Shown here piece by piece: positions 1-64,000 of a stretch of DNA of 64,000 bases. The notes beneath the pieces were generated by a model. That model saw nothing but the letters and a program-made list of their open reading frames with translations. It was not told the origin of the DNA and made no database searches. The stretch is from Williamsia maris (lineage in GTDB: Bacteria > Actinomycetota > Actinomycetes > Mycobacteriales > Mycobacteriaceae). The DNA lies in assembly GCF_024171815.1 (NCBI RefSeq), contig NZ_JAMTCJ010000004.1, forward strand, positions 1-64,000, in the 5' to 3' direction. The translations under genes and the position numbers were made by a program. Positions within the stretch are counted from its first letter, which is position 1, and every line of letters starts with the position of its first letter.

Positions 1-255
<255 letters not shown>

Positions 256-395
256 CAACAACCTTCAAATAAAAGCAATAGATTTGAACTTGTTTCGCAT
301 CCACTGTGCAATATCTGAAACAACACACAAACAAACACATAGAAACCAGACGCAAGAATGGTTTCACCGTTATGTTCGTGTCTCTGTTTCGCAGA
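256..395 (+). other. 23S-5S internal transcribed spacer
   Basis: An AT-richer spacer of about 140 nt rich in CAA/ACA repeats lies between the 23S 3' end and the 5S 5' end. I see no tRNA or protein gene in it. It is presumably removed by RNase processing of the rRNA precursor. Confidence 0.8.
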
Positions 396-513
396 GTTAC
401 GGCGGCCATAGCGGAGGGGAAACGCCCGGTCCCATCCCGAACCCGGAAGCTAAGCCCTCCAGCGCCAATGGTACTGCACCCTAATCAGTGTGGGAGAGTA
501 GGACACCGCCGAA
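396..513 (+). rRNA. rrf: 5S ribosomal RNA
   Basis: About 118 nt starting GTTACGGCGGCCATAGCGG and closing with GGACACCGCCGAAC. The ends pair (GGCGG with CCGCC), and the body carries the characteristic CGGTCCCATCCCGAACCCGG and TGTGGGAGAGTAGG segments. It is the last gene of the rRNA operon entering from the left. Confidence 0.97.
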
Positions 514-525
514 CACAACTTGAAT

Positions 526-564
526 GAGGCCCCCTGACTTCGGTCAGGGGGCCTCATTTCTATT
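526..564 (+). terminator. Intrinsic terminator of the rRNA operon
   Basis: A perfect 13-bp stem (arms 526-538 and 543-555) closed by a TTCG tetraloop is followed by ATTTCTATT. This is a textbook strong terminator 12 nt after the 5S end. The same stem could also stop transcription arriving from the convergent minus-strand monooxygenase gene that ends at 583. Confidence 0.92.
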
Positions 565-582
565 GTCTGGAAGTCGTGGAGA

Positions 583-2439
583 TCAGCTCAGGTGATGCAC
601 TTCCTGCATCCCGTACACCGGCGTCGGCAGCCCTTCGTACCGCGCCTTGATCTGCAGGGCCAGGTACAGCGAGTAGTGCCGCGACTGGTGCAGATTTCCG
701 CCGTGGAACCACAGGTGATCCTGTTGGGTCGGCTTCCACATGTTCCGCTGCTCGCCCTCCCAGGGCCCCGGGTCCTTCGTGGTGGCCGATCCCAGGCCCC
801 AGCACTTACCGACCTTGTCGGCGGTCTCCTGATCGATCAGATCCGCGACCCAGCCGTTCATGGACCCGTACCCGGTGGCGTAGACGACGACATCGGCCGG
901 CAGCTCGGTCCCGTCGGACAGCACGACGGAGTTCTTGGTCAGGCGTTCCACCTGGCCGCCCACCAGCTTGATCTTCCCGTCGGCGACCAACTCGGCTGCA
1001 CCGACATCGATGTAGTAGCCGGAACCGCGGCGCAGGTATTTCATGAACAACCCCGATCCGTCGTCCCCGAAGTCGTGCTTGAAGCCGACCGCCTCCAGAC
1101 GTCCGTAGAAGTCCTTGTCCTGCTCGGCGATCTGCTGATACACCGGGATCTGGAATTCGTGCATGATCCGGTAGGGCAACGACGCGAACGTCAGGTCGGC
1201 CTTCTGCGTGGTCATACCGCCCTTCACCGCACGTTCGGAGTACAGATCCCCCAGGGCGATCTCGCACAGCGAATCGGACTTCACGATGTGGGTCGAGGAT
1301 CGCTGCAGCATGGTCACGTCGACGCCGGTCTCGTAAAGCGCCTTGCAGATGTCGTGTGCGGAGTTGTTCGATCCGACGACGACGACCTTCTTGCCGACGA
1401 AAGCATCGGGCCCGGGGTGCCGGCTCGAGTGGTGCTGTTCGCCCTCGAAGTCGTCCATTCCCGGGAACTGCGGGATGTTGGCCTTCCCCGACATACCTGT
1501 GGCCATCACCAGGTGTTGCGGATGCAGTTCGACCTTCTCGCCGTCACGGTCGACGACCACCGTCCAGGTGCCGGTGGCGTCGTCGTACTCGGCCGACTCC
1601 GCCATCGTCGAGGTCCAGTACGGCACCTCCATCACCTTGGTGTACATCTCGAGCCAGTCCGCGATCTTGTCCTTGGGGGCGAACACCGGCCAGTTCTCCG
1701 GGAACGGCAGGTAGGGGAGGTGGTCGTACCAGACCGGGTCGTGCAGGCACAGCGACTTGTAGCGACCACGCCACTGATCGCCAGGGCGCTGTGCGCGGTC
1801 GACGACGAGGGCCGGGACACCGAGTTGGCGTAGCCGCGCGCCCATGACGATGCCGCCCTGGCCACCGCCGACGATCAACACGTAGGGCTGGGTCGAGTAC
1901 CCGAGGTCTTTCTCCTCCGCGGCCCGCTGCTCTGCCCACGTCTGGGCGTCGGCGTTCGAGCCGTGCACGGCTCCTTGGATCCGCGTCGATCCCTGCCGCT
2001 CCTCGAACCCCTTCAGCTCCTGCATCGTAGTGAGCAGCGTCCACCCGAGGTCCGGACCGCCATCGGCGTCCACGCGGAGGCGGAGATGGCCCTTGCCGCG
2101 GCTCGACGACGTCTCGAACGCGATCCATGCCGAGATCACGCCATCGGCGTGCTCCGGGGTCTCGGTGGTGTGGAATCCCGTGGGGTCGGTCGTCATGAGG
2201 CAGTCGGTCAGCATGTCGGAGATGCCGTCGCGGCCCTCGACGGTGGTGAGGTTCCAGGTGAAGGTCACCAGGTCGCGCCAGAAGCTGTCGGTGGCGAACA
2301 TTCCGGCTGCTCGTTCGATGTCGCGGGTGGACAACGCGGTCTCGAATGCGCCGAGCCAGGCGTCGACTCGCGCCTGCGGATCCATCACCGCGGCCGTCCC
2401 CGACTGCTGCGCAGTCTGCGGTTCGATGGTCTGGGTCAT
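583..2439 (-). CDS. Flavin-dependent monooxygenase with N-terminal SnoaL-like domain
   Basis: A 618-aa cytoplasmic FAD/NAD(P)-dependent monooxygenase of the flavin-containing type. Residues about 20-150 form a SnoaL/NTF2-like domain. At 191-196 GGGQGG starts the FAD-binding Rossmann fold (VLIVGGGQGGIVMGARLRQ). A second dinucleotide motif, VVVVGSNNSAHD, lies midway, and VVVYATGYG is the conserved ATG motif near the C terminus. The substrate cannot be read from sequence. Two adjacent ATG codons exist; the second (2439) is chosen because AGGAG sits 5 nt upstream of it. The gene is divergent from a GAF-type regulator, with paired operator-like repeats between them, so it is probably inducible by its substrate. 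Confidence 0.88.
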   Translation of the reverse strand: MTQTIEPQTAQQSGTAAVMDPQARVDAWLGAFETALSTRDIERAAGMFATDSFWRDLVTFTWNLTTVEGRDGISDMLTDCLMTTDPTGFHTTETPEHADGVISAWIAFETSSSRGKGHLRLRVDADGGPDLGWTLLTTMQELKGFEERQGSTRIQGAVHGSNADAQTWAEQRAAEEKDLGYSTQPYVLIVGGGQGGIVMGARLRQLGVPALVVDRAQRPGDQWRGRYKSLCLHDPVWYDHLPYLPFPENWPVFAPKDKIADWLEMYTKVMEVPYWTSTMAESAEYDDATGTWTVVVDRDGEKVELHPQHLVMATGMSGKANIPQFPGMDDFEGEQHHSSRHPGPDAFVGKKVVVVGSNNSAHDICKALYETGVDVTMLQRSSTHIVKSDSLCEIALGDLYSERAVKGGMTTQKADLTFASLPYRIMHEFQIPVYQQIAEQDKDFYGRLEAVGFKHDFGDDGSGLFMKYLRRGSGYYIDVGAAELVADGKIKLVGGQVERLTKNSVVLSDGTELPADVVVYATGYGSMNGWVADLIDQETADKVGKCWGLGSATTKDPGPWEGEQRNMWKPTQQDHLWFHGGNLHQSRHYSLYLALQIKARYEGLPTPVYGMQEVHHLS

Positions 2440-2480
2440 CATCACTCCTTCGTGGACACGGTCGGCCACACAAACCGACC

Positions 2481-2588
2481 TGTGACCCACAGCACAGCCC
2501 GGCGACGCGCGGTGGACAAGAGTTGCAGTGCGTTGCATCGCCCGCGACACGACCGATGGATTGCGACCAGCGTGTGACCGGGAGCACA
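2481..2588. promoter_or_regulatory. Two TGTGACCN4GCACA operator-like repeats
   Basis: The divergent intergenic region holds two 16-bp elements of the same form: TGTGACCCACAGCACA at 2481-2496 and TGTGACCGGGAGCACA at 2573-2588. Each has TGTG-N8-CACA dyad symmetry, and their starts are 92 bp apart. The first lies about 40 bp before the monooxygenase start and the second 11 bp before the regulator ATG. This suits a binding site for the neighbouring regulator acting on both genes. The binding protein is inferred, not shown. Confidence 0.55.
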
Positions 2589-2599
2589 CTGGGCGCACG

Positions 2600-3886
2600 A
2601 TGACATCGCCCGCCGCTCCCGAACCCGCATTGCTACCCGGCGATGACCCGCGCAAGTACGCGGAGATCCTGACCGCCGTCTACGACGCGACGATGGCCGG
2701 TGACAAATCCCCCGCCCGTCCACGCACCGTCATCGGGGAGTCCTGGGAACGTCTCATGTCCCAGGGCCTGAGCCCCGACCACCAGCCCGACACCGGGGTG
2801 GCGTCCGGCGACCTCGAGATGCACCGACACGAATCCGGACTGGCCGACGTCATCGAGGACCTCGCCCGGGGACTCGACACGGTGATCACCGATGGGGACA
2901 ACATTCTCGTGGTCGCCGACCGCAGCGGCCGTGTGCTGTGGCGGAGCGGGTCGACGCAGGTGCTGACCAAAGCTGATCGCCTCGGGTTCGTCGAGGGGGC
3001 CAACTGGGCGGAGAACTCCGTCGGGACGAACGCCATCGGCACCGCGCTGGTGTCGCGGCAGGCGGTCCAGATCTTCTCGGCCGAGCACTACTCACGTAGC
3101 CACCACCCCTGGACCTGTGCCGGCGCCCCCATCCACGATCCCCGGACCGGCGACGTGATCGGCGCCGTGGACGTGAGCGGTCCGGCCTCGACCATCCATC
3201 CGACCACGGTCGCGTTGGTCGACGTGGTCGCCAAGCTGGCCGAGTCGCACCTCCGGGAGCTGCACCGCCGCACCCTGGACCGTCTGCGATCGGTGGCCGC
3301 ACCGATGTTGGCACGGATGGCAGGTCCGGCCATGGCGGTCGACGGACACGGGTGGGTGGCGGCAGTGGACTCACTGGCCCCGCACACCCGCGTGTTGCTA
3401 CCGGAGTCCGCGGCGTCCGGACGGATGTGGGTGCCCGCGCTCGGCGCCTGCGATCTGGAGCCGTTGCCCGGCGGCTGGCTCGTCCGTGTCTTCGACGACG
3501 CGACCGATCCGCAGGACGCGGTCACCACCTGCATCGACGTCGATCTGCGTGACCCGCTGCGTCCGATGTTGCAGGTCTCGGGCCGGGCCGGCGCCTGGAC
3601 CCATGAGCCGACGCCGCGCCACGCCGAGATCCTCTATCTGCTGGCGATGCACCGGTCCGGTCGGACGGCACCGCAGATGGCCGAGGCGCTGTTCGGTGAC
3701 GACGGCAAAGCGATCACCGTTCGTGCCGAGATGTCGCGACTGCGACGTCAGCTCGCGGGCGTCGTGCTGGGCAACCCCTACCGATATCCCGAGGACGCCC
3801 AGGTTGAGCTGTTGTTGCCGGTCGACCGCGCGCGTCTGCTCCCGCAGTCCACCTCCCCGGCCATCCGCCGGGCCCGTATCGCCTGA
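2600..3886 (+). CDS. GAF-domain transcriptional regulator (AcoR/MimR-like, no AAA domain)
   Basis: A 428-aa cytoplasmic regulator. Its N-terminal half is an AcoR-type sensory region with a GAF domain (around [21 protein letters not shown] to [15 protein letters not shown]). The C terminus (about 335-428) looks like a helix-turn-helix module, with [14 protein letters not shown] and [16 protein letters not shown]. The sigma-54 AAA+ domain of true AcoR is absent, as in many actinobacterial relatives. ATG 2600 is preferred over an in-frame GTG at 2528 because the latter would place an operator repeat inside the gene. It most likely controls the divergent monooxygenase. Confidence 0.8.
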
Positions 3887-4016
3887 TCGCGGCTCCGCAG
3901 GGCCGGCGGCGGCGTACGGGCACGATTCGGTCGGTCGGACGACGCCCCGATATGCTGAGCCGACAAACTTCACAGCGTGGATCCGGCTTGCGGATCGTCG
4001 AGACCAGAGGACTGCC

Positions 4017-6311
4017 ATGACCGATCGGGACAACCGACCTTCCCGTGCACACAGCTCCGACGATCGTGGCCAGGGTCGTGGAGCGCCGTCCGACCGACGA
4101 GGCCGCTCCGACCGGGATCCGCGCGCAGGCCGCGACGCCCGTCCCGCACGTGACCGCGATGGTCGCCCGCCCCGCGACCGTGACCGTGGCGAGCAGCGCC
4201 GCGGCGGATCCGCGAACCGCCCGCCGGAGCCGCCGCTGCCCGAGAACGTCGTCCCGCAGGATCTCGACCCGGCCGTCCGCCGCGACCTGCTGACGTTGGA
4301 CCGCACCAATGCCGACACCGTCGCGCGGCACCTGATCATGACCTCGCAGCTGCTCGAGGAGGACCCGGTCCTCGCCCTCGAGCACGCCCGGGCCGCTCGT
4401 CAGCGCGCCGGCCGCATCGCCGTCGTCCGGGAGACCGCGGGCATCGCCGCCTACAACGCCCAGGAGTGGACCGAGGCGCTGTCGGAACTGCGCGCCGCCC
4501 GCCGCATGTCCGGCGGCACCAGCCTGCTGCCCCTGATCGCCGATTGTGAACGCGGACTGGGTCGTCCGGACCGCGCCATCGACGTCGCGCGCAGCGACGA
4601 GGGGCGGACCCTCACCGGCGACGAGGCCATCGAGATGAAGATCGTCGAATCCGGGGCGCGGATCGATCTCGGCGAGTTCGACAAGGCCGTGGTCACGCTG
4701 CAGTCCGCGGGCCTCGATCCCGGGCAGAGCGGAACCGGCCCCGCCCGGTTGTTCTACGCGTACGGCACCGCCCTGCAGGCTGCCGGACGGGACGACGACG
4801 CGATCACCTGGTTCATGAACGCGGCCGCGGCCGACGTCGACGACGTGACCGACGCCGAGCTGCGGCTGACCGAGCTCACCGACCCCGAGCGCTTCGCGGC
4901 CGAGATGGCGCAGGAGGAAGCGGAGTTCGCCGAGGCCACGGCGTCGCCCGAGCCGGAACCGGGCCCCGAACCCGTGCGCACTCCCGCGCCGGAGGTGACC
5001 CCGGAGCCCGAGCCCACTCCCGAGCCCGAGCCGACCCATGAACCCGAGCTGACTCCCGAGCCCGAACCCGAGCCGACTCCCGAGCCCGAGCCGGCTCGGC
5101 AACCGCAGGCGACGTCGGAGGCGACCCCGGAACCGGAGCCCGCTCCGACTGCGGTCACCGAGACCGTTGCCGACTCCGTGGTCGTCGCACCCGAGACGGG
5201 ACCCGCCACCGACGTACACGACACCGCGCCGCAGACGCCGGCAACGACCGAAGAGGACACCGTGAGCGACGCAGCACCCCGCACCGACGGACTGGCCGAC
5301 GACTACGACGCCCTGCTGTTCGACCTCGACGGCACGCTGTTCGCAGGCAGCCGTCCGATCGACGGGGCGACCGACGCGCTGAGCGCGGCCACCCAGCCCA
5401 TCTACTTCGTCACCAACAACGCCAGCCGCCGAGCACCGGAGGTCGCCGAGCATCTCACTCACCTCGGCTTCGACGCCGACGCCGACCAGGTGGTCACCAG
5501 CGCGCAGACCGCGGCCCGACTGCTCGCCGAACACCTCGAGCCGGGTTCGCGAGCACTCGTGATCGGCACCGACGGTCTCGCACAGGAGATCCGCGAGGTC
5601 GGGATCGGTGTCACCCGCAGCGCCGACGACCGGCCCGCGGCGGTGGTGCAGGGACATTCGACCGAGACCGGGTGGGCGCAACTGTCCGAGGCCGTGCTGG
5701 CCATCAACGCCGGCGCCCTGTGGATCGCCTGCAACATCGATCCGACACTGCCGTCGGAGCGGGGATTCATGCTCGGCAACGGATCCATGGTCGCCGCCGT
5801 CGCCAATGCGACCGGGAAGACCCCGCTGGTCGCCGGGAAGCCGGCGGCGCCGCTCATGCGCGATGCGCTCGACCGCAGCGGAGCGTCGCATCCGCTGGTG
5901 ATCGGCGACCGCCTCGACACCGACATCGCCGGCGCCAACACCATCGGCGCCGACAGCCTGCTGGTGCTCACCGGTGTGGCGACCGTGGCCGACGCCATCT
6001 GCGCGGCCCCGGATCACCGCCCGACCCACATCGCACCCGACCTGGCCGCGTTGGCCGCACCGCTGTCGGCCAGCGCGATCTCCTCGGCGACCGGCTGGAC
6101 CGTCGACGTGTCCGCGTCGCCGATCACGGTCGGGTCCGCAGACGGCGCCGACGCCGATTCCCTGCTGCCCGCGCTGCTGAACGCGGCCTGGGAGTCCGAC
6201 GCCGTCGGTGACCGCGAACCCGGCGACATCGCGTTCACCGGGACCGATGACGCCGCCGCCGCGGCGCTGCGCCGGTACGGGCTGGACTCCGATAGCGTTG
6301 GGTCTCGATGA
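4017..6311 (+). CDS. TPR protein fused to HAD-IIA phosphatase (Rv1691-Rv1692-like fusion)
   Basis: A single 764-codon frame joins what are two genes in the syntenic M. tuberculosis block. Residues 1-60 are an Arg/Asp/Gly-rich tail. About 80-300 is an alpha-helical TPR-like region. About 310-400 is a Pro-Glu repeat linker ([11 protein letters not shown] type). From about 430 it is a class IIA HAD phosphatase, with motif [11 protein letters not shown], motif II FVTNNAS, Lys in VAGKPAAP and motif [15 protein letters not shown]. The Rv1692 family dephosphorylates glycerol 3-phosphate in phospholipid recycling. An in-frame GTG at 5262, preceded by AAGAGG, would give a free 349-aa HAD protein, close to the usual family size. 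The gene ends in an ATGA overlap with the next gene. Confidence 0.85.
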
Positions 6312-6580
6312 ACCAACCGATCCCGGGCCCGAGGCCCGGACCGCCGACTCCGTCCACGGTCGCCGAGCGTGCCGCCATCGATCCGGCGCAGATCCAGCGG
6401 GACGTGCACCAGTTCACCGCACAGGTCGACGAGGTTCGCCGCGCCGCGCAGGACCGGCACGATCTGGGCGGCGACACCGAACCGGGCATCGATCTGACGA
6501 CGTTGGACGCACAGGCCGAGCTCCTCGAACGCGCGCACGACGTGCTCACCGCGACCCTGGAGCAGCTCGACCGTGTGTGA
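6308..6580 (+). CDS. Small conserved actinobacterial protein (Rv1693-like)
   Basis: A 90-aa hydrophilic protein starting within the ATGA overlap with the preceding stop. A Pro-rich N terminus (about 20 residues) is followed by mainly helical sequence with acidic/heptad character ([23 protein letters not shown]) that could form a short coiled coil. No catalytic motif, signal peptide or membrane segment. Its position between the HAD phosphatase and tlyA matches the small unknown gene Rv1693. Function unknown. Confidence 0.75.
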
Positions 6581-6586
6581 GCGGTA

Positions 6587-7492
6587 GTGGCACCCCGGGC
6601 CCGTCTCGACGCCGAACTCGTCCGCCGCGGTCTGGCGCGCTCGCGTGAGCAGGCCCGTGATCTGATCACCGACGGGCAGGTCACGGTCAACGGTGTGCGG
6701 GCCTCCAAGCCGGCCACCAACGTCTCGCGCGACACCCCGATCCTGTTGACCGACAACGACACCGAGAAGTGGGCGTCGCGCGGCGCGCACAAGATCATCG
6801 GTGCGCTCGACGCGTTCGCGCCCGACGACTCGGGATCGGGTGGTGTCCGTGTCGAGGGACGACGTTGCCTCGACGCCGGTGCGTCCACGGGCGGCTTCAC
6901 CGATGTCCTGCTGCGTCGCGGAGCGGCCCGTGTGGTCGCCGCCGACGTCGGGTACGGGCAACTCGTCTGGCGGCTGCAGTCCGACGACCGTGTCGACGTC
7001 CGCGATCGCGTCAACGTCCGCCACCTGTCCGCCGACGACATCGGTGGCCCGGTCGAGCTGATCGTGGCCGATCTGTCCTTCATCTCGCTGCGGCTCGTGC
7101 TGCCCGCCTTCGCGCGGTGCGTAGCCCCCGGCGGCGATCTGCTGCCGATGGTGAAACCCCAGTTCGAGGTGGGTAAGGACCGCGTCGGCACCGGTGGGGT
7201 GGTCCGAGATCCGGCGTTGCGGGCCGGGGCGGTCGGCGCGGTGGCGGCCCGCGCCCAGGCGCTGGGACTGCGCACGAAGGGTGTGGTGGCCAGCCCGCTG
7301 CCGGGCCCGTCGGGAAATGTTGAATACTTCTTGTGGCTGCGTAAAGAGGGAACCGTTCCGGTGGTTGCCGACGTAGAAGCAGAGGACACCCTGCTCGGCG
7401 GTGTCCCGGACGAGCACGCCGACCGCAGCAGTGAGCTCGACGACGAGACACTGGCTGCGATAACGACAGCAATCGAGAAGGGGCCTCAATGA
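6587..7492 (+). CDS. tlyA: 16S/23S rRNA 2'-O-ribose methyltransferase TlyA
   Basis: A 301-aa SAM-dependent methyltransferase. The N-terminal S4 RNA-binding domain (RLDAELVRRGLARSREQARD, residues about 4-60) precedes a FtsJ-like Rossmann fold with motif I LDAGASTGGFTDVLLRRGA, the acceptor region VAADVGYGQL and the KPQFEVG segment. In mycobacteria TlyA methylates 16S C1409 and 23S C1920 and confers capreomycin sensitivity. GTG start 6 nt after the previous stop, so co-translated. Length is slightly above the usual 270 aa through an acidic C-terminal tail. Confidence 0.95.
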   Translation: MAPRARLDAELVRRGLARSREQARDLITDGQVTVNGVRASKPATNVSRDTPILLTDNDTEKWASRGAHKIIGALDAFAPDDSGSGGVRVEGRRCLDAGASTGGFTDVLLRRGAARVVAADVGYGQLVWRLQSDDRVDVRDRVNVRHLSADDIGGPVELIVADLSFISLRLVLPAFARCVAPGGDLLPMVKPQFEVGKDRVGTGGVVRDPALRAGAVGAVAARAQALGLRTKGVVASPLPGPSGNVEYFLWLRKEGTVPVVADVEAEDTLLGGVPDEHADRSSELDDETLAAITTAIEKGPQ

Positions 7493-7508
7493 GCTGCGCG
7501 GGTGCACA

Positions 7509-8465
7509 GTGACACAGGACCGCGAGTTCCTGGTCGTCGCTCACACGGGTCGGGAGATCGTCACCGACACCCTGGCCGCGATCGCCCGCCACTGCGGCGA
7601 CGCCGGGATCGGTCTGCGCATCGTCGATCACGACATGCGCGGAGCCCACCTCGAGTCCGGATCCGGGACGCCCAACATCCATCCCGTCGACCCGGTCGAG
7701 CTGCGCAGCATGGGGGCGAACGTCTCGATCACCTCCGGTGACGAGGAGTCCGCAGCCGGATGTGAGGTCGTGATCGTCCTGGGCGGTGACGGCACCTTCC
7801 TGAGGGCCGCCGAACTCGCCTATCCCACCGCGGTTCCGGTGCTCGGGATCAACCTGGGGCGCATCGGATTCCTGGCCGAGGCCGAGGCCGAGCGGGTCGA
7901 CGCCGTGATGGAACAGCTCATCGCCGGCGATTACCGCGTCGAGGACCGCATGACCCTCGACATCGCGATCACCATGGACGGCACGGTGCTCGACCGCAGC
8001 TGGGCGCTCAACGAGGCCAGCATCCAGAATCCCCGCAGTCAGGGCGTGTTGGAGATGGTGGCCGAGGTCGACGGGCGGCCGGTCGCGGCGTTCGGCGCCG
8101 ACGGCATGCTCATCTCGACACCCACCGGATCCACCGCCTACGCGTTCTCCGCGGGCGGTCCGGTGATGTGGCCCGACCTCGAGGCGATCCTCGTCGTCCC
8201 CTCCAACGCGCACGCATTGTTCACCCGGCCCCTGGTGACAAGTCCCAATTCCGTCATCGCCATCGAGGTGGAACGGTCGGGGCAGCATGCCATAGTCGCG
8301 TGCGACGGACGCCGGACGCTGCAGGTGCCTGCGGGGGCCCGCGTCGAGGCGGTCCGTGGAAAGCAGCCGGTGCGGTGGGTCCGGATCGATTCCGATCCGT
8401 TCGCCGACCGGTTGGTGACGAAATTCGATCTTCCCGTCACCGGGTGGCGGGGTAGGCAGGTGTGA
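7509..8465 (+). CDS. nadK: NAD kinase
   Basis: A 318-aa cytosolic kinase that phosphorylates NAD to NADP. Diagnostic motifs are GGDGTFLRAAEL at about residue 91, NLGRIGFLAE, and the NAD-binding STPTGSTAYAFSAGGP. The size matches mycobacterial PpnK (about 307 aa). GTG start 16 nt after tlyA. It lies in the tlyA-nadK-recN order conserved across the order. Confidence 0.96.
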   Translation: MTQDREFLVVAHTGREIVTDTLAAIARHCGDAGIGLRIVDHDMRGAHLESGSGTPNIHPVDPVELRSMGANVSITSGDEESAAGCEVVIVLGGDGTFLRAAELAYPTAVPVLGINLGRIGFLAEAEAERVDAVMEQLIAGDYRVEDRMTLDIAITMDGTVLDRSWALNEASIQNPRSQGVLEMVAEVDGRPVAAFGADGMLISTPTGSTAYAFSAGGPVMWPDLEAILVVPSNAHALFTRPLVTSPNSVIAIEVERSGQHAIVACDGRRTLQVPAGARVEAVRGKQPVRWVRIDSDPFADRLVTKFDLPVTGWRGRQV

Positions 8466-8466
8466 C

Positions 8467-10230
8467 GTGCTCGAAGAAATAGCGATCAGCGGGCTCGGTG
8501 TCATCGAGGACGCCGCCGCAGAGTTCCACGACGGGTTCACCGTGCTCACCGGGGAGACCGGTGCGGGCAAGACGATGGTCGTCACCAGCCTGCACCTGTT
8601 GTCCGGGGTGCGCGGTGACGGCGACCGGGTGCGCGCAGGTACCGACCGCGCCATGGTCGAAGGACGATTCCGACTCGACCCGGCCGACTCCCAGGTGGCC
8701 GAGATCCTCGATTCCGCCGGCGCGCAACGCGATGACGACGACACCGTGATCGCGGCGCGGTCGGTCGGCTCCGACGGCCGCTCGCGGGCCCACCTCGGTG
8801 GTCGTTCGGTTCCGGTCGGCGTGCTCGGACAGTTCACCACCAGCCTTCTCACCATCCACGGTCAGAACGACCAGCTGCGGCTGCTCAAACCCGAACACCA
8901 ACGCGATGCCCTGGACCGCTTCGGCGGCAAGCCCGTCGCGAAGTCGTTCGCCGAGTACAGCCGCGCCCGCGACGCGTGGACCCAGGCGGTCGACCAGCTC
9001 GAGCTGCGCCGCGCCAACTCGCGACAGCTGGCCCAGGAGGCCGACCGGTTGCGTTACGCCCTCGACGAGATCGGTGCCGTCGACCCGACGCCCGGTGAGG
9101 ACACCGAGCTCGCGGCCACGGTCAACCGACTCGGCGACCTCGAGGCGGTCCGCTCGGTCGCGGCCGGTGCCCACGTGGCGTTGACCGGACAGGCCGACAT
9201 GGCCGACACCGACACCGACGCGGGGTCGGCACTCGACTCCCTCGGTCAGGTCCGCAACCTGCTGGAGACGACGTCGGAGCCCACGCTGCGCGAGCTCCGT
9301 CCTCGGGTCGAGGAGGCGTTGTCCCTCGTCGGTGACATCGGCGAGGAACTCGGGTCGTTCCTCAACGGTCTGCCCGCCGACGCGTCGGAGCTGGAGAAGG
9401 TCCTGGCCCGACAGTCCGAGTTGAAGAACCTGATCCGCAAGTACGCCCCCGACATCGACGGCGTCATCGCCTGGCGCGACGACGCGACCCGCCGGCTCGC
9501 CGAGATCGACGACTCGTCGGTGTCGATCGAGGCACTCGAGGTCGCGGCGACCGAGGCCACCGACGCACTGGTCACCGCGGCGACGACACTCACCGCGGCG
9601 CGGACGAAGGCCGCCGGCTCGCTGGCGACGAAGGTGACCAAGGAACTCGCAGGCCTGGCCATGAAGGACGCCAAGCTCGGCGTCGCCGTGGTGCCGGACG
9701 AGTCGGGGGAATCCGACCCGCGCAGCCTCGTCGTCGGCGGTGCGCGCCTGCACGCCGGATCCGGCGGCGTCGACCGTGTCGAGTTCACCCTCGCCGCGCA
9801 CTCGGGTGCGGTACCGCTGGCCATCACCAAGTCCGCGTCCGGCGGCGAACTGTCGCGCGTGATGCTCGCCCTCGAGGTGGTGCTCGCCGGACCCGGTGGC
9901 GGATCGACCATGGTGTTCGACGAGGTCGACGCCGGTGTCGGTGGCCGGGCCGCGGTCGAGATCGGCAAGCGACTCGCCGCGCTGGCCCGCAGCCATCAGG
10001 TCATCGTCGTGACGCACCTCCCGCAGGTCGCGGCCTTCGCCGACAACCACCTGCTGATCGGCAAGAGCACGCGCGCGAGTTCGGTGACCAGCTCGGTGAC
10101 CACCCTCGACCACGACGGTCGGATCGCCGAACTGGCCCGGATGTTGGCCGGACTCGGCGACTCCGACACCGGTCGGGCGCACGCCGAGGAGCTGCTGGCC
10201 ACCGCGGAGAGCGAGAAGGCAACCGCGTAA
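8467..10230 (+). CDS. recN: DNA repair ATPase RecN
   Basis: A 587-aa SMC-like protein for double-strand break repair. Walker A GETGAGKT lies near residue 35, a long helical/coiled-coil middle spans about 150-380, and the C-terminal signature SGGELSRVMLALEVVL is followed by Walker B MVFDEVDAGVGG and the D-loop/H-loop region VIVVTHLPQVAAFAD. Full family length. GTG start one base after the nadK stop, so translationally coupled. Confidence 0.96.
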   Translation: MLEEIAISGLGVIEDAAAEFHDGFTVLTGETGAGKTMVVTSLHLLSGVRGDGDRVRAGTDRAMVEGRFRLDPADSQVAEILDSAGAQRDDDDTVIAARSVGSDGRSRAHLGGRSVPVGVLGQFTTSLLTIHGQNDQLRLLKPEHQRDALDRFGGKPVAKSFAEYSRARDAWTQAVDQLELRRANSRQLAQEADRLRYALDEIGAVDPTPGEDTELAATVNRLGDLEAVRSVAAGAHVALTGQADMADTDTDAGSALDSLGQVRNLLETTSEPTLRELRPRVEEALSLVGDIGEELGSFLNGLPADASELEKVLARQSELKNLIRKYAPDIDGVIAWRDDATRRLAEIDDSSVSIEALEVAATEATDALVTAATTLTAARTKAAGSLATKVTKELAGLAMKDAKLGVAVVPDESGESDPRSLVVGGARLHAGSGGVDRVEFTLAAHSGAVPLAITKSASGGELSRVMLALEVVLAGPGGGSTMVFDEVDAGVGGRAAVEIGKRLAALARSHQVIVVTHLPQVAAFADNHLLIGKSTRASSVTSSVTTLDHDGRIAELARMLAGLGDSDTGRAHAEELLATAESEKATA

Positions 10231-10305
10231 CTGGTGTTGCTCGTGTGACAAAAGTGGCAATTGTTACGGCGCGCCTCCATGGTCGTCGGCGATGCCGGAG
10301 CAATC

Positions 10306-11502
10306 ATGAGCGGCATGAAGATGCCAGCGTTGCTGTCCCGCACCGACGACACCCTGCCTGGATTCAGCGGAATCGCCAGGGTCGACAAGAACACCACCCG
10401 GTTGCTCGAACGGGTGGGGCACGGGGACATCGTGATCCTCGACGAACTCGATCTCGACCGTGTCATCGCCGACCGTCTGGTCGAGGCGGACGTCACCGCG
10501 GTGATCAACGCCTCGCCCTCGATCTCCGGGCGCTACCCGAACCTCGGTCCCGAGGTGCTGGTCGCATCTGGCATCACCCTGATCGACGACGCCGGCCCGG
10601 AGGTCTTCCGCCGCATCAAGGACGGCGCCAAGATCCGCATCGACGACGGTGACGTCTACGTCGGTCACAACCGACTGGCACGCGGCACCGAGATCGGAGA
10701 GCGTGAGGTCGCCTCGATGATGATCGAGGCCAAGTCCGGTCTGGTCGATCACCTGGAGGCGTTCTCCGGCAACACCATCGAGTTCATCCGTAGCGAGTCG
10801 CCGCTGCTGATCGACGGTGTCGGTGTGCCCGAGGTCGAGGTCACGCTGAAGAACCGCCACGTCGTGGTCGTCGCCGACGGACCCGAGCACGAGATGGACC
10901 TCAAGAAGCTCAAGCCGTTCATCAAGGAGTACGCGCCGGTCATGATCGGCGTCGACGGTGGCGCCGATGCGTTGATGCGCGCCGGCTACCGTCCCGACCT
11001 GATCGTCGGCGATCCCGAGGGCATCCGCGCCGCCACGCTCAAATGTGGTGCGCAGGTCGTCCTCCCGGCCGACCCTGACGGTCATGCCACCGGGCTCGAG
11101 CGCATCCAGGACCTCGGTGTCGGTGCGATGACCTTCCCGGCCGCCGGGTCGGCATCCGACCTCGCGCTGCTGCTCGCCGACTTCCACGGCGCCTCCCTGA
11201 TCGTCACGGTCGGCACCTCGGCGACGCTCGACGACTTCTTCGATCGCAGTCGTCGCGAGAGCAACCCGTCGACCTTTCTCACCCGCCTCAAGGTCGGCCC
11301 CAAGCTCGTCGACGCCAAAGCCGTTGCGACGCTGTACCGCAGCCGCGTGTCCGGTGCTGCCATCGCGCTGCTCATCCTCGCCGCGCTGGCCGCGGTCATC
11401 GTCGCGGTGGTCGCGTCGAACACCGGTGGCGAGATCGTGGACTGGATCCTCGCCGAGTGGGATCGGGTCTACTCGTGGGCCAGGGACGTGTGGAACCGAT
11501 AG
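10306..11502 (+). CDS. steA: Cytokinetic ring protein SteA (Rv1697-like)
   Basis: A 398-aa protein with a thiamin-pyrophosphokinase-like fold (VIGVDGGADALMRAGYRPDLIVGDPEG) and one C-terminal transmembrane helix (AAIALLILAALAAVIVAVVAS, about residues 355-376) with a short outside tail. In Corynebacterium SteA and SteB act at the septum in daughter cell separation. ATG 10306 is chosen because GGAG lies 5 nt upstream; in-frame codons further upstream lack this. The mctB/steB gene starts 3 nt after its stop, so the two partners are made together. Confidence 0.9.
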   Translation: MSGMKMPALLSRTDDTLPGFSGIARVDKNTTRLLERVGHGDIVILDELDLDRVIADRLVEADVTAVINASPSISGRYPNLGPEVLVASGITLIDDAGPEVFRRIKDGAKIRIDDGDVYVGHNRLARGTEIGEREVASMMIEAKSGLVDHLEAFSGNTIEFIRSESPLLIDGVGVPEVEVTLKNRHVVVVADGPEHEMDLKKLKPFIKEYAPVMIGVDGGADALMRAGYRPDLIVGDPEGIRAATLKCGAQVVLPADPDGHATGLERIQDLGVGAMTFPAAGSASDLALLLADFHGASLIVTVGTSATLDDFFDRSRRESNPSTFLTRLKVGPKLVDAKAVATLYRSRVSGAAIALLILAALAAVIVAVVASNTGGEIVDWILAEWDRVYSWARDVWNR

Positions 11503-11505
11503 CAC

Positions 11506-12417
11506 GTGATCTCTCTTCGCCAACACGCGATCTCGCTGATCGCGGTGTTCCTCGCGCTCGCCGTGGGTCTCGCCCTCGGATCGGGCTTCCTCGGTGACCG
11601 TGTCGGGTCGTCGGACGACGACTCGACGGTGTCCGGCCTGCGGTCGGAGAAGGACGCACTGAGCGGTCAGGTGAACGCCGCCGACGCGTTCAACACCGCC
11701 GTGGCGCCCCGACTCCTCAACGGGCTGCTCGCCAACCGATCGGTGCTGCTGGTCACCGTTCCCGGCGCGAGCGAGGGCGACATCGCCGGCGTCAAGCAGG
11801 TCCTCAACCAGTCCGGCGCGCGGTTCGCCGGGCAGGTCGGGCTCACCGACGCGCTCATCGGCGACGGCTCGGCGGAGAAGCTGACGAGCATCGTCGACCA
11901 GAGCATCCCCGCCGGGACGACACTGCGACCCGAACTCACCGACTCCGGCGGTCGCGTCGGCGACCTGCTCGGCGCACTGCTGCAGCGCAAGGGCGACGCC
12001 GCGCCCGCATCGGACGCCGACATCGGCGCCGGACTCGCCGCACTACGGCAGGGCGGTTTCATCACCTACGTCGACAACGCCGTGGGGCCCGCGCAACTGG
12101 CGGTGGTCGTCACCGGTGACAAGTTCGCCGACGACGCCGGCGCACGTGGACAGGTGGTGGCACGGTTCGCCGCCGCGTTCGGCGCACGCGGATCCGGCGC
12201 TGTCCTGGCCGGTCGGACGGGGTCGGCCGAAGGTGGCTCGCCGATCGCGGTGCTGCGTTCGGACGCCTCGCTGTCGCGTGGAGTGTCCTCGGTCGACGAC
12301 GTCGAGGCGAGCACGGGGCGCATCGTCACCGCCCTCGCACTGGCGAATGCGGCACGCAATCGGGTCGGCGCATTCGGCACCGGGCCCGGCGCGAGCGCGG
12401 TCGCACCGACCACCTGA
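11506..12417 (+). CDS. mctB: Copper transporter / septal protein MctB (SteB)
   Basis: A 303-aa protein with an N-terminal signal-anchor helix (ISLIAVFLALAVGLALGSGFLG, residues about 8-30) and a large predicted periplasmic domain beginning with a helical stretch. In mycobacteria it is annotated as an outer-envelope copper transporter limiting copper build-up; the corynebacterial homologue SteB is the partner of SteA. GTG start 3 nt after steA. An inverted repeat just beyond its stop may mark the end of this transcription unit before pyrG. Confidence 0.9.
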   Translation: MISLRQHAISLIAVFLALAVGLALGSGFLGDRVGSSDDDSTVSGLRSEKDALSGQVNAADAFNTAVAPRLLNGLLANRSVLLVTVPGASEGDIAGVKQVLNQSGARFAGQVGLTDALIGDGSAEKLTSIVDQSIPAGTTLRPELTDSGGRVGDLLGALLQRKGDAAPASDADIGAGLAALRQGGFITYVDNAVGPAQLAVVVTGDKFADDAGARGQVVARFAAAFGARGSGAVLAGRTGSAEGGSPIAVLRSDASLSRGVSSVDDVEASTGRIVTALALANAARNRVGAFGTGPGASAVAPTT

Positions 12418-14902
<2,485 letters not shown>

Positions 14903-14906
<4 letters not shown>

Positions 14907-15847
14907 CGTCGGGCGCAGGCGGGGAGCTCGAGAGCCAGATCCATCGGTATCTCGACCATCTCGCCGTCGAACGAGGGGCCGCGAAGAACACGCTGAGTTC
15001 CTACGGCCGTGACCTGACCCGGTACCAGCATTACCTGACGTCGCGCTCCATCGCCGAGCTCGGTGAGGTCGCCGAGGAGGACGTGCGCGAGTTTCTCGTC
15101 GCCCTGCGGCGCGGCGATCCCGACCGGGACGAGGTGCCGCTGGCCGACAGCTCGGTCGCGCGCACCCTCGTCGCCACGCGTGGTCTGCACAAGTTCGCCC
15201 TCGCCGAGGGGATGACGACCACCGACCCGGCGCACGCCGTCCGGCCTCCGAAGCCGGCCCGTCGGCTGCCGAAGTCGCTGGCCGTCGACGAGGTCGTCGC
15301 GATCCTCGAGGCCTCCGGCGGCAGCGGTCCGTCGGAGACGCCGCGCAGCCTGCGCGACCGTGCCCTGATGGAACTGCTCTACAGCTGCGGCGCGCGCATC
15401 TCCGAGGCGGTCTCGCTCGACATCGAGGACTTCGTCGCCGAGACCGGCGCGATCCTGCTGCGCGGCAAGGGCGGCAAGGAACGGATGGTGCCCGTGGGCG
15501 GGCCGGCGATCGCGGCGATCGAGGCCTACCTCGTCCGTGGCCGACCGGCGCTGGTGTCGAAGTTCAACCCGGCGATGTTCCTCAACTCCCGGGGTGGGCG
15601 GTTGTCGCGGCAGAGTGCCTGGCAGGTGCTCGTCGACTCGGCCGGGCGCGCCGGTCTCGACAAGTCGGTGTCGCCACACACGCTGCGCCACAGCTTCGCC
15701 ACCCACCTGCTCGACGGCGGGGCCGACGTCCGCGTCGTGCAGGAGTTGCTGGGACACGCCTCGGTGACTACCACGCAGGTGTACACGCTGGTCACGGTCT
15801 CGGCGATGCGTGAGGTGTACGCCACGGCCCATCCCCGTGCGCGCTGA
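14903..15847 (+). CDS. xerD: Site-specific tyrosine recombinase XerD
   Basis: A 314-aa chromosome-dimer resolution recombinase acting at dif with XerC. The N-terminal SAM-like domain is [21 protein letters not shown]. The catalytic domain shows the first Arg in [10 protein letters not shown], the Lys hairpin [26 protein letters not shown] (His, Arg), [14 protein letters not shown] (His, nucleophilic Tyr). It begins at a GTG overlapping the NUDIX stop, and its place in the conserved housekeeping order marks it as the resident recombinase, not a phage integrase. Confidence 0.95.
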
Positions 15848-15933
15848 CGGCGATGCGTCACGGCATCGCGGTGTCGACGCACTAGGCTGATCTGCATTCC
15901 ATCCCCACCACGCACGACGGGAGCATCGACGAC

Positions 15934-16908
15934 GTGAGCGCACCGCAGCCACCGGTTCCGGGTGCGCCCGTTCGCGAGACCGACCCGCACGACGCCCAGT
16001 ACAGCCTGACCATCGACACACCGTCGCGCGGTCCCGCCGAGTCGGACGTGTCGGCCGCGGACGCCGAGGGGCTGGGACCGACGGGCCGGCAGACGCGTGA
16101 GGTGCCCGAGCCGACGCCGGTGGACAAGCACGGCCCGGCCATCGTCATCGCCGTCTGCAACCAGAAGGGTGGCGTCGGCAAGACAACGTCGACGATCAAC
16201 CTCGGCGCCGCGCTGGCCGAGTACGGGCGGCGCGTACTGCTCGTCGACCTCGACCCTCAGGGCGCGCTGTCGGCCGGCCTGGGCGTCCCGCACCACGAAC
16301 TCGAGCTGACCGTGCACAACGTGCTGGTCCCGCCACAGGTGTCGGTGGACGAGGTGCTGCACTCGACCCGCGTCGACGGACTGGATCTGCTGCCCAGCAA
16401 CATCGACCTGTCCGCCGCCGAGATCCAGCTCGTCAACGAGGTCGGCCGCGAACACACCCTGGCGCGCGCTCTGCACCCGATCCTGGACCGCTACGACTAC
16501 GTGCTGATCGACTGCCAGCCGTCGCTGGGACTACTCACCGTCAACGCGCTCGCGTGCGCCGACACCGTGCTGATCCCGATGGAGTCGGAGTACTTCGCGC
16601 TGCGTGGACTGGCGCTGCTCAACGACACCATCGACAAGGTGCGTGACCGGCTCAACCCGCGGCTGCACCTCGGCGGCATCCTCATGACGATGTTCGACGC
16701 CCGCACGCTGCACTCGCGTGAGGTGATGAACCGGGTGGTCGAGGTGTTCGGTGATGCGGTCTACGACACCGTCATCGCACGCACCGTGCGTTTCCCCGAG
16801 ACCAGCGTCGCCGGGGAGCCGATCACGTCGTGGGCACCGAAATCCGGTGGCGCCAAGGCGTACCGGGCGTTGGCGCGTGAGGTGTTGTACCGCACCGGCA
16901 CGTCGTGA
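15934..16908 (+). CDS. ParA/Soj-family ATPase (Rv1708-like)
   Basis: A 324-aa MinD/ParA ATPase. An unusual N-terminal extension of about 70 residues, low in complexity and Pro-rich, precedes the deviant Walker A CNQKGGVGKTTSTINLGAALA, then VLLVDLDPQGALSAGLG and YDYVLIDCQPSLGLLT. It is not the oriC-linked parA but the paralogue that accompanies scpAB in this order, so a role with condensin in chromosome organisation is likely. It opens after an 86-nt gap and overlaps scpA by 4 nt. Confidence 0.93.
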   Translation: MSAPQPPVPGAPVRETDPHDAQYSLTIDTPSRGPAESDVSAADAEGLGPTGRQTREVPEPTPVDKHGPAIVIAVCNQKGGVGKTTSTINLGAALAEYGRRVLLVDLDPQGALSAGLGVPHHELELTVHNVLVPPQVSVDEVLHSTRVDGLDLLPSNIDLSAAEIQLVNEVGREHTLARALHPILDRYDYVLIDCQPSLGLLTVNALACADTVLIPMESEYFALRGLALLNDTIDKVRDRLNPRLHLGGILMTMFDARTLHSREVMNRVVEVFGDAVYDTVIARTVRFPETSVAGEPITSWAPKSGGAKAYRALAREVLYRTGTS

Positions 16909-17729
16909 CCGACAGCGACACCGTCGAGCAGGCCGCGCCGGTCGGCTTCCAGGTCAACCTCACCAACTTCGAGGGACCGTTCGACCTGCTGCTCGAGTTG
17001 ATCAGCAACCGCCGCCTCGACGTCACCGAGGTCGCACTGCACCTGGTCACCGACGACTTCATCGCCTACACCCGCAACCTCACCGACGACGTCAGCCTCG
17101 ATCAGACCACCGAGTTCCTGGTGGTCGCCGCGACACTGCTCGACCTCAAGGCCGCGCGGCTGCTGCCCGCGGGCGAGGTCGAGGACGCCGACGACCTCGC
17201 GCTGCTCGAGGCGCGGGACCTGCTGTTCGCCCGTTTGCTGCAGTACCGCGCCTACAAGCAGGTGGCCGCACTGTTCGCCGAGCTGGAAGCGGCCGCGCTG
17301 CAACGTTATCCGCGAGCGGTGTCACTGGAGCCGCGCTACGAGCAGCTGTTGCCCGAGGTGGCGCTGGGTGTCGATGCCTGGCAGTTCGCGCAGGTCGCGG
17401 CAGCCGCCATGACACCCAAACCGGTCCCTCGCGTCGGGCTGGCGCATCTGCACGACGTGGACGCGGTGTCGGTGCCCGAGCAGGTCATCCGTGTCACCGA
17501 GCTGTTGCGGATCGCAGGCGCGGGCCAGTGGGTCGACTTCGGCACGCTCGCGTCGGAGTGCGCGAACGGACTCGAGGTCGTCGCCCGATTCCTGGCGTTG
17601 CTCGACCTGTTCCGACAACGCGCCGTGGAATTCGAGCAGAGCGAGGCACTCGGGATCCTGCACGTGATGTGGAGCGGTGAGCGCGAGACCGAGGAGATCA
17701 GCGTGACCAGCGTGGAGGACTACGGGTGA
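16905..17729 (+). CDS. scpA: Segregation and condensation protein A
   Basis: A 274-aa kleisin of the SMC-ScpAB condensin. It begins with the characteristic NFEGPFDLLLELISNRRLDVTEVAL and continues with VVAATLLDLKAARLLP. The C terminus forms the winged-helix contacting the SMC head (VVARFLALLDLFRQRAVEFEQ). GTG start inside the parA stop, and its own stop overlaps the scpB start, so parA, scpA and scpB are one translational unit. Confidence 0.95.
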   Translation: MTDSDTVEQAAPVGFQVNLTNFEGPFDLLLELISNRRLDVTEVALHLVTDDFIAYTRNLTDDVSLDQTTEFLVVAATLLDLKAARLLPAGEVEDADDLALLEARDLLFARLLQYRAYKQVAALFAELEAAALQRYPRAVSLEPRYEQLLPEVALGVDAWQFAQVAAAAMTPKPVPRVGLAHLHDVDAVSVPEQVIRVTELLRIAGAGQWVDFGTLASECANGLEVVARFLALLDLFRQRAVEFEQSEALGILHVMWSGERETEEISVTSVEDYG

Positions 17730-18496
17730 GTGACAGCGAGATGACCGCCGGCGCAGAGACGAGCGGACCCGACGAGAGTTCCGACACAGCCTCCGACGGA
17801 CTGTTCGACGAGCCCGAACGCGCCGTCGAGGTGTCCGAGGAGCCCGCCGACCCGCTCGACGACGACGAACTGCGTTCGGCCCTCGAGGCGGTGTTGCTGG
17901 TGGTGGACTCTCCGGTGACCACCGACCAACTCGCGTCGGCGACGGGGGAGCCGGCCGCGCGGATCGACGCGGCGCTGCGCACCATGGACGCCGAGCTCAC
18001 CGCCCGGTCGAGCGGCATCGACCTGCGCTTCGCCGGTGACGGTTGGCGGTTCTACACCCGCAACGACTACGCCCCCTACGTGGAGAAGCTGCTGCTCGAC
18101 GGGGCGCGGTCGAAGCTGACGCGCGCCGCACTCGAGACCCTGTCGGTGGTGGCTTATCGGCAGCCGGTCGGCCGCACCCGGGTCAGCGCCGTACGCGGCG
18201 TCAACGTCGACGGTGTCATGCGCACCCTGCTGGCCCGCGGGCTCATCACCGAGGCCGGAACCGACCCGGAAACCAGCGGGACGTTGTACGCGACCACCGA
18301 GTTGTTCCTCGAACGGCTCGGGCTGGCGTCGCTGAGTGAACTCCCGGATCTGGCGCCGTTGCTGCCCGACGTCGACGTCATCGACGAGATCGGCGACGAG
18401 ATCATCAGCGATCCGCGATTCGCCAAGATGGGCTCCCACCCGTCAGACTCGGGGGCGTCGGAAATATCCGCGGCCACCGCGGAGTTGGACGACTGA
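17726..18496 (+). CDS. scpB: Segregation and condensation protein B
   Basis: A 256-aa partner of ScpA. After an acidic N-terminal tail of about 45 residues come two winged-helix domains: LRSALEAVLLVVDSPVTTDQLA and LTRAALETLSVVAYRQPVGRTRVSAVRGVN, the latter the most conserved ScpB segment. A C-terminal acidic/disordered tail follows. GTG start in a GTGA overlap with scpA. Confidence 0.95.
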   Translation: MSDSEMTAGAETSGPDESSDTASDGLFDEPERAVEVSEEPADPLDDDELRSALEAVLLVVDSPVTTDQLASATGEPAARIDAALRTMDAELTARSSGIDLRFAGDGWRFYTRNDYAPYVEKLLLDGARSKLTRAALETLSVVAYRQPVGRTRVSAVRGVNVDGVMRTLLARGLITEAGTDPETSGTLYATTELFLERLGLASLSELPDLAPLLPDVDVIDEIGDEIISDPRFAKMGSHPSDSGASEISAATAELDD

Positions 18497-18527
18497 ACTC
18501 AAAACCTGAATAGAAACTGGATACACC

Positions 18528-19589
18528 ATGGCACCCGCTAGCCGAGACGGCAGACCGGATCGCAGCAAGAACGCTGCATCGAACACGAACAAGAAGAGCG
18601 CAGACCGCAGCGGAAAGAGCGCGGAGCGCAGTGACAGGGGCACCGAGCGCAGCGGCAAGAGCGCAGACCGCAGCGGCAAGAGCGCGGAGCGCAGCGGCCG
18701 CCCGGCGCCCGGCGGACGCGTCGGCCCCAAGCGCACGCATCGAAAGGGCACCTCGAGCCCCAGCGTGGCGCGCGGTGAAGCCCGCATCAACAACGCGAAA
18801 CCCGCTCGCTTCCAGAACGTCGACCCCGTGGACGGCGACGGCGCGAACTACGTCGCCGACGGCGTGCGCCTGCAGAAGGTCCTCGCGCAGGCCGGTGTCG
18901 CCTCCCGCCGCGGCGCGGAAGAACTGATCGCCGCCGGACGTGTCGACGTCGACGGCGAGATCGTCGTCGAGCAGGGCATGCGCATCGACCCGGCAACCGC
19001 GGTCGTCCGCGTCGACGGCGCGCGCGTCGTCATGGACGAGGACATGCAGTACCTGGTGCTGAACAAGCCCAAGGGGTGGCAGTCCACCATGTCCGACGAC
19101 CAGGGTCGTCCCTGCGTCGGCGACATCGTCGCCGAGCGTGTCATGGCCGGTCAGCGACTGTTCCACGTCGGACGCCTCGACGCCGACACCGAAGGTCTGC
19201 TGCTGCTGACCAACGACGGCGAACTCGCGCACCGCCTGATGCACCCGTCCTACGAGGTGCCCAAGACCTACCTCGCGACCGTCAAGGGTCTCGTCCCGCG
19301 CGGACTGGGACGCACCCTCAAGGCCGGCATCGAGCTCGATGACGGTCCGGCCGAGGTCGACAACTTCAGTGTGCTGGAGGTCAACGAGGGCCAGACGCTG
19401 GTCAAACTCGTCCTGCACGAGGGCCGTAAGCGCATCGTGCGTCGCATGATGGACTCCGTCGGATTCCCCGTGCTGGGGCTCGTGCGCACCGAGATCGGCA
19501 CCGTGAACCTCGGAAACCAGCGCCCCGGCAGCCTTCGGGTGTTGGGCCGCAAGGAGATCGGCGAGCTGTACAAGGCGGTGGGGATGTGA
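18528..19589 (+). CDS. rRNA pseudouridine synthase (RsuA/RluB family) with repeat-rich N terminus
   Basis: A 353-aa RNA-modifying enzyme. Residues about 1-100 are a disordered basic extension containing five 7-aa repeats (SADRSGK type). The S4 domain is [20 protein letters not shown], and the catalytic domain has the active Asp in [19 protein letters not shown] and the family motif [19 protein letters not shown]. By position it matches Rv1711. Most likely it makes a pseudouridine in 23S rRNA helix 89/90 (RluB type), though the exact site is inferred. Confidence 0.93.
18597..18701 (+). repeat. Five 21-bp tandem repeats coding SADRSGK-type heptads
   Basis: Five consecutive 21-nt units encode [28 protein letters not shown] and SAERSGR. 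They lie in the disordered N-terminal extension of the pseudouridine synthase. Units 1 and 4 and units 2 and 5 are nearly identical at DNA level, so copy number could vary by slippage or recombination between strains. Confidence 0.85.
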
Positions 19590-20278
19590 GCACCACGCCC
19601 ACCACCGCGATCATCACCATCGACGGGCCCGCGGGCACCGGCAAGTCGAGCGTCTCGCGTCGACTCGCCGACCGTGTCGGTGCGCGCTACCTCGACACCG
19701 GCGCGATGTACCGCGTCGCCACCCTGGCCGCACTGCGCGCCGGCGCCGATGTCGCTGTGCAGCAGGAGATCATCGACACTGTCGCCGCCGTCGCGATGAC
19801 CCTGAGCAACGATCCGTCGTCCCACGCCGTCACCCTCGCCGGTGAGGACGTCTCCGACGAGATCCGCACCGATGCCGTCACGCAGGCCGTCTCGGCCGTA
19901 TCCGCGGTCAAGGCGGTCCGCGAGAAGATGGTCGCGCTGCAGCGTGAACTCGTCGCCGGCGAGTTCGCCGTCGTCGAAGGACGCGACATCGGGACGGTCG
20001 TCTTCCCCGACGCCACCCTCAAGATCTATCTCACCGCCACCGCCGAGGCGCGCGCCCAGCGCCGCCACGACCAGAACCTCGCACAGGGTCGCACCAGCGA
20101 CCTCGCTGCGGTGCTGGCCGACGTGCAGCGACGCGACCATCTCGACTCGACGCGCGAGCACTCGCCGCTGCGTCCGGCCGATGACGCGGTTCAGGTGGAC
20201 ACCAGCAATCTCGACATCGACCAGGTCATCGACCGACTGGCCGAACTGTCGAACCAGCGAATCGGAGTGTTGTCATGA
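19586..20278 (+). CDS. cmk: Cytidylate kinase
   Basis: A 230-aa kinase phosphorylating CMP and dCMP. The P-loop [19 protein letters not shown], the substrate-binding [30 protein letters not shown] and the LID region [10 protein letters not shown] are all in place. GTG start overlaps the pseudouridine synthase stop. It links pyrimidine metabolism with der downstream. Confidence 0.96.
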
Positions 20279-21702
20279 CCGAACCCACGGACATCGATCT
20301 CGGTGTCGTCGACGGCGTCTGGTCGGACGAGGGTGACTGGCAGGTGGTCGACCCCGAGGGCGACGGTGTCGAGGGCTTCGCGGTCCCGATGCCGACCGTC
20401 GCGATCGTCGGACGACCCAACGTCGGCAAGTCCACGCTCGTCAACCGCATCCTCGGCCGCCGCGAGGCCGTCGTCGAGGACATCCCCGGCGTCACCCGTG
20501 ACCGCGTCTCCTACTCGGCCAACTGGTCGGGGCGGCGATTCCTGGTGCAGGACACCGGTGGTTGGGAGCCCGACGCGAAGGGCATGCAGCAGTCGATCGC
20601 CAAGCAGGCCGAGCACGCCATGAAGACCGCGGACGCGGTGGTCCTCGTCGTCGACGCCACCGTCGGAGCCACCAGCACCGATGAGGCCGTCGCGAAGGTC
20701 CTGCGTCGTTCGAAGACCCCGGTGTTGCTCGCGGCCAACAAGGTCGACGACGAGCGGGTCGAGTCGGAGGCGGCAACGCTGTGGTCGCTCGGCCTCGGTC
20801 AGCCGTGGTCGGTGTCGGCGGCACACGGTCGGGGAGCGGGCGATCTGCTCGACGCGATCCTCGAGATCCTGCCCGAGACCCCCCGGGAGAGTGACGTCTA
20901 CGGCGGACCACGCCGTGTCGCCCTGGTCGGCAAGCCCAACGTCGGCAAGAGCTCGCTGCTCAACAAGCTGACCGACTCCGATCGTGCGGTCGTCGACAAC
21001 GTCGCAGGCACCACCGTCGACCCGGTCGACGAGCTCGTCGAGCTCGGCGGACGGTTGTGGAACTTCGTCGACACCGCCGGCCTCCGTAAGCGCGTCAACA
21101 CCGCCAGCGGACACGAGTACTACGCGTCACTGCGCACCCGGGCGGCCATCGACGCCTCTGAGGTCGTGGTGCTGCTGATCGACGCGTCCGAGCCCATCAC
21201 CGAGCAGGACCAGCGCGTGCTGACGTCGGTGATCGAGGCCGGTCGCGCGTTGGTCATCGCGTTCAACAAGTGGGACCTCGTCGACGAGGATCGCCGCCTG
21301 CAGCTGGACAAGGAGATCGACCGTGACCTGGCCCGCGTCCCATGGGCCCGTCGCGTGAACATCTCCGCGTCCACCGGACGTTCGGTGCAGAAGCTGGTGC
21401 CTGCGCTCGATGGCGCGCTGGATTCGTGGGACAAGCGGATCTCCACCGGTCAGCTCAACGGCTGGCTCAAGGACATCATCGCCGCGACACCGCCGCCGGT
21501 TCGTGGTGGCCGTCAGCCTCGCGTCATGTTCGCGACCCAGGCCGCCACGCGGCCGCCCACGTTCGTGCTGTTCACGACGGGGTTCCTCGAGGCCGGCTAC
21601 CGACGCTTCCTGGAGCGCAAGTTGCGTGAACAGTTCGGGTTCGACGGGTCGCCGGTGCGGATCAACGTCCGAGTCCGCGAAAAGCGCGAGCGCCGCAAGT
21701 AA
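20275..21702 (+). CDS. der: Ribosome assembly GTPase Der (EngA)
   Basis: A 475-aa tandem GTPase required for 50S subunit maturation. G domain 1 is [20 protein letters not shown] with DTGGW and NKVDD; G domain 2 is [20 protein letters not shown] with DTAGL and NKWDLVD. The C-terminal KH-like domain ends [21 protein letters not shown] overlap with cmk. Last gene of the housekeeping run; a weak GCGGC-TTGT-GCCGC stem follows at 21720-21733. Confidence 0.97.
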
Positions 21703-21761
21703 TCGGGTATCGGTACTTCGCGGCTTGTGCCGCAGTTGGGTGTTTCGTCGTCTTCTCGACA

Positions 21762-21783
21762 GAGTCCGTTCATATGCGGACTC
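21762..21783 (+). promoter_or_regulatory. Inverted repeat GAGTCCG-N8-CGGACTC upstream of the phosphatase gene
   Basis: A perfect 7-bp inverted repeat with loop TTCATATG lies 55 bp before the alkaline phosphatase start. It could be an operator or a stem closing the der transcript. The GTTCATA inside slightly resembles actinobacterial phosphate-box half-sites, but a convincing direct repeat is missing. Confidence 0.35.
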
Positions 21784-21837
21784 CACTATGCATCGCGGGC
21801 CTTCGGCGCCCGGACATAGACTAGAAGAGGACGAAGA

Positions 21838-23349
21838 GTGCGGTTGAACGCGAAGCGGTACGCGGCGATGTCTGCAGCGGTGTGCATGGTGGCGGTGGTC
21901 GCCGCATGTGGTTCCGACGACGGCGACACGGGGTCGGACTCGGCGCTGCCGATGCTCACCCCCGCGGCGACCGGCTCCATCTCCGAGCACGGCGGTGCCC
22001 GCCGCTCAGGTGATGACCGGCGTCAGCTCATCGAGGACTCGATCCGCAGCACCGGCGCCAAGAACGTCATCCTGCTGATCGGTGACGGAATGGGCGACTC
22101 GGAGATCACCGTGGCGCGCAACTACGCCGAGGGCGCCGCAGGTGCCTTCCCGGGCATCGATGCTCTGCCGCTCACCGGGCAGTACACCCACTACTCGGTG
22201 GGCAAGGACGGAAAGCCCAGCTACGTCACTGATTCCGCGGCGAGCGGGTCGGCCTGGGCGACCGGCACCAAGACCTACAACGGCGCGATCTCGGTCGACA
22301 TCAAGGGAGCGCCGCAGAAGACACTGCTGCAGAAGGCCAAGGAATCCGGCAAGGCGACCGGCGACATCAGCACGGCTGAGATCCAGGACGCGACCCCAGC
22401 GGTGCAGCTCGCGCACGTGAGCGCGCGCAAGTGCTACGGACCTGACGACACCACAGCGAAGTGCCCTGACAACGCGTTGGAGAAGGGTGGACTCGGATCC
22501 ATCTCCGAGCAGATCCTCACCTCGCGCGCCGACATCGTGATGGGTGGTGGCGCCGAGAGCTTCCAGCAGGTCGCCAAGGCCGGTGACTACCGGGGCAAGA
22601 CGCTCGAGGTCCAGGCGAAGGAGCGTGGCTACAACATCGTCCGCACGGCCGACGACGTGAACAAACTCGACAAGGCAAACCAGGACGCACCGGTGCTCGG
22701 CCTCTTCGCCGATGGCAACATGCCGGTGCGCATGCAGGGCCCCGTCGCCACGAAGGGCGGCTACCTCGAGCCGGCCGCGACGTGCACCGACAACCCCGAG
22801 CGGGGCGCCGATGTCCCCAAGCTCGCCGACATGACGAAGAAGTCGATCGACCTGCTCAAGGGCAACGACAGGGGCTTCTTCCTCCAGGTGGAGGGCGCGT
22901 CGATCGACAAGCAGGATCATGCCGCGAACCCGTGCGGCCAGATCGGGGAGACCGTCGATCTCGACGACGCCACCCAGGTGGCGCTCGCCTACGCGAAGGA
23001 GTCCAAGGACACCCTGGTCATCGCCACGGCGGATCACGCCCACAGCAGCCAGGTCGTCGAGACCACGAGTGCCGAGGACGTCGCGGCCGCGGCGGAAGAG
23101 GCGAAGCTTCCCGAACAGGCTGTGCGTGAGGCGATCTACCCCGGACTCACCCGTGTGCTGACCACCAAGGACGGCGCTCCGATGACGGTGTCCTACGGCA
23201 CCTCGGACAACCTCGACGCCTAGGACCAGGGCCACACCGGATCTCAGCTGCGGATCGCGGCCTACGGTCCGAATGCCGCGGACGTGGTGGGCCTGACCGA
23301 TCAGACCGACCTGTTCTTCACGGTGTCGAGGGCGCTGGACCTGAAGTAG
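21838..23349 (+). pseudogene. phoA: Alkaline phosphatase lipoprotein (PhoA-like) interrupted by in-frame TAG
   Basis: The frame codes a full-length PhoA-type lipoprotein of 502 sense codons with one internal amber codon (TAG 23221-23223, codon 462). The signal sequence ends in lipobox VAAC. The active Ser region is [21 protein letters not shown], and [12 protein letters not shown] carries an early metal ligand. After the TAG the same frame continues [16 protein letters not shown]...[12 protein letters not shown]...LDLK to a TAG at 23347, matching the E. coli PhoA C terminus. The His of GHTG is the zinc ligand equivalent to E. coli His412. Termination at codon 462 would remove that ligand, so the short product should be inactive. 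It may be a recent nonsense mutation, a sequencing error or readthrough. GTG start; secreted, lipid-anchored. Confidence 0.85.
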
Positions 23350-23401
23350 GCAGACTTCCATGCGTCGATCTCGGAAGTCGCTCGACGCCTAGAATCGCCT
23401 C

Positions 23402-24133
23402 ATGCGAACAACGGTGAGCCCGGAAGTCGAACGTGCCGTCGCCAACATCGCGCAGCGTCACGAGGTGTCGCATGATGCTGTGCTCGCCATGCTGCTCGCA
23501 GTGAGCAGGGGCGGCGGCACGATGGCCCAGTTCTCGATCCCCGAGCTCGGCGGATCGGGCCAGTGGATCCGCGGCGGGATGACCATGGTGGGCAACATGT
23601 TCGACCACGCTCTCAAAGCCCGCGTCGACGCTCTGTGCTCGGAAATGTCGGAACTCGTCACCACCAACGCGGTGTTCCCGGACGACAGTCAGGTCGGGGT
23701 GGCATCGTCCCAGTGGTGGCCGGGCGATCTCGGTGTCCCCAGCTCGTTCGGTGGCCAAAACGACGCGCGGTACGCGATCTTTCCCGCGACCCGGCGTCTG
23801 GCCATCCAGGTTCAGGGCGTGACAAGGGTTTTCGACACCGGTCAGCACCACATCGGCGGTGTGGCGCAGCAGCAGGGTGGCGGGCCTGGGGTGGTCACCT
23901 TCACGAGTCAGCTGGGGACCTTCGATGTGTCCAGCCTCACCGAGGTCGAGGGTGACGCGTCTCCGGAGTCGGCGGTTGCCGAGCCGCCGCCGGCGGCGTC
24001 GTCCACCCGCGGCACGAGCAATTCCGAGGACATCCTGGCGACGATCGAGTCGCTGGCCGGCCTGCACCAGCGCGGCATCCTCACCGACGACGAGTTGACC
24101 GCCAAGAAGGCTGAGCTGCTCGCTCGTCTCTGA
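23402..24133 (+). CDS. SHOCT-domain protein of unknown function
   Basis: A 243-aa cytoplasmic protein. The N-terminal 40 residues look helical with a HEVSHDAVLAMLLAVSRGGGTMAQF pattern. The middle (about 90-180) is beta-rich and may resemble a PH-like domain. A Pro/Ser linker follows, and the last about 32 residues (ILATIESLAGLHQRGILTDDELTAKKAELLARL, split here as a SHOCT helix pair) form a SHOCT module, usually an oligomerisation tail. No catalytic motif. ATG start; no operon partner. Confidence 0.72.
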   Translation: MRTTVSPEVERAVANIAQRHEVSHDAVLAMLLAVSRGGGTMAQFSIPELGGSGQWIRGGMTMVGNMFDHALKARVDALCSEMSELVTTNAVFPDDSQVGVASSQWWPGDLGVPSSFGGQNDARYAIFPATRRLAIQVQGVTRVFDTGQHHIGGVAQQQGGGPGVVTFTSQLGTFDVSSLTEVEGDASPESAVAEPPPAASSTRGTSNSEDILATIESLAGLHQRGILTDDELTAKKAELLARL

Positions 24134-24154
24134 CGCGCGGCACCGGCCAGGCGA

Positions 24155-24183
24155 TTGGCACTGAGGCAGGCCGGTCGGATAAC
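24155..24183 (+). promoter_or_regulatory. Candidate promoter of tRNA-Pro
   Basis: TTGGCA (24155-24160) and GATAAC (24178-24183) are separated by 17 nt, a plausible sigma-70-type promoter about 50 nt before the tRNA. The leader in between contains two copies of CTCACGGGGCRGC, of unknown meaning. Confidence 0.45.
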
Positions 24184-24233
24184 CTGTTCAGGCTGCTCCT
24201 CACGGGGCGGCGATGCCTCTCACGGGGCAGCCA

Positions 24234-24307
<74 letters not shown>

Positions 24308-24360
24308 CATTGCGGTAGGCGCGCCTTCGGGTCGTAGTCGGCGGAGTCCCGTATTGTTGC

Positions 24361-24390
24361 GTGACACTAAGCCAACTTAGGACCTACACT
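24361..24390 (+). promoter_or_regulatory. Promoter with embedded dyad operator for the four-gene island operon
   Basis: GTGACA (-35-like, 24361-24366) and TACACT (-10-like, 24385-24390) are 18 nt apart. Between them lies the inverted repeat CTAAG-CCAA-CTTAG (24367-24380), an ideal place for a repressor. The methyltransferase ATG follows only 4 nt after the -10 box, with no Shine-Dalgarno sequence, so the message is probably leaderless or nearly so. Confidence 0.55.
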
Positions 24391-24394
24391 GACG

Positions 24395-25222
24395 ATGCTA
24401 GTTGACGCTGCACCGCTGCCCTTTCTGCGTTGGGCAGGCTCGAAGCGATGGCTCACGCCTCGCCTGACGCAACTTATTCCCAGTGACTTCCGGGATTACT
24501 ACGAACCGTTTCTAGGTTCGGGCGCATTATATTTTGCGGCAGCAGAGGGGCACAGGTCGTTTCTGGCGGACCTGATCGACCCGCTAATCGATTGCTTCAC
24601 CGCAGTAAAAGATCATCCCGAGGACGTCGCCGACGCCGCGCGTCGCTGGGCGACGGATAAAACTTCGTTCTACGCCGTAAGAGAACTTCATCCGTCTGAT
24701 CGAATTGAATCCGCTGCGCGTTTCATTTATCTGAACAAGCTCTGCTTCAACGGCCTATATCGAGAAAACCGGTTGGGCGAATTCAACGTTCCATACGGAA
24801 GGCCTAAATCGTCTAACGTTGTTGACACGGCCCATCTCAAGCGTGTCTCCGCCAGATTGTCGCTCGACACTTCCATCCTCGCTAGCGATTTCGAAGAATC
24901 GCTGAGCAACTGCAAAGAAGCCGATTTCGTCTACCTCGATCCACCCTACGTCGATAACGATCGTTTCGTCGACTATAATTCAAAAATCTTCACCACCGAC
25001 GATCAAGAGCGCTTGCGGGTTTGTTTCGAAAAACTCGATCGAAGCGGTGTGTTCTGCATTCTTTCGCTGCCAGACTGTAATCAATTCCGGCAGCAATTTA
25101 GCCGCTATTGGATTATGACGGAAAGCCGATATTCGAGTATGTCTTCGCGCTCTCAAACTCGTGGAAAGACAGGCGAGCTGCTGATCCTGAGTTCATCACT
25201 TAGGCGAAGGCTTGCCCTGTGA
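24395..25222 (+). CDS. D12-class DNA adenine N6-methyltransferase (Dam-like)
   Basis: A 275-aa enzyme transferring methyl from SAM to adenine N6 in DNA. PFLRWAGSKRWL near the N terminus is the Dam-family opening, motif I is EPFLGSGALYF (38-47), IYLNKLCFNGLYRENRLGEFN (111-131) is the D12 signature, and catalytic motif IV is DPPY (182-185). Length is typical for solitary Dam/DpnM-type enzymes. First gene of a four-gene operon with GTGA overlap to the next. Base composition and codon use (many A/T third positions) differ strongly from the chromosome. A self-marking or recognition role for the system is inferred. The recognition sequence cannot be read from the protein; GATC is only a family-based guess. 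Confidence 0.9.
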   Translation: MLVDAAPLPFLRWAGSKRWLTPRLTQLIPSDFRDYYEPFLGSGALYFAAAEGHRSFLADLIDPLIDCFTAVKDHPEDVADAARRWATDKTSFYAVRELHPSDRIESAARFIYLNKLCFNGLYRENRLGEFNVPYGRPKSSNVVDTAHLKRVSARLSLDTSILASDFEESLSNCKEADFVYLDPPYVDNDRFVDYNSKIFTTDDQERLRVCFEKLDRSGVFCILSLPDCNQFRQQFSRYWIMTESRYSSMSSRSQTRGKTGELLILSSSLRRRLAL

Positions 25223-26466
25223 CGAACGTTCGTATGGCCGTTATTTCCGATCTACACGCTGACGAGGGCGTTGAATCAAGACATACCCGAATTCTGTCTG
25301 ACGCGACAGACTACGCCATGGGTGTGGATCCACTAGTTGATCTGCTCGCCTTTGTTGAGTCGGCGGAGCTGCGGGTCGACTACGTTCTGGCACCTGGTGA
25401 CGTGGCTAATCAGGGGAACGCAGTGGGCCTACCCTATGCTTGGCGCAGGCTCAATGACGTCGCGACAAAACTGGGTGCTGACGTTATAGGTACACCGGGA
25501 AACCACGACGTTACTACTCATCAGCCGACGGCCGACATTGCACGGGCGCTGAAGGCGCTGACCCCAAGCTTCCCCGTGCGCGATCAGCGTTCGTCCGACT
25601 TCTTTTGGGACCGTGGATACTTACTCCTCGATCGAGAAGACCACCGAATACTTGTAATCGATTCGACTAAGGGTTTTCCCCATCATCCCGACAAATTTGA
25701 TAGCGACGCCGCTCGGGTGGACTACTATTCTGCAATCGATCGCGGCTACTTCTTGGAGTCTGTTGAGAAACAAATTCGTGACGACTTAGCGTTGTGTAAC
25801 GGAAACAAAGTAAATATTGCCCTTGTTCACCATCACCCGGTTGAACATCAGCTGCGGACGTATCTTCAGGACAGTTACGGCCCGATGCACCGAGGCGGCG
25901 AGCTTGTTAAATTATTGACTGAGACGCCAACGCTGGGCAGATGGGTTGTGGTCCACGGTCACAAACACATTCCCCTTCTTTCGCGATCAACCGCCGTTAG
26001 TGCAGAAGGTCCACTCATTCTCTGCGCTGGCAGCCTCGGTGCGAAGATGTGGGAGCCAGTAGCGAATGTTACCAAAAATCAATTTCACATTCTGGATGCA
26101 TCCAACTTGTATGTGCCCGGTGCTGGGACTATTCGCGGAGTGGTCGAGAGTTATACCTGGAGCTACGGGATCGGGTGGACGGTGTCCGACCGGCTTGGTT
26201 CCGGCCTTCCTGCTGTCGGCGGATTTGGTTGCACAAAGGACCCGGATGAACTCATGAGAGAAATTGCGAGTCTCTTTTCTGAAGGTCGCGGTCGCACAAA
26301 CTTTCTGTATGCCGATATTGTGCGGCAGCTACCTGAGCTCCAGTTTCAGCTTCCTCTCGATCAAGAGGCGTTAGAAAAAAAGCTAGAAGATAACTACGAC
26401 ATCATTTTCACACGAGACCGACAGAATCGCATTTACAATATTTCGAAGAGGGTAGGTGCACGATGA
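25219..26466 (+). CDS. Calcineurin-like metallophosphoesterase of the island operon
   Basis: A 415-aa two-metal phosphoesterase. All five family motifs are present: DLH at 11-13, GDVAN at 60-64, GNHD at 94-97, the HHH at 204-206 and GHKH at 247-250. The C-terminal about 150 residues (after about 260) are a separate, mixed alpha/beta extension with no motif I recognise. Such enzymes cleave phosphodiesters, including DNA ends (Mre11/SbcD) or cyclic nucleotides. The pairing with a P-loop ATPase next door recalls Mre11-Rad50, but the ATPase has no long coiled coil. No signal peptide, so cytoplasmic. GTG start overlaps the methyltransferase stop. Confidence 0.85.
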   Translation: MTNVRMAVISDLHADEGVESRHTRILSDATDYAMGVDPLVDLLAFVESAELRVDYVLAPGDVANQGNAVGLPYAWRRLNDVATKLGADVIGTPGNHDVTTHQPTADIARALKALTPSFPVRDQRSSDFFWDRGYLLLDREDHRILVIDSTKGFPHHPDKFDSDAARVDYYSAIDRGYFLESVEKQIRDDLALCNGNKVNIALVHHHPVEHQLRTYLQDSYGPMHRGGELVKLLTETPTLGRWVVVHGHKHIPLLSRSTAVSAEGPLILCAGSLGAKMWEPVANVTKNQFHILDASNLYVPGAGTIRGVVESYTWSYGIGWTVSDRLGSGLPAVGGFGCTKDPDELMREIASLFSEGRGRTNFLYADIVRQLPELQFQLPLDQEALEKKLEDNYDIIFTRDRQNRIYNISKRVGAR

Positions 26467-28259
26467 ATAGGGGTGCTGCTCCCTTTGGTGCGTTTAACGC
26501 AAAGAAAATGTCGGCCCTGGAGGTCGCATCCAGCTTTGTCGAGCCTCCAGCATTTCGCGCGCTTGCCGGAGTCGATCACTGTTATCTGATCGGGCCGCGT
26601 GGGAGCGGTAAGACGACGCTCTTGAAAATGCTGCAAGGGGAGAGTCTGTCCGCCTGGCAGGGCCGAAACGCCAATGCTGTGCGCGAGCAAGTCCGGTATT
26701 CTGCAATTTTCCTACCTGCCGATGAACTTTGGGCAAGTCAGACAAGCAACTCGAATGGGCACGCTGCGTTCGTCGCGCAAATGCTTTATTCATTTATCGA
26801 AACTGTTCTATACCGGACGGGCGAAACCGAAAGCGACGAAGCTGTTCATTTGCCCGCTAAGCTAACCCCGGAACAAGAGTCCTTGTTTGTACAGCAGTGT
26901 GCAGAAGCTTGGGGGCTTGAACTTCGCACTTACACGCTTATTGGGATGCTTAACGCTATCGATTTATTTCTTTTGCGACTTGTCGACGGGACAGGGCCGG
27001 GCACGCAGCTCGGCGCAGGTGGTGGTATCGCCCTTCTACTGTTTGGGATTAGAGCTTTCAATCGCGTTACTGGGCAACTGAATCACCGCTGGGCGCTTCT
27101 GCTTGACGAGATGGAGATCGCGCCGCGTGCGATTCACGAAGAAGTTGTTGGTTTCGTGAGGGGGGGAGCTGGTAACCTCATCCTAAAGCTTTCGATGAGC
27201 CCATTCGACCGCTACATGCATTCATTCGGCGTGCATGGAGGTCCCATCCCCGGGCACGACTTCCAGACATTCTACCTAACTGGCCTTGCCCGACGGGAAA
27301 TCTGGCGGTTCACCAATGGATTGTGGAACGAGGCGCTGCATTCTCGCGGCCTTGCGCATACGTCGCTTGCCAAGGCGCTCGGCAACTCGCTTATTGTTCA
27401 AGAAAACTCCTTAAGAGACGCCAAGGCGCAAGAAAACGTTTTGAGGCAGGTGCTGCGCCGAGCGGTTGCCGACGATCGGTCCTTTGCGTCTTGGATCGAC
27501 CGGCAGGACATAGATATTGAGTCGTTTGATAACCTAACGTATAATCGGCGGTCTGCTACTTTACGCAAAATATTCCCGCTGCTTGTTTTCAGGCAATCTG
27601 TCATGCGTTTCGTGAATGGCCGGCCGGTCGGTCGTTCTCGGAAGAAAACGTTTGAACCGTTCACGGGCGCGAGTGCCGTCGTGACCGCACTAGAAGGCAA
27701 CCCACGGTGGATTAAGTCTGCTTTCTCTCAAATGTTGGATTACTATGATGAACGTACAAATTCGGTCAGCGCAGGATTCCAGTACGACGCGCTAGATGGA
27801 TTAGCGAACCGATTTGAAGCACTTCTTCGTGTCTTACCCCGGAGAAACGGCGAGCAGACAGATGCGCTTCCAGTGACCGCTCTGGTGGACCGTGTAGCCA
27901 CGTACTTTCATGAGCAAAATACCGCACAGTTTTCGGCCGATCCTCAGAATTGTTTTACGGTTGATGGGAACACGGACTCTACTGTTCTAGATGCGCTTGT
28001 AATGGGCCTTTACGCAGGCGCATTCGTCCAAGTTCGTGACCGTCGAAGCAGCGCTGTGCTGTCGGACTTTAGGGGGCAGCGATTTCGTCTCGCGTACTTG
28101 CTTGGTGTCCGAGAAGGAAAGGAGTTCCCCCTTCGTCTCGGCAAAGACGCTAAGCTTCAATCTATACTGGCCGACTTGTCGAAGCCGCGTCATACGACAC
28201 ATCGAACTGACGAATCGCGCTCTGTAGCACCGGAACAGTTGGGGTTCGACCAAATATGA
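26463..28259 (+). CDS. ORC/Cdc6-like P-loop ATPase of the island operon
   Basis: A 598-aa ATPase. Walker A is GPRGSGKT (44-51) and Walker B LLLDEMEIAP (212-221) with DE at 215-216. The long insert between them includes a hydrophobic stretch around GGGIALLLFGI. NLILKLSMSPFDRY follows shortly after, a plausible sensor 1 position. The C-terminal half (about 330-598) is helical and may hold a winged-helix-like module, as in ORC/Cdc6 and related defence ATPases. No transmembrane segment is certain. ATGA overlap on both sides. I assign it to the ORC-Cdc6-type AAA group by overall layout, with moderate certainty. It is probably the energy-using sensor or loader of the system. Confidence 0.78.
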   Translation: MNRGAAPFGAFNAKKMSALEVASSFVEPPAFRALAGVDHCYLIGPRGSGKTTLLKMLQGESLSAWQGRNANAVREQVRYSAIFLPADELWASQTSNSNGHAAFVAQMLYSFIETVLYRTGETESDEAVHLPAKLTPEQESLFVQQCAEAWGLELRTYTLIGMLNAIDLFLLRLVDGTGPGTQLGAGGGIALLLFGIRAFNRVTGQLNHRWALLLDEMEIAPRAIHEEVVGFVRGGAGNLILKLSMSPFDRYMHSFGVHGGPIPGHDFQTFYLTGLARREIWRFTNGLWNEALHSRGLAHTSLAKALGNSLIVQENSLRDAKAQENVLRQVLRRAVADDRSFASWIDRQDIDIESFDNLTYNRRSATLRKIFPLLVFRQSVMRFVNGRPVGRSRKKTFEPFTGASAVVTALEGNPRWIKSAFSQMLDYYDERTNSVSAGFQYDALDGLANRFEALLRVLPRRNGEQTDALPVTALVDRVATYFHEQNTAQFSADPQNCFTVDGNTDSTVLDALVMGLYAGAFVQVRDRRSSAVLSDFRGQRFRLAYLLGVREGKEFPLRLGKDAKLQSILADLSKPRHTTHRTDESRSVAPEQLGFDQI

Positions 28260-29146
28260 GGATAGAAGACCGTGTATTCGACCGGCGTGAGACCTTCGAC
28301 GTCTTTATAGCTAGCTGTGGTTACGAAACTCGTTCAAGTTACTGTTGTCGTCTCGGGGTACAGGCGTTGGAAAAAATTGCGCTAACCTACGGTGATGATG
28401 CGCCAGGGGCAGTTCTCAGAAATATGCAAGAATATACAGAGGCTGACTGGGTTTTGTTGGATGCCGAATGGTTCTGTTCAAGCTTGGGTGAAAATAGTTT
28501 GGCCGAAAAACGCGTCGCGGTGGACATTAGCAGCATGCCGCGCCGCGTTTTGGGGAATGTAACGCGAAGCGCCGTTGCGTCGAATGCATCTTCCATTACG
28601 TTTGTCTACTGTCCTGCCAGTTACGGTGCGAGTGCAGCGGTCGCACAGCAGGCAGATGTCCTGAGTGCGGGACCACTGGGGCCCGACTTTCGTGGTCCGC
28701 TTCGGCCATCTTCGCTGCCGATATCTCTCATTGTTGGCCTTGGCTTGGAACCTTATCGCGCTCTCGGAATCATCGAATTGGTGGAGCCAGCTAGGACTTG
28801 GGCCTTTTCGGCTACGAGTGACGACTCGCGCTTTTCTCAAGGTGCGCAAGCAGTAAACCGGCCTTTGGTGACCAGTCTACAGGGAAAACCTATATACCAG
28901 TATGACATTCATTCGCTTGCAGATACTTACCTGGCGCTTGATTCACTATGCTTTTCGCTTTCGTCGGATTCTCGAGTACTTCTAGCTCCGTCGGGTCCCA
29001 AGGTATTCAGTCTCGCATGCATCCTAGTTTCGCTTTACTCAAAACAACCAGCGCCTGCGGTCTGGCGAGTGGGTGGTAAAGGGGGGTGGATGGGAATTGA
29101 TGTGATGGAATCTGGGGAGGTCATTGCCTATACGCTGATTCCGTAG
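28256..29146 (+). CDS. Island operon protein of unknown family (SCGYETRS / DISSMPR motifs)
   Basis: A 296-aa protein I cannot place in a named family. It looks alpha/beta (Rossmannoid). FDVFIASCGYETRSSY (14-29) reads as a first strand with a ligand loop, and VAVDISSMPRRVLG (88-100) as a second strand with a D-x-S-S-x-x-R loop, followed by ITFVYCPASYG. The second loop is reminiscent in layout of the D-[IV]-T-x-G-x-K loop in CARF-type nucleotide sensors, but this is only a resemblance. Three Cys lie within residues 21-31. No signal peptide or membrane helix. The start overlaps the ATPase stop (ATGA), and it is the last gene of the operon. Base composition is low-GC like its partners. Confidence 0.7.
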   Translation: MRIEDRVFDRRETFDVFIASCGYETRSSYCCRLGVQALEKIALTYGDDAPGAVLRNMQEYTEADWVLLDAEWFCSSLGENSLAEKRVAVDISSMPRRVLGNVTRSAVASNASSITFVYCPASYGASAAVAQQADVLSAGPLGPDFRGPLRPSSLPISLIVGLGLEPYRALGIIELVEPARTWAFSATSDDSRFSQGAQAVNRPLVTSLQGKPIYQYDIHSLADTYLALDSLCFSLSSDSRVLLAPSGPKVFSLACILVSLYSKQPAPAVWRVGGKGGWMGIDVMESGEVIAYTLIP

Positions 29147-29328
29147 GCATTTTCAGCTATTACTGAGATGTTTTTGCTATCGTGTGCCCGGTAGCCTCGA
29201 TGGCCTGCGGATGGTTGGATGTACTAGATCGTTGCGACCATCTGCCGGAATAGAAACCTTTAGTAGGTGACAGCTTTTTATTGTCAGCAGCTCTTAGCAA
29301 TGGGCAATTGAGGCGCGGGCTTGCCATC
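29147..29328. other. Non-coding right flank of the island
   Basis: 182 bp, AT-rich at the left and returning to high GC near 29310. I find no gene, no integrase remnant and no copy of the tRNA-Pro 3' end. A short imperfect hairpin (GTGACAG...CTTTTTATTGTCAG, about 29265-29290) may terminate the operon. Confidence 0.5.
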
Positions 29329-30144
29329 TCACCCGCGCTCGTACGGCGTCTTCTCGCCTGAATGGACGGCGAACGGCAGATGGTTGCCGGCCGGGGGAAG
29401 CGGGCAGGTCGCGAAATCGATAAAAGCGCAGGGCAGATTGACCGCTCGGTTGAAGTCGACGGTCACCGCACCGCCATCGCGAATGGTCTCGTCTGACGCG
29501 TCGACAGCGAGACTGCGATTGGCTGCATAGGTGGTCACTCCCGACGTCTCGTCGGTGAAGAGCACGCTCAGTCCGCCGTCTTTGCCGTTGAACGCAACCA
29601 GACGGTGTTCGTCGCCGCCGTGCTCGATGACCAGCACCCCCGGCGAGACGTACACGTGCGCAAGTCCCTCGGCGACCGCCCCCACGGTGACGGGCTCCGG
29701 CTCGGGGTAGCGCTCGAAACGTGCGTCGATCGCCCACGACCGGTCAGCGGGGTAGGCGGGCACGCCGCGAAAGTCACGAATCGTCGGGGCGGAGTCGTCG
29801 TGGACGCGGATCAGGTATCCGTCGCCGCGGCGGGCTACTTCGATATGGTGTCCGTCGACGTCGACGACCTCACCCGGACCCGTTGGGTGCAGTTCGAACT
29901 GGCGCGCTGAGAACGTCTCGTCCTTGCTGGGTGCAAGGTGCGCAACCGACCCCTCGTACCACCAAGACCCGGGTAGTTCATCAAACCGACCGGGCTCGGT
30001 GTCGAGCCACTCCAAACGGTTGATCGACAGCCATCCGCCGGGCATCCCGAGAGTCTGTTTTCGAGCGTGGTGCCACTTCTCCCAGTCGGCCGCGAAGCTG
30101 TCCGCTGCGGCGGTGCCGCTATCTGTCGTGATGGTCGTGGTCAT
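29329..30144 (-). CDS. DUF1684 family protein
   Basis: A 271-aa cytoplasmic protein with the DUF1684 hallmarks: N-terminal FAADWEKWHHARKQTLGMPGG followed by WLSINRLEWLD, a central beta-rich region, and the conserved ending VNLPCAFIDFATCPLPPAGN then LPFAVHSGEKTPYE. The family is widespread and uncharacterised. ATG 30144 is chosen over longer starts because AGGAG lies 5 nt upstream. It is the first gene of normal composition right of the island, so the island boundary lies between 29146 and its stop. Confidence 0.85.
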   Translation of the reverse strand: MTTTITTDSGTAAADSFAADWEKWHHARKQTLGMPGGWLSINRLEWLDTEPGRFDELPGSWWYEGSVAHLAPSKDETFSARQFELHPTGPGEVVDVDGHHIEVARRGDGYLIRVHDDSAPTIRDFRGVPAYPADRSWAIDARFERYPEPEPVTVGAVAEGLAHVYVSPGVLVIEHGGDEHRLVAFNGKDGGLSVLFTDETSGVTTYAANRSLAVDASDETIRDGGAVTVDFNRAVNLPCAFIDFATCPLPPAGNHLPFAVHSGEKTPYERG

Positions 30145-30374
30145 GACATCTCCTCTTGTCGGTACATCATTCCCAACGCCAGCCGAGCCCGCGATGATCG
30201 CATTTCCGTCGCCGCGCGCGGAAGTCTTGACCTGTGCCGGCGAGCAAGGGGACTCGTTCGTGGGCACTGAGCGGCTTGGCGTCGACGAGCGCTGCCGCCC
30301 TGTACGTACGGGTCGCCGGGTTTGAGCATAGGAACGAAGAGGCACAGCCGTCATGGCTACCGACGATTCACCGG

Positions 30375-30836
30375 CTACAGGGGCGAGTGCTTGGCGCTCA
30401 CCGCTTGCATTCCTTTTTCCAGCGACCGCAAGTCGTCGAGGTCGACCGACATCAAGATGTCGCTACGAAACTCCGGTCGCGCAGCAACGAGCTTGCGTAC
30501 AACTGACGCGCCCAGGGGAGTGGCCTTGACTCGTCGAACTCGGTGATCGATCGGATCTTCGGTTCGCTCGGCAACGCCTTGGGTGACGAGCCGATCGAGT
30601 AGTCCCGACATCGACGCCATGGCGACACCGAATGATTCCGCCAGGCCTTTGCCGGTGGAACCGTCGGGGGTGGTGACCAGAACTATCAGGACCTTGAGTT
30701 GCTGGATCGTGAGCTCGGTGTCGAGCAACGGCGTGACGAGTGCCGGCAACGCAGCTTCTTCCATTGCGGCGGTGAGCTTTTCGATCGACTTCACCACGCG
30801 CTGCTTTTCAGCTGCGTCGTCCGCGTCGTCGGTCAT
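30375..30836 (-). CDS. MarR-family transcriptional regulator
   Basis: A 153-aa winged-helix regulator. LTIQQLKVLIVLVTTPDGSTG, GLAESFGVAMASMSGLLDRLVTQG (recognition helix) and AERTEDPIDHRVRRVKATPLG (wing with the D-x-R-R-like motif) are typical MarR features. It is transcribed divergently from the Baeyer-Villiger monooxygenase, with an inverted repeat in between, so it likely represses that operon and itself. Confidence 0.87.
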   Translation of the reverse strand: MTDDADDAAEKQRVVKSIEKLTAAMEEAALPALVTPLLDTELTIQQLKVLIVLVTTPDGSTGKGLAESFGVAMASMSGLLDRLVTQGVAERTEDPIDHRVRRVKATPLGASVVRKLVAARPEFRSDILMSVDLDDLRSLEKGMQAVSAKHSPL

Positions 30837-30883
30837 GTGGCAACCCTAGCCGCGCACAGCTGAGAAGTGACTCAGGAACGTTA

Positions 30884-30900
30884 GTTAGGATTACGCTAAC
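30884..30900. promoter_or_regulatory. Candidate MarR operator GTTAG-N7-CTAAC
   Basis: A 17-bp dyad (GTTAGGATTACGCTAAC) ends 21 bp before the monooxygenase ATG, in the 85-bp divergent region. A strong GGGAGGAGG ribosome binding site follows. The sequence partly recalls the iron-regulator box TTAGGTTAGGCTAACCTAA, but with altered spacing, so the neighbouring MarR protein is the more likely ligand. Confidence 0.5.
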
Positions 30901-30921
30901 CTTTCTGGGAGGAGGTCAACC

Positions 30922-32730
30922 ATGACCACGAGCTACACCGCGCCGTCGACCACGGCCGACGACATCGACCTCGACGCGCTACGCGCCAAGTACGCCCACG
31001 AGCGGAATCGCCGGCTGCGTACCGACGGCACCGACCAGTACGTCCCTGCGACAGGGGAGTTCGGCTACTACGCCAAGGATCCTTACACGCCGCGCAGTGA
31101 GCGGGAGCCGCTCACCGACACCGTCGAGGTGCTGATGATCGGCGGGGGATTCGGTGGCCTGGTGACCGCGGCCAAGCTCCGGGAGGCCGGCATCGAGTCG
31201 ATCCGCATGATGGACGAGGCCGGCGACTTCGGCGGCACCTGGTACTGGAATCGCTACCCGGGCATCCACTGCGACATCGAGTCCTACTCCTACATGCCAC
31301 TTCTCGAAGAGGTCGGAGCTGTCCCCAACTGGCGCTACGCCCCGGGCGAAGAGATCCGTCAGCACGCGATCGCGATCGCGCAGAAATACGACCTGTACCG
31401 CGACACCGCGTTCCACACCCGCGTCACCGAGCTGCGCTGGGACGACACGGACGAGAACTGGATAGTCTCCACCGACCGCGGCGACCGCATGCGCGCCCGC
31501 TACGTCATCACCTCGTCGGGCACCCTGACCCAACCGAAGCTGCCCGGTATCCCGGGCATCGACACCTTCGCCGGCCACACCTTCCACACCAGCCGCTGGG
31601 ACTACGGCTACACCGGTGGCACCGCGGACCGCGACCTCACCGGACTGGCCGACAAACGCGTAGCGGTGGTGGGGACCGGGGCGACGGGCGTGCAGATCAT
31701 CCCGCACCTCGGCCGAGACGCTCAGCAGCTGTTCGTGTTCCAACGCACGCCGTCATCGGTCGACGTCCGCGATCAACGTCCCACCGATCCGGACTGGGCG
31801 GCGTCGCTGCAACCGGGATGGCAGCGCGAGCGGATGAACAACTTCCTCGAGATCGTCTCCGGCGAGCGGGTCGAGGTCGACCTGACCCAAGACGGCTGGA
31901 CATCGACCGCGTCGCTGCAGCGCCAGATGGTCCCCGGTGCGGTGGACGAGACGTTGACGCCCGCCGAGCGGGATCGCGTCGACGAACTTGTCGACGCACA
32001 GAAGATGACCGAGATCCGTGCTCGTGTGGACGCCGTCGTCGACGATCCGGAGACCGCGGAACTGCTCAAGCCCTGGTACCGCTACATGTGTAAGCGGCCG
32101 ACGTTCAGCGACCTGTACCTGCAGATGTTCAACCGGCCCAACGTGACGCTCGTCGACACCGCCGATCATGGCGGCATCACCCGGGTCACCGAGAACGCGA
32201 TCGTCGTCGGTGACATCGAGTACGAGGTCGACTGCATCATCTTCGCGACCGGGTTCGAGGTCGGGAAGTCCGGTGTCCTGTCCGGCGATCTACCCGTCCA
32301 CGGCCGCAACGGGGTGACGCTGAAAGAGGCGTGGGACGACTCGCCGCGCACCCTGCACGGCGTCGCCAGCAACGGATTCCCGAACCTCCTGCACCTCGGC
32401 GCTTTGCAAAACGCGAGCGCGGTGAACTTCGCGCACATCCTCACCGAGCAGGCCGCCCACATCGCGGCGATCCTCACCCGGGCAGGCGCGCTCGGTGTCC
32501 ACCTAGTCGAGCCGACCCGTGAGGCCGAAGCCGACTGGCTCGACACCATCGCAGCGACCTCGCGCAGCAACGGCGCCTTCCTCGAGGCCTGTACGCCGGG
32601 CTACTACAACAAGGAGGGCATGCCCACCGTACGCGCGCAGTCGTACAGTCCGGGTCCCATCGCGTTCCACAAACTGCTGCGCGACTGGCGATCCACCGAC
32701 ATGGCCGACGTCCTCGGGACGCAATCGTGA
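30922..32730 (+). CDS. Type I Baeyer-Villiger monooxygenase
   Basis: A 602-aa FAD/NADPH enzyme inserting oxygen next to a ketone to give an ester or lactone. FAD motif GGGFGGL at 74-80, then MMDEAGDFGGTWYWNRYPGIHCD. The BVMO fingerprint is FAGHTFHTSRWD, the NADPH Rossmann motif VVGTGATGVQIIPHL, and IFATGFEVG lies near the C terminus. Size and the long N-terminal extension suit the cyclohexanone/cyclopentanone or steroid-type group. The substrate is not readable. It overlaps the downstream lactonase-like lipoprotein gene by 4 nt. Confidence 0.93.
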   Translation: MTTSYTAPSTTADDIDLDALRAKYAHERNRRLRTDGTDQYVPATGEFGYYAKDPYTPRSEREPLTDTVEVLMIGGGFGGLVTAAKLREAGIESIRMMDEAGDFGGTWYWNRYPGIHCDIESYSYMPLLEEVGAVPNWRYAPGEEIRQHAIAIAQKYDLYRDTAFHTRVTELRWDDTDENWIVSTDRGDRMRARYVITSSGTLTQPKLPGIPGIDTFAGHTFHTSRWDYGYTGGTADRDLTGLADKRVAVVGTGATGVQIIPHLGRDAQQLFVFQRTPSSVDVRDQRPTDPDWAASLQPGWQRERMNNFLEIVSGERVEVDLTQDGWTSTASLQRQMVPGAVDETLTPAERDRVDELVDAQKMTEIRARVDAVVDDPETAELLKPWYRYMCKRPTFSDLYLQMFNRPNVTLVDTADHGGITRVTENAIVVGDIEYEVDCIIFATGFEVGKSGVLSGDLPVHGRNGVTLKEAWDDSPRTLHGVASNGFPNLLHLGALQNASAVNFAHILTEQAAHIAAILTRAGALGVHLVEPTREAEADWLDTIAATSRSNGAFLEACTPGYYNKEGMPTVRAQSYSPGPIAFHKLLRDWRSTDMADVLGTQS

Positions 32731-33731
32731 GGAGACTCGGACGCCTTGTCCCGACGCTCGCGCTGGCCACAGTGATACTCGCCGGGTGCTCGACCGCCGA
32801 GCCAACCGACACCGACTCTGCCAATGTGAAGACTGCCAAACGCTTGGTTCAAGTCAGCAAAGGTCATGGGACAGCGGGCAATGCGTTGCTCGAGGGGCCC
32901 ACATTCGGGCCCGACGGTCGGCTCTACCTTGTCGACGTCACCGCGCCGGCCGGCGCCCCCAAGCTCATGCGGGTCGACGTCGAGACAAAGAAGGTGGAGC
33001 CGGTCTACACCGACTCCACGAGCGGATACACCTCGGCACAGTTCAGTCCGGTCGACGGTCGGATCTACCTCACCGACGTCGTCGAGGGGACCATCGACAG
33101 CATCAACGCCGACGGCACCGACCATCGGACGTTCTACGCTGGAGACGTCAACGGCAAGCGAATGATGCCCGACGACTTGACCTTCGACAACGACGGCACC
33201 ATGTTCGTCACCGACATCATCGGTCTGCTCGACCCCGTGAGCCCGCCCCAGGGCCGCGTCATCCGAATCGACAAGAACGGCGCAGCAACTGTCATCGCCG
33301 ACCAGCTCGAATCACCCAACGGCATCTCGTTCGACACCGACGTCCGCAGCCTCTGGGTGAGCCAATACGGCGCCAACCGCATCGACCACTACGAGCTCAA
33401 CCAGGACCGGACGGCGATCGCGGCCCGCCACCCCGCCATCTACTACGACGGTGGGATCAGTCAGATCGACTCCACCGCAGTAGATGCCGACGGCAACATC
33501 TATCAGGCGCTACACCGCAGACCGGCGATTGTCGTCTTCAACAAGTTCGGCGAGCACCTCACCACCATCGAGATCCCCGAGGCCGACGCAAAGGGCCTCG
33601 ACACCGCCACCAACATCGCGGTCATCCCGGGAAACACGAAGGCGTACATGACGGTCAGTGGACGCGACGGCGGCTATGTCTACACATTCGATACTTTGGC
33701 TAAAGGCTTGCGGCAGACCAACGGTGGATGA
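32727..33731 (+). CDS. SMP-30/gluconolactonase-like lipoprotein
   Basis: A 334-aa exported protein. The signal peptide LVPTLALATVILAGC ends in a lipobox Cys (about residue 21), giving a membrane-anchored outside protein. The rest is a six-bladed beta-propeller of SMP-30/strictosidine-synthase type with repeats such as GPTFGPDGRLYLVD, AQFSPVDGRIYLTD, DDLTFDNDGTMFVTD, NGISFDTDVRSLWVSQ. Family members are lactonases or ligand-binding propellers. GTG start within the monooxygenase stop implies co-production, so hydrolysis of the lactone made by the BVMO is an attractive but unproven role. One oddity: the enzyme would act outside while the BVMO is inside. Confidence 0.78.
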   Translation: MRRLGRLVPTLALATVILAGCSTAEPTDTDSANVKTAKRLVQVSKGHGTAGNALLEGPTFGPDGRLYLVDVTAPAGAPKLMRVDVETKKVEPVYTDSTSGYTSAQFSPVDGRIYLTDVVEGTIDSINADGTDHRTFYAGDVNGKRMMPDDLTFDNDGTMFVTDIIGLLDPVSPPQGRVIRIDKNGAATVIADQLESPNGISFDTDVRSLWVSQYGANRIDHYELNQDRTAIAARHPAIYYDGGISQIDSTAVDADGNIYQALHRRPAIVVFNKFGEHLTTIEIPEADAKGLDTATNIAVIPGNTKAYMTVSGRDGGYVYTFDTLAKGLRQTNGG

Positions 33732-33811
33732 GACCCATCTGTGGAGCGGTGTCGTGCGAACGCGCGGGTTTCTTGATCGTTAGTCGACGGCGAGGGGTCG
33801 CTGACTGTATG

Positions 33812-33830
33812 TTACTCACCGGGGAGTGAA
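33812..33830. promoter_or_regulatory. Operator-like palindrome TTACTC-N7-GAGTGA
   Basis: TTACTCACCGGGGAGTGAA (33812-33830) is a near-perfect dyad of the form used by many actinobacterial TetR regulators (ACTNAC-GTNAGT type). It overlaps an in-frame GTG at 33826, which argues that translation of the esterase starts further downstream. A possible -10 TATGTT lies at 33808-33813. Confidence 0.42.
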
Positions 33831-33861
33831 AAACGTATTTTCACAGGGAGCAGGTTTTACG

Positions 33862-35505
33862 GTGGGGAATTCACAGGGGCGCCATCGCGCCCAGACCAAG
33901 CATGCAACACCGACACGCACGTCGTCGCCGTCGAAGCGCAGAGCGCAGCTTCTCCTGGCGACGTCGGGCGCCACCGCTGCCGCGGTCACGCTCGGCATGG
34001 CGGCACCGGCGATGGCGGTCGCTCCGGCGCAGCTCCGCGAGAACTGTTCCTGGAACACCGCTGCCGATCAGCAACGCAACATCCAGACATGCAAGTTCTT
34101 CTCCAACTCCCTCGGTCGCGAGGTCGCTGTGGAGGTTCGTGCGTCTGATCAGGCCGCAGGCGGTACCGAGAACGGCATCTACTTCCTCGACGGTCTCGGC
34201 GCGAACAACGACTACAACACGTGGGCGAACCCTGATGTGGGTGAGGTCGACGCGTACAGCACAGGCGTCAACCTGGTTCTGCCCGCGGGCGGTGCCGGGG
34301 AGTGGGCGACGAACTGGCAGACCAATCCCATACAGAACGGTCAGAAGGTTCCGGCGCCGCAGTGGGATGACTTCCTGAGCACCGAGCTGCCTGACTACTT
34401 GAACAAGAACTTCTCGATTCAGAAGCAGAACAACGCCATCGTCGGTGTCTCGATGTCAGCGGGACCGGCGATCATCCTGGCGCTGAACCATCCGGACGTC
34501 TTCTCGGTGGTCCGTGCGTTCTCCGGCTTCTACCAGACCGACAACGCGCTCGGATACCAGGCGATCCCGTACATCCAGAATGATCGCGCCGGGATCAGCA
34601 ACGGCGGAACCGCGATGTGGGGCGACCCGACCATGCCCGGGAACACCTGGGCGGCAAACGATGTCAGCAAGCGACTCGGTGAGCTCAAGGCCAACGGTCA
34701 GATTGCCATCATCTCCGTCGGGAACGGCATCCCGCCGCTGAAGACAGTGCTGGCGCTCATCGCACAGGGTGGCCTCCTGGGCATTCCCGCGGCGGGTGTG
34801 GCCATCGCGACAGGGGTGGCCATCGAGATGGGGTCGCTGCTCTCGACCACCATGTTGAACGCGCAGGCCGTCATGACCGGCGCGCCGGTCCGCTTTCAAT
34901 ACAACTTCGGTAGCCACGACTTCTACTCGTGGGCCAAGTCCGCCCCGTCGGACGCGGCAGCAATCCAGAAGGCACTCGCAGACGCGCAGGCCAAGCTGGA
35001 CGCGGCGAAGACAACCGCCGCGAACAAGACCGCTACGAGCACCGACAACGCCTCGACGATCAATGCCGCTGCTGTTCAGGAGATCTCGAACTCGGGCGCT
35101 GCGAGTGCGTCCGACTCGACGGCCGCACGATCTCTCACGAGCGTCGGATCCACCGCCGGCCCCACGTCCACGGGCGTCGCGACCTCGCCGACCGTCACGA
35201 CGTCGGTCACGGTCCCCGCGTCCAGCGTGACGAAGCCGATCGCGCCGGCGACGACCCCCTCGTCGAGCGGCTCTTCTGCCTCCGGCACGGGGTCCTCGAC
35301 CGTGCCGACGTCGACGAGTTCCGATGCGACCTCGACATCGACGGCTCCGGTGACGTCATCGCAGGCTCCGGCAACGCCGTCCCAGACGACGTCGGACACG
35401 ACGTCGTCGTCCGCGTCGTCCACGGCAGGGGCAGGATCGGCGTCGACGCGGACTGATTCGACCTCCAAGAGCGCCTCGACATCGGCTGCGTCGTCGGCGA
35501 AGTGA
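33862..35505 (+). CDS. Secreted mycolyltransferase / antigen 85-type esterase with Ser/Thr-rich tail
   Basis: A 547-aa exported alpha/beta hydrolase. After a basic n-region (SPSKRR) and hydrophobic core the signal peptide likely ends at MAAPAMA. The catalytic domain (to about residue 370) shows YFLDGLGANNDYNTW, the nucleophile elbow GVSMSAGPAI and the late His in NFGSHDFYSWAKSAP, as in antigen 85 proteins that transfer mycolic acids to arabinogalactan and trehalose. An extra about 170 residues of Ala/Ser/Thr repeats end the protein, possibly a wall-spanning or glycosylated stalk. GTG 33862 is chosen (GGGAG 11 nt upstream); GTG 33826 would overlap a palindrome. Confidence 0.82.
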   Translation: MGNSQGRHRAQTKHATPTRTSSPSKRRAQLLLATSGATAAAVTLGMAAPAMAVAPAQLRENCSWNTAADQQRNIQTCKFFSNSLGREVAVEVRASDQAAGGTENGIYFLDGLGANNDYNTWANPDVGEVDAYSTGVNLVLPAGGAGEWATNWQTNPIQNGQKVPAPQWDDFLSTELPDYLNKNFSIQKQNNAIVGVSMSAGPAIILALNHPDVFSVVRAFSGFYQTDNALGYQAIPYIQNDRAGISNGGTAMWGDPTMPGNTWAANDVSKRLGELKANGQIAIISVGNGIPPLKTVLALIAQGGLLGIPAAGVAIATGVAIEMGSLLSTTMLNAQAVMTGAPVRFQYNFGSHDFYSWAKSAPSDAAAIQKALADAQAKLDAAKTTAANKTATSTDNASTINAAAVQEISNSGAASASDSTAARSLTSVGSTAGPTSTGVATSPTVTTSVTVPASSVTKPIAPATTPSSSGSSASGTGSSTVPTSTSSDATSTSTAPVTSSQAPATPSQTTSDTTSSSASSTAGAGSASTRTDSTSKSASTSAASSAK

Positions 35506-35515
35506 GGTCGTCGCG

Positions 35516-36334
35516 CTAGGACTGCTCTTTCGAGCACCACCAGGTGGTCCGGCCGCCGACTGTGCCGCGCTTCATCGGCGCACCGCACCGCGGGCATGAT
35601 GCATCGGCGTGCCGGAACGGGATGATCTCGCCGGTGTGGACGCCGCCCTTGCGGATGGCCGACCGCGTGCAGCGTCGCAGAACTCGACGTAGCTCGTCTG
35701 CCTCGTCGACGTCGAGTGTCTTGGCCCGTCGTGACGGTGAGATGGCCGACTGCCACAGCACCTCGTCGGCCAGCAGGTTGCCGATGCCGGCGATCGCGTT
35801 CTGGTCGAGCAACCGGGCCTTCAGTGGCGCGGCGCTGGCGGCGATCATCGTGCGGAACTCGTCGCGGTCCATCTCGGCGGCGTCAGTGCCCAGGGCGTCG
35901 ATGTCGGGTTCCAACCGGACGCGGCCGAGCCGGCGCTTGTCGAACAGTCGCAGCTGGCCGCCGTCGTCGAAGGTCATCGAGAACCGCGTCCACTCCGGCT
36001 TGTCGGTGTCGCGCTCGCCGACATGTGGGTCACCACCGCCATAGCGTGACGACTCGTCGCCGTCCGGGGCGGTGACGATGATGCGGCCACCCATGCCGAG
36101 ATGGATGCCGAGGGTGGGACCGGGCGAGCCGTCGGCGGTCTCGGTCTCACACCACATCGCCTTGCCGCGCCGGTTCGCCGCAGTGAGTCGGCCACCGACG
36201 AGAGCGTCGGCGATCTCGCCGGGCCGATGCGGGCGGCATTCGTACTCGTCGTTGTCGTCGATCTCGGTGATGGTGCGGTCTAACGCTTTTTCGACGACTT
36301 GTCGCGCGTTCTCGACCTCGGGAAGTTCGGGCAC
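35516..36334 (-). CDS. Fpg/Nei-family DNA glycosylase
   Basis: A 272-aa base-excision repair enzyme. GTG start gives PELPEVE right after the initiator, so Pro1 can be the catalytic nucleophile; the H2TH motif is LLDQNAIAGIGNLLADEVLWQS, and GGVHTGEIIPFRHADASC leads into the zinc finger. That finger reads C-x2-C-x16-C-x2-E: the fourth cysteine is replaced by Glu (CSKEQS end), so zinc binding may be altered. The dedA gene ends 1 nt upstream, so both are one minus-strand unit. Oxidised purine or pyrimidine specificity is not certain. Confidence 0.88.
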   Translation of the reverse strand: MPELPEVENARQVVEKALDRTITEIDDNDEYECRPHRPGEIADALVGGRLTAANRRGKAMWCETETADGSPGPTLGIHLGMGGRIIVTAPDGDESSRYGGGDPHVGERDTDKPEWTRFSMTFDDGGQLRLFDKRRLGRVRLEPDIDALGTDAAEMDRDEFRTMIAASAAPLKARLLDQNAIAGIGNLLADEVLWQSAISPSRRAKTLDVDEADELRRVLRRCTRSAIRKGGVHTGEIIPFRHADASCPRCGAPMKRGTVGGRTTWWCSKEQS

Positions 36335-36335
36335 C

Positions 36336-37049
36336 CTACCGGTATACCTGCTCGTCGACCTGGGCTGCGTCGTCCTCGCGTACATGGCGTCGTCGCCGGA
36401 CGATCAACGTCACCACTGCCACCGCGAGAATCGTGTAGACGACGTAGTCGAAGTATCCGAGGTAGTCGTGGAAGCGTTCGTGCTGAGTGCCCAGCGCGGC
36501 ACCGACACCGAGCAGCAGCCCGTTCCAGATGGCCGACCCGGCGATCGTCAGCGCGCTGAACACGGCGAGGTTCATCGCTCCGGCGCCGGCGGGGAGCGAG
36601 ATGATCGACCGCACCCCGGGGATCATCCGACCGAGGAACACCGACCACGTGCCGAACCGTCTGAACCAGTGCGCGCCACGCTCGGCGTCGCGGCGGCTCA
36701 CGATGCGGGTCCAGACGGCGGCGTTCACCGTACGGTCGAGCCCGACCAGCCGTCCGAGTAGATACAGCACCAACGCCCCGATCCAGGCGCCCGCGGTGCT
36801 CCACAGCAACAGTCCGACGAACGACAGGTCGCCGCTGCGGCTGAGGTACCCCGCGAACGGCAACACCACCTCGCTGGGGATCGGAGGAAAGATCGTCTCG
36901 ACGAAGATCAACAGTCCGATGCCCGCGTCGCCCATGCTCTCGAGCACATCCGCGGCGATGCCGGTCAGTCCGCTGAACCCGTGCTCGTCTGCCGCTGTCA
37001 CTGCCGCGGTGCTCAAGGCCGCCGACCTCCTGGTGTTCTGACGGCCCAT
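36336..37049 (-). CDS. DedA-family membrane protein
   Basis: A 237-aa integral membrane protein. The DedA/SNARE-associated signature is present: FVETIFPPIPSEVVLPFAGYL, GALVLYLLGRLVGL, and FGTWSVFLGRMIPGVRSIISLPAGAGAM. Hydrophobic segments lie at about 40-60, 80-105, 150-185 and 200-220. The family is linked to undecaprenyl-phosphate or phospholipid flipping. ATG 37049 is preferred, with GGAAAG 5 nt upstream. It is divergent from tex. Confidence 0.88.
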   Translation of the reverse strand: MGRQNTRRSAALSTAAVTAADEHGFSGLTGIAADVLESMGDAGIGLLIFVETIFPPIPSEVVLPFAGYLSRSGDLSFVGLLLWSTAGAWIGALVLYLLGRLVGLDRTVNAAVWTRIVSRRDAERGAHWFRRFGTWSVFLGRMIPGVRSIISLPAGAGAMNLAVFSALTIAGSAIWNGLLLGVGAALGTQHERFHDYLGYFDYVVYTILAVAVVTLIVRRRRHVREDDAAQVDEQVYR

Positions 37050-37169
37050 CGCCGCTTTCCCCACCATCATCCACAAAACGGACACCACATCGTGCCGAGG
37101 TGGGGCACGACACAGACGCGCCGCCGCGGGCGCGGCCGACCGACGGTGGCGATCTGTAGGGTGCGTCAG

Positions 37170-39542
<2,373 letters not shown>

Positions 39543-39561
39543 CCACATCGGCGATCTTCTC

Positions 39562-39585
39562 GATCGCGCTCCGCGGAGCGCGATC
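39562..39585 (+). terminator. Perfect 24-bp palindrome after tex
   Basis: A perfect palindrome starting GATCGCGCTCC lies 19 nt after the tex stop. RNA would form a 10-11 bp stem with almost no loop and there is no U-run, a shape common for actinobacterial terminators. Its 14-bp core CGCTCCGCGGAGCG recurs at 41205-41218. Confidence 0.6.
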
Positions 39586-39698
39586 AGCACGGTCCATGTC
39601 GGCAGTGGAGCCGGTCGACGCTTTCGGCAGACCAATTCACACTACGGTGGCAATACTCGCGCGTCTGGCGTGGATGCAGTGACAAGAGGGGCCCGCTG

Positions 39699-40592
39699 AT
39701 GGACCGGTATCGCCTGGGTGAACGCATCCTGGCCTACCGGATGTCTGCCCCCATGCAGGGCGAAGATGTGGCCGAGCTGCAGTCCAGACTGGCTGGTCTC
39801 GGCTTTTACAACGGTCTGGTGGAGGGCCACTTCGGTGAGGTCACCCATAACGCCCTCTGCTCGTTTCAGTGCGAGTACGGGTTGTCCCAGGACGGCATAT
39901 GTGGTCCGAATACGTTGCGCCCTCTGCAGCATCTCGGTACCCCGGTGACGGGCGGCTCCCAATACGCCGCTCACTCTGACGATGGCCACAGATGGTTCGG
40001 ATCGCGGGCGATCGCCAAGCGCGTCGTCATCGACCCCGGTTTCGGCGTCGCCGATGAATACGTCGACGCAGCCACTGCGGATCTCGAGACCCGTGTGCTT
40101 CTGGAACTCGCGCGTCTCGTCGAGGGCCGTATGGCCGCGGCGGGTATCGAGATCATCCTGACCCGCGACGCCGCCGACAACCCCGATGACGCCGTTCGCG
40201 CAGGCGTCGTCAACAGCTACGGCCCCGACCTGTTCATCGCCCTGAGATGTGGCCGCTACAGGAACACCAACGCGAACGGGATCGCGACTTTCTACTTCGG
40301 TGACGCGCACGGCTCCGCTTCGACCATCGGTCGAGTGCTGGCCGGATTGGTTCAACAAGAAGTCGTTGCCCGGACAGGCCTGAAAGACTGCCACACCCAC
40401 CAGCGGACATGGGACATACTGCGACTTGCGCAGATGCCGACCGTGGAGATCGATGTCGGCTACATCACCAACCCCGCCGACGCCGCCGCCCTGGCCGAAC
40501 CACAGACCCGCGATGTCATCGCCGACGCAATCCTTGTCGCGGTGAAACGCCTCTACCTGCTCGGTCAGAGCGGCAACACGCCCGAGACCTGA
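39699..40592 (+). CDS. CwlM-like pseudo-amidase with one peptidoglycan-binding domain
   Basis: 297 aa. Residues about 18-85 are a PG_binding_1 domain (DVAELQSRLAGLGFYNGLVEGHFG, QDGICGPNTLRPL); about 108-290 an N-acetylmuramoyl-L-alanine amidase (Amidase_3) fold (RVVIDPGFG, LVEGRMAAAG, PTVEIDVGYITNP). The zinc ligands are degraded: DPGHGG has become DPGFG, and the SIHAN histidine is Arg (ALRCG). It closely resembles mycobacterial CwlM, a non-catalytic regulator of MurA, but lacks CwlM's first binding domain and C-terminal tail and is not near oriC genes. So it is probably a paralogue. No signal peptide, as in CwlM. Confidence 0.83.
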   Translation: MDRYRLGERILAYRMSAPMQGEDVAELQSRLAGLGFYNGLVEGHFGEVTHNALCSFQCEYGLSQDGICGPNTLRPLQHLGTPVTGGSQYAAHSDDGHRWFGSRAIAKRVVIDPGFGVADEYVDAATADLETRVLLELARLVEGRMAAAGIEIILTRDAADNPDDAVRAGVVNSYGPDLFIALRCGRYRNTNANGIATFYFGDAHGSASTIGRVLAGLVQQEVVARTGLKDCHTHQRTWDILRLAQMPTVEIDVGYITNPADAAALAEPQTRDVIADAILVAVKRLYLLGQSGNTPET

Positions 40593-40610
40593 TCTACGCA
40601 GGGTGGCCAG

Positions 40611-41096
40611 TCATTCAGCAGCCGTGAGGCCGCCAATCGGAATCGTCGTGCTGTCATCCGGGTGCACCCACACGGCGCGCTCGTCGCGCACCTCAGGAGC
40701 GAACAGCCGGCCTCCGTTCGACGGCCACTGCACGAACTCGTACCCCGCCAGGTCATCTTGCACCGCTTCGGCGACCCACAAAGTTGCCTGAGCGGCGGTC
40801 GCCGTCAGTATGTATCCGCGGCCAACCGAGAAGCCGCCGAAACCATCCGCGCAGGTCGTGGTCGGACTCATGCCGATGTTGACGAAGTCGCTGTCGCCGT
40901 GAACGACAAGCGTCAGATCCCAAGCGACGCTTGCGTCGTCGAGACGGCAGCGGCGACCGTACCGGCGGAACCGTAAGTCGTGGCCGACTGCAGTGACGGC
41001 CGCCAACCACGCCAGTGGCAGATATGGGTGTTCGGTCGCACCGGACAACGGGATCCGCCACGTCAGTTCATCACGCGCGTAGTCCCGCAGGGTCAT
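40611..41096 (-). CDS. Hypothetical protein
   Basis: 161 aa, mixed alpha/beta, no signal peptide, membrane segment or catalytic motif I recognise. ELTWRIPLSGATEHPYLPLAWLAAVTAVG and a beta-rich middle (WDLTLVVHGDSDFVNIGM) are visible. It converges with the CwlM-like gene, ending 18 nt from it. Coding is supported by the sustained third-position GC bias in this frame, though it is weaker than in neighbours. Function unknown. Confidence 0.5.
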   Translation of the reverse strand: MTLRDYARDELTWRIPLSGATEHPYLPLAWLAAVTAVGHDLRFRRYGRRCRLDDASVAWDLTLVVHGDSDFVNIGMSPTTTCADGFGGFSVGRGYILTATAAQATLWVAEAVQDDLAGYEFVQWPSNGGRLFAPEVRDERAVWVHPDDSTTIPIGGLTAAE

Positions 41097-41197
41097 GCCG
41101 CCAAGATGTCACACCGGCCACCGATTGCTCGACGCCCCCGCGGCGTGCCGCGGATTTCGGTCGTTGCCGGGCACGGCATGCTGAAACTGTCGCAGCG

Positions 41198-41225
41198 TGA
41201 CCCGCGCTCCGCGGAGCGTAGGTCA
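41198..41225 (-). terminator. Palindrome at the end of btuF
   Basis: A 28-bp imperfect palindrome (TGACC-CG-core-TA-GGTCA) contains the same CGCTCCGCGGAGCG core as the tex palindrome and overlaps the btuF stop codon. Likely the terminator of the btuCDF transcript. Confidence 0.5.
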
Positions 41226-42239
41226 GTACCCCTTGCCGCGGAGGTAACTCGCCAGCGCGGTGATGGTGGCGGGGTTGCGCGGACTCTCGACCAGTGCGGC
41301 GTACGGGAACGAGATGAAGTTGCCATCGCGGACCGCGGTGGTGCCGGCCATCAGTGGCTGCGCCCGGAGCTGATTGATCTTGGCCTGGACGGTGTTGGCC
41401 GGGCCGGCGCCGTAGTCGACCACGACGATCACCTGCGGATCGTTCTGCGCGGCGGCCTCCCACGAGACCGACGTCCACGAGTCGTCGAGATCGTCGAACA
41501 CGTTCGTGCCGCCCGCCTCGGCGATGATCTGGTCCGGTGCGGCATTACGACCGGCGGTGAAGGGGGCGGGATCGGCGCTGTCGAACAGGAGGACGCGAGC
41601 GCGACGATCGGCGGCGGGTGCCTTCGCCGACGCGGCGGACACCTCGTCGCGGTAGCTCTTGACGAGGGCGGCGGCACGGTCCGGGACGTCGAAGATGGTC
41701 CCCAGGTTGTCGATGTCGTCGTAGAGCGCGTCGAGCGGCCGCTTGATGCCGCGCTTGGTGGTGCCGGGCTGCCGGCACGCCTCGGTCAGCTGGTACGGCG
41801 TCGCGCCGATGGTGCGGATCCAGTCGGGTGTCACGCCGGTGGACTCCTTGAACCCGTAGTTCCACCCGGCGAACACGAAGTCGGGGTCGGCATTCTGGAT
41901 CACCTCGCGGGTGAACGCGGTGCCCAGTGACCGCGTGGTCTCGAACTCCTGCCGCCATGGCGACGTCGCCAGATCACGTTCTTTGCCCTCGTAGGTGGTG
42001 TAGCCCACCATCCGATCCTGTAGGCCGAGCGCGAACATCATCTCGGTGATGCCGGTGTCGTTGGTCAGAGCGCGGCTCGGATTCGACGGCACCGACAGCG
42101 GCCCCGCGCAATTCGAGACCTCGACCTTCGCACCGGCGCTCGAGGACGTCGCGGCGTTCTCCACCTCAGCTCCACAGCCGCTGATCACGAGCGTTGCCAC
42201 GACGGCACACACCGCGGCACCGAGCATGGATGTCTTCAT
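41223..42239 (-). CDS. btuF: Vitamin B12-type ABC transporter substrate-binding lipoprotein
   Basis: A 338-aa lipoprotein (signal peptide MLGAAVCAVVATLVISGC with lipobox Cys about residue 21) of the periplasmic-binding fold type III (BtuF/FhuD). SNPSRALTNDTGITEMMFALGLQDRMVGYTTYEG opens the first lobe, and TVQAKINQLRAQPLMAGTTAVRDGNFISFPY lies in the second. Cobalamin as the cargo is inferred from the cobalamin riboswitch heading the operon; alone, a siderophore would be equally likely. ATG overlaps the ATPase stop (ATGA). Confidence 0.85.
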   Translation of the reverse strand: MKTSMLGAAVCAVVATLVISGCGAEVENAATSSSAGAKVEVSNCAGPLSVPSNPSRALTNDTGITEMMFALGLQDRMVGYTTYEGKERDLATSPWRQEFETTRSLGTAFTREVIQNADPDFVFAGWNYGFKESTGVTPDWIRTIGATPYQLTEACRQPGTTKRGIKRPLDALYDDIDNLGTIFDVPDRAAALVKSYRDEVSAASAKAPAADRRARVLLFDSADPAPFTAGRNAAPDQIIAEAGGTNVFDDLDDSWTSVSWEAAAQNDPQVIVVVDYGAGPANTVQAKINQLRAQPLMAGTTAVRDGNFISFPYAALVESPRNPATITALASYLRGKGY

Positions 42240-43030
42240 GGGTTGAGCCCTTCGTCGAAGATGACCTGCGGAACTGCGGTACGCGGATGGGGGACGACGT
42301 GACAGCCGATCCCGAACCACTTCTGGATGGCGGCGACGGTCAACACCTCGGCCGGCGTGCCGCGCAGCACGATTCGACCGTCGAACACGATGGCGAGATC
42401 GGTGCAGAACTGGGCGGCGACGTTCAGGTCATGCAGCGCCGCGATGACGGTGACGCCGCGGTCGCGTGCCGCACGCATCACGGCGTACTGATGCTTCACA
42501 TCGAGGTGGTTGGTCGGTTCGTCGAGTACCAGGATCGGGGTCTGTTGCGCGAACGCCCGGGCCACGAGGACGCGCTGCGCCTCACCGCCGGACAGTTCGC
42601 TGAACAACCGGTCACGAAGGTCGGTGGCCCCGGCGTCCTCCGCCGCCCGGGCGCAGATCTCTTCGTCGTCCGCCGACATCGACTGCAGCATGCGGACGTG
42701 GGGGAGCCGGCCCGTGCGGATGACCTCCGCGACGGTGAAATCGAGGAACATCGTCGAGGACTGGGTCAGCGCGGCGACCTGACGTGCGTTCTCCCGCAAC
42801 GAGCTCGCTCCCACGCGGCGACCGTTGATCGCTACGTCCCCGCTGGTCGGCGTCAACGCGCGGTACAGGCATCGCAGCACCGTCGACTTGCCGCTGCCAT
42901 TCGGTCCGATGAACCCGAAGAAGCGTCCCGTCTCCACCGACATCGTCAGGTCGTGCACGATCTGGGTACCGCCCAGGCGCACCGAGACATCGGAGTACTC
43001 GACGGCGGATCGGTGGTCGGAACGACTCAT
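42236..43030 (-). CDS. btuD: Vitamin B12-type ABC transporter ATP-binding protein
   Basis: A 264-aa FepC/BtuD-like ATPase: Walker A GPNGSGKST, Q-loop VAALTQSSTMFLDFTVAEVI, signature LSGGEAQRVLVARA, Walker B ILVLDEPTNHLD, switch His in IAALHDLNVAAQF. It starts within the permease stop (ATGG/TGA overlap of 4 nt). It powers import through the adjacent permease. Confidence 0.92.
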   Translation of the reverse strand: MSRSDHRSAVEYSDVSVRLGGTQIVHDLTMSVETGRFFGFIGPNGSGKSTVLRCLYRALTPTSGDVAINGRRVGASSLRENARQVAALTQSSTMFLDFTVAEVIRTGRLPHVRMLQSMSADDEEICARAAEDAGATDLRDRLFSELSGGEAQRVLVARAFAQQTPILVLDEPTNHLDVKHQYAVMRAARDRGVTVIAALHDLNVAAQFCTDLAIVFDGRIVLRGTPAEVLTVAAIQKWFGIGCHVVPHPRTAVPQVIFDEGLNP

Positions 43031-44067
43031 GGCGACACCGTCCGGGTCCGCCTGCGCATCAGCAGGATGAACGTCGGCACGCCGACGGCTGCGGTGATCG
43101 CTCCGATGGGCAGTTCGTAGGGCGGGACCAGTGTGCGCGAGATGATGTCGGCGACCACGACGAACAGCGCTCCGAGCAGCGGGCACAACACCAGCACGCG
43201 ACGGTGATCGGCGCCGACCAACAGCCGGGTGACGTGCGGCATGATCAGTCCGACGAAACCGATTGCCCCGCACACCGACACGATCACGCCGACGATGATC
43301 GCCGACGCCACGAACAGTCCGAGACGGAACCGGCCGGCGTCGATGCCGAGGCTCGCCGACACGTCGTCGCCCATCGACAGCGCGTCGAGGTGGCGGGCCA
43401 CGGCGACCGCGAGCACCGCGCCCACGACCGACACGACACCGACCAGCCAGACCGAATGCCAACTGGCCGCGGCAAGGCTCCCGAGCAGCCAGAACATGAC
43501 GCTGCGGGCCGCGTCACCGGCCGGGGCGAGGAACACCAGCACGGTCGTGATGGCCGAGAAGCCGTATCCCAGTGCGGTACCCATCAGGACGAGGCGCAGT
43601 GGTTCGAGTCCCGATGAGGTCCGGGCCAGCATGAACACGATGACGGTGGCCAACAATGCGCCGAGGAACGCCGCCGAGGGCAGCGCGTAGAGCCCCAAGC
43701 CGCCGAGAGCGCCGAACAGAACGACCGCGGTGGCGCCGACCGACGCGCCCGAGGAGATCCCGAGGATGTAGGGGTCGGCCAGGGCGTTGCGCACGACCGC
43801 CTGCACGATCACGCCGACCGTGCTGAGTCCGGCTCCGACGAAAATCGACGTGAGCACCCGGGGGAGTCGGGAATCGACGACGATCCGGTAGTCCGGGGCG
43901 TCTGCGCAGGTGATGGTGCCTCCGGACAGTTCGGCCCACAGGTAGCGCAGCGTGGCCGACGGGGCGATGTGCACACTGCCGACGACCAGTCCGAGAACCG
44001 AGGCACCGACCAGGGCCACCAAGGCGAGCACCACGAAGACGGCGAGGCGGCGTTGCTGGGTCTGCAC
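43027..44067 (-). CDS. btuC: Vitamin B12-type ABC transporter permease (FecCD family)
   Basis: A 346-aa membrane protein with about ten predicted helices. Family motifs are RLPRVLTSIFVGAGLSTVGVIVQ, NALADPYILGISSGASVGA, GFVGLIMPHVTRLLVGADHR and the C-terminal PPYELPIGAITAAVGVPTFILLM. GTG 44067 is chosen because GGAAAGG lies 7 nt upstream and fits the family length. First gene of the transporter operon, directly under the riboswitch. Confidence 0.92.
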   Translation of the reverse strand: MQTQQRRLAVFVVLALVALVGASVLGLVVGSVHIAPSATLRYLWAELSGGTITCADAPDYRIVVDSRLPRVLTSIFVGAGLSTVGVIVQAVVRNALADPYILGISSGASVGATAVVLFGALGGLGLYALPSAAFLGALLATVIVFMLARTSSGLEPLRLVLMGTALGYGFSAITTVLVFLAPAGDAARSVMFWLLGSLAAASWHSVWLVGVVSVVGAVLAVAVARHLDALSMGDDVSASLGIDAGRFRLGLFVASAIIVGVIVSVCGAIGFVGLIMPHVTRLLVGADHRRVLVLCPLLGALFVVVADIISRTLVPPYELPIGAITAAVGVPTFILLMRRRTRTVSP

Positions 44068-44074
44068 CGCGGGA

Positions 44075-44098
44075 CCTTTCCGTCGAACGCGGAAAAGG
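44075..44098 (-). promoter_or_regulatory. Hairpin masking the btuC ribosome binding site
   Basis: On the minus strand CCTTTTCCG and CGGAAAGG pair across CGTTCGA, with one bulged base, burying the GGAAAGG Shine-Dalgarno of btuC. This is a natural expression platform for translational shut-off when cobalamin is bound. Confidence 0.6.
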
Positions 44099-44184
44099 GG
44101 TGCAGGCAGCCATGAGTCGCTCACGCGCCGCACCGACCATGTCCCACGAGGTCGATGAGCGGTCGCGTCGGTCGACACGACCAA

Positions 44185-44365
44185 CGGCGGCAGGTCTTCG
44201 GACTCTCGGGCACGGCATCTGTGTCGATGCCACCTACCGGCGACTGCTTCCCGGCCCACGGCCAGTGCGTGTTGTCGCGTCGTTCCCGATCACCGCTGCG
44301 GGGCAGTTCCGGACTATCACCGGATTCCCTCTTACGGCGCTCCGATCGAACCTCCGACCAGAGCA
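44185..44365 (-). ncRNA. Cobalamin (adenosylcobalamin) riboswitch
   Basis: Reading the minus strand, the conserved blocks come in order: GGGAATCCGGTG then TCCGGAACTGCCCCGCAGCGG (44328-44290), GCACTGGCCGTGGGCCGGGAAG in the middle, and GAGAGTCCGAAGACCTGCC at the 3' end (44209-44190). These match the B12-box elements of cobalamin riboswitches. It ends about 118 nt before the btuC start. The 5' boundary is approximate. Together with the hairpin at 44075-44098 it fills most of the 355-nt gap between aarF-like and btuC. Confidence 0.9.
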
Positions 44366-44422
44366 CACCGACGTCGGGAGTGAACCTACATCACGAACGT
44401 GGCGACGCGGACCCCGTGACGG

Positions 44423-45814
44423 TCAGCGCGTGGGGGTGTCCTCGTTGAGCATGTTCTTCATGAACATGAACAGCTCTTTGTCGGTGAGCGCACGCCATTG
44501 CGGGGCAAGCAGTTTCATGTACTTCTCGACGTAGAGCAGTTGCTTGCCGACGAGCACGAGCTCCCGCGGGAGTTTGAGGTCATACGCCTTCGCCAGCGCG
44601 GCCAGCTGACCACCGAGCGCGGTATAGGACATCCCGCCGAGGTCTTTTCCGGCCAGGGGAGCGGTGAACCGACGCATGTCCTTGGCGCCCTCGCGGGTGC
44701 CACCGGGCTTGCGGACCGCACCGAGGGTGAACAGGGCGCGACCGGCTGCCTCGTAGTCGCTGCGCAGGAACAGGTCTCCGACGAGACGACGCATGATGCG
44801 GCGCGTACGCGCGTCGAATCGACCCACGATGCCGAAATCGATGAGGACCAACCGGCCCTTCTCGTCGACGAGAACGTTGCCGGCGTGGAGGTCGCCGTGA
44901 AAGGTGCCGCCGTGGAAAGCGGACTCGAGGAACGACAGCAACAGTGTGCGGACGATGTCGGTGCCGTCGTGTCCCGCCGCGCGGATGGCGCGGGCGTCGT
45001 CGATGCGCAGGGCGTCGACGTACTCCATCGTGAGCACCTCGCGGGTGGTGAACTCGTGATGCACCTTCGGTACACGGACCCGCTCGGCCAGCGGCGTGCC
45101 CGCCAGCCCGGCGACGAAATCGTCCATGGCCCGCGCCTCGTTGCGGAAATCGACCTCCGCGGCCAGACCGGTGGCGAAGTCGTCGACCACATCCGACGCA
45201 CTGAGCATGCGGCCGTACGGCGAGAGCTCGACGAGCTGGGCGACCCGCTCGAGGATGGCGACATCCGCGGCCAGCCGTGTCGTGATCCCGGGGCGCTGCA
45301 CCTTGACCACGACCCGCTCGCCGGTGTGCAGCGTCGCGGTGTGCACCTGCGCGATGGAGGCGGACGCGATCGGCGCCGGGTCGAAGTCGGCGAAGACCTC
45401 CGACGGCGATGCGCCGAGCGCATCGGTGAGGACGGCCTCGATGACCTCCGGTGAGGCGGGGGCCACCCGGTCGAGAAGGGTCTCGAACTCACGCGAGAGG
45501 GTCGGGGTGAACACACCGGGGCTGGACGCGATGAGCTGCCCGAGCTTCACATAGGTCGGACCGAGGCGCTCGAACACGTCGCGGACCTCGCGGGCCGCGC
45601 GCGGCGCCGCCGACTGCGACGGACGGTAGCCGACCGCGAACTCGGTGACCCCACGCGCGATCTGGAAGGCGGTCGCACCCACGCGCCGGACCTCGGCCAC
45701 CGGTGACACGTGCGGCAGCCGGGCCGGCTCGGCGAGTGCGCCGTGGGCCACCTCGATCGCACTGGTGTCTGCGTCGGCGCTGGTCGGAACGGGTTCGGGC
45801 AACGGTGAGGTCAT
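44423..45814 (-). CDS. ABC1/UbiB-family atypical kinase
   Basis: A 463-aa AarF/UbiB-like protein kinase-like ATPase. KLGQLIASSPGVF is the KxGQ motif, ASIAQVHTATL the AAAS-like loop, and VVVKVQRPGI holds the Lys. FHGDLHAGNVLV and VLIDFGIVG are the catalytic and metal loops. Soluble, without a C-terminal membrane helix. In organisms with menaquinone its role is unsettled. ATG 45814 is selected as the first codon after the divergent region; the Shine-Dalgarno sequence is weak, so a leaderless message is possible. Confidence 0.88.
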   Translation of the reverse strand: MTSPLPEPVPTSADADTSAIEVAHGALAEPARLPHVSPVAEVRRVGATAFQIARGVTEFAVGYRPSQSAAPRAAREVRDVFERLGPTYVKLGQLIASSPGVFTPTLSREFETLLDRVAPASPEVIEAVLTDALGASPSEVFADFDPAPIASASIAQVHTATLHTGERVVVKVQRPGITTRLAADVAILERVAQLVELSPYGRMLSASDVVDDFATGLAAEVDFRNEARAMDDFVAGLAGTPLAERVRVPKVHHEFTTREVLTMEYVDALRIDDARAIRAAGHDGTDIVRTLLLSFLESAFHGGTFHGDLHAGNVLVDEKGRLVLIDFGIVGRFDARTRRIMRRLVGDLFLRSDYEAAGRALFTLGAVRKPGGTREGAKDMRRFTAPLAGKDLGGMSYTALGGQLAALAKAYDLKLPRELVLVGKQLLYVEKYMKLLAPQWRALTDKELFMFMKNMLNEDTPTR

Positions 45815-45969
45815 CTTCTCGGGTCGCGTCGGGGACAGATGGAGTCGTCCGAACGTACGGACGCATCGACCGATGCTTCCGCTGAACGCAGCATCCGTCA
45901 AACGGCTCGGCGACTTTTGTGATCGATTCGAGCGACTCGACGGCACGTGAAGGATCCGACACAGGAAAG

Positions 45970-46794
45970 ATGGCCCGTATGCCGATTCTGAACAAGGACA
46001 CGACCGTGTGCATCTCGCTGTCGGGCAGGCCCTCGAACATCGGGACCCGTTTCCACAACTTCCTGTACGAGGAACTCGGTCTGGATTTCGTCTACAAGGC
46101 GTTCGCCACGGACGACATCGAGGGCGCCATCCGCGGGGTGCGGGCACTCGGATTTCGCGGTTGCTCGGTGTCGATGCCGTTCAAAGAGGCGGTGATCGCC
46201 CTCGTCGACGACATCGAACCCTCGGCGGCGGCGATCGAGTCGGTGAACACCATCGTCAACGACGGCGGACGGCTCACAGCGTCGAACACCGACTTCGAGG
46301 CGGTGGCGACACTCATCGACGACCACGAGCTGGACACCGCGCTGCCCGTCCTCGTCCGCGGATCGGGCGGGATGGCCAAAGCCGTCGTCGCGGCGTTCCG
46401 CCACGCCGGCTTCGACGACCTCGCCGTACTGGCCCGCAACGAGGCCGCCGGTTCGGCCCTGGCCGAGAAATACGGGTACCGGTGGTCCTCGGAAGAACCG
46501 GCTCCCGGTCCCGGGGTCATCGTCAACGTCACGCCTGTGGGCATGAGCGGCCCCGATGCCGACGAACTCGCGTTCTCCGCAGATCAGGTCCGAGCCGCCG
46601 ATGTCGTGTTCGACGTCGTCGCGTTCCCGGCGGAGACGCCGCTCATCCTCGAGGCGCGCGCCGCACGTAAACCGGTGATCACCGGTGCCGACGTCATCGC
46701 TCTGCAGGCCGCTCGTCAGTTCGAGCGCTACACCGGTGCGTCGATCACCCCGGATCAGATCGCCCGCGCGTCCGAGTTCTCGCGTGCGGAGTGA
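45970..46794 (+). CDS. Shikimate 5-dehydrogenase-like oxidoreductase
   Basis: A 274-aa AroE-fold enzyme. ISLSGRPSNIGTRFHNFLYEELG is the substrate side; VSMPFKEAVI holds the catalytic Lys. NTDFEAV replaces the canonical NTDG, and VLVRGSGGMAKAVVAAFRHAG is the NADP-binding motif. Changes at the substrate loops point to a shikimate-dehydrogenase-like paralogue rather than the pathway enzyme. ATG 45970 has AGGAAAG just upstream. It heads a possible plus-strand group with the LLM and aldo/keto reductases. Confidence 0.83.
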   Translation: MARMPILNKDTTVCISLSGRPSNIGTRFHNFLYEELGLDFVYKAFATDDIEGAIRGVRALGFRGCSVSMPFKEAVIALVDDIEPSAAAIESVNTIVNDGGRLTASNTDFEAVATLIDDHELDTALPVLVRGSGGMAKAVVAAFRHAGFDDLAVLARNEAAGSALAEKYGYRWSSEEPAPGPGVIVNVTPVGMSGPDADELAFSADQVRAADVVFDVVAFPAETPLILEARAARKPVITGADVIALQAARQFERYTGASITPDQIARASEFSRAE

Positions 46795-46823
46795 CCGCGT
46801 GATCATCATCGAGAGGAACAGCC

Positions 46824-47840
46824 ATGCCGCGTAGGGGTGAGCCGCTGACCAAGCTGGGCTTCCTGACCATCGGACGGTTCGACGAGGCGTCACCGCGTGC
46901 CGGGCATCTCGAGACGATCGAGGTGATCCAGCGGGCCGAGGACCTCGGCTTCGACAGCGTGTGGTTGCGCGACCGTCATCTACAGTTCGGGATCTCGTCT
47001 CCGGTGGCGGTGATGGCCGCCGCGGCCATGAAGACCAGTCGGATCGAGCTGGGGACCGCGGTCATCCCGCTGGGGTTGGAGAACCCCTTCCGCTTGGCCG
47101 AGGACCTCGCAACCGTGGACCTCCTGTCCGACGGTCGCGTCAATCCCGGCGTCTCGGTGGGCACACCGATGCGTTACGACGACTATAAGACGGCGCTCTA
47201 TCCCGACACCCACGACGTCGAGGACTTCTCGAAGGAGCGCGTCGTGCGGTTGCTGAGCTGCCTGCGCGGCGATCCGGTCAGTCCGTTCGAGGGAACGGTC
47301 GGCATCGAGAACTTCTCGCGTCGGGTGCAACCGCACTCACCCGGCCTGGTCGACCGGGTCTGGTACGGGGGTGGTCTGAGTTCGGCGATCTGGGCCGGAC
47401 AACAGCAGCTGAACTACCTGACGTCGTCGGTGGTCACCACCGAGGGAAGCGACTCCGTCGACTTCGCGACCATCCAGGGCGAGCAGATCGATGCCTACCT
47501 CGCCAATCATCCGGATCCGTCCCGAGCACGCGTCTCGCAGGGATTGGTCGTGATCCCCACCGACACCGCGACACCCGATCAGGTCCGGCGCTACCAGGAT
47601 TACGCCGAGTCCCGTTTCGAGCGGACGCTCACCCCGCAGGGCCCGCGCAAGATGCTCTTCGCGCCCGACCTCGTCGGGCCGTCCGACGAGCTCGCCGAGA
47701 AGCTCTACGCCCACGCGGGCTTTCAACGCGCCTCGGAAGTCGCCTTCGCGCTGCCGTTCTCGTTCGAACCGGACGACTACATCCAGATCATCTCCGACAT
47801 GGCCACCCACCTCGGGCCGGCCCTCGGTTGGACACCCTGA
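46824..47840 (+). CDS. Luciferase-like (LLM class) flavin oxidoreductase
   Basis: A 338-aa TIM-barrel oxidoreductase of the bacterial luciferase family using FMN or F420. LGFDSVWLRDRHL and RIELGTAVIPLGLENPFRLAEDLATVD (split family blocks) and LSDGRVNPGVSVGTP are typical. The cofactor choice is not clear from sequence. GAGAGGA 7-8 nt before the ATG. Followed after 14 nt by an aldo/keto reductase, suggesting a short redox operon. Confidence 0.85.
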   Translation: MPRRGEPLTKLGFLTIGRFDEASPRAGHLETIEVIQRAEDLGFDSVWLRDRHLQFGISSPVAVMAAAAMKTSRIELGTAVIPLGLENPFRLAEDLATVDLLSDGRVNPGVSVGTPMRYDDYKTALYPDTHDVEDFSKERVVRLLSCLRGDPVSPFEGTVGIENFSRRVQPHSPGLVDRVWYGGGLSSAIWAGQQQLNYLTSSVVTTEGSDSVDFATIQGEQIDAYLANHPDPSRARVSQGLVVIPTDTATPDQVRRYQDYAESRFERTLTPQGPRKMLFAPDLVGPSDELAEKLYAHAGFQRASEVAFALPFSFEPDDYIQIISDMATHLGPALGWTP

Positions 47841-47854
47841 AAGGAATCGAGACC

Positions 47855-48826
47855 ATGGACTACGTGAATTTGGGGTCGAGCGGACTGCGTGTGTCGCAGA
47901 TCTGCCTGGGCTGTATGACGTTCGGTCAGCCCGACCGTGGAGCGCACGAGTGGACGCTCACCGAGGACGACTCGCGGCCGATCATCAAGCATGCGATCGA
48001 TGCGGGCATCAACTTCTTCGACACCGCCAACTCGTACTCCGCCGGGTCGAGCGAGGAGATCGTCGGTCGGGCGCTGAAGAGTTTCGTCAGCCGCGACGAC
48101 GTCGTCATCGCCACCAAGGTGTTCCACAACGGCCGCCCGTCGCCGTACGAGGTCGGTCTGTCGCGCAAGGCGATCATGGCCGAGGTCGATGCCAGCCTGC
48201 AGCGCCTCGGCACCGACTACATCGACCTGTACCAAACCCACCGCTGGGACTACACGACCCCGATCGCGGAGACGATGGAGGCACTGCACGACGTGGTCAA
48301 GGCCGGAAAGGTCCGCTACATCGGGGCCTCGTCGATGTACGCGTGGCAGTTCTCCAAGGCGCAATACACCGCCGAGGCCAACGGCTGGACGAAGTTCGTC
48401 TCGATGCAAGACCACTACAACCTCCTGTACCGCGAGGAGGAGCGTGAAATGCATCCCCTGTGCGCTGATCAGGGCGTCGGGGTCATCCCGTGGAGTCCGC
48501 TGGCGCGCGGTCGTCTGACCCGCGACTGGGACACGACCACCAAGCGCAGCGACACCGACAAGTTCGGGGCCACCCTGTACAACGACGATGACCGTCGCAC
48601 CGTCGAGGCCGTCACCGAGATCGCCGAGTCACACGGCGTCCCGCGCGCACAGATCGCGCTGTCCTGGGTGCTGAACAAGCCGATCGTCACCGCGCCGATC
48701 ATCGGTGCGAGCAAGGTCGGTCACATCGACGACGCGGTCGCCGCGACATCTGTGACACTCACCGACGACGAGCTGCAGACTCTCGAGAAGCACTACCGGC
48801 CACGACCGATCGTCGGCTTCGCGTAG
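47855..48826 (+). CDS. Aldo/keto reductase
   Basis: A 323-aa NADPH-dependent carbonyl reductase of the YdhF/AKR11-14 type. The tetrad is visible: Asp and Tyr in NFFDTANSYSAGSSEEIVG, Lys in DDVVIATKVF, His in YIDLYQTHRWD. The NADPH loop is ITAPIIGASKVGHIDDAV-like (IVTAPIIGASKVGH). ATG 47855 with AAGGA upstream is chosen over an in-frame TTG inside the previous gene. Substrate unknown. Confidence 0.9.
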   Translation: MDYVNLGSSGLRVSQICLGCMTFGQPDRGAHEWTLTEDDSRPIIKHAIDAGINFFDTANSYSAGSSEEIVGRALKSFVSRDDVVIATKVFHNGRPSPYEVGLSRKAIMAEVDASLQRLGTDYIDLYQTHRWDYTTPIAETMEALHDVVKAGKVRYIGASSMYAWQFSKAQYTAEANGWTKFVSMQDHYNLLYREEEREMHPLCADQGVGVIPWSPLARGRLTRDWDTTTKRSDTDKFGATLYNDDDRRTVEAVTEIAESHGVPRAQIALSWVLNKPIVTAPIIGASKVGHIDDAVAATSVTLTDDELQTLEKHYRPRPIVGFA

Positions 48827-48832
48827 TCGCGA

Positions 48833-49852
48833 TCAGGCGGGGCAGCTGCTCGCCCGGGCCGTCGCATTGCGGACGACCCGGGCGAACGCACCGTCGCCGG
48901 GCAGGGTCCACGACGGGCCGACGAAGCTGCGGCAGGCGGCCGGGTCGCCGGTGACGAACCGTAGGAACTGCACCGCGACACCGGTCAACGGATAGGTGGT
49001 CAGCGGGTTGACCACACCGAGGTGCGGCGCACCCCGGGCGACGACGAACCACGCCGGAGCCCCGGTGATCGGGCCGTAGACGATCGGCTCGATCCGTCCG
49101 GGGTTCGACGCCCGATCAGCGGTGCCGGTGGCGATCAGTGTGGGCGTACGCACCGGGGTGGGGACGGTGTACACGTCCGGCGCCAGGGCCAGCACGCCGA
49201 CGAGCCGGACCGCGGCCGGGACGTCGAATGCCGGTGGTACCGGCACCCCGTTCGTCGCATTCGCGATCCCGGCCACCTCGATGGCCTTGGTCGCACCGGA
49301 TGAATGCCCAGCCAGCACAACCCTTCTGAGGTCCATCCGTCCGAAAAGGGGCGAGGTGCGATCACCGTTCACGGCGACCGCCCGCCGGAGGCCCAGGAAT
49401 CCGCTCTCCGGCGCTAGCTCGGTGCCCTTGTACGAGATCGCGACCACGAATCCGTAACTGGCCCAGTGCCGCGCGAGCGGTGCGAAGTACCCCGGATTCG
49501 CACGGCTGCCGGGAACGAACACCACCAGGGGTCGCTGACCGGTCGCGGTCGGGTAGTAGAAGTCGACCCCGGTGTCGGGGCCGCGTCCGATCGGTGCCGC
49601 CGACGTGCACTGCAGCGGCGTGAACGCACCCTGCCTGCGCGCGTCGGCGTTCTGCGCATCCGCCTCCGGCCCCACACATCGCGTGACCTGCGCGGTCGCC
49701 GACACCGCGTACGGTCCGGGCCCGCTCAGGCCGGCGTTCAGTGCGCCCTCGGCACGAGGAGCCGGCGCAGCTGTAGCCGTCGTCGCGACACCGGTCGAGA
49801 TCAGAGCCACCGCGAACACCACAGCCATCACCTTGGCCACCACCGCAACCAC
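48833..49852 (-). CDS. Secreted alpha/beta hydrolase (cutinase/lipase-like)
   Basis: About 339 aa with a cleavable signal peptide (VMAVVFAVALISTGVATTATAAPAP). VDFYYPTATGQRPLVVFVPGSRANPGYFAPLARHWASYGF opens the fold; the nucleophile elbow is LAGHSSGATKAI, the acid is probably in ATGTADRASNP, and the His in GAPHLGVVN. Similar to chlorophyllase/PET-hydrolase-like secreted esterases. Several in-frame GTG codons (49852, 49843, 49840) are possible starts. Cys pair near the C terminus (CRSF, SSCPA) may form a disulphide. Confidence 0.82.
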   Translation of the reverse strand: MVAVVAKVMAVVFAVALISTGVATTATAAPAPRAEGALNAGLSGPGPYAVSATAQVTRCVGPEADAQNADARRQGAFTPLQCTSAAPIGRGPDTGVDFYYPTATGQRPLVVFVPGSRANPGYFAPLARHWASYGFVVAISYKGTELAPESGFLGLRRAVAVNGDRTSPLFGRMDLRRVVLAGHSSGATKAIEVAGIANATNGVPVPPAFDVPAAVRLVGVLALAPDVYTVPTPVRTPTLIATGTADRASNPGRIEPIVYGPITGAPAWFVVARGAPHLGVVNPLTTYPLTGVAVQFLRFVTGDPAACRSFVGPSWTLPGDGAFARVVRNATARASSCPA

Positions 49853-49930
49853 GCTCCCGTCCCGACCGCCGATTTTCTTTCGCCAACCGTACGTCCAGGT
49901 CGGTGAACCCGATACTCGAGCGACCTCGAC

Positions 49931-51193
49931 TCAGAAAGGCGTGATCGACGCGGGGGAGCCGGTGCACACCATCAGGCGGGCGAAGTCCTCGACGCGGTCT
50001 CCGCGGATGTACCCGGCCGCCGCGAGGGTCCGCACACCGACACCACCGATCAGTGCCGATCCCAACGCGGCGACATCCAGTGCGACATCGGCGTTGTCGT
50101 CGGAGTGATCGTCGATCCGCTCGACCACGCCCGTGCCGCCGGTCGCGGCGAGCCGATAGGTGCCCGCTGCGAAATCCTGCTCGTCGTGCACGCTCAACGT
50201 GATCTCGCCGTCGGTCAGGTAGCCCCGGGCGGTCAGGACCGCTGCAACATCGAGTACCCGCAGCCACAGGAAGTCGCGGCGGTTCTCGACTGTGTAGACG
50301 TCGGGTTCGGCGAGCGCGTAGCGGAGCGGGTCATCCACACGCGCACGGCGCTGCGTGATGGTCCGGATGAGGTCGGAGTGGCCGAGGAAGTCCCACAGCG
50401 CCACGCCTACAGCGGGGTTCGGTGCAACGAAGTCACGGATCTCGGCGGTGCCGTCCTCCTCGAGGAGCTTGTAGGCGACCGCGCCATCGCACCGGTTGTC
50501 GTCGTCGACATGCAGGGCGTACCTGAAGCCCGGCAGCGGCTTTCCGGTCACCTGGTCCAGGCCGGCGAGCACGTCGTCTGCGGCCGGGCCCCGGTCGACC
50601 GACCCGGGTGTGCGCTGGTGGTAGTCGTCGAACAGTGCACGTACCCGATCCAGATAGACGTCGCGATCGACCATCTCGACGCGTCCGGTCGGTGGAGTCG
50701 TGACCCGGAACGACGCGTCGGTCCGCACGCGGATCTGGTTGGCCTGTACCGCGGGACCGAATCCGAACCGTCGATAGATACCCGACTCGCTGACCGTCAG
50801 CGCGGCCAGCGGCATCCCGCGCTGAGCTGCCTCGGTCAAGTCGGTGGTCATCAGCTGACGGAGCAGTCCCCGCCTGCGATGCGAGGTGCGGGTGGTGACG
50901 TCGCTGATCGCGTTCGCGGGCAACAGGGTTCCGCCGACGTTGACGGTCGTGTCCCAGCTCCCCAGCGTCGCCACCGGCACCCGGTCGTCGCGCAGGCCCC
51001 CGGTCCGTGGGTCGTGGACGCCACGCATCCGAGCGTCCTGGTCGACGAACGCGGCGAGCCACCGTGCGATGCCCTCGTCGCTGTACTCCGGTTCGTTGAA
51101 GCCGAGCACCACGGCTCGGATCCACGTGAGGGTCGGTTCCTCGTCGGCCGGAACGCGTGACCGGGCCTGATGTGTTCGGAGTTCGGTCGTCAT
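49931..51193 (-). CDS. Eis-family GNAT acetyltransferase
   Basis: A 420-aa enhanced-intracellular-survival-type N-acetyltransferase. The acetyl-CoA loop is AISDVTTRTSHRRRGLLRQLM, followed by ALTVSESGIYRRFGFGPA. A second GNAT-like domain and a sterol-carrier-like C-terminal domain follow, and the chain ends in a terminal Phe (SITPF), whose carboxylate is the general base in Eis. M. tuberculosis Eis acetylates aminoglycosides and host protein lysines; the natural role here is unknown. Divergent from the carboxylesterase gene. Confidence 0.9.
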   Translation of the reverse strand: MTTELRTHQARSRVPADEEPTLTWIRAVVLGFNEPEYSDEGIARWLAAFVDQDARMRGVHDPRTGGLRDDRVPVATLGSWDTTVNVGGTLLPANAISDVTTRTSHRRRGLLRQLMTTDLTEAAQRGMPLAALTVSESGIYRRFGFGPAVQANQIRVRTDASFRVTTPPTGRVEMVDRDVYLDRVRALFDDYHQRTPGSVDRGPAADDVLAGLDQVTGKPLPGFRYALHVDDDNRCDGAVAYKLLEEDGTAEIRDFVAPNPAVGVALWDFLGHSDLIRTITQRRARVDDPLRYALAEPDVYTVENRRDFLWLRVLDVAAVLTARGYLTDGEITLSVHDEQDFAAGTYRLAATGGTGVVERIDDHSDDNADVALDVAALGSALIGGVGVRTLAAAGYIRGDRVEDFARLMVCTGSPASITPF

Positions 51194-51255
51194 CCTGCCG
51201 ACGTTAAGGCGTCGTCAACGTCGGACGCCACCGGTTTAGGAGGCAGTATGAGGAG

Positions 51256-52803
51256 ATGACGTCGGATCGAACTGTGGTCGAGACCAGCAACGGACCGGTA
51301 CGCGGAACCGATGACGGACGGACCCGCGTGTGGAAGGGGATCCGCTTCGCGGCCCCGCCGATCGGCGAACTGCGCTGGCGCGCACCGATCCCGCCGGAAC
51401 CGTGGACCGACATCGCCGACGCCACCCGATTCGGCGCCGTCGCGCCGCAGCCCGACATCCCCGTCATCGACCTCGGCCCGGACGTCACCAAGGACGAGGA
51501 CTGCCTGACCCTCAACGTCTCCGCCGCCTCGGCGACGAGCGTCGACGACCCCAGACCGGTCATGGTCTGGATCCACGGCGGCGCCTACATCCTCGGATCG
51601 ACGACACAACCGCTCTATGACGCCGCGGCGATGGTCGAGCGAGGCGACGTCGTGGTCGTCACCGTCAACTACCGGTTGGGTGCATTCGGGTTCCTCGACC
51701 TGTCCGGTTTCGGAACCGACGAACACCCCTTCGACTCGAATCTCGCACTGCGCGATGTGATCCTGGCCCTGCAGTGGGTGCGCGACAACATAGCAGCGTT
51801 CGGCGGCGACCCCGCTCAGGTCACGGTGTTCGGCGAGTCCGCAGGGGGCGGCATGGTCACCACCCTGATGACCGTCCCGTCGGCGGCGGGGCTGTTCCAC
51901 CGCGCGATCGCGCAGAGCTCGCCCGCCACGTCGGTCTACGACGGCGCGCGGGCTCGGCGAATCGCCGAGATGTTCCTCGACGACATCGGCATCGCGCCGG
52001 ACGACATCGGCCGCCTGCGCGCCGTGCCCACCGACGCCGTCGCCAAGGCCACGTTCCGGCTGTTCGACGAAATCCCCACGAGCGCCCCGGGGACACTCGC
52101 GTTCGCGCCGGTCGTCGACCGCGACCTCGTGCCCGACTACCCCCTCGACGTGTTCCGTACCGGGAACGCGCATCCCGTGCCACTGCTGATCGGGACCAAC
52201 AAGGACGAGGCGGCGCTGTTCAAGCTGATGAAGTCGCCGCTGATCCCCATCACGCCCGATGCCATCCGGGCAATGTTCGCGCAGATCGCGGTCGAACGAC
52301 CCGAGCTCGCGATCCCGCACGAGGCCGACATCCTCGCCGCCTACGCCGGGGTCCGGCGCAAGGGCAAGGGGATGGCGGTGGCCCGCGACATCGGTTTCCG
52401 GATGCCGACGGTCTGGTTGGCCGAGGGGCACAGTGCGATCGCGCCGGTGTTCCTCTACCGGTTCGACTGGGCGACGCCGCTGTTCCGACTCCTGCGCGTC
52501 GGCGCCACCCACGCGACGGAGTTGCCGTACGTGTTCGGCAACCTGGTCAGCGGGCGCAAGGACATCACCTTCAAACTCGGCGGTCTGACGACGGGCAAGG
52601 CCGTGTCGGCACGAATGCAGCGACGGTGGCTGAACTTCGCGGTCAGCGGTGCCCCCAACGGCGTCCCGAACGCCCCGGTGTGGCGGCCCTACGACTCCGA
52701 CGACCGCGCGAGCCTGGTCATCGATGGGAACGACCGCGCGGTGCACGACCTCGACCGAGAACTGCGTACCGCATGGGGTGACGACGTCCTCAGTTTCCCG
52801 TGA
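51256..52803 (+). CDS. Type B carboxylesterase
   Basis: A 515-aa cytoplasmic esterase. VWKGIRFAAPPIGELRWRAP and EDCLTLNVSAA are family signatures, HGGAY is the oxyanion hole, GESAGGGMVTTLM carries the nucleophile, and the late Glu/His lie around ATHATELPYVFGNL. No signal peptide. GGAG directly before the ATG, with another GGAGG upstream. Substrate unknown. Confidence 0.92.
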   Translation: MTSDRTVVETSNGPVRGTDDGRTRVWKGIRFAAPPIGELRWRAPIPPEPWTDIADATRFGAVAPQPDIPVIDLGPDVTKDEDCLTLNVSAASATSVDDPRPVMVWIHGGAYILGSTTQPLYDAAAMVERGDVVVVTVNYRLGAFGFLDLSGFGTDEHPFDSNLALRDVILALQWVRDNIAAFGGDPAQVTVFGESAGGGMVTTLMTVPSAAGLFHRAIAQSSPATSVYDGARARRIAEMFLDDIGIAPDDIGRLRAVPTDAVAKATFRLFDEIPTSAPGTLAFAPVVDRDLVPDYPLDVFRTGNAHPVPLLIGTNKDEAALFKLMKSPLIPITPDAIRAMFAQIAVERPELAIPHEADILAAYAGVRRKGKGMAVARDIGFRMPTVWLAEGHSAIAPVFLYRFDWATPLFRLLRVGATHATELPYVFGNLVSGRKDITFKLGGLTTGKAVSARMQRRWLNFAVSGAPNGVPNAPVWRPYDSDDRASLVIDGNDRAVHDLDRELRTAWGDDVLSFP

Positions 52804-52925
52804 CCGGGATCAGCAGGCCGGTGTTCCCCGGCGCACGGTTCGGATCGGGCTGAACGGAATGGTGCCTCGAGGTCGCGTACCCGGAACACTGATTACGTAT
52901 CCCAAATCGACATGAGGAGTCCGTT

Positions 52926-53399
52926 GTGACATCGACCATCCGTGCAAGCGTCGTCCCGTTCGTGATCGAGGCGGAGGGCACCGGCGTCGCCCAGACGCTC
53001 GTCTCGCAGGGTGACAACAAGCACGAGTTCCACACCGATGCCTACCCCGCGTTCGGCGGCAAGGACGAGGCGCCGAGCCCGCTGTTCTACGCGCTCGGTG
53101 CACTCACGTCGTGCAACCAGGTCACCGCGGCGCTCGTCGCCAAGGACCTGGGCATCACTCTGGGCAAGTTCACCTTCACCATCCAGGGGGATCTCGACAC
53201 CCTGGTCCTGGTCAAGGGCGAGGAGGGCAACTCGAACTTCGAGAAGGTGACGGTCGACGCCACCGTCGAGACCGACGCCACCGAGGAGCAGTTCGGCACG
53301 TTCGTGTCCGAGGTCGAGCGTCGCTGCCCCGTGACCCAGCTGTTCGTCCGCAGTGGTCTGGAGTTCCACAACAACTGGAAGCGCAACGAGCTGGCCTGA
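52926..53399 (+). CDS. OsmC-family peroxiredoxin-like protein
   Basis: 157 aa. The two redox cysteines are in ALTSCNQVTAALVAK and VERRCPVTQLFVRSG, as in OsmC/Ohr proteins reducing organic hydroperoxides; the spacing suggests the YhfA/OsmC-like branch. GTG start with AGGAG 6 nt upstream. It has its own leader (52804-52925). A 9-bp stem (53407-53435) follows the stop. Confidence 0.88.
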   Translation: MTSTIRASVVPFVIEAEGTGVAQTLVSQGDNKHEFHTDAYPAFGGKDEAPSPLFYALGALTSCNQVTAALVAKDLGITLGKFTFTIQGDLDTLVLVKGEEGNSNFEKVTVDATVETDATEEQFGTFVSEVERRCPVTQLFVRSGLEFHNNWKRNELA

Positions 53400-53406
53400 T
53401 CTCCCG

Positions 53407-53435
53407 ATCGGCACCCGCAAAAAGCAGGTGCCGAT
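53407..53435 (+). terminator. Stem-loop after osmC-like gene
   Basis: ATCGGCACC and GGTGCCGAT form a perfect 9-bp stem around CGCAAAAAGCA, 7 nt beyond the stop codon. No U-run. Probable terminator. Confidence 0.55.
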
Positions 53436-53450
53436 GTCAGTGGTGGTGCG

Positions 53451-53526
53451 TAGCGTCTCTAACAATGACCACCACGACATCGCGACCGTCCACGACAGCG
53501 CCCACGCCCCGCGTGGGCGCTGTCGT
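53451..53526 (+). promoter_or_regulatory. Leaderless-type promoter and strong early hairpin of the ABC exporter
   Basis: TAGCGT (53451-53456) lies 8 nt before the ATG at 53465, and there is no Shine-Dalgarno sequence, which suggests a leaderless message. Codons about 10-21 then contain a perfect 16-bp stem (53492-53507 with 53511-53526) with a CCC loop. It could attenuate transcription or slow early translation. Confidence 0.42.
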
Positions 53527-56500
53527 CGTGCCTGCGCAGACTGTGGACTGGCGGCGTCTGCGCAGGCCCGCCGCGGGTGTCGCGCTCGTCGCGTTGGCGA
53601 TCGCCGCGATCCTGCAGTCCATCGGCACGGTGATCATCGGACGGGTCGCGGCGAACCCGGCCGGCGCCACCATCGTGCTGTTGGCCGCCTGTCTCGTCGG
53701 CTACGCGCTCCTCGACACCGCCGGTCGCACCGTGTGGGCGGCCATCACCGACCGTGCGGAGGGCCGACTCCGCGACGACCTGCTCACCGCCGCACTGCAC
53801 CAACCGCTGGAGCGGCTGTCCGAGCAGGCCGTCGGTGAGGTGCTCGACCGGGTCGACGACGACACCCACGAAGTCGGGACGCTGGTGCGTCTGCAGGTGT
53901 GGGACGCCATGCGCACGGTCTTCTCGACCCTGCCGATGTGGATTGTTGCCGGTCTGACGTGGTGGCCGGCCTGGATCATCTTCCCCGTCCTCGGCCCACT
54001 CGCGATCGTGGTGATCCGTCCCCTGTTGCGTGAGCTGCGGGACCGCAAGGTCGCCGAGGAGATCGCGTGGACCGATCACGCGGCCGCGATGGAAGAGGGC
54101 ATCGCCGCCCGAGACGACATGCGCACCAGCCTCGGCCAGGCGTACCTACTGCGCCGGGTCGCGGAGATCTCCGGCACCATCCAGGACCGTTTCCGGGCAG
54201 TCATCGCCGTGGAGTCGCGCATCGCCATCCGCTGCGGTGGACTGCTGCACGCGCTGCTCGGTGGTGTCGTCGTCGCGGGGGTGGCTCTCGTCGCCGACAA
54301 CGACCTCGACGTCGCCAGCCTGGTCACGCTGTTCCTCGTCAGCTCCGGCCTGATCGGCCAGATAAACCAACTCGCACGTCACCTCCCCGAACTGCAGGCG
54401 GGCATGGGTGCGATCATCCGACTGAGACAGCTCGTCGGCACCGACCCCGAACCCGTTGGTGGACAATCCATCCCCGGCGGGCCCGTCGACATCGTGCTTC
54501 GCGATCTGCGCTTCGCCTACGCCGAAGGTGTGTTCGCGCTCGACGGCATCGACTTGACCGTGCCTGCGGGCAGCACGTGCGCCCTCGTCGGACGGACCGG
54601 ATCGGGCAAGTCGACGCTCGCGTCGCTGGTCTCCCGCGCGGTCGACCCCGAGCCCGGATCGTTGTTCGTCGGTGGGGTCGACGTCCTCGACCTCGACCTG
54701 CACCAGTTGAGGGCGTCGGTCGGCGTGGTGACCCAGCGGACCGAGATCCTCGCGGGCACGTTGGCGGAGAACATCGCACTGTTCGCGCCGCTGCCGCGAT
54801 CGCGTCTGCAGGACGCGGTCGATGAACTGGACCTCACCGCGTGGGTGGACGGTCTGCCCGACGGGCTCGACACGGTTCTCGGCCCCGGCGGGACCACCTT
54901 GTCGGCAGGCGAGGAGCAGCTCGTCGCGTTCGCACGGTTGCTCGTCCGTGACGTCCGCGTGGTGATCCTCGACGAGGCCACGGCGCGGATGGACCCGCTC
55001 ACCGAGGCGCGCGTGGTCCGTGCCGCGGACCGGCTGCTCGCCGACCGCACCGGCATCCTCATCGCCCACCGGCTCTCCACCGTGACCCGCGCCGACCACG
55101 TCGCGGTGCTCGAACGTGGCCACATCATCGACCAGGGGCCTCGTACCGAACTCGAGTCCCGCCCCGGACCGTTCCGCCGGCTCCTCGACGCCGCCGGAAC
55201 CGACGCGGTCGAACGGTCTGCGCTACACAAGGAATCGAGTATGGACGGGGCCATCGGCGGAATCCGGCGCCAGGGCCCGCCGCCCGAGGTCGTCGATGTC
55301 GGTGACGGGCCGAGCCTGACCCGCGGCATCGCGCACATCATCCGAGTCCATCCGACGTGGGGGCTCGTCGGGTGCGCGTTGTTCGCCGTGAACGCCGTCC
55401 TCGGCGCGACCGGGGCACTGACCGGTTACGTCTGGGGTCACGTCGTGCAGAACCTGCAACGCGGCGAGACGCCGGTGACGCTGACCGTCTCGCTGGTGAT
55501 CGTGCTGCTGGCCAACCCGATCACCCTCGCGGCGGCGATCCGACGATTCCTGCCCTGGTGGTCTGCGGCATCGCTGCGGATCCGGATGACCGTGCTCGAG
55601 GCGCAGACCCGGCAGCACGGGTTGCCGCGGACACCGCCCGGCGAGGTGATGTCGCGGGTCCTCGACTCCGATCGCTTCCTGCGCTACTCCGACCGCTGGA
55701 TCGACGTCACCAACGGGCTCTTTGTCGTCGTGACCGCCGCCGTTCTCGGCGGCAGTGTCCTGGCCGGCGCCATCCTGCTCGCGGTGATGATCGCCGCGGC
55801 CGCAGCGTCGGTGGTCGGTAGGCCCATCGCCGGACGGTCGGCCGCGGCCGCGTCGGCCACCCGGGCCCACTTCGGGCGGTCGTTGGTGTCGTCGCTGGAG
55901 AGCGTGCGCACCGTGAAGCTCGCCGCCGCCACCGACGACGTGCACGCACACCTCCGGGGTGTCGACGGCGGACGCGTCGACGCGGCGGTCCGCGAGCACC
56001 GTGTGCAGTCGGTGCTCATCGGTGTGCCGGTGGTCATGGTCCAACTCGGCGTCGTCGCCGCGTGGGTGGTATACCTCCTCGACGGCTGGGACCTCGCGAC
56101 GGCACTGCTGGTGTCAGGCGCGGTCGGTGGCTTCGACTACTTCGGTCGGGTCGCCGGAGCGGTCATCACCGAGGCGCCGGGAACCCGGTCCTGGCAGAAG
56201 GCGACGAGCCGCTTCGCCGGTGGCGCCGACCTCATGGACATCCCGCCGGGCGTCGACCTGTGGGCCGGAAGCGCGCCCCGTCCGGTGCCGACTCCACGCA
56301 CCCCGTTGCAGCGCCTCGAACTACGTGACGTGGCCGCCGTGCACGACGACGGCACTCGCGGTGTGTCCGGCGTCGACCTCACCGTCGAGGCGGGGGAGCT
56401 CGTGCTGCTCCTCGGCCAGGTGGGTTCCGGCAAATCCAGCCTCCTGGCGAGCCTGTGCGGCCTGGTGGGCCACACCGGCGTCATCCGGTGGAACGACGTC

Positions 56501-56986
56501 GACATCGCCGACGCCCAGACGTTCCTCCGGCCGGGTCAGGTCGCCCACGTGGCGCAGGTTCCCCGGGTGCTGTCGGGCACGTTCGCCGACAACGTCCGCC
56601 TCGACCACGACCGGGCGATCGAGCGTGCGGTGGCCGACGCCCGCCTCGAGTCCGACGTGGCCGCGGCAGGCGGTGTCGACTCGGTCGTCGGGCACCGCGG
56701 CGTCCGACTGTCCGGCGGTCAGGTACAGCGACTAGCCCTCGCCCGCGCGCTGGCGATCGAACCCGAACTGCTTCTCGCCGACGACGTCTCGAGCGCGCTC
56801 GACGCGACGACCGAGGTCGAACTGTGGGCCGGTCTGCGTGCCCGCGGCATCACGGTGCTGGGGTCGACGTCCAAGCGAGCGGCCCTCGAACAGGCCGATC
56901 GGGTCGTGGTGCTGGTCGACGGTGCGGTCGTCGCGACCGGCCCCTGGACCTGTCTGTCGGACGCGTGGGGACATCTGGCGGGCTAG
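53465..56986 (+). CDS. Fused ABC exporter (TMD-NBD-TMD-NBD)
   Basis: 1173 aa in one chain, two half-exporters of the CydDC/lipid-exporter type. Half 1: six helices from about 35 to 310, Walker A GRTGSGKST about residue 377, signature LSAGEEQLVAFAR (instead of LSGGQ), Walker B VVILDEATARMD, switch IAHRLST. Half 2: helices from about 615 to 890, Walker A GQVGSGKSS about 985, signature LSGGQVQRLALARA, Walker B LLLADDVSSALD with Asp in place of the catalytic Glu, and no switch His (GSTSK). So one ATP site is degenerate. An in-frame ATG at 55241 with AAGGA upstream would restart half 2 alone, a sign of gene fusion. Substrate unknown. Confidence 0.88.
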   Translation: MTTTTSRPSTTAPTPRVGAVVVPAQTVDWRRLRRPAAGVALVALAIAAILQSIGTVIIGRVAANPAGATIVLLAACLVGYALLDTAGRTVWAAITDRAEGRLRDDLLTAALHQPLERLSEQAVGEVLDRVDDDTHEVGTLVRLQVWDAMRTVFSTLPMWIVAGLTWWPAWIIFPVLGPLAIVVIRPLLRELRDRKVAEEIAWTDHAAAMEEGIAARDDMRTSLGQAYLLRRVAEISGTIQDRFRAVIAVESRIAIRCGGLLHALLGGVVVAGVALVADNDLDVASLVTLFLVSSGLIGQINQLARHLPELQAGMGAIIRLRQLVGTDPEPVGGQSIPGGPVDIVLRDLRFAYAEGVFALDGIDLTVPAGSTCALVGRTGSGKSTLASLVSRAVDPEPGSLFVGGVDVLDLDLHQLRASVGVVTQRTEILAGTLAENIALFAPLPRSRLQDAVDELDLTAWVDGLPDGLDTVLGPGGTTLSAGEEQLVAFARLLVRDVRVVILDEATARMDPLTEARVVRAADRLLADRTGILIAHRLSTVTRADHVAVLERGHIIDQGPRTELESRPGPFRRLLDAAGTDAVERSALHKESSMDGAIGGIRRQGPPPEVVDVGDGPSLTRGIAHIIRVHPTWGLVGCALFAVNAVLGATGALTGYVWGHVVQNLQRGETPVTLTVSLVIVLLANPITLAAAIRRFLPWWSAASLRIRMTVLEAQTRQHGLPRTPPGEVMSRVLDSDRFLRYSDRWIDVTNGLFVVVTAAVLGGSVLAGAILLAVMIAAAAASVVGRPIAGRSAAAASATRAHFGRSLVSSLESVRTVKLAAATDDVHAHLRGVDGGRVDAAVREHRVQSVLIGVPVVMVQLGVVAAWVVYLLDGWDLATALLVSGAVGGFDYFGRVAGAVITEAPGTRSWQKATSRFAGGADLMDIPPGVDLWAGSAPRPVPTPRTPLQRLELRDVAAVHDDGTRGVSGVDLTVEAGELVLLLGQVGSGKSSLLASLCGLVGHTGVIRWNDVDIADAQTFLRPGQVAHVAQVPRVLSGTFADNVRLDHDRAIERAVADARLESDVAAAGGVDSVVGHRGVRLSGGQVQRLALARALAIEPELLLADDVSSALDATTEVELWAGLRARGITVLGSTSKRAALEQADRVVVLVDGAVVATGPWTCLSDAWGHLAG

Positions 56987-57002
56987 ACCACGTCCGGGCG
57001 GA

Positions 57003-57299
57003 TCAGACCTCGTCCGCGCGGATGATTCGTCGCCGTACCGACACCAGGTGCACCTCGGGTCGGCTGGCGCCGTGCCGCTCGAGACGGTCGATCACGTCGG
57101 TGACGTGCACGCGGTCGGCGCTGACCACCGACGCGCCGATTCCGGCACGCCGGTGCAGGTCGGTGTGATCGACCTCCGCGGCCGAGACCGAGAACTTGCG
57201 GGTCATCTCCGAGACGATCGGTCGTACCAGGGAACGTTTCTCCTTCAGCGAGTGCACGTCTCCCAACAGGAAGTCGAACTCGATCCACCCAATCCACAT
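57003..57299 (-). CDS. DUF503 family protein (YlxP-like)
   Basis: A 98-aa protein with the family hallmark WIEFDFLLGDVHSLKEKRSLVRPIV and VSAAEVDHTDLHRRAGIGASVVSADR. In firmicutes the homologue YlxP sits in the rbfA-infB region and is proposed to act on ribosomes; here it is isolated and convergent with the ABC exporter, ending 17 nt from it. No clear Shine-Dalgarno sequence. Confidence 0.85.
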   Translation of the reverse strand: MWIGWIEFDFLLGDVHSLKEKRSLVRPIVSEMTRKFSVSAAEVDHTDLHRRAGIGASVVSADRVHVTDVIDRLERHGASRPEVHLVSVRRRIIRADEV

Positions 57300-57350
57300 C
57301 GCGGCAATGCTACGTGCAGGTCGGTCGGCGACACAGAGCACAATGAGCCC

Positions 57351-58358
57351 GTGCGAGCCGTGGTGTACGAGACGTTCGGATCGGTGATGTCGGTGCGCGA
57401 CATCGCCGAGCCCTCCTGCCCTGCGCACGGGGTGGTGGTGGCGGTGGCCGCGACCGGTCTGTGTCGCAGCGACTGGCACGGCTGGCAGGGGCACGATCCC
57501 GACATCCCGCTGCCGAACGTGCCCGGTCACGAACTCGCCGGGACCGTCGTCGAGGTCGGGCCAGAGGTCCGTGGGTGGGCGGTCGGCGCGCGCGTCACCG
57601 TGCCGTTCGTCTGCGCCTGCGGCGACTGCGGACCGTGTCGGCGCGGTGATCAACAGGTGTGCGAGCGTCAGACCCAACCCGGGTTCACCCACCAGGGCTC
57701 GTTCGCCGAGCGCGTCGCTCTCGACCACGCGGACGTGAACCTTGTCGCGCTGCCCGACGATGTCGACTTCGACACCGCTGCCGGCCTCGGCTGCCGTTTC
57801 GCGACCGCCTACCGGGCGGTGACCCAGGTGGCGAACGTGCAGCCGGGGGAGTCGGTCGCCGTGCACGGCTGCGGTGGCGTCGGACTCTCGGCGGTCATGA
57901 TCGCCGCCGCGCGTGGGGCCACGGTCGTCGCCATCGACCCGTCCCCGGCCAGTCGCGATCTGGCGATGTCGCTCGGTGCGACGCGCAGCGCACCCTCGGC
58001 GGAGGATCTGAACGACATGGATGTGTCCATCGACGCGTTCGGTGCCGCCTCGACGATGTGGGCGTCCATCGCGTGTCTGCGCCCCCGCGGTCGGCACGTA
58101 CAGGTCGGGTTGCTCGGCGACGACGTGGCTCCGGCGGTCCCGATGGGGCTCGTCATCGCACGCGAGCTGCAACTGCTGGGCAGTCACGGCATGGCCGCCC
58201 ACACCTACCCGGCGATGCTCGCCGAGATCGCCGCGGGAACCCTGGCGCCGCAGGCCCTGCTGCGCGACGCCATCGACCTCGACCACGCGCCCGCACGATT
58301 GATGGCGCTCGGGGATCCCGGCGCCGGCGTCGGAGGGGTCACCGTCGTCCATCCCTGA
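57351..58358 (+). CDS. Zinc-dependent alcohol dehydrogenase (MDR family)
   Basis: A 335-aa medium-chain dehydrogenase. Catalytic zinc ligands are in TGLCRSDWHGW and VPGHELAG; structural zinc cysteines in CACGDCGPCRRGDQQVC. The cofactor Rossmann motif is VAVHGCGGVGLSAVMIA. An Asp-type IDPSP after the second strand suggests NAD(H). GTG start; closely followed by a Dabb gene and an EEP-fold gene on the same strand. Confidence 0.9.
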   Translation: MRAVVYETFGSVMSVRDIAEPSCPAHGVVVAVAATGLCRSDWHGWQGHDPDIPLPNVPGHELAGTVVEVGPEVRGWAVGARVTVPFVCACGDCGPCRRGDQQVCERQTQPGFTHQGSFAERVALDHADVNLVALPDDVDFDTAAGLGCRFATAYRAVTQVANVQPGESVAVHGCGGVGLSAVMIAAARGATVVAIDPSPASRDLAMSLGATRSAPSAEDLNDMDVSIDAFGAASTMWASIACLRPRGRHVQVGLLGDDVAPAVPMGLVIARELQLLGSHGMAAHTYPAMLAEIAAGTLAPQALLRDAIDLDHAPARLMALGDPGAGVGGVTVVHP

Positions 58359-58384
58359 AACCGGACTACGGGATGATCGACGAC

Positions 58385-58687
58385 ATGATTCGCAATGTGG
58401 TGATGGGTCGCCTTCGTGACCGGGGTCCCGAGGGACGAGCCGACGACCGGGCCGAACTCGAGGCGGGGCTGGCAGGCATCGCCGCTCTGACGTTGCCGGG
58501 GCTTGTCGCCAACCACGTCGGTTTCGACGCCGGACTCCGCGACGGCGGATGGGACTTCGCCATCACCAACGACTGGCAGGACGTCGACGCCTACCGTGGC
58601 TACGACGTCGATCCAGAGCACAACGCCCACCGGAAACGGATCGTCGACGTGTGCGATCAGGTTGCTCGCGTCCAGTTCGAGATCTGA
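58385..58687 (+). CDS. Dabb (stress-responsive alpha/beta barrel) domain protein
   Basis: About 100 aa. IRNVVMGRLRD at the N terminus, GLVANHVGFDAGLRDGGWDFAITNDWQD in the middle and YDVDPEHNAHRKRIVD near the end are the Dabb pattern of a dimeric ferredoxin-like barrel. ATG 58385 gives the family-typical MIRNVV start; an ATG at 58373 would add four residues. Role unknown; often linked to stress or secondary metabolism. Confidence 0.8.
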   Translation: MIRNVVMGRLRDRGPEGRADDRAELEAGLAGIAALTLPGLVANHVGFDAGLRDGGWDFAITNDWQDVDAYRGYDVDPEHNAHRKRIVDVCDQVARVQFEI

Positions 58688-58692
58688 CCGCG

Positions 58693-59850
58693 ATGGCCCT
58701 CACCGTCGACGTCACCGTCCACACCATCCGCCGACTCCCGATCGCCGGCGGACCGATGCTGCCCCGGCTCGACCTCGACGATCACCGACCGGGGTTGATC
58801 GACCTGATCGGCTCGACGATCCGTGACCGCAGCTTGCTGATCCTGGTAGGCGCGGTGCTCGGTGCGATCATCGGCACGTTCACCTCCGCCGGCGTGGTCG
58901 CGGCGACGTTGCTGGGTGCGGCAGCCGGATTCGCGGTGGGCATGGTCCGATCGCAGGCGATCGGACTCAGCCTCGGCCCCTACCGCGCCGACCACGTCGA
59001 GACGCCGGAGGTTCTCGGCGAGACCCTGCGGGTGTTGGAGTACAACGTGCACGGCGGGATGGGTGGCCCCGGGAAGTTCTTCGCGACACCGCGCACCCTC
59101 GACCATCTCGCGGCGACCATCCGAGCCGCCGAGGCCGACATCGTCCTGCTGCAGGAACTCGATGACTTCGCGTTGCGCTCGACGATGACCGACACCCTCG
59201 GGCAGCTGGTGAAGCGCCTGCACCCCACGAGTGCGGTGATGACCCCCGCCGCGGAGAAGGTCTATGGGCGCAGAGAGGGCACCGGCATCCTCACGTTCAG
59301 CGGCATCACGATCAGCGACGCGCGCGGTCTTCGGATCCCGGACGCGTTCGGCGAGAAGACGTCTCGGCGATTCCGGTCGGCGGTGGCGATGTGGTCGGGG
59401 ATCGTCTCGGGATGGTTCGGCCGTCGACGTCGCATGTTCGCCTCGAGCACCGAGTATCAGCCGCGCGCTGTCACCGATGCCCTGATCTGCACCCCGACTG
59501 GCAACCGGATCCGGGTGCTGTCCGGGCATTTCAGCTCGCCGCACGACGGTGTCGACGAGCCCGTCCGTCAGGTCGCGCCGATGCTCGAGACCGTCCCGGC
59601 GTGGTCCGGACCCACGATCGTCGGGGCCGACTTCAACGTGCGTGACGGCTCGGCCGAGTTCGACCGTGAGCACGAGATGTTCACCGAGGTCGAGTTGTCG
59701 GAGGCGACCGCCGGAGCACCGCCCAACAGCGACCGGGTCTATGCGTCCGCGCACTTCGATGCGCTCCGCCCGCAGAAGTTGCCGCCCCCGGACGGCGAAC
59801 CACCGGCAAGTGATCACTCGCCGGTGGTCGTCGAACTACGCCTGCGCTGA
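58693..59850 (+). CDS. Membrane-anchored endonuclease/exonuclease/phosphatase-fold protein
   Basis: 385 aa. Two hydrophobic helices lie at about 48-90 (LLILVGAVLGAIIGTF, VVAATLLGAAAGFAVGM), then the EEP domain: EYNVHGG (Asn), IVLLQELDD (metal Glu), LSGHFSSP, VGADFNVRDG (Asp, Asn) and the terminal SDHSPVVVEL (Asp-His). These form the DNase I/phosphatase active site. Substrate may be nucleic acid or phospholipid-type phosphodiester. Starts 5 nt after the Dabb gene. Confidence 0.85.
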   Translation: MALTVDVTVHTIRRLPIAGGPMLPRLDLDDHRPGLIDLIGSTIRDRSLLILVGAVLGAIIGTFTSAGVVAATLLGAAAGFAVGMVRSQAIGLSLGPYRADHVETPEVLGETLRVLEYNVHGGMGGPGKFFATPRTLDHLAATIRAAEADIVLLQELDDFALRSTMTDTLGQLVKRLHPTSAVMTPAAEKVYGRREGTGILTFSGITISDARGLRIPDAFGEKTSRRFRSAVAMWSGIVSGWFGRRRRMFASSTEYQPRAVTDALICTPTGNRIRVLSGHFSSPHDGVDEPVRQVAPMLETVPAWSGPTIVGADFNVRDGSAEFDREHEMFTEVELSEATAGAPPNSDRVYASAHFDALRPQKLPPPDGEPPASDHSPVVVELRLR

Positions 59851-59867
59851 GGCGTCGGTGGGATTTC

Positions 59868-60692
59868 TCAGCCCTGGGCCTCGAGGGCCACGTCCTGCCA
59901 CTGCTCCCAGTTCTTGATGCGGCTCTCGTAGTCCGCCTTCGCGATTCCGAGCGGCGCCTCGCCGAAGAACACCCGCAGCGGCGGCTTCTCGGCGTCGATC
60001 ACCTTGAGCAGCGCACGTGCCGACGCGGTCGGATCGCCCGGTGTACCGCTGCGCTTCTTGCGGCCCTCCTGCGCGGCTTTGTGCGCGTCGGCATAGGCGT
60101 CGAGTTCGGTTGCGTGCTTGGCCGACGGTCCGCTCCAGTCGGTGCTGAACCCGCCCGGCTCGATGAGAGTGACGTGGATGCCGAAGTCCTCCACCTCCTG
60201 GGCGAGCGACTGCGAGAAGCCTTCCAGCGCCCATTTCGACGCGTGGTAGAGACCGACCAGCGGGAACGCGCTGATGCCGCCGATGGACGACACCTGCAGG
60301 ATGTGTCCGCTCTTCTGCTCGCGCATGAAGGGCAGCGCCGCTTGGGTGATCCACAGGGCGCCGAAGACGTTCGTCTCCAGCTGGTCGCGGGCCTCGGCCT
60401 CGCTGACCTCTTCGACGAACCCGAACAGTCCGTAACCGGCGTTGTTGATGACGATGTCGAGGCGACCGAAGGTGTCGTGCGCCTTCTTGACCGCGGCGAA
60501 GTCAGCATCGCGGTCGGTCACGTCGAGCTCGATCGGCAGCAGTGCGTCGCCGTACTTCGCGGTGAGATCGTCGAGCTTCGAGGTGTCACGCGCGGTGGCC
60601 GCGACCTTGTCACCTCGTTCGAGTGCGGCGATTGCCCACTCGCGTCCGAACCCGCGGGACGTACCGGTGATGAACCACACTTTTCCGCTCAT
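59868..60692 (-). CDS. Short-chain dehydrogenase/reductase
   Basis: A 274-aa classical SDR. Cofactor motif TGTSRGFG (TGxxxGxG), AATARDTSKLDD, VINNAGYG, catalytic Ser in LQVSSIGGI, YHASK (YxxxK). The C-terminal region is longer than the 250-aa core. GGAAGG lies 8 nt before ATG 60692. NADP preference is suggested by Arg after the second strand. Substrate unknown. Confidence 0.9.
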   Translation of the reverse strand: MSGKVWFITGTSRGFGREWAIAALERGDKVAATARDTSKLDDLTAKYGDALLPIELDVTDRDADFAAVKKAHDTFGRLDIVINNAGYGLFGFVEEVSEAEARDQLETNVFGALWITQAALPFMREQKSGHILQVSSIGGISAFPLVGLYHASKWALEGFSQSLAQEVEDFGIHVTLIEPGGFSTDWSGPSAKHATELDAYADAHKAAQEGRKKRSGTPGDPTASARALLKVIDAEKPPLRVFFGEAPLGIAKADYESRIKNWEQWQDVALEAQG

Positions 60693-60854
60693 GATCGCAG
60701 CCTTCCAGTCTGATGGTGCCGAGAAGCGGCACACCCTCGCTGCAACGAGGCGCGTCAGCATCGCCATTCCCGAACGCGATCAAGTCGTTCGCAATTCACA
60801 CGGAATTCGCCCAATCCGGATACCGGCGTCACGGCCAGGTGATTACCTCCGGTA

Positions 60855-61343
60855 ATGAATCGAATACGCGCCGCCGTCGTGACCCTCGCCCTGCTGGTGA
60901 TCGCCGTTCTCGGCAACCAGGCGACCGCATCGGCCACCCCGACCGAGAAGTACCCGATCGACCCCGCGGCGCAGGCGGCGTCGCAGGTGTACCCCGGACC
61001 GCCGGTCTCCGCGCAGTCGCGATCGACCTCGGCGGCGGCGTTCGTCGGGATCCCGAGCAACTACGTCTACAACACGAACCTGGCGCCCGTTGCGCGGCAT
61101 GACTACTGCACGTCGTCGCCGGACAGCTACTTCGCGGCCGACTTCCGCGGACCGTGCGCCCGCCACGACCTCTGCTACGACCGCGCCGACGCCTCGGGCA
61201 GCAACTACACGGCCTGCAACTCGGCCCTGCGCAACGACCTGAAGACCAACTGCGCCTACGCCTACGGCGCGGGCACCGCGTTGACCACCTGCAACGCCAC
61301 GGCCGACATCTATTGGGCTGCGGTGACCGCTGCGCACCTGTAG
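60855..61343 (+). CDS. Secreted prokaryotic-type phospholipase A2
   Basis: 162 aa. Signal peptide VTLALLVIAVLGNQATASA. The mature part has the PLA2 core ADFRGPCARHDLCYDR, with the catalytic His-Asp pair flanked by Cys, plus further Cys in HDYCTSSP, ACNSALRND, TNCAYAYG and TTCNATADIY for disulphides. Same fold as Streptomyces PLA2. It would hydrolyse phospholipid sn-2 esters outside the cell. Followed 41 nt later by an Excalibur lipoprotein. Confidence 0.9.
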   Translation: MNRIRAAVVTLALLVIAVLGNQATASATPTEKYPIDPAAQAASQVYPGPPVSAQSRSTSAAAFVGIPSNYVYNTNLAPVARHDYCTSSPDSYFAADFRGPCARHDLCYDRADASGSNYTACNSALRNDLKTNCAYAYGAGTALTTCNATADIYWAAVTAAHL

Positions 61344-61384
61344 TACGAACAGGCGCTGGCGTCGCGAACGCCCAGGCATTGACG

Positions 61385-61855
61385 ATGACGGATATGTTCT
61401 TTTCGAAACTTAGCAAGGCCGTCGCCGTGGCCGCTCTGGGCGTCGCGTTGGGTCTTGGATCCGCCGCATGCGGGTCATCGGACCCCGGTGACTCAAGCGG
61501 CTCGTCGAGTTCGACTTCCGTAATGTCAACGACGGAATCGTCATCGAGTGAGACCTCGACATCGATGGACTCAACCACCGTCGAGCCGACTGCGGAGCCC
61601 ACGACGACCACTGTCGACACGCCGGACTACACACCACCGCCGGAACCGAGATACACGCCGACGCCGACGCCGACGCCTGAGTACACCCCGCCGCCCGCGG
61701 CAGAGGCTCCGGATGCCGGCGGTGCGGGAGCGCCCGTGTACGCGAACTGCGCCGCAGTTCGCGCGGCCGGTGCGGCACCTATCCGGGAGGGCGACCCCGG
61801 ATATAGCCTCGACCTCGATCGAGATGGAGACGGAGTTGCGTGTGAGACCGGTTAA
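61385..61855 (+). CDS. Excalibur-domain lipoprotein
   Basis: About 156 aa. Signal peptide AVAVAALGVALGLGSAAC with lipobox Cys; then a Ser/Thr stretch and a Thr-Pro linker; the C-terminal about 40 residues (NCAAVRAAGAAPIREGDPGY, LDLDRDGDGVACE) are an Excalibur calcium-binding domain with the DxDxDGxxCE loop and a Cys pair. Alternative ATG at 61394. Role unknown; outside-facing. Confidence 0.82.
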   Translation: MTDMFFSKLSKAVAVAALGVALGLGSAACGSSDPGDSSGSSSSTSVMSTTESSSSETSTSMDSTTVEPTAEPTTTTVDTPDYTPPPEPRYTPTPTPTPEYTPPPAAEAPDAGGAGAPVYANCAAVRAAGAAPIREGDPGYSLDLDRDGDGVACETG

Positions 61856-61888
61856 ATCTCAAAGCCCAGTTCGGAGCGCTTGGTCGGC

Positions 61889-62236
61889 ATGACAGTCATG
61901 CGTGTGATGCCAGTGGTCACCGTCACCGATCTGCCGTCGGCGGTTGCCGAGCACGCGGCGGTCCTGGGGCTGGAGGTGGTGATGGACCACGGCTGGATCG
62001 CGACCCTGGCCGACGCGGACCACCGTGTCCAGCTGAGCCTCATGACCGTCGATCAGACCGCGCCGTGCAACCCGTCGGTGTCGATCGAGGTGTCCGACGT
62101 CGACGCGAGATATCAGGCGGCACTCGACGCGTCGCTGGAGATCGTGCACCCGCTGAGCGATGAGAAGTGGGGCGTGCGCCGGTTCTTCTACCGCGACACC
62201 GCGGGCACCGTCGTCAACGTGCTCACGCACCTCTAG
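61889..62236 (+). CDS. Glyoxalase/VOC superfamily protein
   Basis: A 115-aa VOC-fold protein: VMPVVTVTDLPSAVAEHAAVLGLEVVMDHGW, VSIEVSDVDARYQAAL, WGVRRFFYRDTAGTVVNVLTHL. Metal ligands are incomplete, so binding or resistance functions are as possible as catalysis. ATG 61889 is chosen; TTG 61880 is an alternative. Its TAG stop and that of the convergent gene share the same CTAG (62233-62236). Confidence 0.82.
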   Translation: MTVMRVMPVVTVTDLPSAVAEHAAVLGLEVVMDHGWIATLADADHRVQLSLMTVDQTAPCNPSVSIEVSDVDARYQAALDASLEIVHPLSDEKWGVRRFFYRDTAGTVVNVLTHL

Positions 62237-62976
62237 CCCCGCGGCAGCCACTCCCGGAAGCGGGTCGTGAGGACCTCGGAACCGTCGCCGGGCAGCAGGA
62301 TCGCACCCTCGAGACGGGCGCCGAAGTAGCGCGCATCGTCGTCGGTGACCACGTCGCGGGTGTCGCCGTAGCTCGCCAGACCGATCCGGACGAGTTCATC
62401 GAGACCGAACTCCTCCGGACCGGCGATCTCCACCGTCGCGTTGCGGGGGGCCTCGACGGTGAACCGTGCCAGCGCGGTCGCGACGTCGTCGCCGGCCATG
62501 GGCTGGATCGACGCGGGGGACAGGCGCACGACACCGTCGACGGTCGAGGCGTCGGCGATGCTGCGGACGAACTCGAAGAACTGAGTCGCATGCACGATCG
62601 TGAACGGCGCCCCGGATTCCCGGATCAGTTTCTCCTGGGCGATCTTGGCCCGGAAGTAGCCGCTCTCGGCGAGCCGGTCGGTGCCGACCACCGACAGCGC
62701 GACGTGATGGCGCACTCCTGCCTCCTTCTCGGCGGCGAGGAGGTTGGTCGTCGAGGTGGTGAAGAAGTCCAGGACCGCGTCGTCGGCGAACGACGGCGAG
62801 TTCGACACGTCGACCACCACGGTCGCCTCGGCGAGGGCGTCGGCCAGTCCTTCGCCGGTCAGCGTGTTCACCCCGGTGTTCGGTGACGCGGCGACGGTCT
62901 CGTGACCCGCGGCTCGCAGCGCCGCGGTGAGCTTGGTGCCGATGAGTCCGGTTCCGCCGATGATGACGATCTTCAT
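62233..62976 (-). CDS. NmrA-like NAD(P)-binding oxidoreductase, likely ECF41 target
   Basis: 247 aa. The N-terminal Rossmann motif is KIVIIGGTGLIGTKLTAAL (GGTGxxG). GYFRAKIAQEKLIRESGAPFTIVHATQFFEF is the atypical-SDR YxxxK-like region, without a strict catalytic Tyr. ATG 62976 with AGGGG 6 nt upstream. It lies just downstream of the ECF41-type sigma gene on the same strand; such SDRs are the classic regulated partner of ECF41 factors. Confidence 0.87.
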   Translation of the reverse strand: MKIVIIGGTGLIGTKLTAALRAAGHETVAASPNTGVNTLTGEGLADALAEATVVVDVSNSPSFADDAVLDFFTTSTTNLLAAEKEAGVRHHVALSVVGTDRLAESGYFRAKIAQEKLIRESGAPFTIVHATQFFEFVRSIADASTVDGVVRLSPASIQPMAGDDVATALARFTVEAPRNATVEIAGPEEFGLDELVRIGLASYGDTRDVVTDDDARYFGARLEGAILLPGDGSEVLTTRFREWLPRG

Positions 62977-63024
62977 GAGATGCCCCTGGTGTCGGTCGCG
63001 GCTCCGATGTCCGCGATCACCATG

Positions 63025-63054
63025 GACGACAGGGCACCGTCGCAACCTGTGACA
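63025..63054 (-). promoter_or_regulatory. Candidate ECF41 promoter of the NmrA-like gene
   Basis: On the minus strand TGTCACA (63054-63048) and CGTC (63028-63025) lie between the sigma gene stop and the oxidoreductase start. They match the ECF41 -35 and -10 elements, but the 19-nt gap is wider than the about 16 nt I recall for the consensus. Confidence 0.45.
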
Positions 63055-63063
63055 TCGACCAGG

Positions 63064-63948
63064 TCAGGGCGTTGCCGCGAACCCGGACAGTTTCGTCGGG
63101 TTCATCTGCCAGAGCACGGTGTCGATGACCGCATCCGACACCGCCACCGAGATCACCGCGCAGACGACGTCGCCGCGGGCCACCACCACGGCCGGCTGCC
63201 CGTTGGCGTGCACCGGCGTCACGGTGGTGCCGGCCCAGAACCGGTCGGCGAAGGCGCGCACGAACTTCGCGACCCTGTCCCGTCCGACCACCGGGAACTT
63301 CGAGGCCCGCACCACGCCACCGCCGTCGGAGCGACTCACGACGTCCTCGGCGAGCAACGACTCGAGCCGAGCCAGGTCGCCGACGCGGGCAGCGGCGATG
63401 AACGCGTCGAGAAGTCGACTCTGATCCGCGCTGTCCACCGGGATGCGCTCGGCCGTGTGCAGATGCGTTCGGGCCCGGCTCACCAGTTGCCGGGTCGCGG
63501 GCTCGGTCGTGCCCACGATGTCGGCTATCCGGGAGTAGGGGTAGTCGAAGGTCTCGCGCAGGACGTAGGCGGCCCGTTCACGTGGTGTGAGCGTCTCGAG
63601 GAGCAGGAGCACCGCGACGCTCGTCCCCGCCCGGTTCTCCGCTCCGATCGACGGATCCGCGTGGGTGTCGACCGGATCCGGAAGCCATGGCCCGACGTAG
63701 GTCTCCCGGGTACGCCGAGCGCTCGTCGCGGCGTTGATGGACAGACGCGTGGTGATCGTGGTGAGGAACGCATCGGGGTTACGGATCGAATTCTGCTCGG
63801 CCGAATGCCATTTCAGCCACGTGTCCTGCACGATGTCCTCGGCCTCGGACACGCTGCCCAGCATGCGGTAGGCGATGCCGAACAGACGGGGACGTGCAGC
63901 GGTGAACACGGCGACCGACCCGTCGAGATCGGTCGCATCGGTGGCCAT
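63064..63948 (-). CDS. ECF41-type RNA polymerase sigma factor (SigJ-like)
   Basis: 294 aa. Region 2 is RPRLFGIAYRMLGSVSEAEDIVQDTWLKW, region 4 LTPRERAAYVLRETFDYPYSRIADIVGTTEPATRQLVSRAR (split signature). A SnoaL-like C-terminal extension (from about 175) ends MNPTKLSGF, the NPxKL-type motif of ECF41. The interdomain WLPDPVD matches the family WLPEP-like linker. No anti-sigma gene is needed because the C-terminal domain regulates activity. ATG 63948 chosen; a TTG at 63963 is possible. Confidence 0.9.
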   Translation of the reverse strand: MATDATDLDGSVAVFTAARPRLFGIAYRMLGSVSEAEDIVQDTWLKWHSAEQNSIRNPDAFLTTITTRLSINAATSARRTRETYVGPWLPDPVDTHADPSIGAENRAGTSVAVLLLLETLTPRERAAYVLRETFDYPYSRIADIVGTTEPATRQLVSRARTHLHTAERIPVDSADQSRLLDAFIAAARVGDLARLESLLAEDVVSRSDGGGVVRASKFPVVGRDRVAKFVRAFADRFWAGTTVTPVHANGQPAVVVARGDVVCAVISVAVSDAVIDTVLWQMNPTKLSGFAATP

Positions 63949-64000
63949 GGGTGACCGTAGCAAGGAGGCGTCAGCCGAAAACGACCGTTCCGTCGGCCTC

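Follow-up and report, generated by a model that had tools for sequence, protein, structure and literature searches.

The adenine methyltransferases DpnM and Dam both have GATC specificity. Systems of the 'Calcineurin-CE' type were reportedly described by Burroughs and Aravind in J Bacteriol in 2020, probably as the prior prediction of the domain families discussed here, and Pfam presumably took the names wHTH-Calcineurin_assc, ORC-CDC6-like, and PRTase-CE from that work. In BREX, the ATPase BrxC has been placed in the ORC/Cdc6 clade, PglZ is reported to be a metal-dependent nuclease, and its activation is reported not to be tied directly to DNA modification (PMC12839542). Here, we describe a four-gene operon that combines a Dam-type methyltransferase with a metallophosphoesterase, an ORC-like ATPase, and a CARF6 protein in the window (the whole 64,000-nucleotide stretch of Williamsia maris DNA that was analysed), the features of which are as follows.

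24234..24308, plus strand: tRNA-Pro (ggg), from ARAGORN; its 3' end is the left insert boundary
24309..29328, no strand: foreign insert of 5.0 kb with the four-gene operon, from a near-empty congener site, GC, and ORFs
24395..25222, plus strand: gene 1, Dam-family (D12) DNA adenine-N6 methyltransferase, predicted to target GATC; 275 aa, ATG start; PF02086, TIGR00571
25219..26466, plus strand: gene 2, calcineurin-like metallophosphoesterase carrying a C-terminal wHTH; 415 aa, GTG start; PF00149, PF24408
25498-25509, plus strand: GNHD motif of gene 2 (G94-N95-H96-D97)
about 26221-26388, plus strand: wHTH of gene 2, from Pfam (PF24408 wHTH-Calcineurin_assc)
26463..28259, plus strand: gene 3, ORC/CDC6-like AAA+ ATPase; 598 aa, ATG start; PF24389
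26592-26615, plus strand: Walker A of gene 3, from invariant residues in the alignment
27105-27110, plus strand: Walker B of gene 3, from invariant residues in the alignment
28256..29146, plus strand: gene 4, CARF6-family protein with a predicted Rossmann-like CARF/SAVED-type fold; 296 aa, ATG start; PADLOC CARF6

An earlier note, made from the letters alone, had called the block foreign after counting GC in a few lines, and both the low GC and the foreign origin are borne out: GC is 0.529 in the insert versus 0.678 in the remaining window (outside 24309-29328), with 0.521, 0.527, 0.538, and 0.524 in genes 1 to 4, and GC3 is 0.49-0.57 in the four genes versus 0.86-0.89 in four flanking genes. 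Homology to congeners ends at 24309 in two cases and at 24308 in a third, the congener G004 has a near-empty site (L171) with 76 bp from the tRNA to the DUF1684 gene, and in a set of 101 genomes, made up of the window's and those of 100 relatives, the operon is present in the window's alone. Integration directed by the tRNA, with the tRNA end duplicated as a direct repeat, was considered and set aside, with no such repeat among the 20 of 26 repeat families listed. A phage origin was likewise rejected, since a set of 50,697 phage records contained nothing matching genes 3 and 4, and two IMG/VR scans gave no confirmed match to gene 3. A Pfam search that covered the four operon genes returned no integrase or recombinase; the insert also holds minus-strand ORFs of 85-123 aa.

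The four genes, all on the plus strand, share exactly 4 nt at each of the three junctions by their ORF coordinates, as previously stated. Such an overlap is weak evidence on its own, because among the loci counted, window included, a start codon that would produce it was found in 14 of 58 at junction 1, 43 of 74 at junction 2, and 29 of 75 at junction 3; the strong evidence for a unit is instead conserved co-occurrence. One contig scan with gene 3 gave at least 73 loci from named genomes, with the phosphoesterase in 72 and CARF6 in 72, in the order phosphoesterase, ORC-like ATPase, CARF6, and the two loci missing a core gene are the truncated contigs L074 and L106. The same order recurs across several phyla on contigs with differing neighbours, with some copies borne on plasmids, which upholds the earlier proposal that the genes act together. 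A D12 methyltransferase lies directly upstream in 58 of these loci (55 of the Dam type and three insert-bearing D12 enzymes), a Dam lies just downstream of the operon in two (L053 and L102), and in L088 a Dam is found 3 kb away. A separate class search with PF24389 gave matches in 70 of 394 genomes, mainly short ones to the P-loop, from which only three full-length proteins (the window's, L006, and L007) and one fragment (L009) were kept. Genes of nucleotide metabolism were seen beside several loci: MazG with a dCTP deaminase-like gene (L002), thyX (L196 and L197), and dUTPase (L200). In a flank scan at E<=1e-10, 72 PADLOC families were found among 122 near proteins versus 39 among 122 far ones, a count of families rather than proteins that is suggestive, though not decisive, of the defence-island setting proposed in the earlier note.

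Gene 1 is a member of the Dam family by its domain matches (PF02086, E=9e-45; TIGR00571, 203 bits against a cut-off of 115) and by a DPPY catalytic motif at 24938-24949 that starts with D182, the residue already named for substitution. Its best solved relative is DpnM (2dpm, E=1e-42), followed by the DNA adenine methylase 4gol (E=1.1e-25). Among operon Dams, the recognition-loop equivalents R124 and N120 are each kept in 62/62 and P134 in 60/62, position 9 is R, not K, in 56/62, and the position of Y138 is a gap in 30/62. We take these positions to be the GATC-recognition residues, and gene 1 is predicted by homology to methylate GATC. Gene 2 retains a complete dimetal site (D11, H13, G60-D61, G94-N95-H96-D97, H204, G247-H248, and H250), invariant in 52 aligned rows; the histidine formerly placed at residue 97 is residue 96, and residue 97 is Asp. 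By sequence it is nearer to Lmo2642 and Rv0805, its nearest solved relatives, than to SbcD. It matched DS9_1_antiphage at E=1.1e-8 but scored 34 bits where the cut-off is 420, and it matched PADLOC PglX at E=0.028, the sole BREX model matched by the operon.

Gene 3 belongs to the ORC-CDC6-like family (PF24389, E=1.2e-81, 275.7 bits, cut-off 27), and its Walker residues are invariant in 46 aligned rows, with K50, named earlier for substitution, in Walker A. The top five Foldseek matches of its structure model (pLDDT 88.3) include ORC, the BREX BrxC/BrxB/PglZ complex, and RdrA; the BREX match, ranked second, is to one chain of complex 9zll, at a TM-score of 0.25. The P-loop also matched mad8 (E=1.3e-4), which together with DS9_1_antiphage for gene 2 was the closest single match among the PADLOC and NCBIfam models. 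Gene 4 had been set down as an unknown protein, a label that gives way to PADLOC CARF6 (E=7.3e-41) and a structure model (pLDDT 94.2), which together place it in the CARF superfamily by profile and fold; a Pfam search gave no family. Foldseek matches of the model include the CARF proteins Csm6, Cam1, and Can2 and the SAVED protein Cap5, with Csm6, Cap5, and Cam1 at E values of 6e-4 to 2e-3, low TM-scores, and unrelated Rossmann-type matches interspersed. D90, Y118, G163, G247, P248, and K249 are invariant in 54 rows, and gene 4 is predicted to be a sensor of a nucleotide ligand. The window's genome has neither a SMODS nor a Cas10-palm2 match at E<=1e-3 and thus no known maker of a CARF ligand. 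SMODS matches occur in 7 of 42 host genomes searched, and scattered short Cas10-palm2 matches occur in 19 of 42, 11 of them above the cut-off; these resemble other palm domains and are presumably GGDEF-type domains.

Nine of the at least 73 loci lack a methyltransferase in cis, with three more truncated, and all nine of their hosts have another Dam (190-447 bits). Where the operon has its own methyltransferase, another Dam is present in 3 of 61 hosts (Fisher p=3.4e-9, kinship ignored). In every scorable host of the calcineurin type, a D12 methyltransferase accompanies the operon in cis or a Dam is encoded in trans. On the gene 3 tree, built without L003 (a copy of L062), L006, L007, and L009, four changes are needed, all of them in agreement, and the independent pairs were concordant, 4 of 4, in almost every one of 200 random pairings. 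The 4-5 events are too few for a significant sign test (p=0.125), and deep branches of this quick tree are weak. Seven further operons without a methyltransferase came from Dam-positive groups, where they were purposely sought, and their genomes have Dams of 379-419 bits; the pooled 16/16 is not independent and 9/9 remains the primary count. Around 17 Dam-less operons, no ORF of at least 150 aa in the 4 kb to either side, or in as much of it as the contig covers, was found to contain a [DNS]PP[YFW] motif; among the nine primary loci, the upstream sequence of L070 and L092 is limited to 0.5-0.6 kb. An operon Dam together with another Dam that scores at least 60 bits occurs in L055, L100, and L104, and likewise in L088, which was left out of the trait count for its nearby but non-adjacent Dam and another elsewhere. 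Also dropped were the truncated contigs L040, with a Dam match in its genome, and L074 and L077, with none. L002, L004, and L005 are plasmid loci for which there was no host genome to be scored. L039 and L055 were assigned anew manually, as the match listed was their own operon Dam.

We propose that the operon is probably a mobile, modification-guided system against invaders, in which Dam marks the host and the core acts on unmarked DNA. Gene 1 would methylate adenine, by prediction in GATC, to place a self mark on the host genome; gene 3 may form an ORC/BrxC-like AAA+ ring that binds or scans DNA; gene 2, a metal-dependent phosphoesterase with a wHTH, would be the effector, most likely as a DNA nuclease rather than a nucleotide phosphodiesterase; and gene 4 may act as the CARF/SAVED-like ligand sensor that gates activation. 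Genes 2 to 4 would then attack DNA without the mark and spare methylated host DNA. Such a core would need a GATC-methylated genome, whether from its own Dam or from the host's. The absence of the operon methyltransferase where a host Dam is present lends indirect support to the self/non-self discrimination suggested before; for DNA-end processing, raised alongside it, nothing was seen in favour.

A nucleotide-signalling form of immunity is the alternative to be taken most seriously, though we think it unlikely. The calcineurin-like enzyme would hydrolyse a cyclic nucleotide or the nucleotide pool, the CARF protein would sense the signal, and the methyltransferase would be an accessory for regulation or escape from restriction. 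The kinship of gene 2 with Lmo2642 and Rv0805, the CARF/SAVED-like fold of gene 4, the PRTase that fills the slot of gene 2 in a sister branch, and the nucleotide-metabolism genes adjoining some loci all fit this scheme, which leaves unexplained why, in the scored sample, only hosts with a Dam have operons that lack the methyltransferase, and why several methyltransferase types hold the same role. Methylated GATC might instead be a signal that activates or positions the core, for example through hemimethylation at replication forks, and not a block; the presence of a cis D12 or trans Dam in all scorable hosts would fit any methylation requirement, but self-marking has a precedent in restriction-modification and appears more parsimonious, and we regard the signal reading as improbable. 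The near-empty site at the tRNA 3' end and the plasmid-borne copies would also suit a module that maintains a mobile element by methylation addiction and has no defence role. This is very improbable in our judgement, given four genes without an integrase or recombinase and an operon that is found amid differing neighbours in contigs from many phyla.

If self-marking is correct, housekeeping Dam methylation would double as the self mark of an invader-killing system, and Dam-positive bacteria, unlike others, could take up the core without a methyltransferase of its own. Host range could then be predicted, the pattern of gene absence across phyla would be explained, and modification-based immunity would be linked to CARF/SAVED ligand sensing.

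Compared with known systems, the locus is best read as a system that works in the manner of BREX or restriction-modification, in reduced form, while belonging to neither. Like BREX, it pairs an adenine methyltransferase with a metal-dependent effector of phosphoesterase type and an AAA+ ATPase of the ORC/Cdc6 clade. Unlike BREX, it has a Dam-type enzyme for PglX, a calcineurin fold for the PglZ fold, and a CARF6 protein instead of any match to BrxA, BrxB, or BrxL, in about 4.8 kb; Pfam found no PglZ family in the four proteins, and the likeness of gene 3 to BREX is at fold level only. The analogy is weakened by the report that PglZ activation in BREX has no direct tie to DNA modification (PMC12839542). 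With type II restriction-modification (DpnII) it shares a methyltransferase closest to DpnM among solved structures, and Pfam, PADLOC, and NCBIfam found no restriction endonuclease family in the four proteins. The gene 4 model resembles the CARF/SAVED effectors of CBASS and type III CRISPR, whereas gene 4 lacks a fused effector and the operon lacks a cyclase, with no CD-NTase (SMODS) in the operon or the window's genome and no Cas10-palm2 in that genome (both E<=1e-3). No PADLOC or NCBIfam model set covers all four genes, in keeping with the earlier statement that no named system has these parts, yet their domain families already have Pfam names (PF24389, PF24408, and, in the sister branch, PF24390). 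That branch, the PRTase-CE/ORC-CDC6-like operons (PF24390, PF24389), keeps the ATPase and CARF6 families and their order, mostly has a DNA methyltransferase gene next to them, and differs in carrying a PRTase for the phosphoesterase and an N6_Mtase or N6_N4_Mtase type rather than the Dam type. In seven of ten inspected PRTase operons, a DNA amino-methyltransferase from other families lies alongside (six by Pfam, one by record annotation), and the idea that the methyltransferase is tied to the phosphoesterase only was abandoned on this ground. We tentatively raise the possibility of a widespread immune family built around an ORC-type ATPase and a CARF/SAVED-like sensor, which may join the methylation self-marking of restriction-modification and BREX to the ligand-gated effectors of CBASS and type III CRISPR, with an exchangeable effector (phosphoesterase or PRTase) and a methyltransferase that is likewise exchangeable among several types and dispensable where the host makes the mark.

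ORF calling bore out the four reading frames of the earlier note, with their coordinates and three 4-nt overlaps, and the deviant composition that it had claimed from hand-counted lines is real: GC is 52.9% in the four-gene block vs 67.8% in the remainder of the window, and third-position GC is 49-57% in the block against 86-89% in four neighbouring genes.

Features of the window and of loci read for comparison
24308: 3' limit of the tRNA-Pro gene
24395-25222, + strand: gene 1, Dam-family methyltransferase
25219-26466, + strand: gene 2, calcineurin-like phosphoesterase
26463-28259, + strand: gene 3, ORC/CDC6-like ATPase
28256-29146, + strand: gene 4, CARF6-family protein
29329: DUF1684 gene (PF07920), where homology to congener G004 restarts
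L169:2591-7342: insert of congener G005 at the same tRNA-Pro site, holding a gene of 1327 aa with a C-terminal part similar to PADLOC PDC-M60C (E=7e-21)
L043:6653-8092, L044:7477-8793, L047:7402-8772: D12 methyltransferases with a large insert, instead of Dam, in three alphaproteobacterial operons
L002:9741-10867, L196:715-1626, L197:7307-8260, L200:2374-3039: nucleotide-metabolism neighbours of the operons

The tRNA-Pro site was compared in three of the seven congeners. Homology to G004 (L171) runs up to the tRNA end and restarts after 76 bp at the DUF1684 gene, while that to G001 and G005 breaks off at 24309; G001 has 127 bp before homology returns only from 33760, and G005 carries another insert of ~4.75 kb, with homology again from 35517. 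These differences place the operon in an insert of 5.0 kb, at a tRNA end whose content varies among species and which is possibly a hotspot for conflict genes, and gene 4 was present in one of 101 genomes, the window's own. By eye, the N-terminus of the G005 insert protein looks PRTase-like. Raw GATC density, without composition correction, is 8.7 per kb in the flanks of the insert vs 4.8 per kb within it.

Gene 1 encodes a D12 methyltransferase of the Dam family (TIGR00571, 203 bits, cut-off 115). Among solved structures DpnM is nearest to it (E=1e-42), and DNA adenine methylases resembling E. coli Dam come next, the best of them at E=1.1e-25. The active sites of the next two proteins are conserved: the dimetal-site residues of gene 2, a calcineurin-like metallophosphoesterase with a C-terminal wHTH (PF24408), are invariant among 52 aligned phosphoesterases, as are Walker A and B of gene 3, which matches PF24389 (ORC-CDC6-like) over its full length, among 46 ATPases. 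Folds are by prediction. The gene 3 model (pLDDT 88.3) retrieved yeast ORC, a chain of the BREX BrxC/BrxB/PglZ complex, a maltose-regulator structure and RdrA with Foldseek, all at modest TM-scores. Gene 4, previously called an unknown protein, has no Pfam family and yet is hit by seven CARF6 models of PADLOC (E<=0.0015; best E=7.3e-41). A Foldseek search with its model (mean pLDDT 94.2) ranked three human KCC transporters first, with TM-scores that are low, and next Csm6 (CARF) and Cap5 (SAVED, CBASS); Cam1, Cdn1 and Can2 came lower, and interspersed among the hits were unrelated proteins of Rossmann type (fatty acid synthase, cysteine desulfhydrase). Cap5 aligned over ~300 columns, yet at TM 0.40-0.44 and an rmsd near 12 A. 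Taking this result and the CARF6 match together, we read the predicted fold as CARF/SAVED-like.

Conservation of the gene set is established, and the co-occurrence in unrelated genomes proposed as a check in the earlier note was found. Scanned once with an alignment of gene 3, the named-genome collection gave at least 73 loci, spanning Actinomycetota, Pseudomonadota, Bacteroidota, Acidobacteriota, Planctomycetota, Verrucomicrobiota, Gemmatimonadota and SAR324. Among the loci listed, profile searches of ORFs found the phosphoesterase and CARF6 each in 72 of 73, both misses (one of each) being contigs that end inside the operon. Protein identity of the listed loci to the window is mostly 20-30%, so their gene order has persisted through long divergence. 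Against 72,556 plasmid records, tblastn with gene 3 matched five, each at <60% identity, and gene 4 four of those same five; three of the four plasmid loci inspected hold all four genes in order, and the other, from Pseudoalteromonas (L004), has no Dam gene. On a Methylobacterium plasmid the operon is followed (L005:9397-12869) by genes for a CHAT protein, weakly matching TPR-S, and for another metallophosphoesterase.

We regard the pattern of Dam substitution as what is new here, and the absence of Dam that underlies it is established. In the METHYLTRANSFERASE pattern, a Dam-type gene lies immediately upstream in 55 of the 73 listed loci; an insert-bearing D12 enzyme takes that place in three (L043, L044, L047), Dam lies just downstream in two (L053, L102) and 3 kb off in one (L088), nine have no methyltransferase (upstream sequence being short for two, 496 bp in L070 and 641 bp in L092) and three are truncated. 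The insert-bearing enzymes differ at most aligned recognition positions, and the L044 copy as query found no solved relative at E<=0.01. All 73 host genomes were searched with NF008152, which we take to be the E. coli Dam model and which exceeded its cut-off in 1 of 14 control genomes, operon matches being told from others by coordinates. Another Dam (190-447 bits) was found in 9/9 hosts of Dam-less operons vs another match of >=60 bits in 3/61 hosts whose operon has its own methyltransferase (the window and 60 loci; Fisher p=3.4e-9, a test that ignores ancestry). On a quick gene 3 tree of 77 rows, of which 70 were scored, the trait switches four times, and 4/4 independent pairs were concordant in nearly all random pairings, the sign test having a floor of 0.125 because events are so few; as a rough guide, a second Dam is present in 12 of 70 hosts, a frequency of 0.17 whose fourth power is ~0.001. 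Searches of two Dam-positive groups, with matches in 6/394 and 6/395 genomes (the sets may overlap), yielded seven new operons, all without a methyltransferase and all in genomes with Dam. Pooled, the counts are 16/16 vs 3/61, the 16 including these deliberately sought operons, with five changes on the tree and concordance in all pairs, five on the best tree and four on well-supported branches. In a control, around 17 Dam-less operons, ORFs of >=150 aa within 4 kb, as far as sequences reach, contained no amino-methyltransferase motif. On the tree, gene 3 of L077 falls very near that of L070 (Alteromonadaceae); the L077 contig, of 4.6 kb and possibly misbinned, is assigned to Nitrosomonadales.

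The methyltransferase is exchanged in a sister branch as well. Two actinobacterial relatives (L006, L007), whose genomes gave no Dam match, carry PRTase-CE (PF24390) in the phosphoesterase slot, with ATPase and CARF6 families unchanged. We inspected ten such operons, these two (with longer flanks, L159 and L160) and eight plasmid loci (L194-L201). A PRTase profile from five of the operons matched in all eight plasmid loci, as did the ATPase (annotated as two pieces in L201), and the CARF6 profile found gene 4 in seven, L199 having no match at E<=1e-3. Pfam gave an adjoining methyltransferase in six (L160, barely above cut-off, and L195-L199) and record annotation one more (L200, where it follows CARF6); in L201 the upstream gene contains an SPPY motif, and none is apparent in L159 or L194. 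Three carry NPPY/NPPF motifs and five SPPY, a motif difference by which some may be N4-cytosine enzymes. The ATPase-CARF6 pair is thus constant, with effector and methyltransferase exchanged. Klebsiella accounts for 129 of 148 plasmid records matching the PRTase type (28% of the query covered among the matches listed), and 133 of the 148, mostly partial matches, are typed conjugative; among 5,426 E. coli genomes, four have the operon of the one Klebsiella plasmid inspected, each time on a plasmid and in a C600 or J53 strain. MazG with dCTP deaminase-like, thyX and dUTPase genes adjoin several copies in both branches.

We infer a system in which the methyltransferase would place a self mark, which would be GATC, and the core of genes 2-4 would heed it and restrict DNA lacking it, with the phosphoesterase as the putative nuclease and the CARF protein as its putative gate. 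The main rival gives gene 2 a role in nucleotide signalling, and its nearest solved relatives by sequence, Lmo2642 and Rv0805, have cyclic-nucleotide activity. The C-terminal wHTH of gene 2 together with the ORC-like ATPase leads us to favour DNA as the probable target. As for makers of a putative gene 4 ligand, neither SMODS nor Cas10-palm2 was matched in the window's genome at E<=1e-3.

Searches of the open literature showed no paper about this combination of genes, in line with the earlier statement that no named system has them, although Pfam family names already exist (PF24389, PF24408, PF24390). Makarova et al. 2020 is a likely source of an earlier description, as is Burroughs and Aravind 2020, which reportedly introduced calcineurin- and PRTase-based systems of similar kind and from which the Pfam names probably come. 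The four-gene set is not described in the portions consulted of PMC8195603, PMC7159879, PMC4012209 and PMC10853773. Type II restriction-modification was rejected, the four proteins including no endonuclease family, and CBASS and type III CRISPR were also rejected as the identity of the operon. Without PglZ, PglX, BrxA, BrxB and BrxL the operon is not BREX, but it is like BREX, as described in the portion consulted of PMC12839542, in combining an adenine methyltransferase, a phosphoesterase-type effector and an ORC-clade ATPase.
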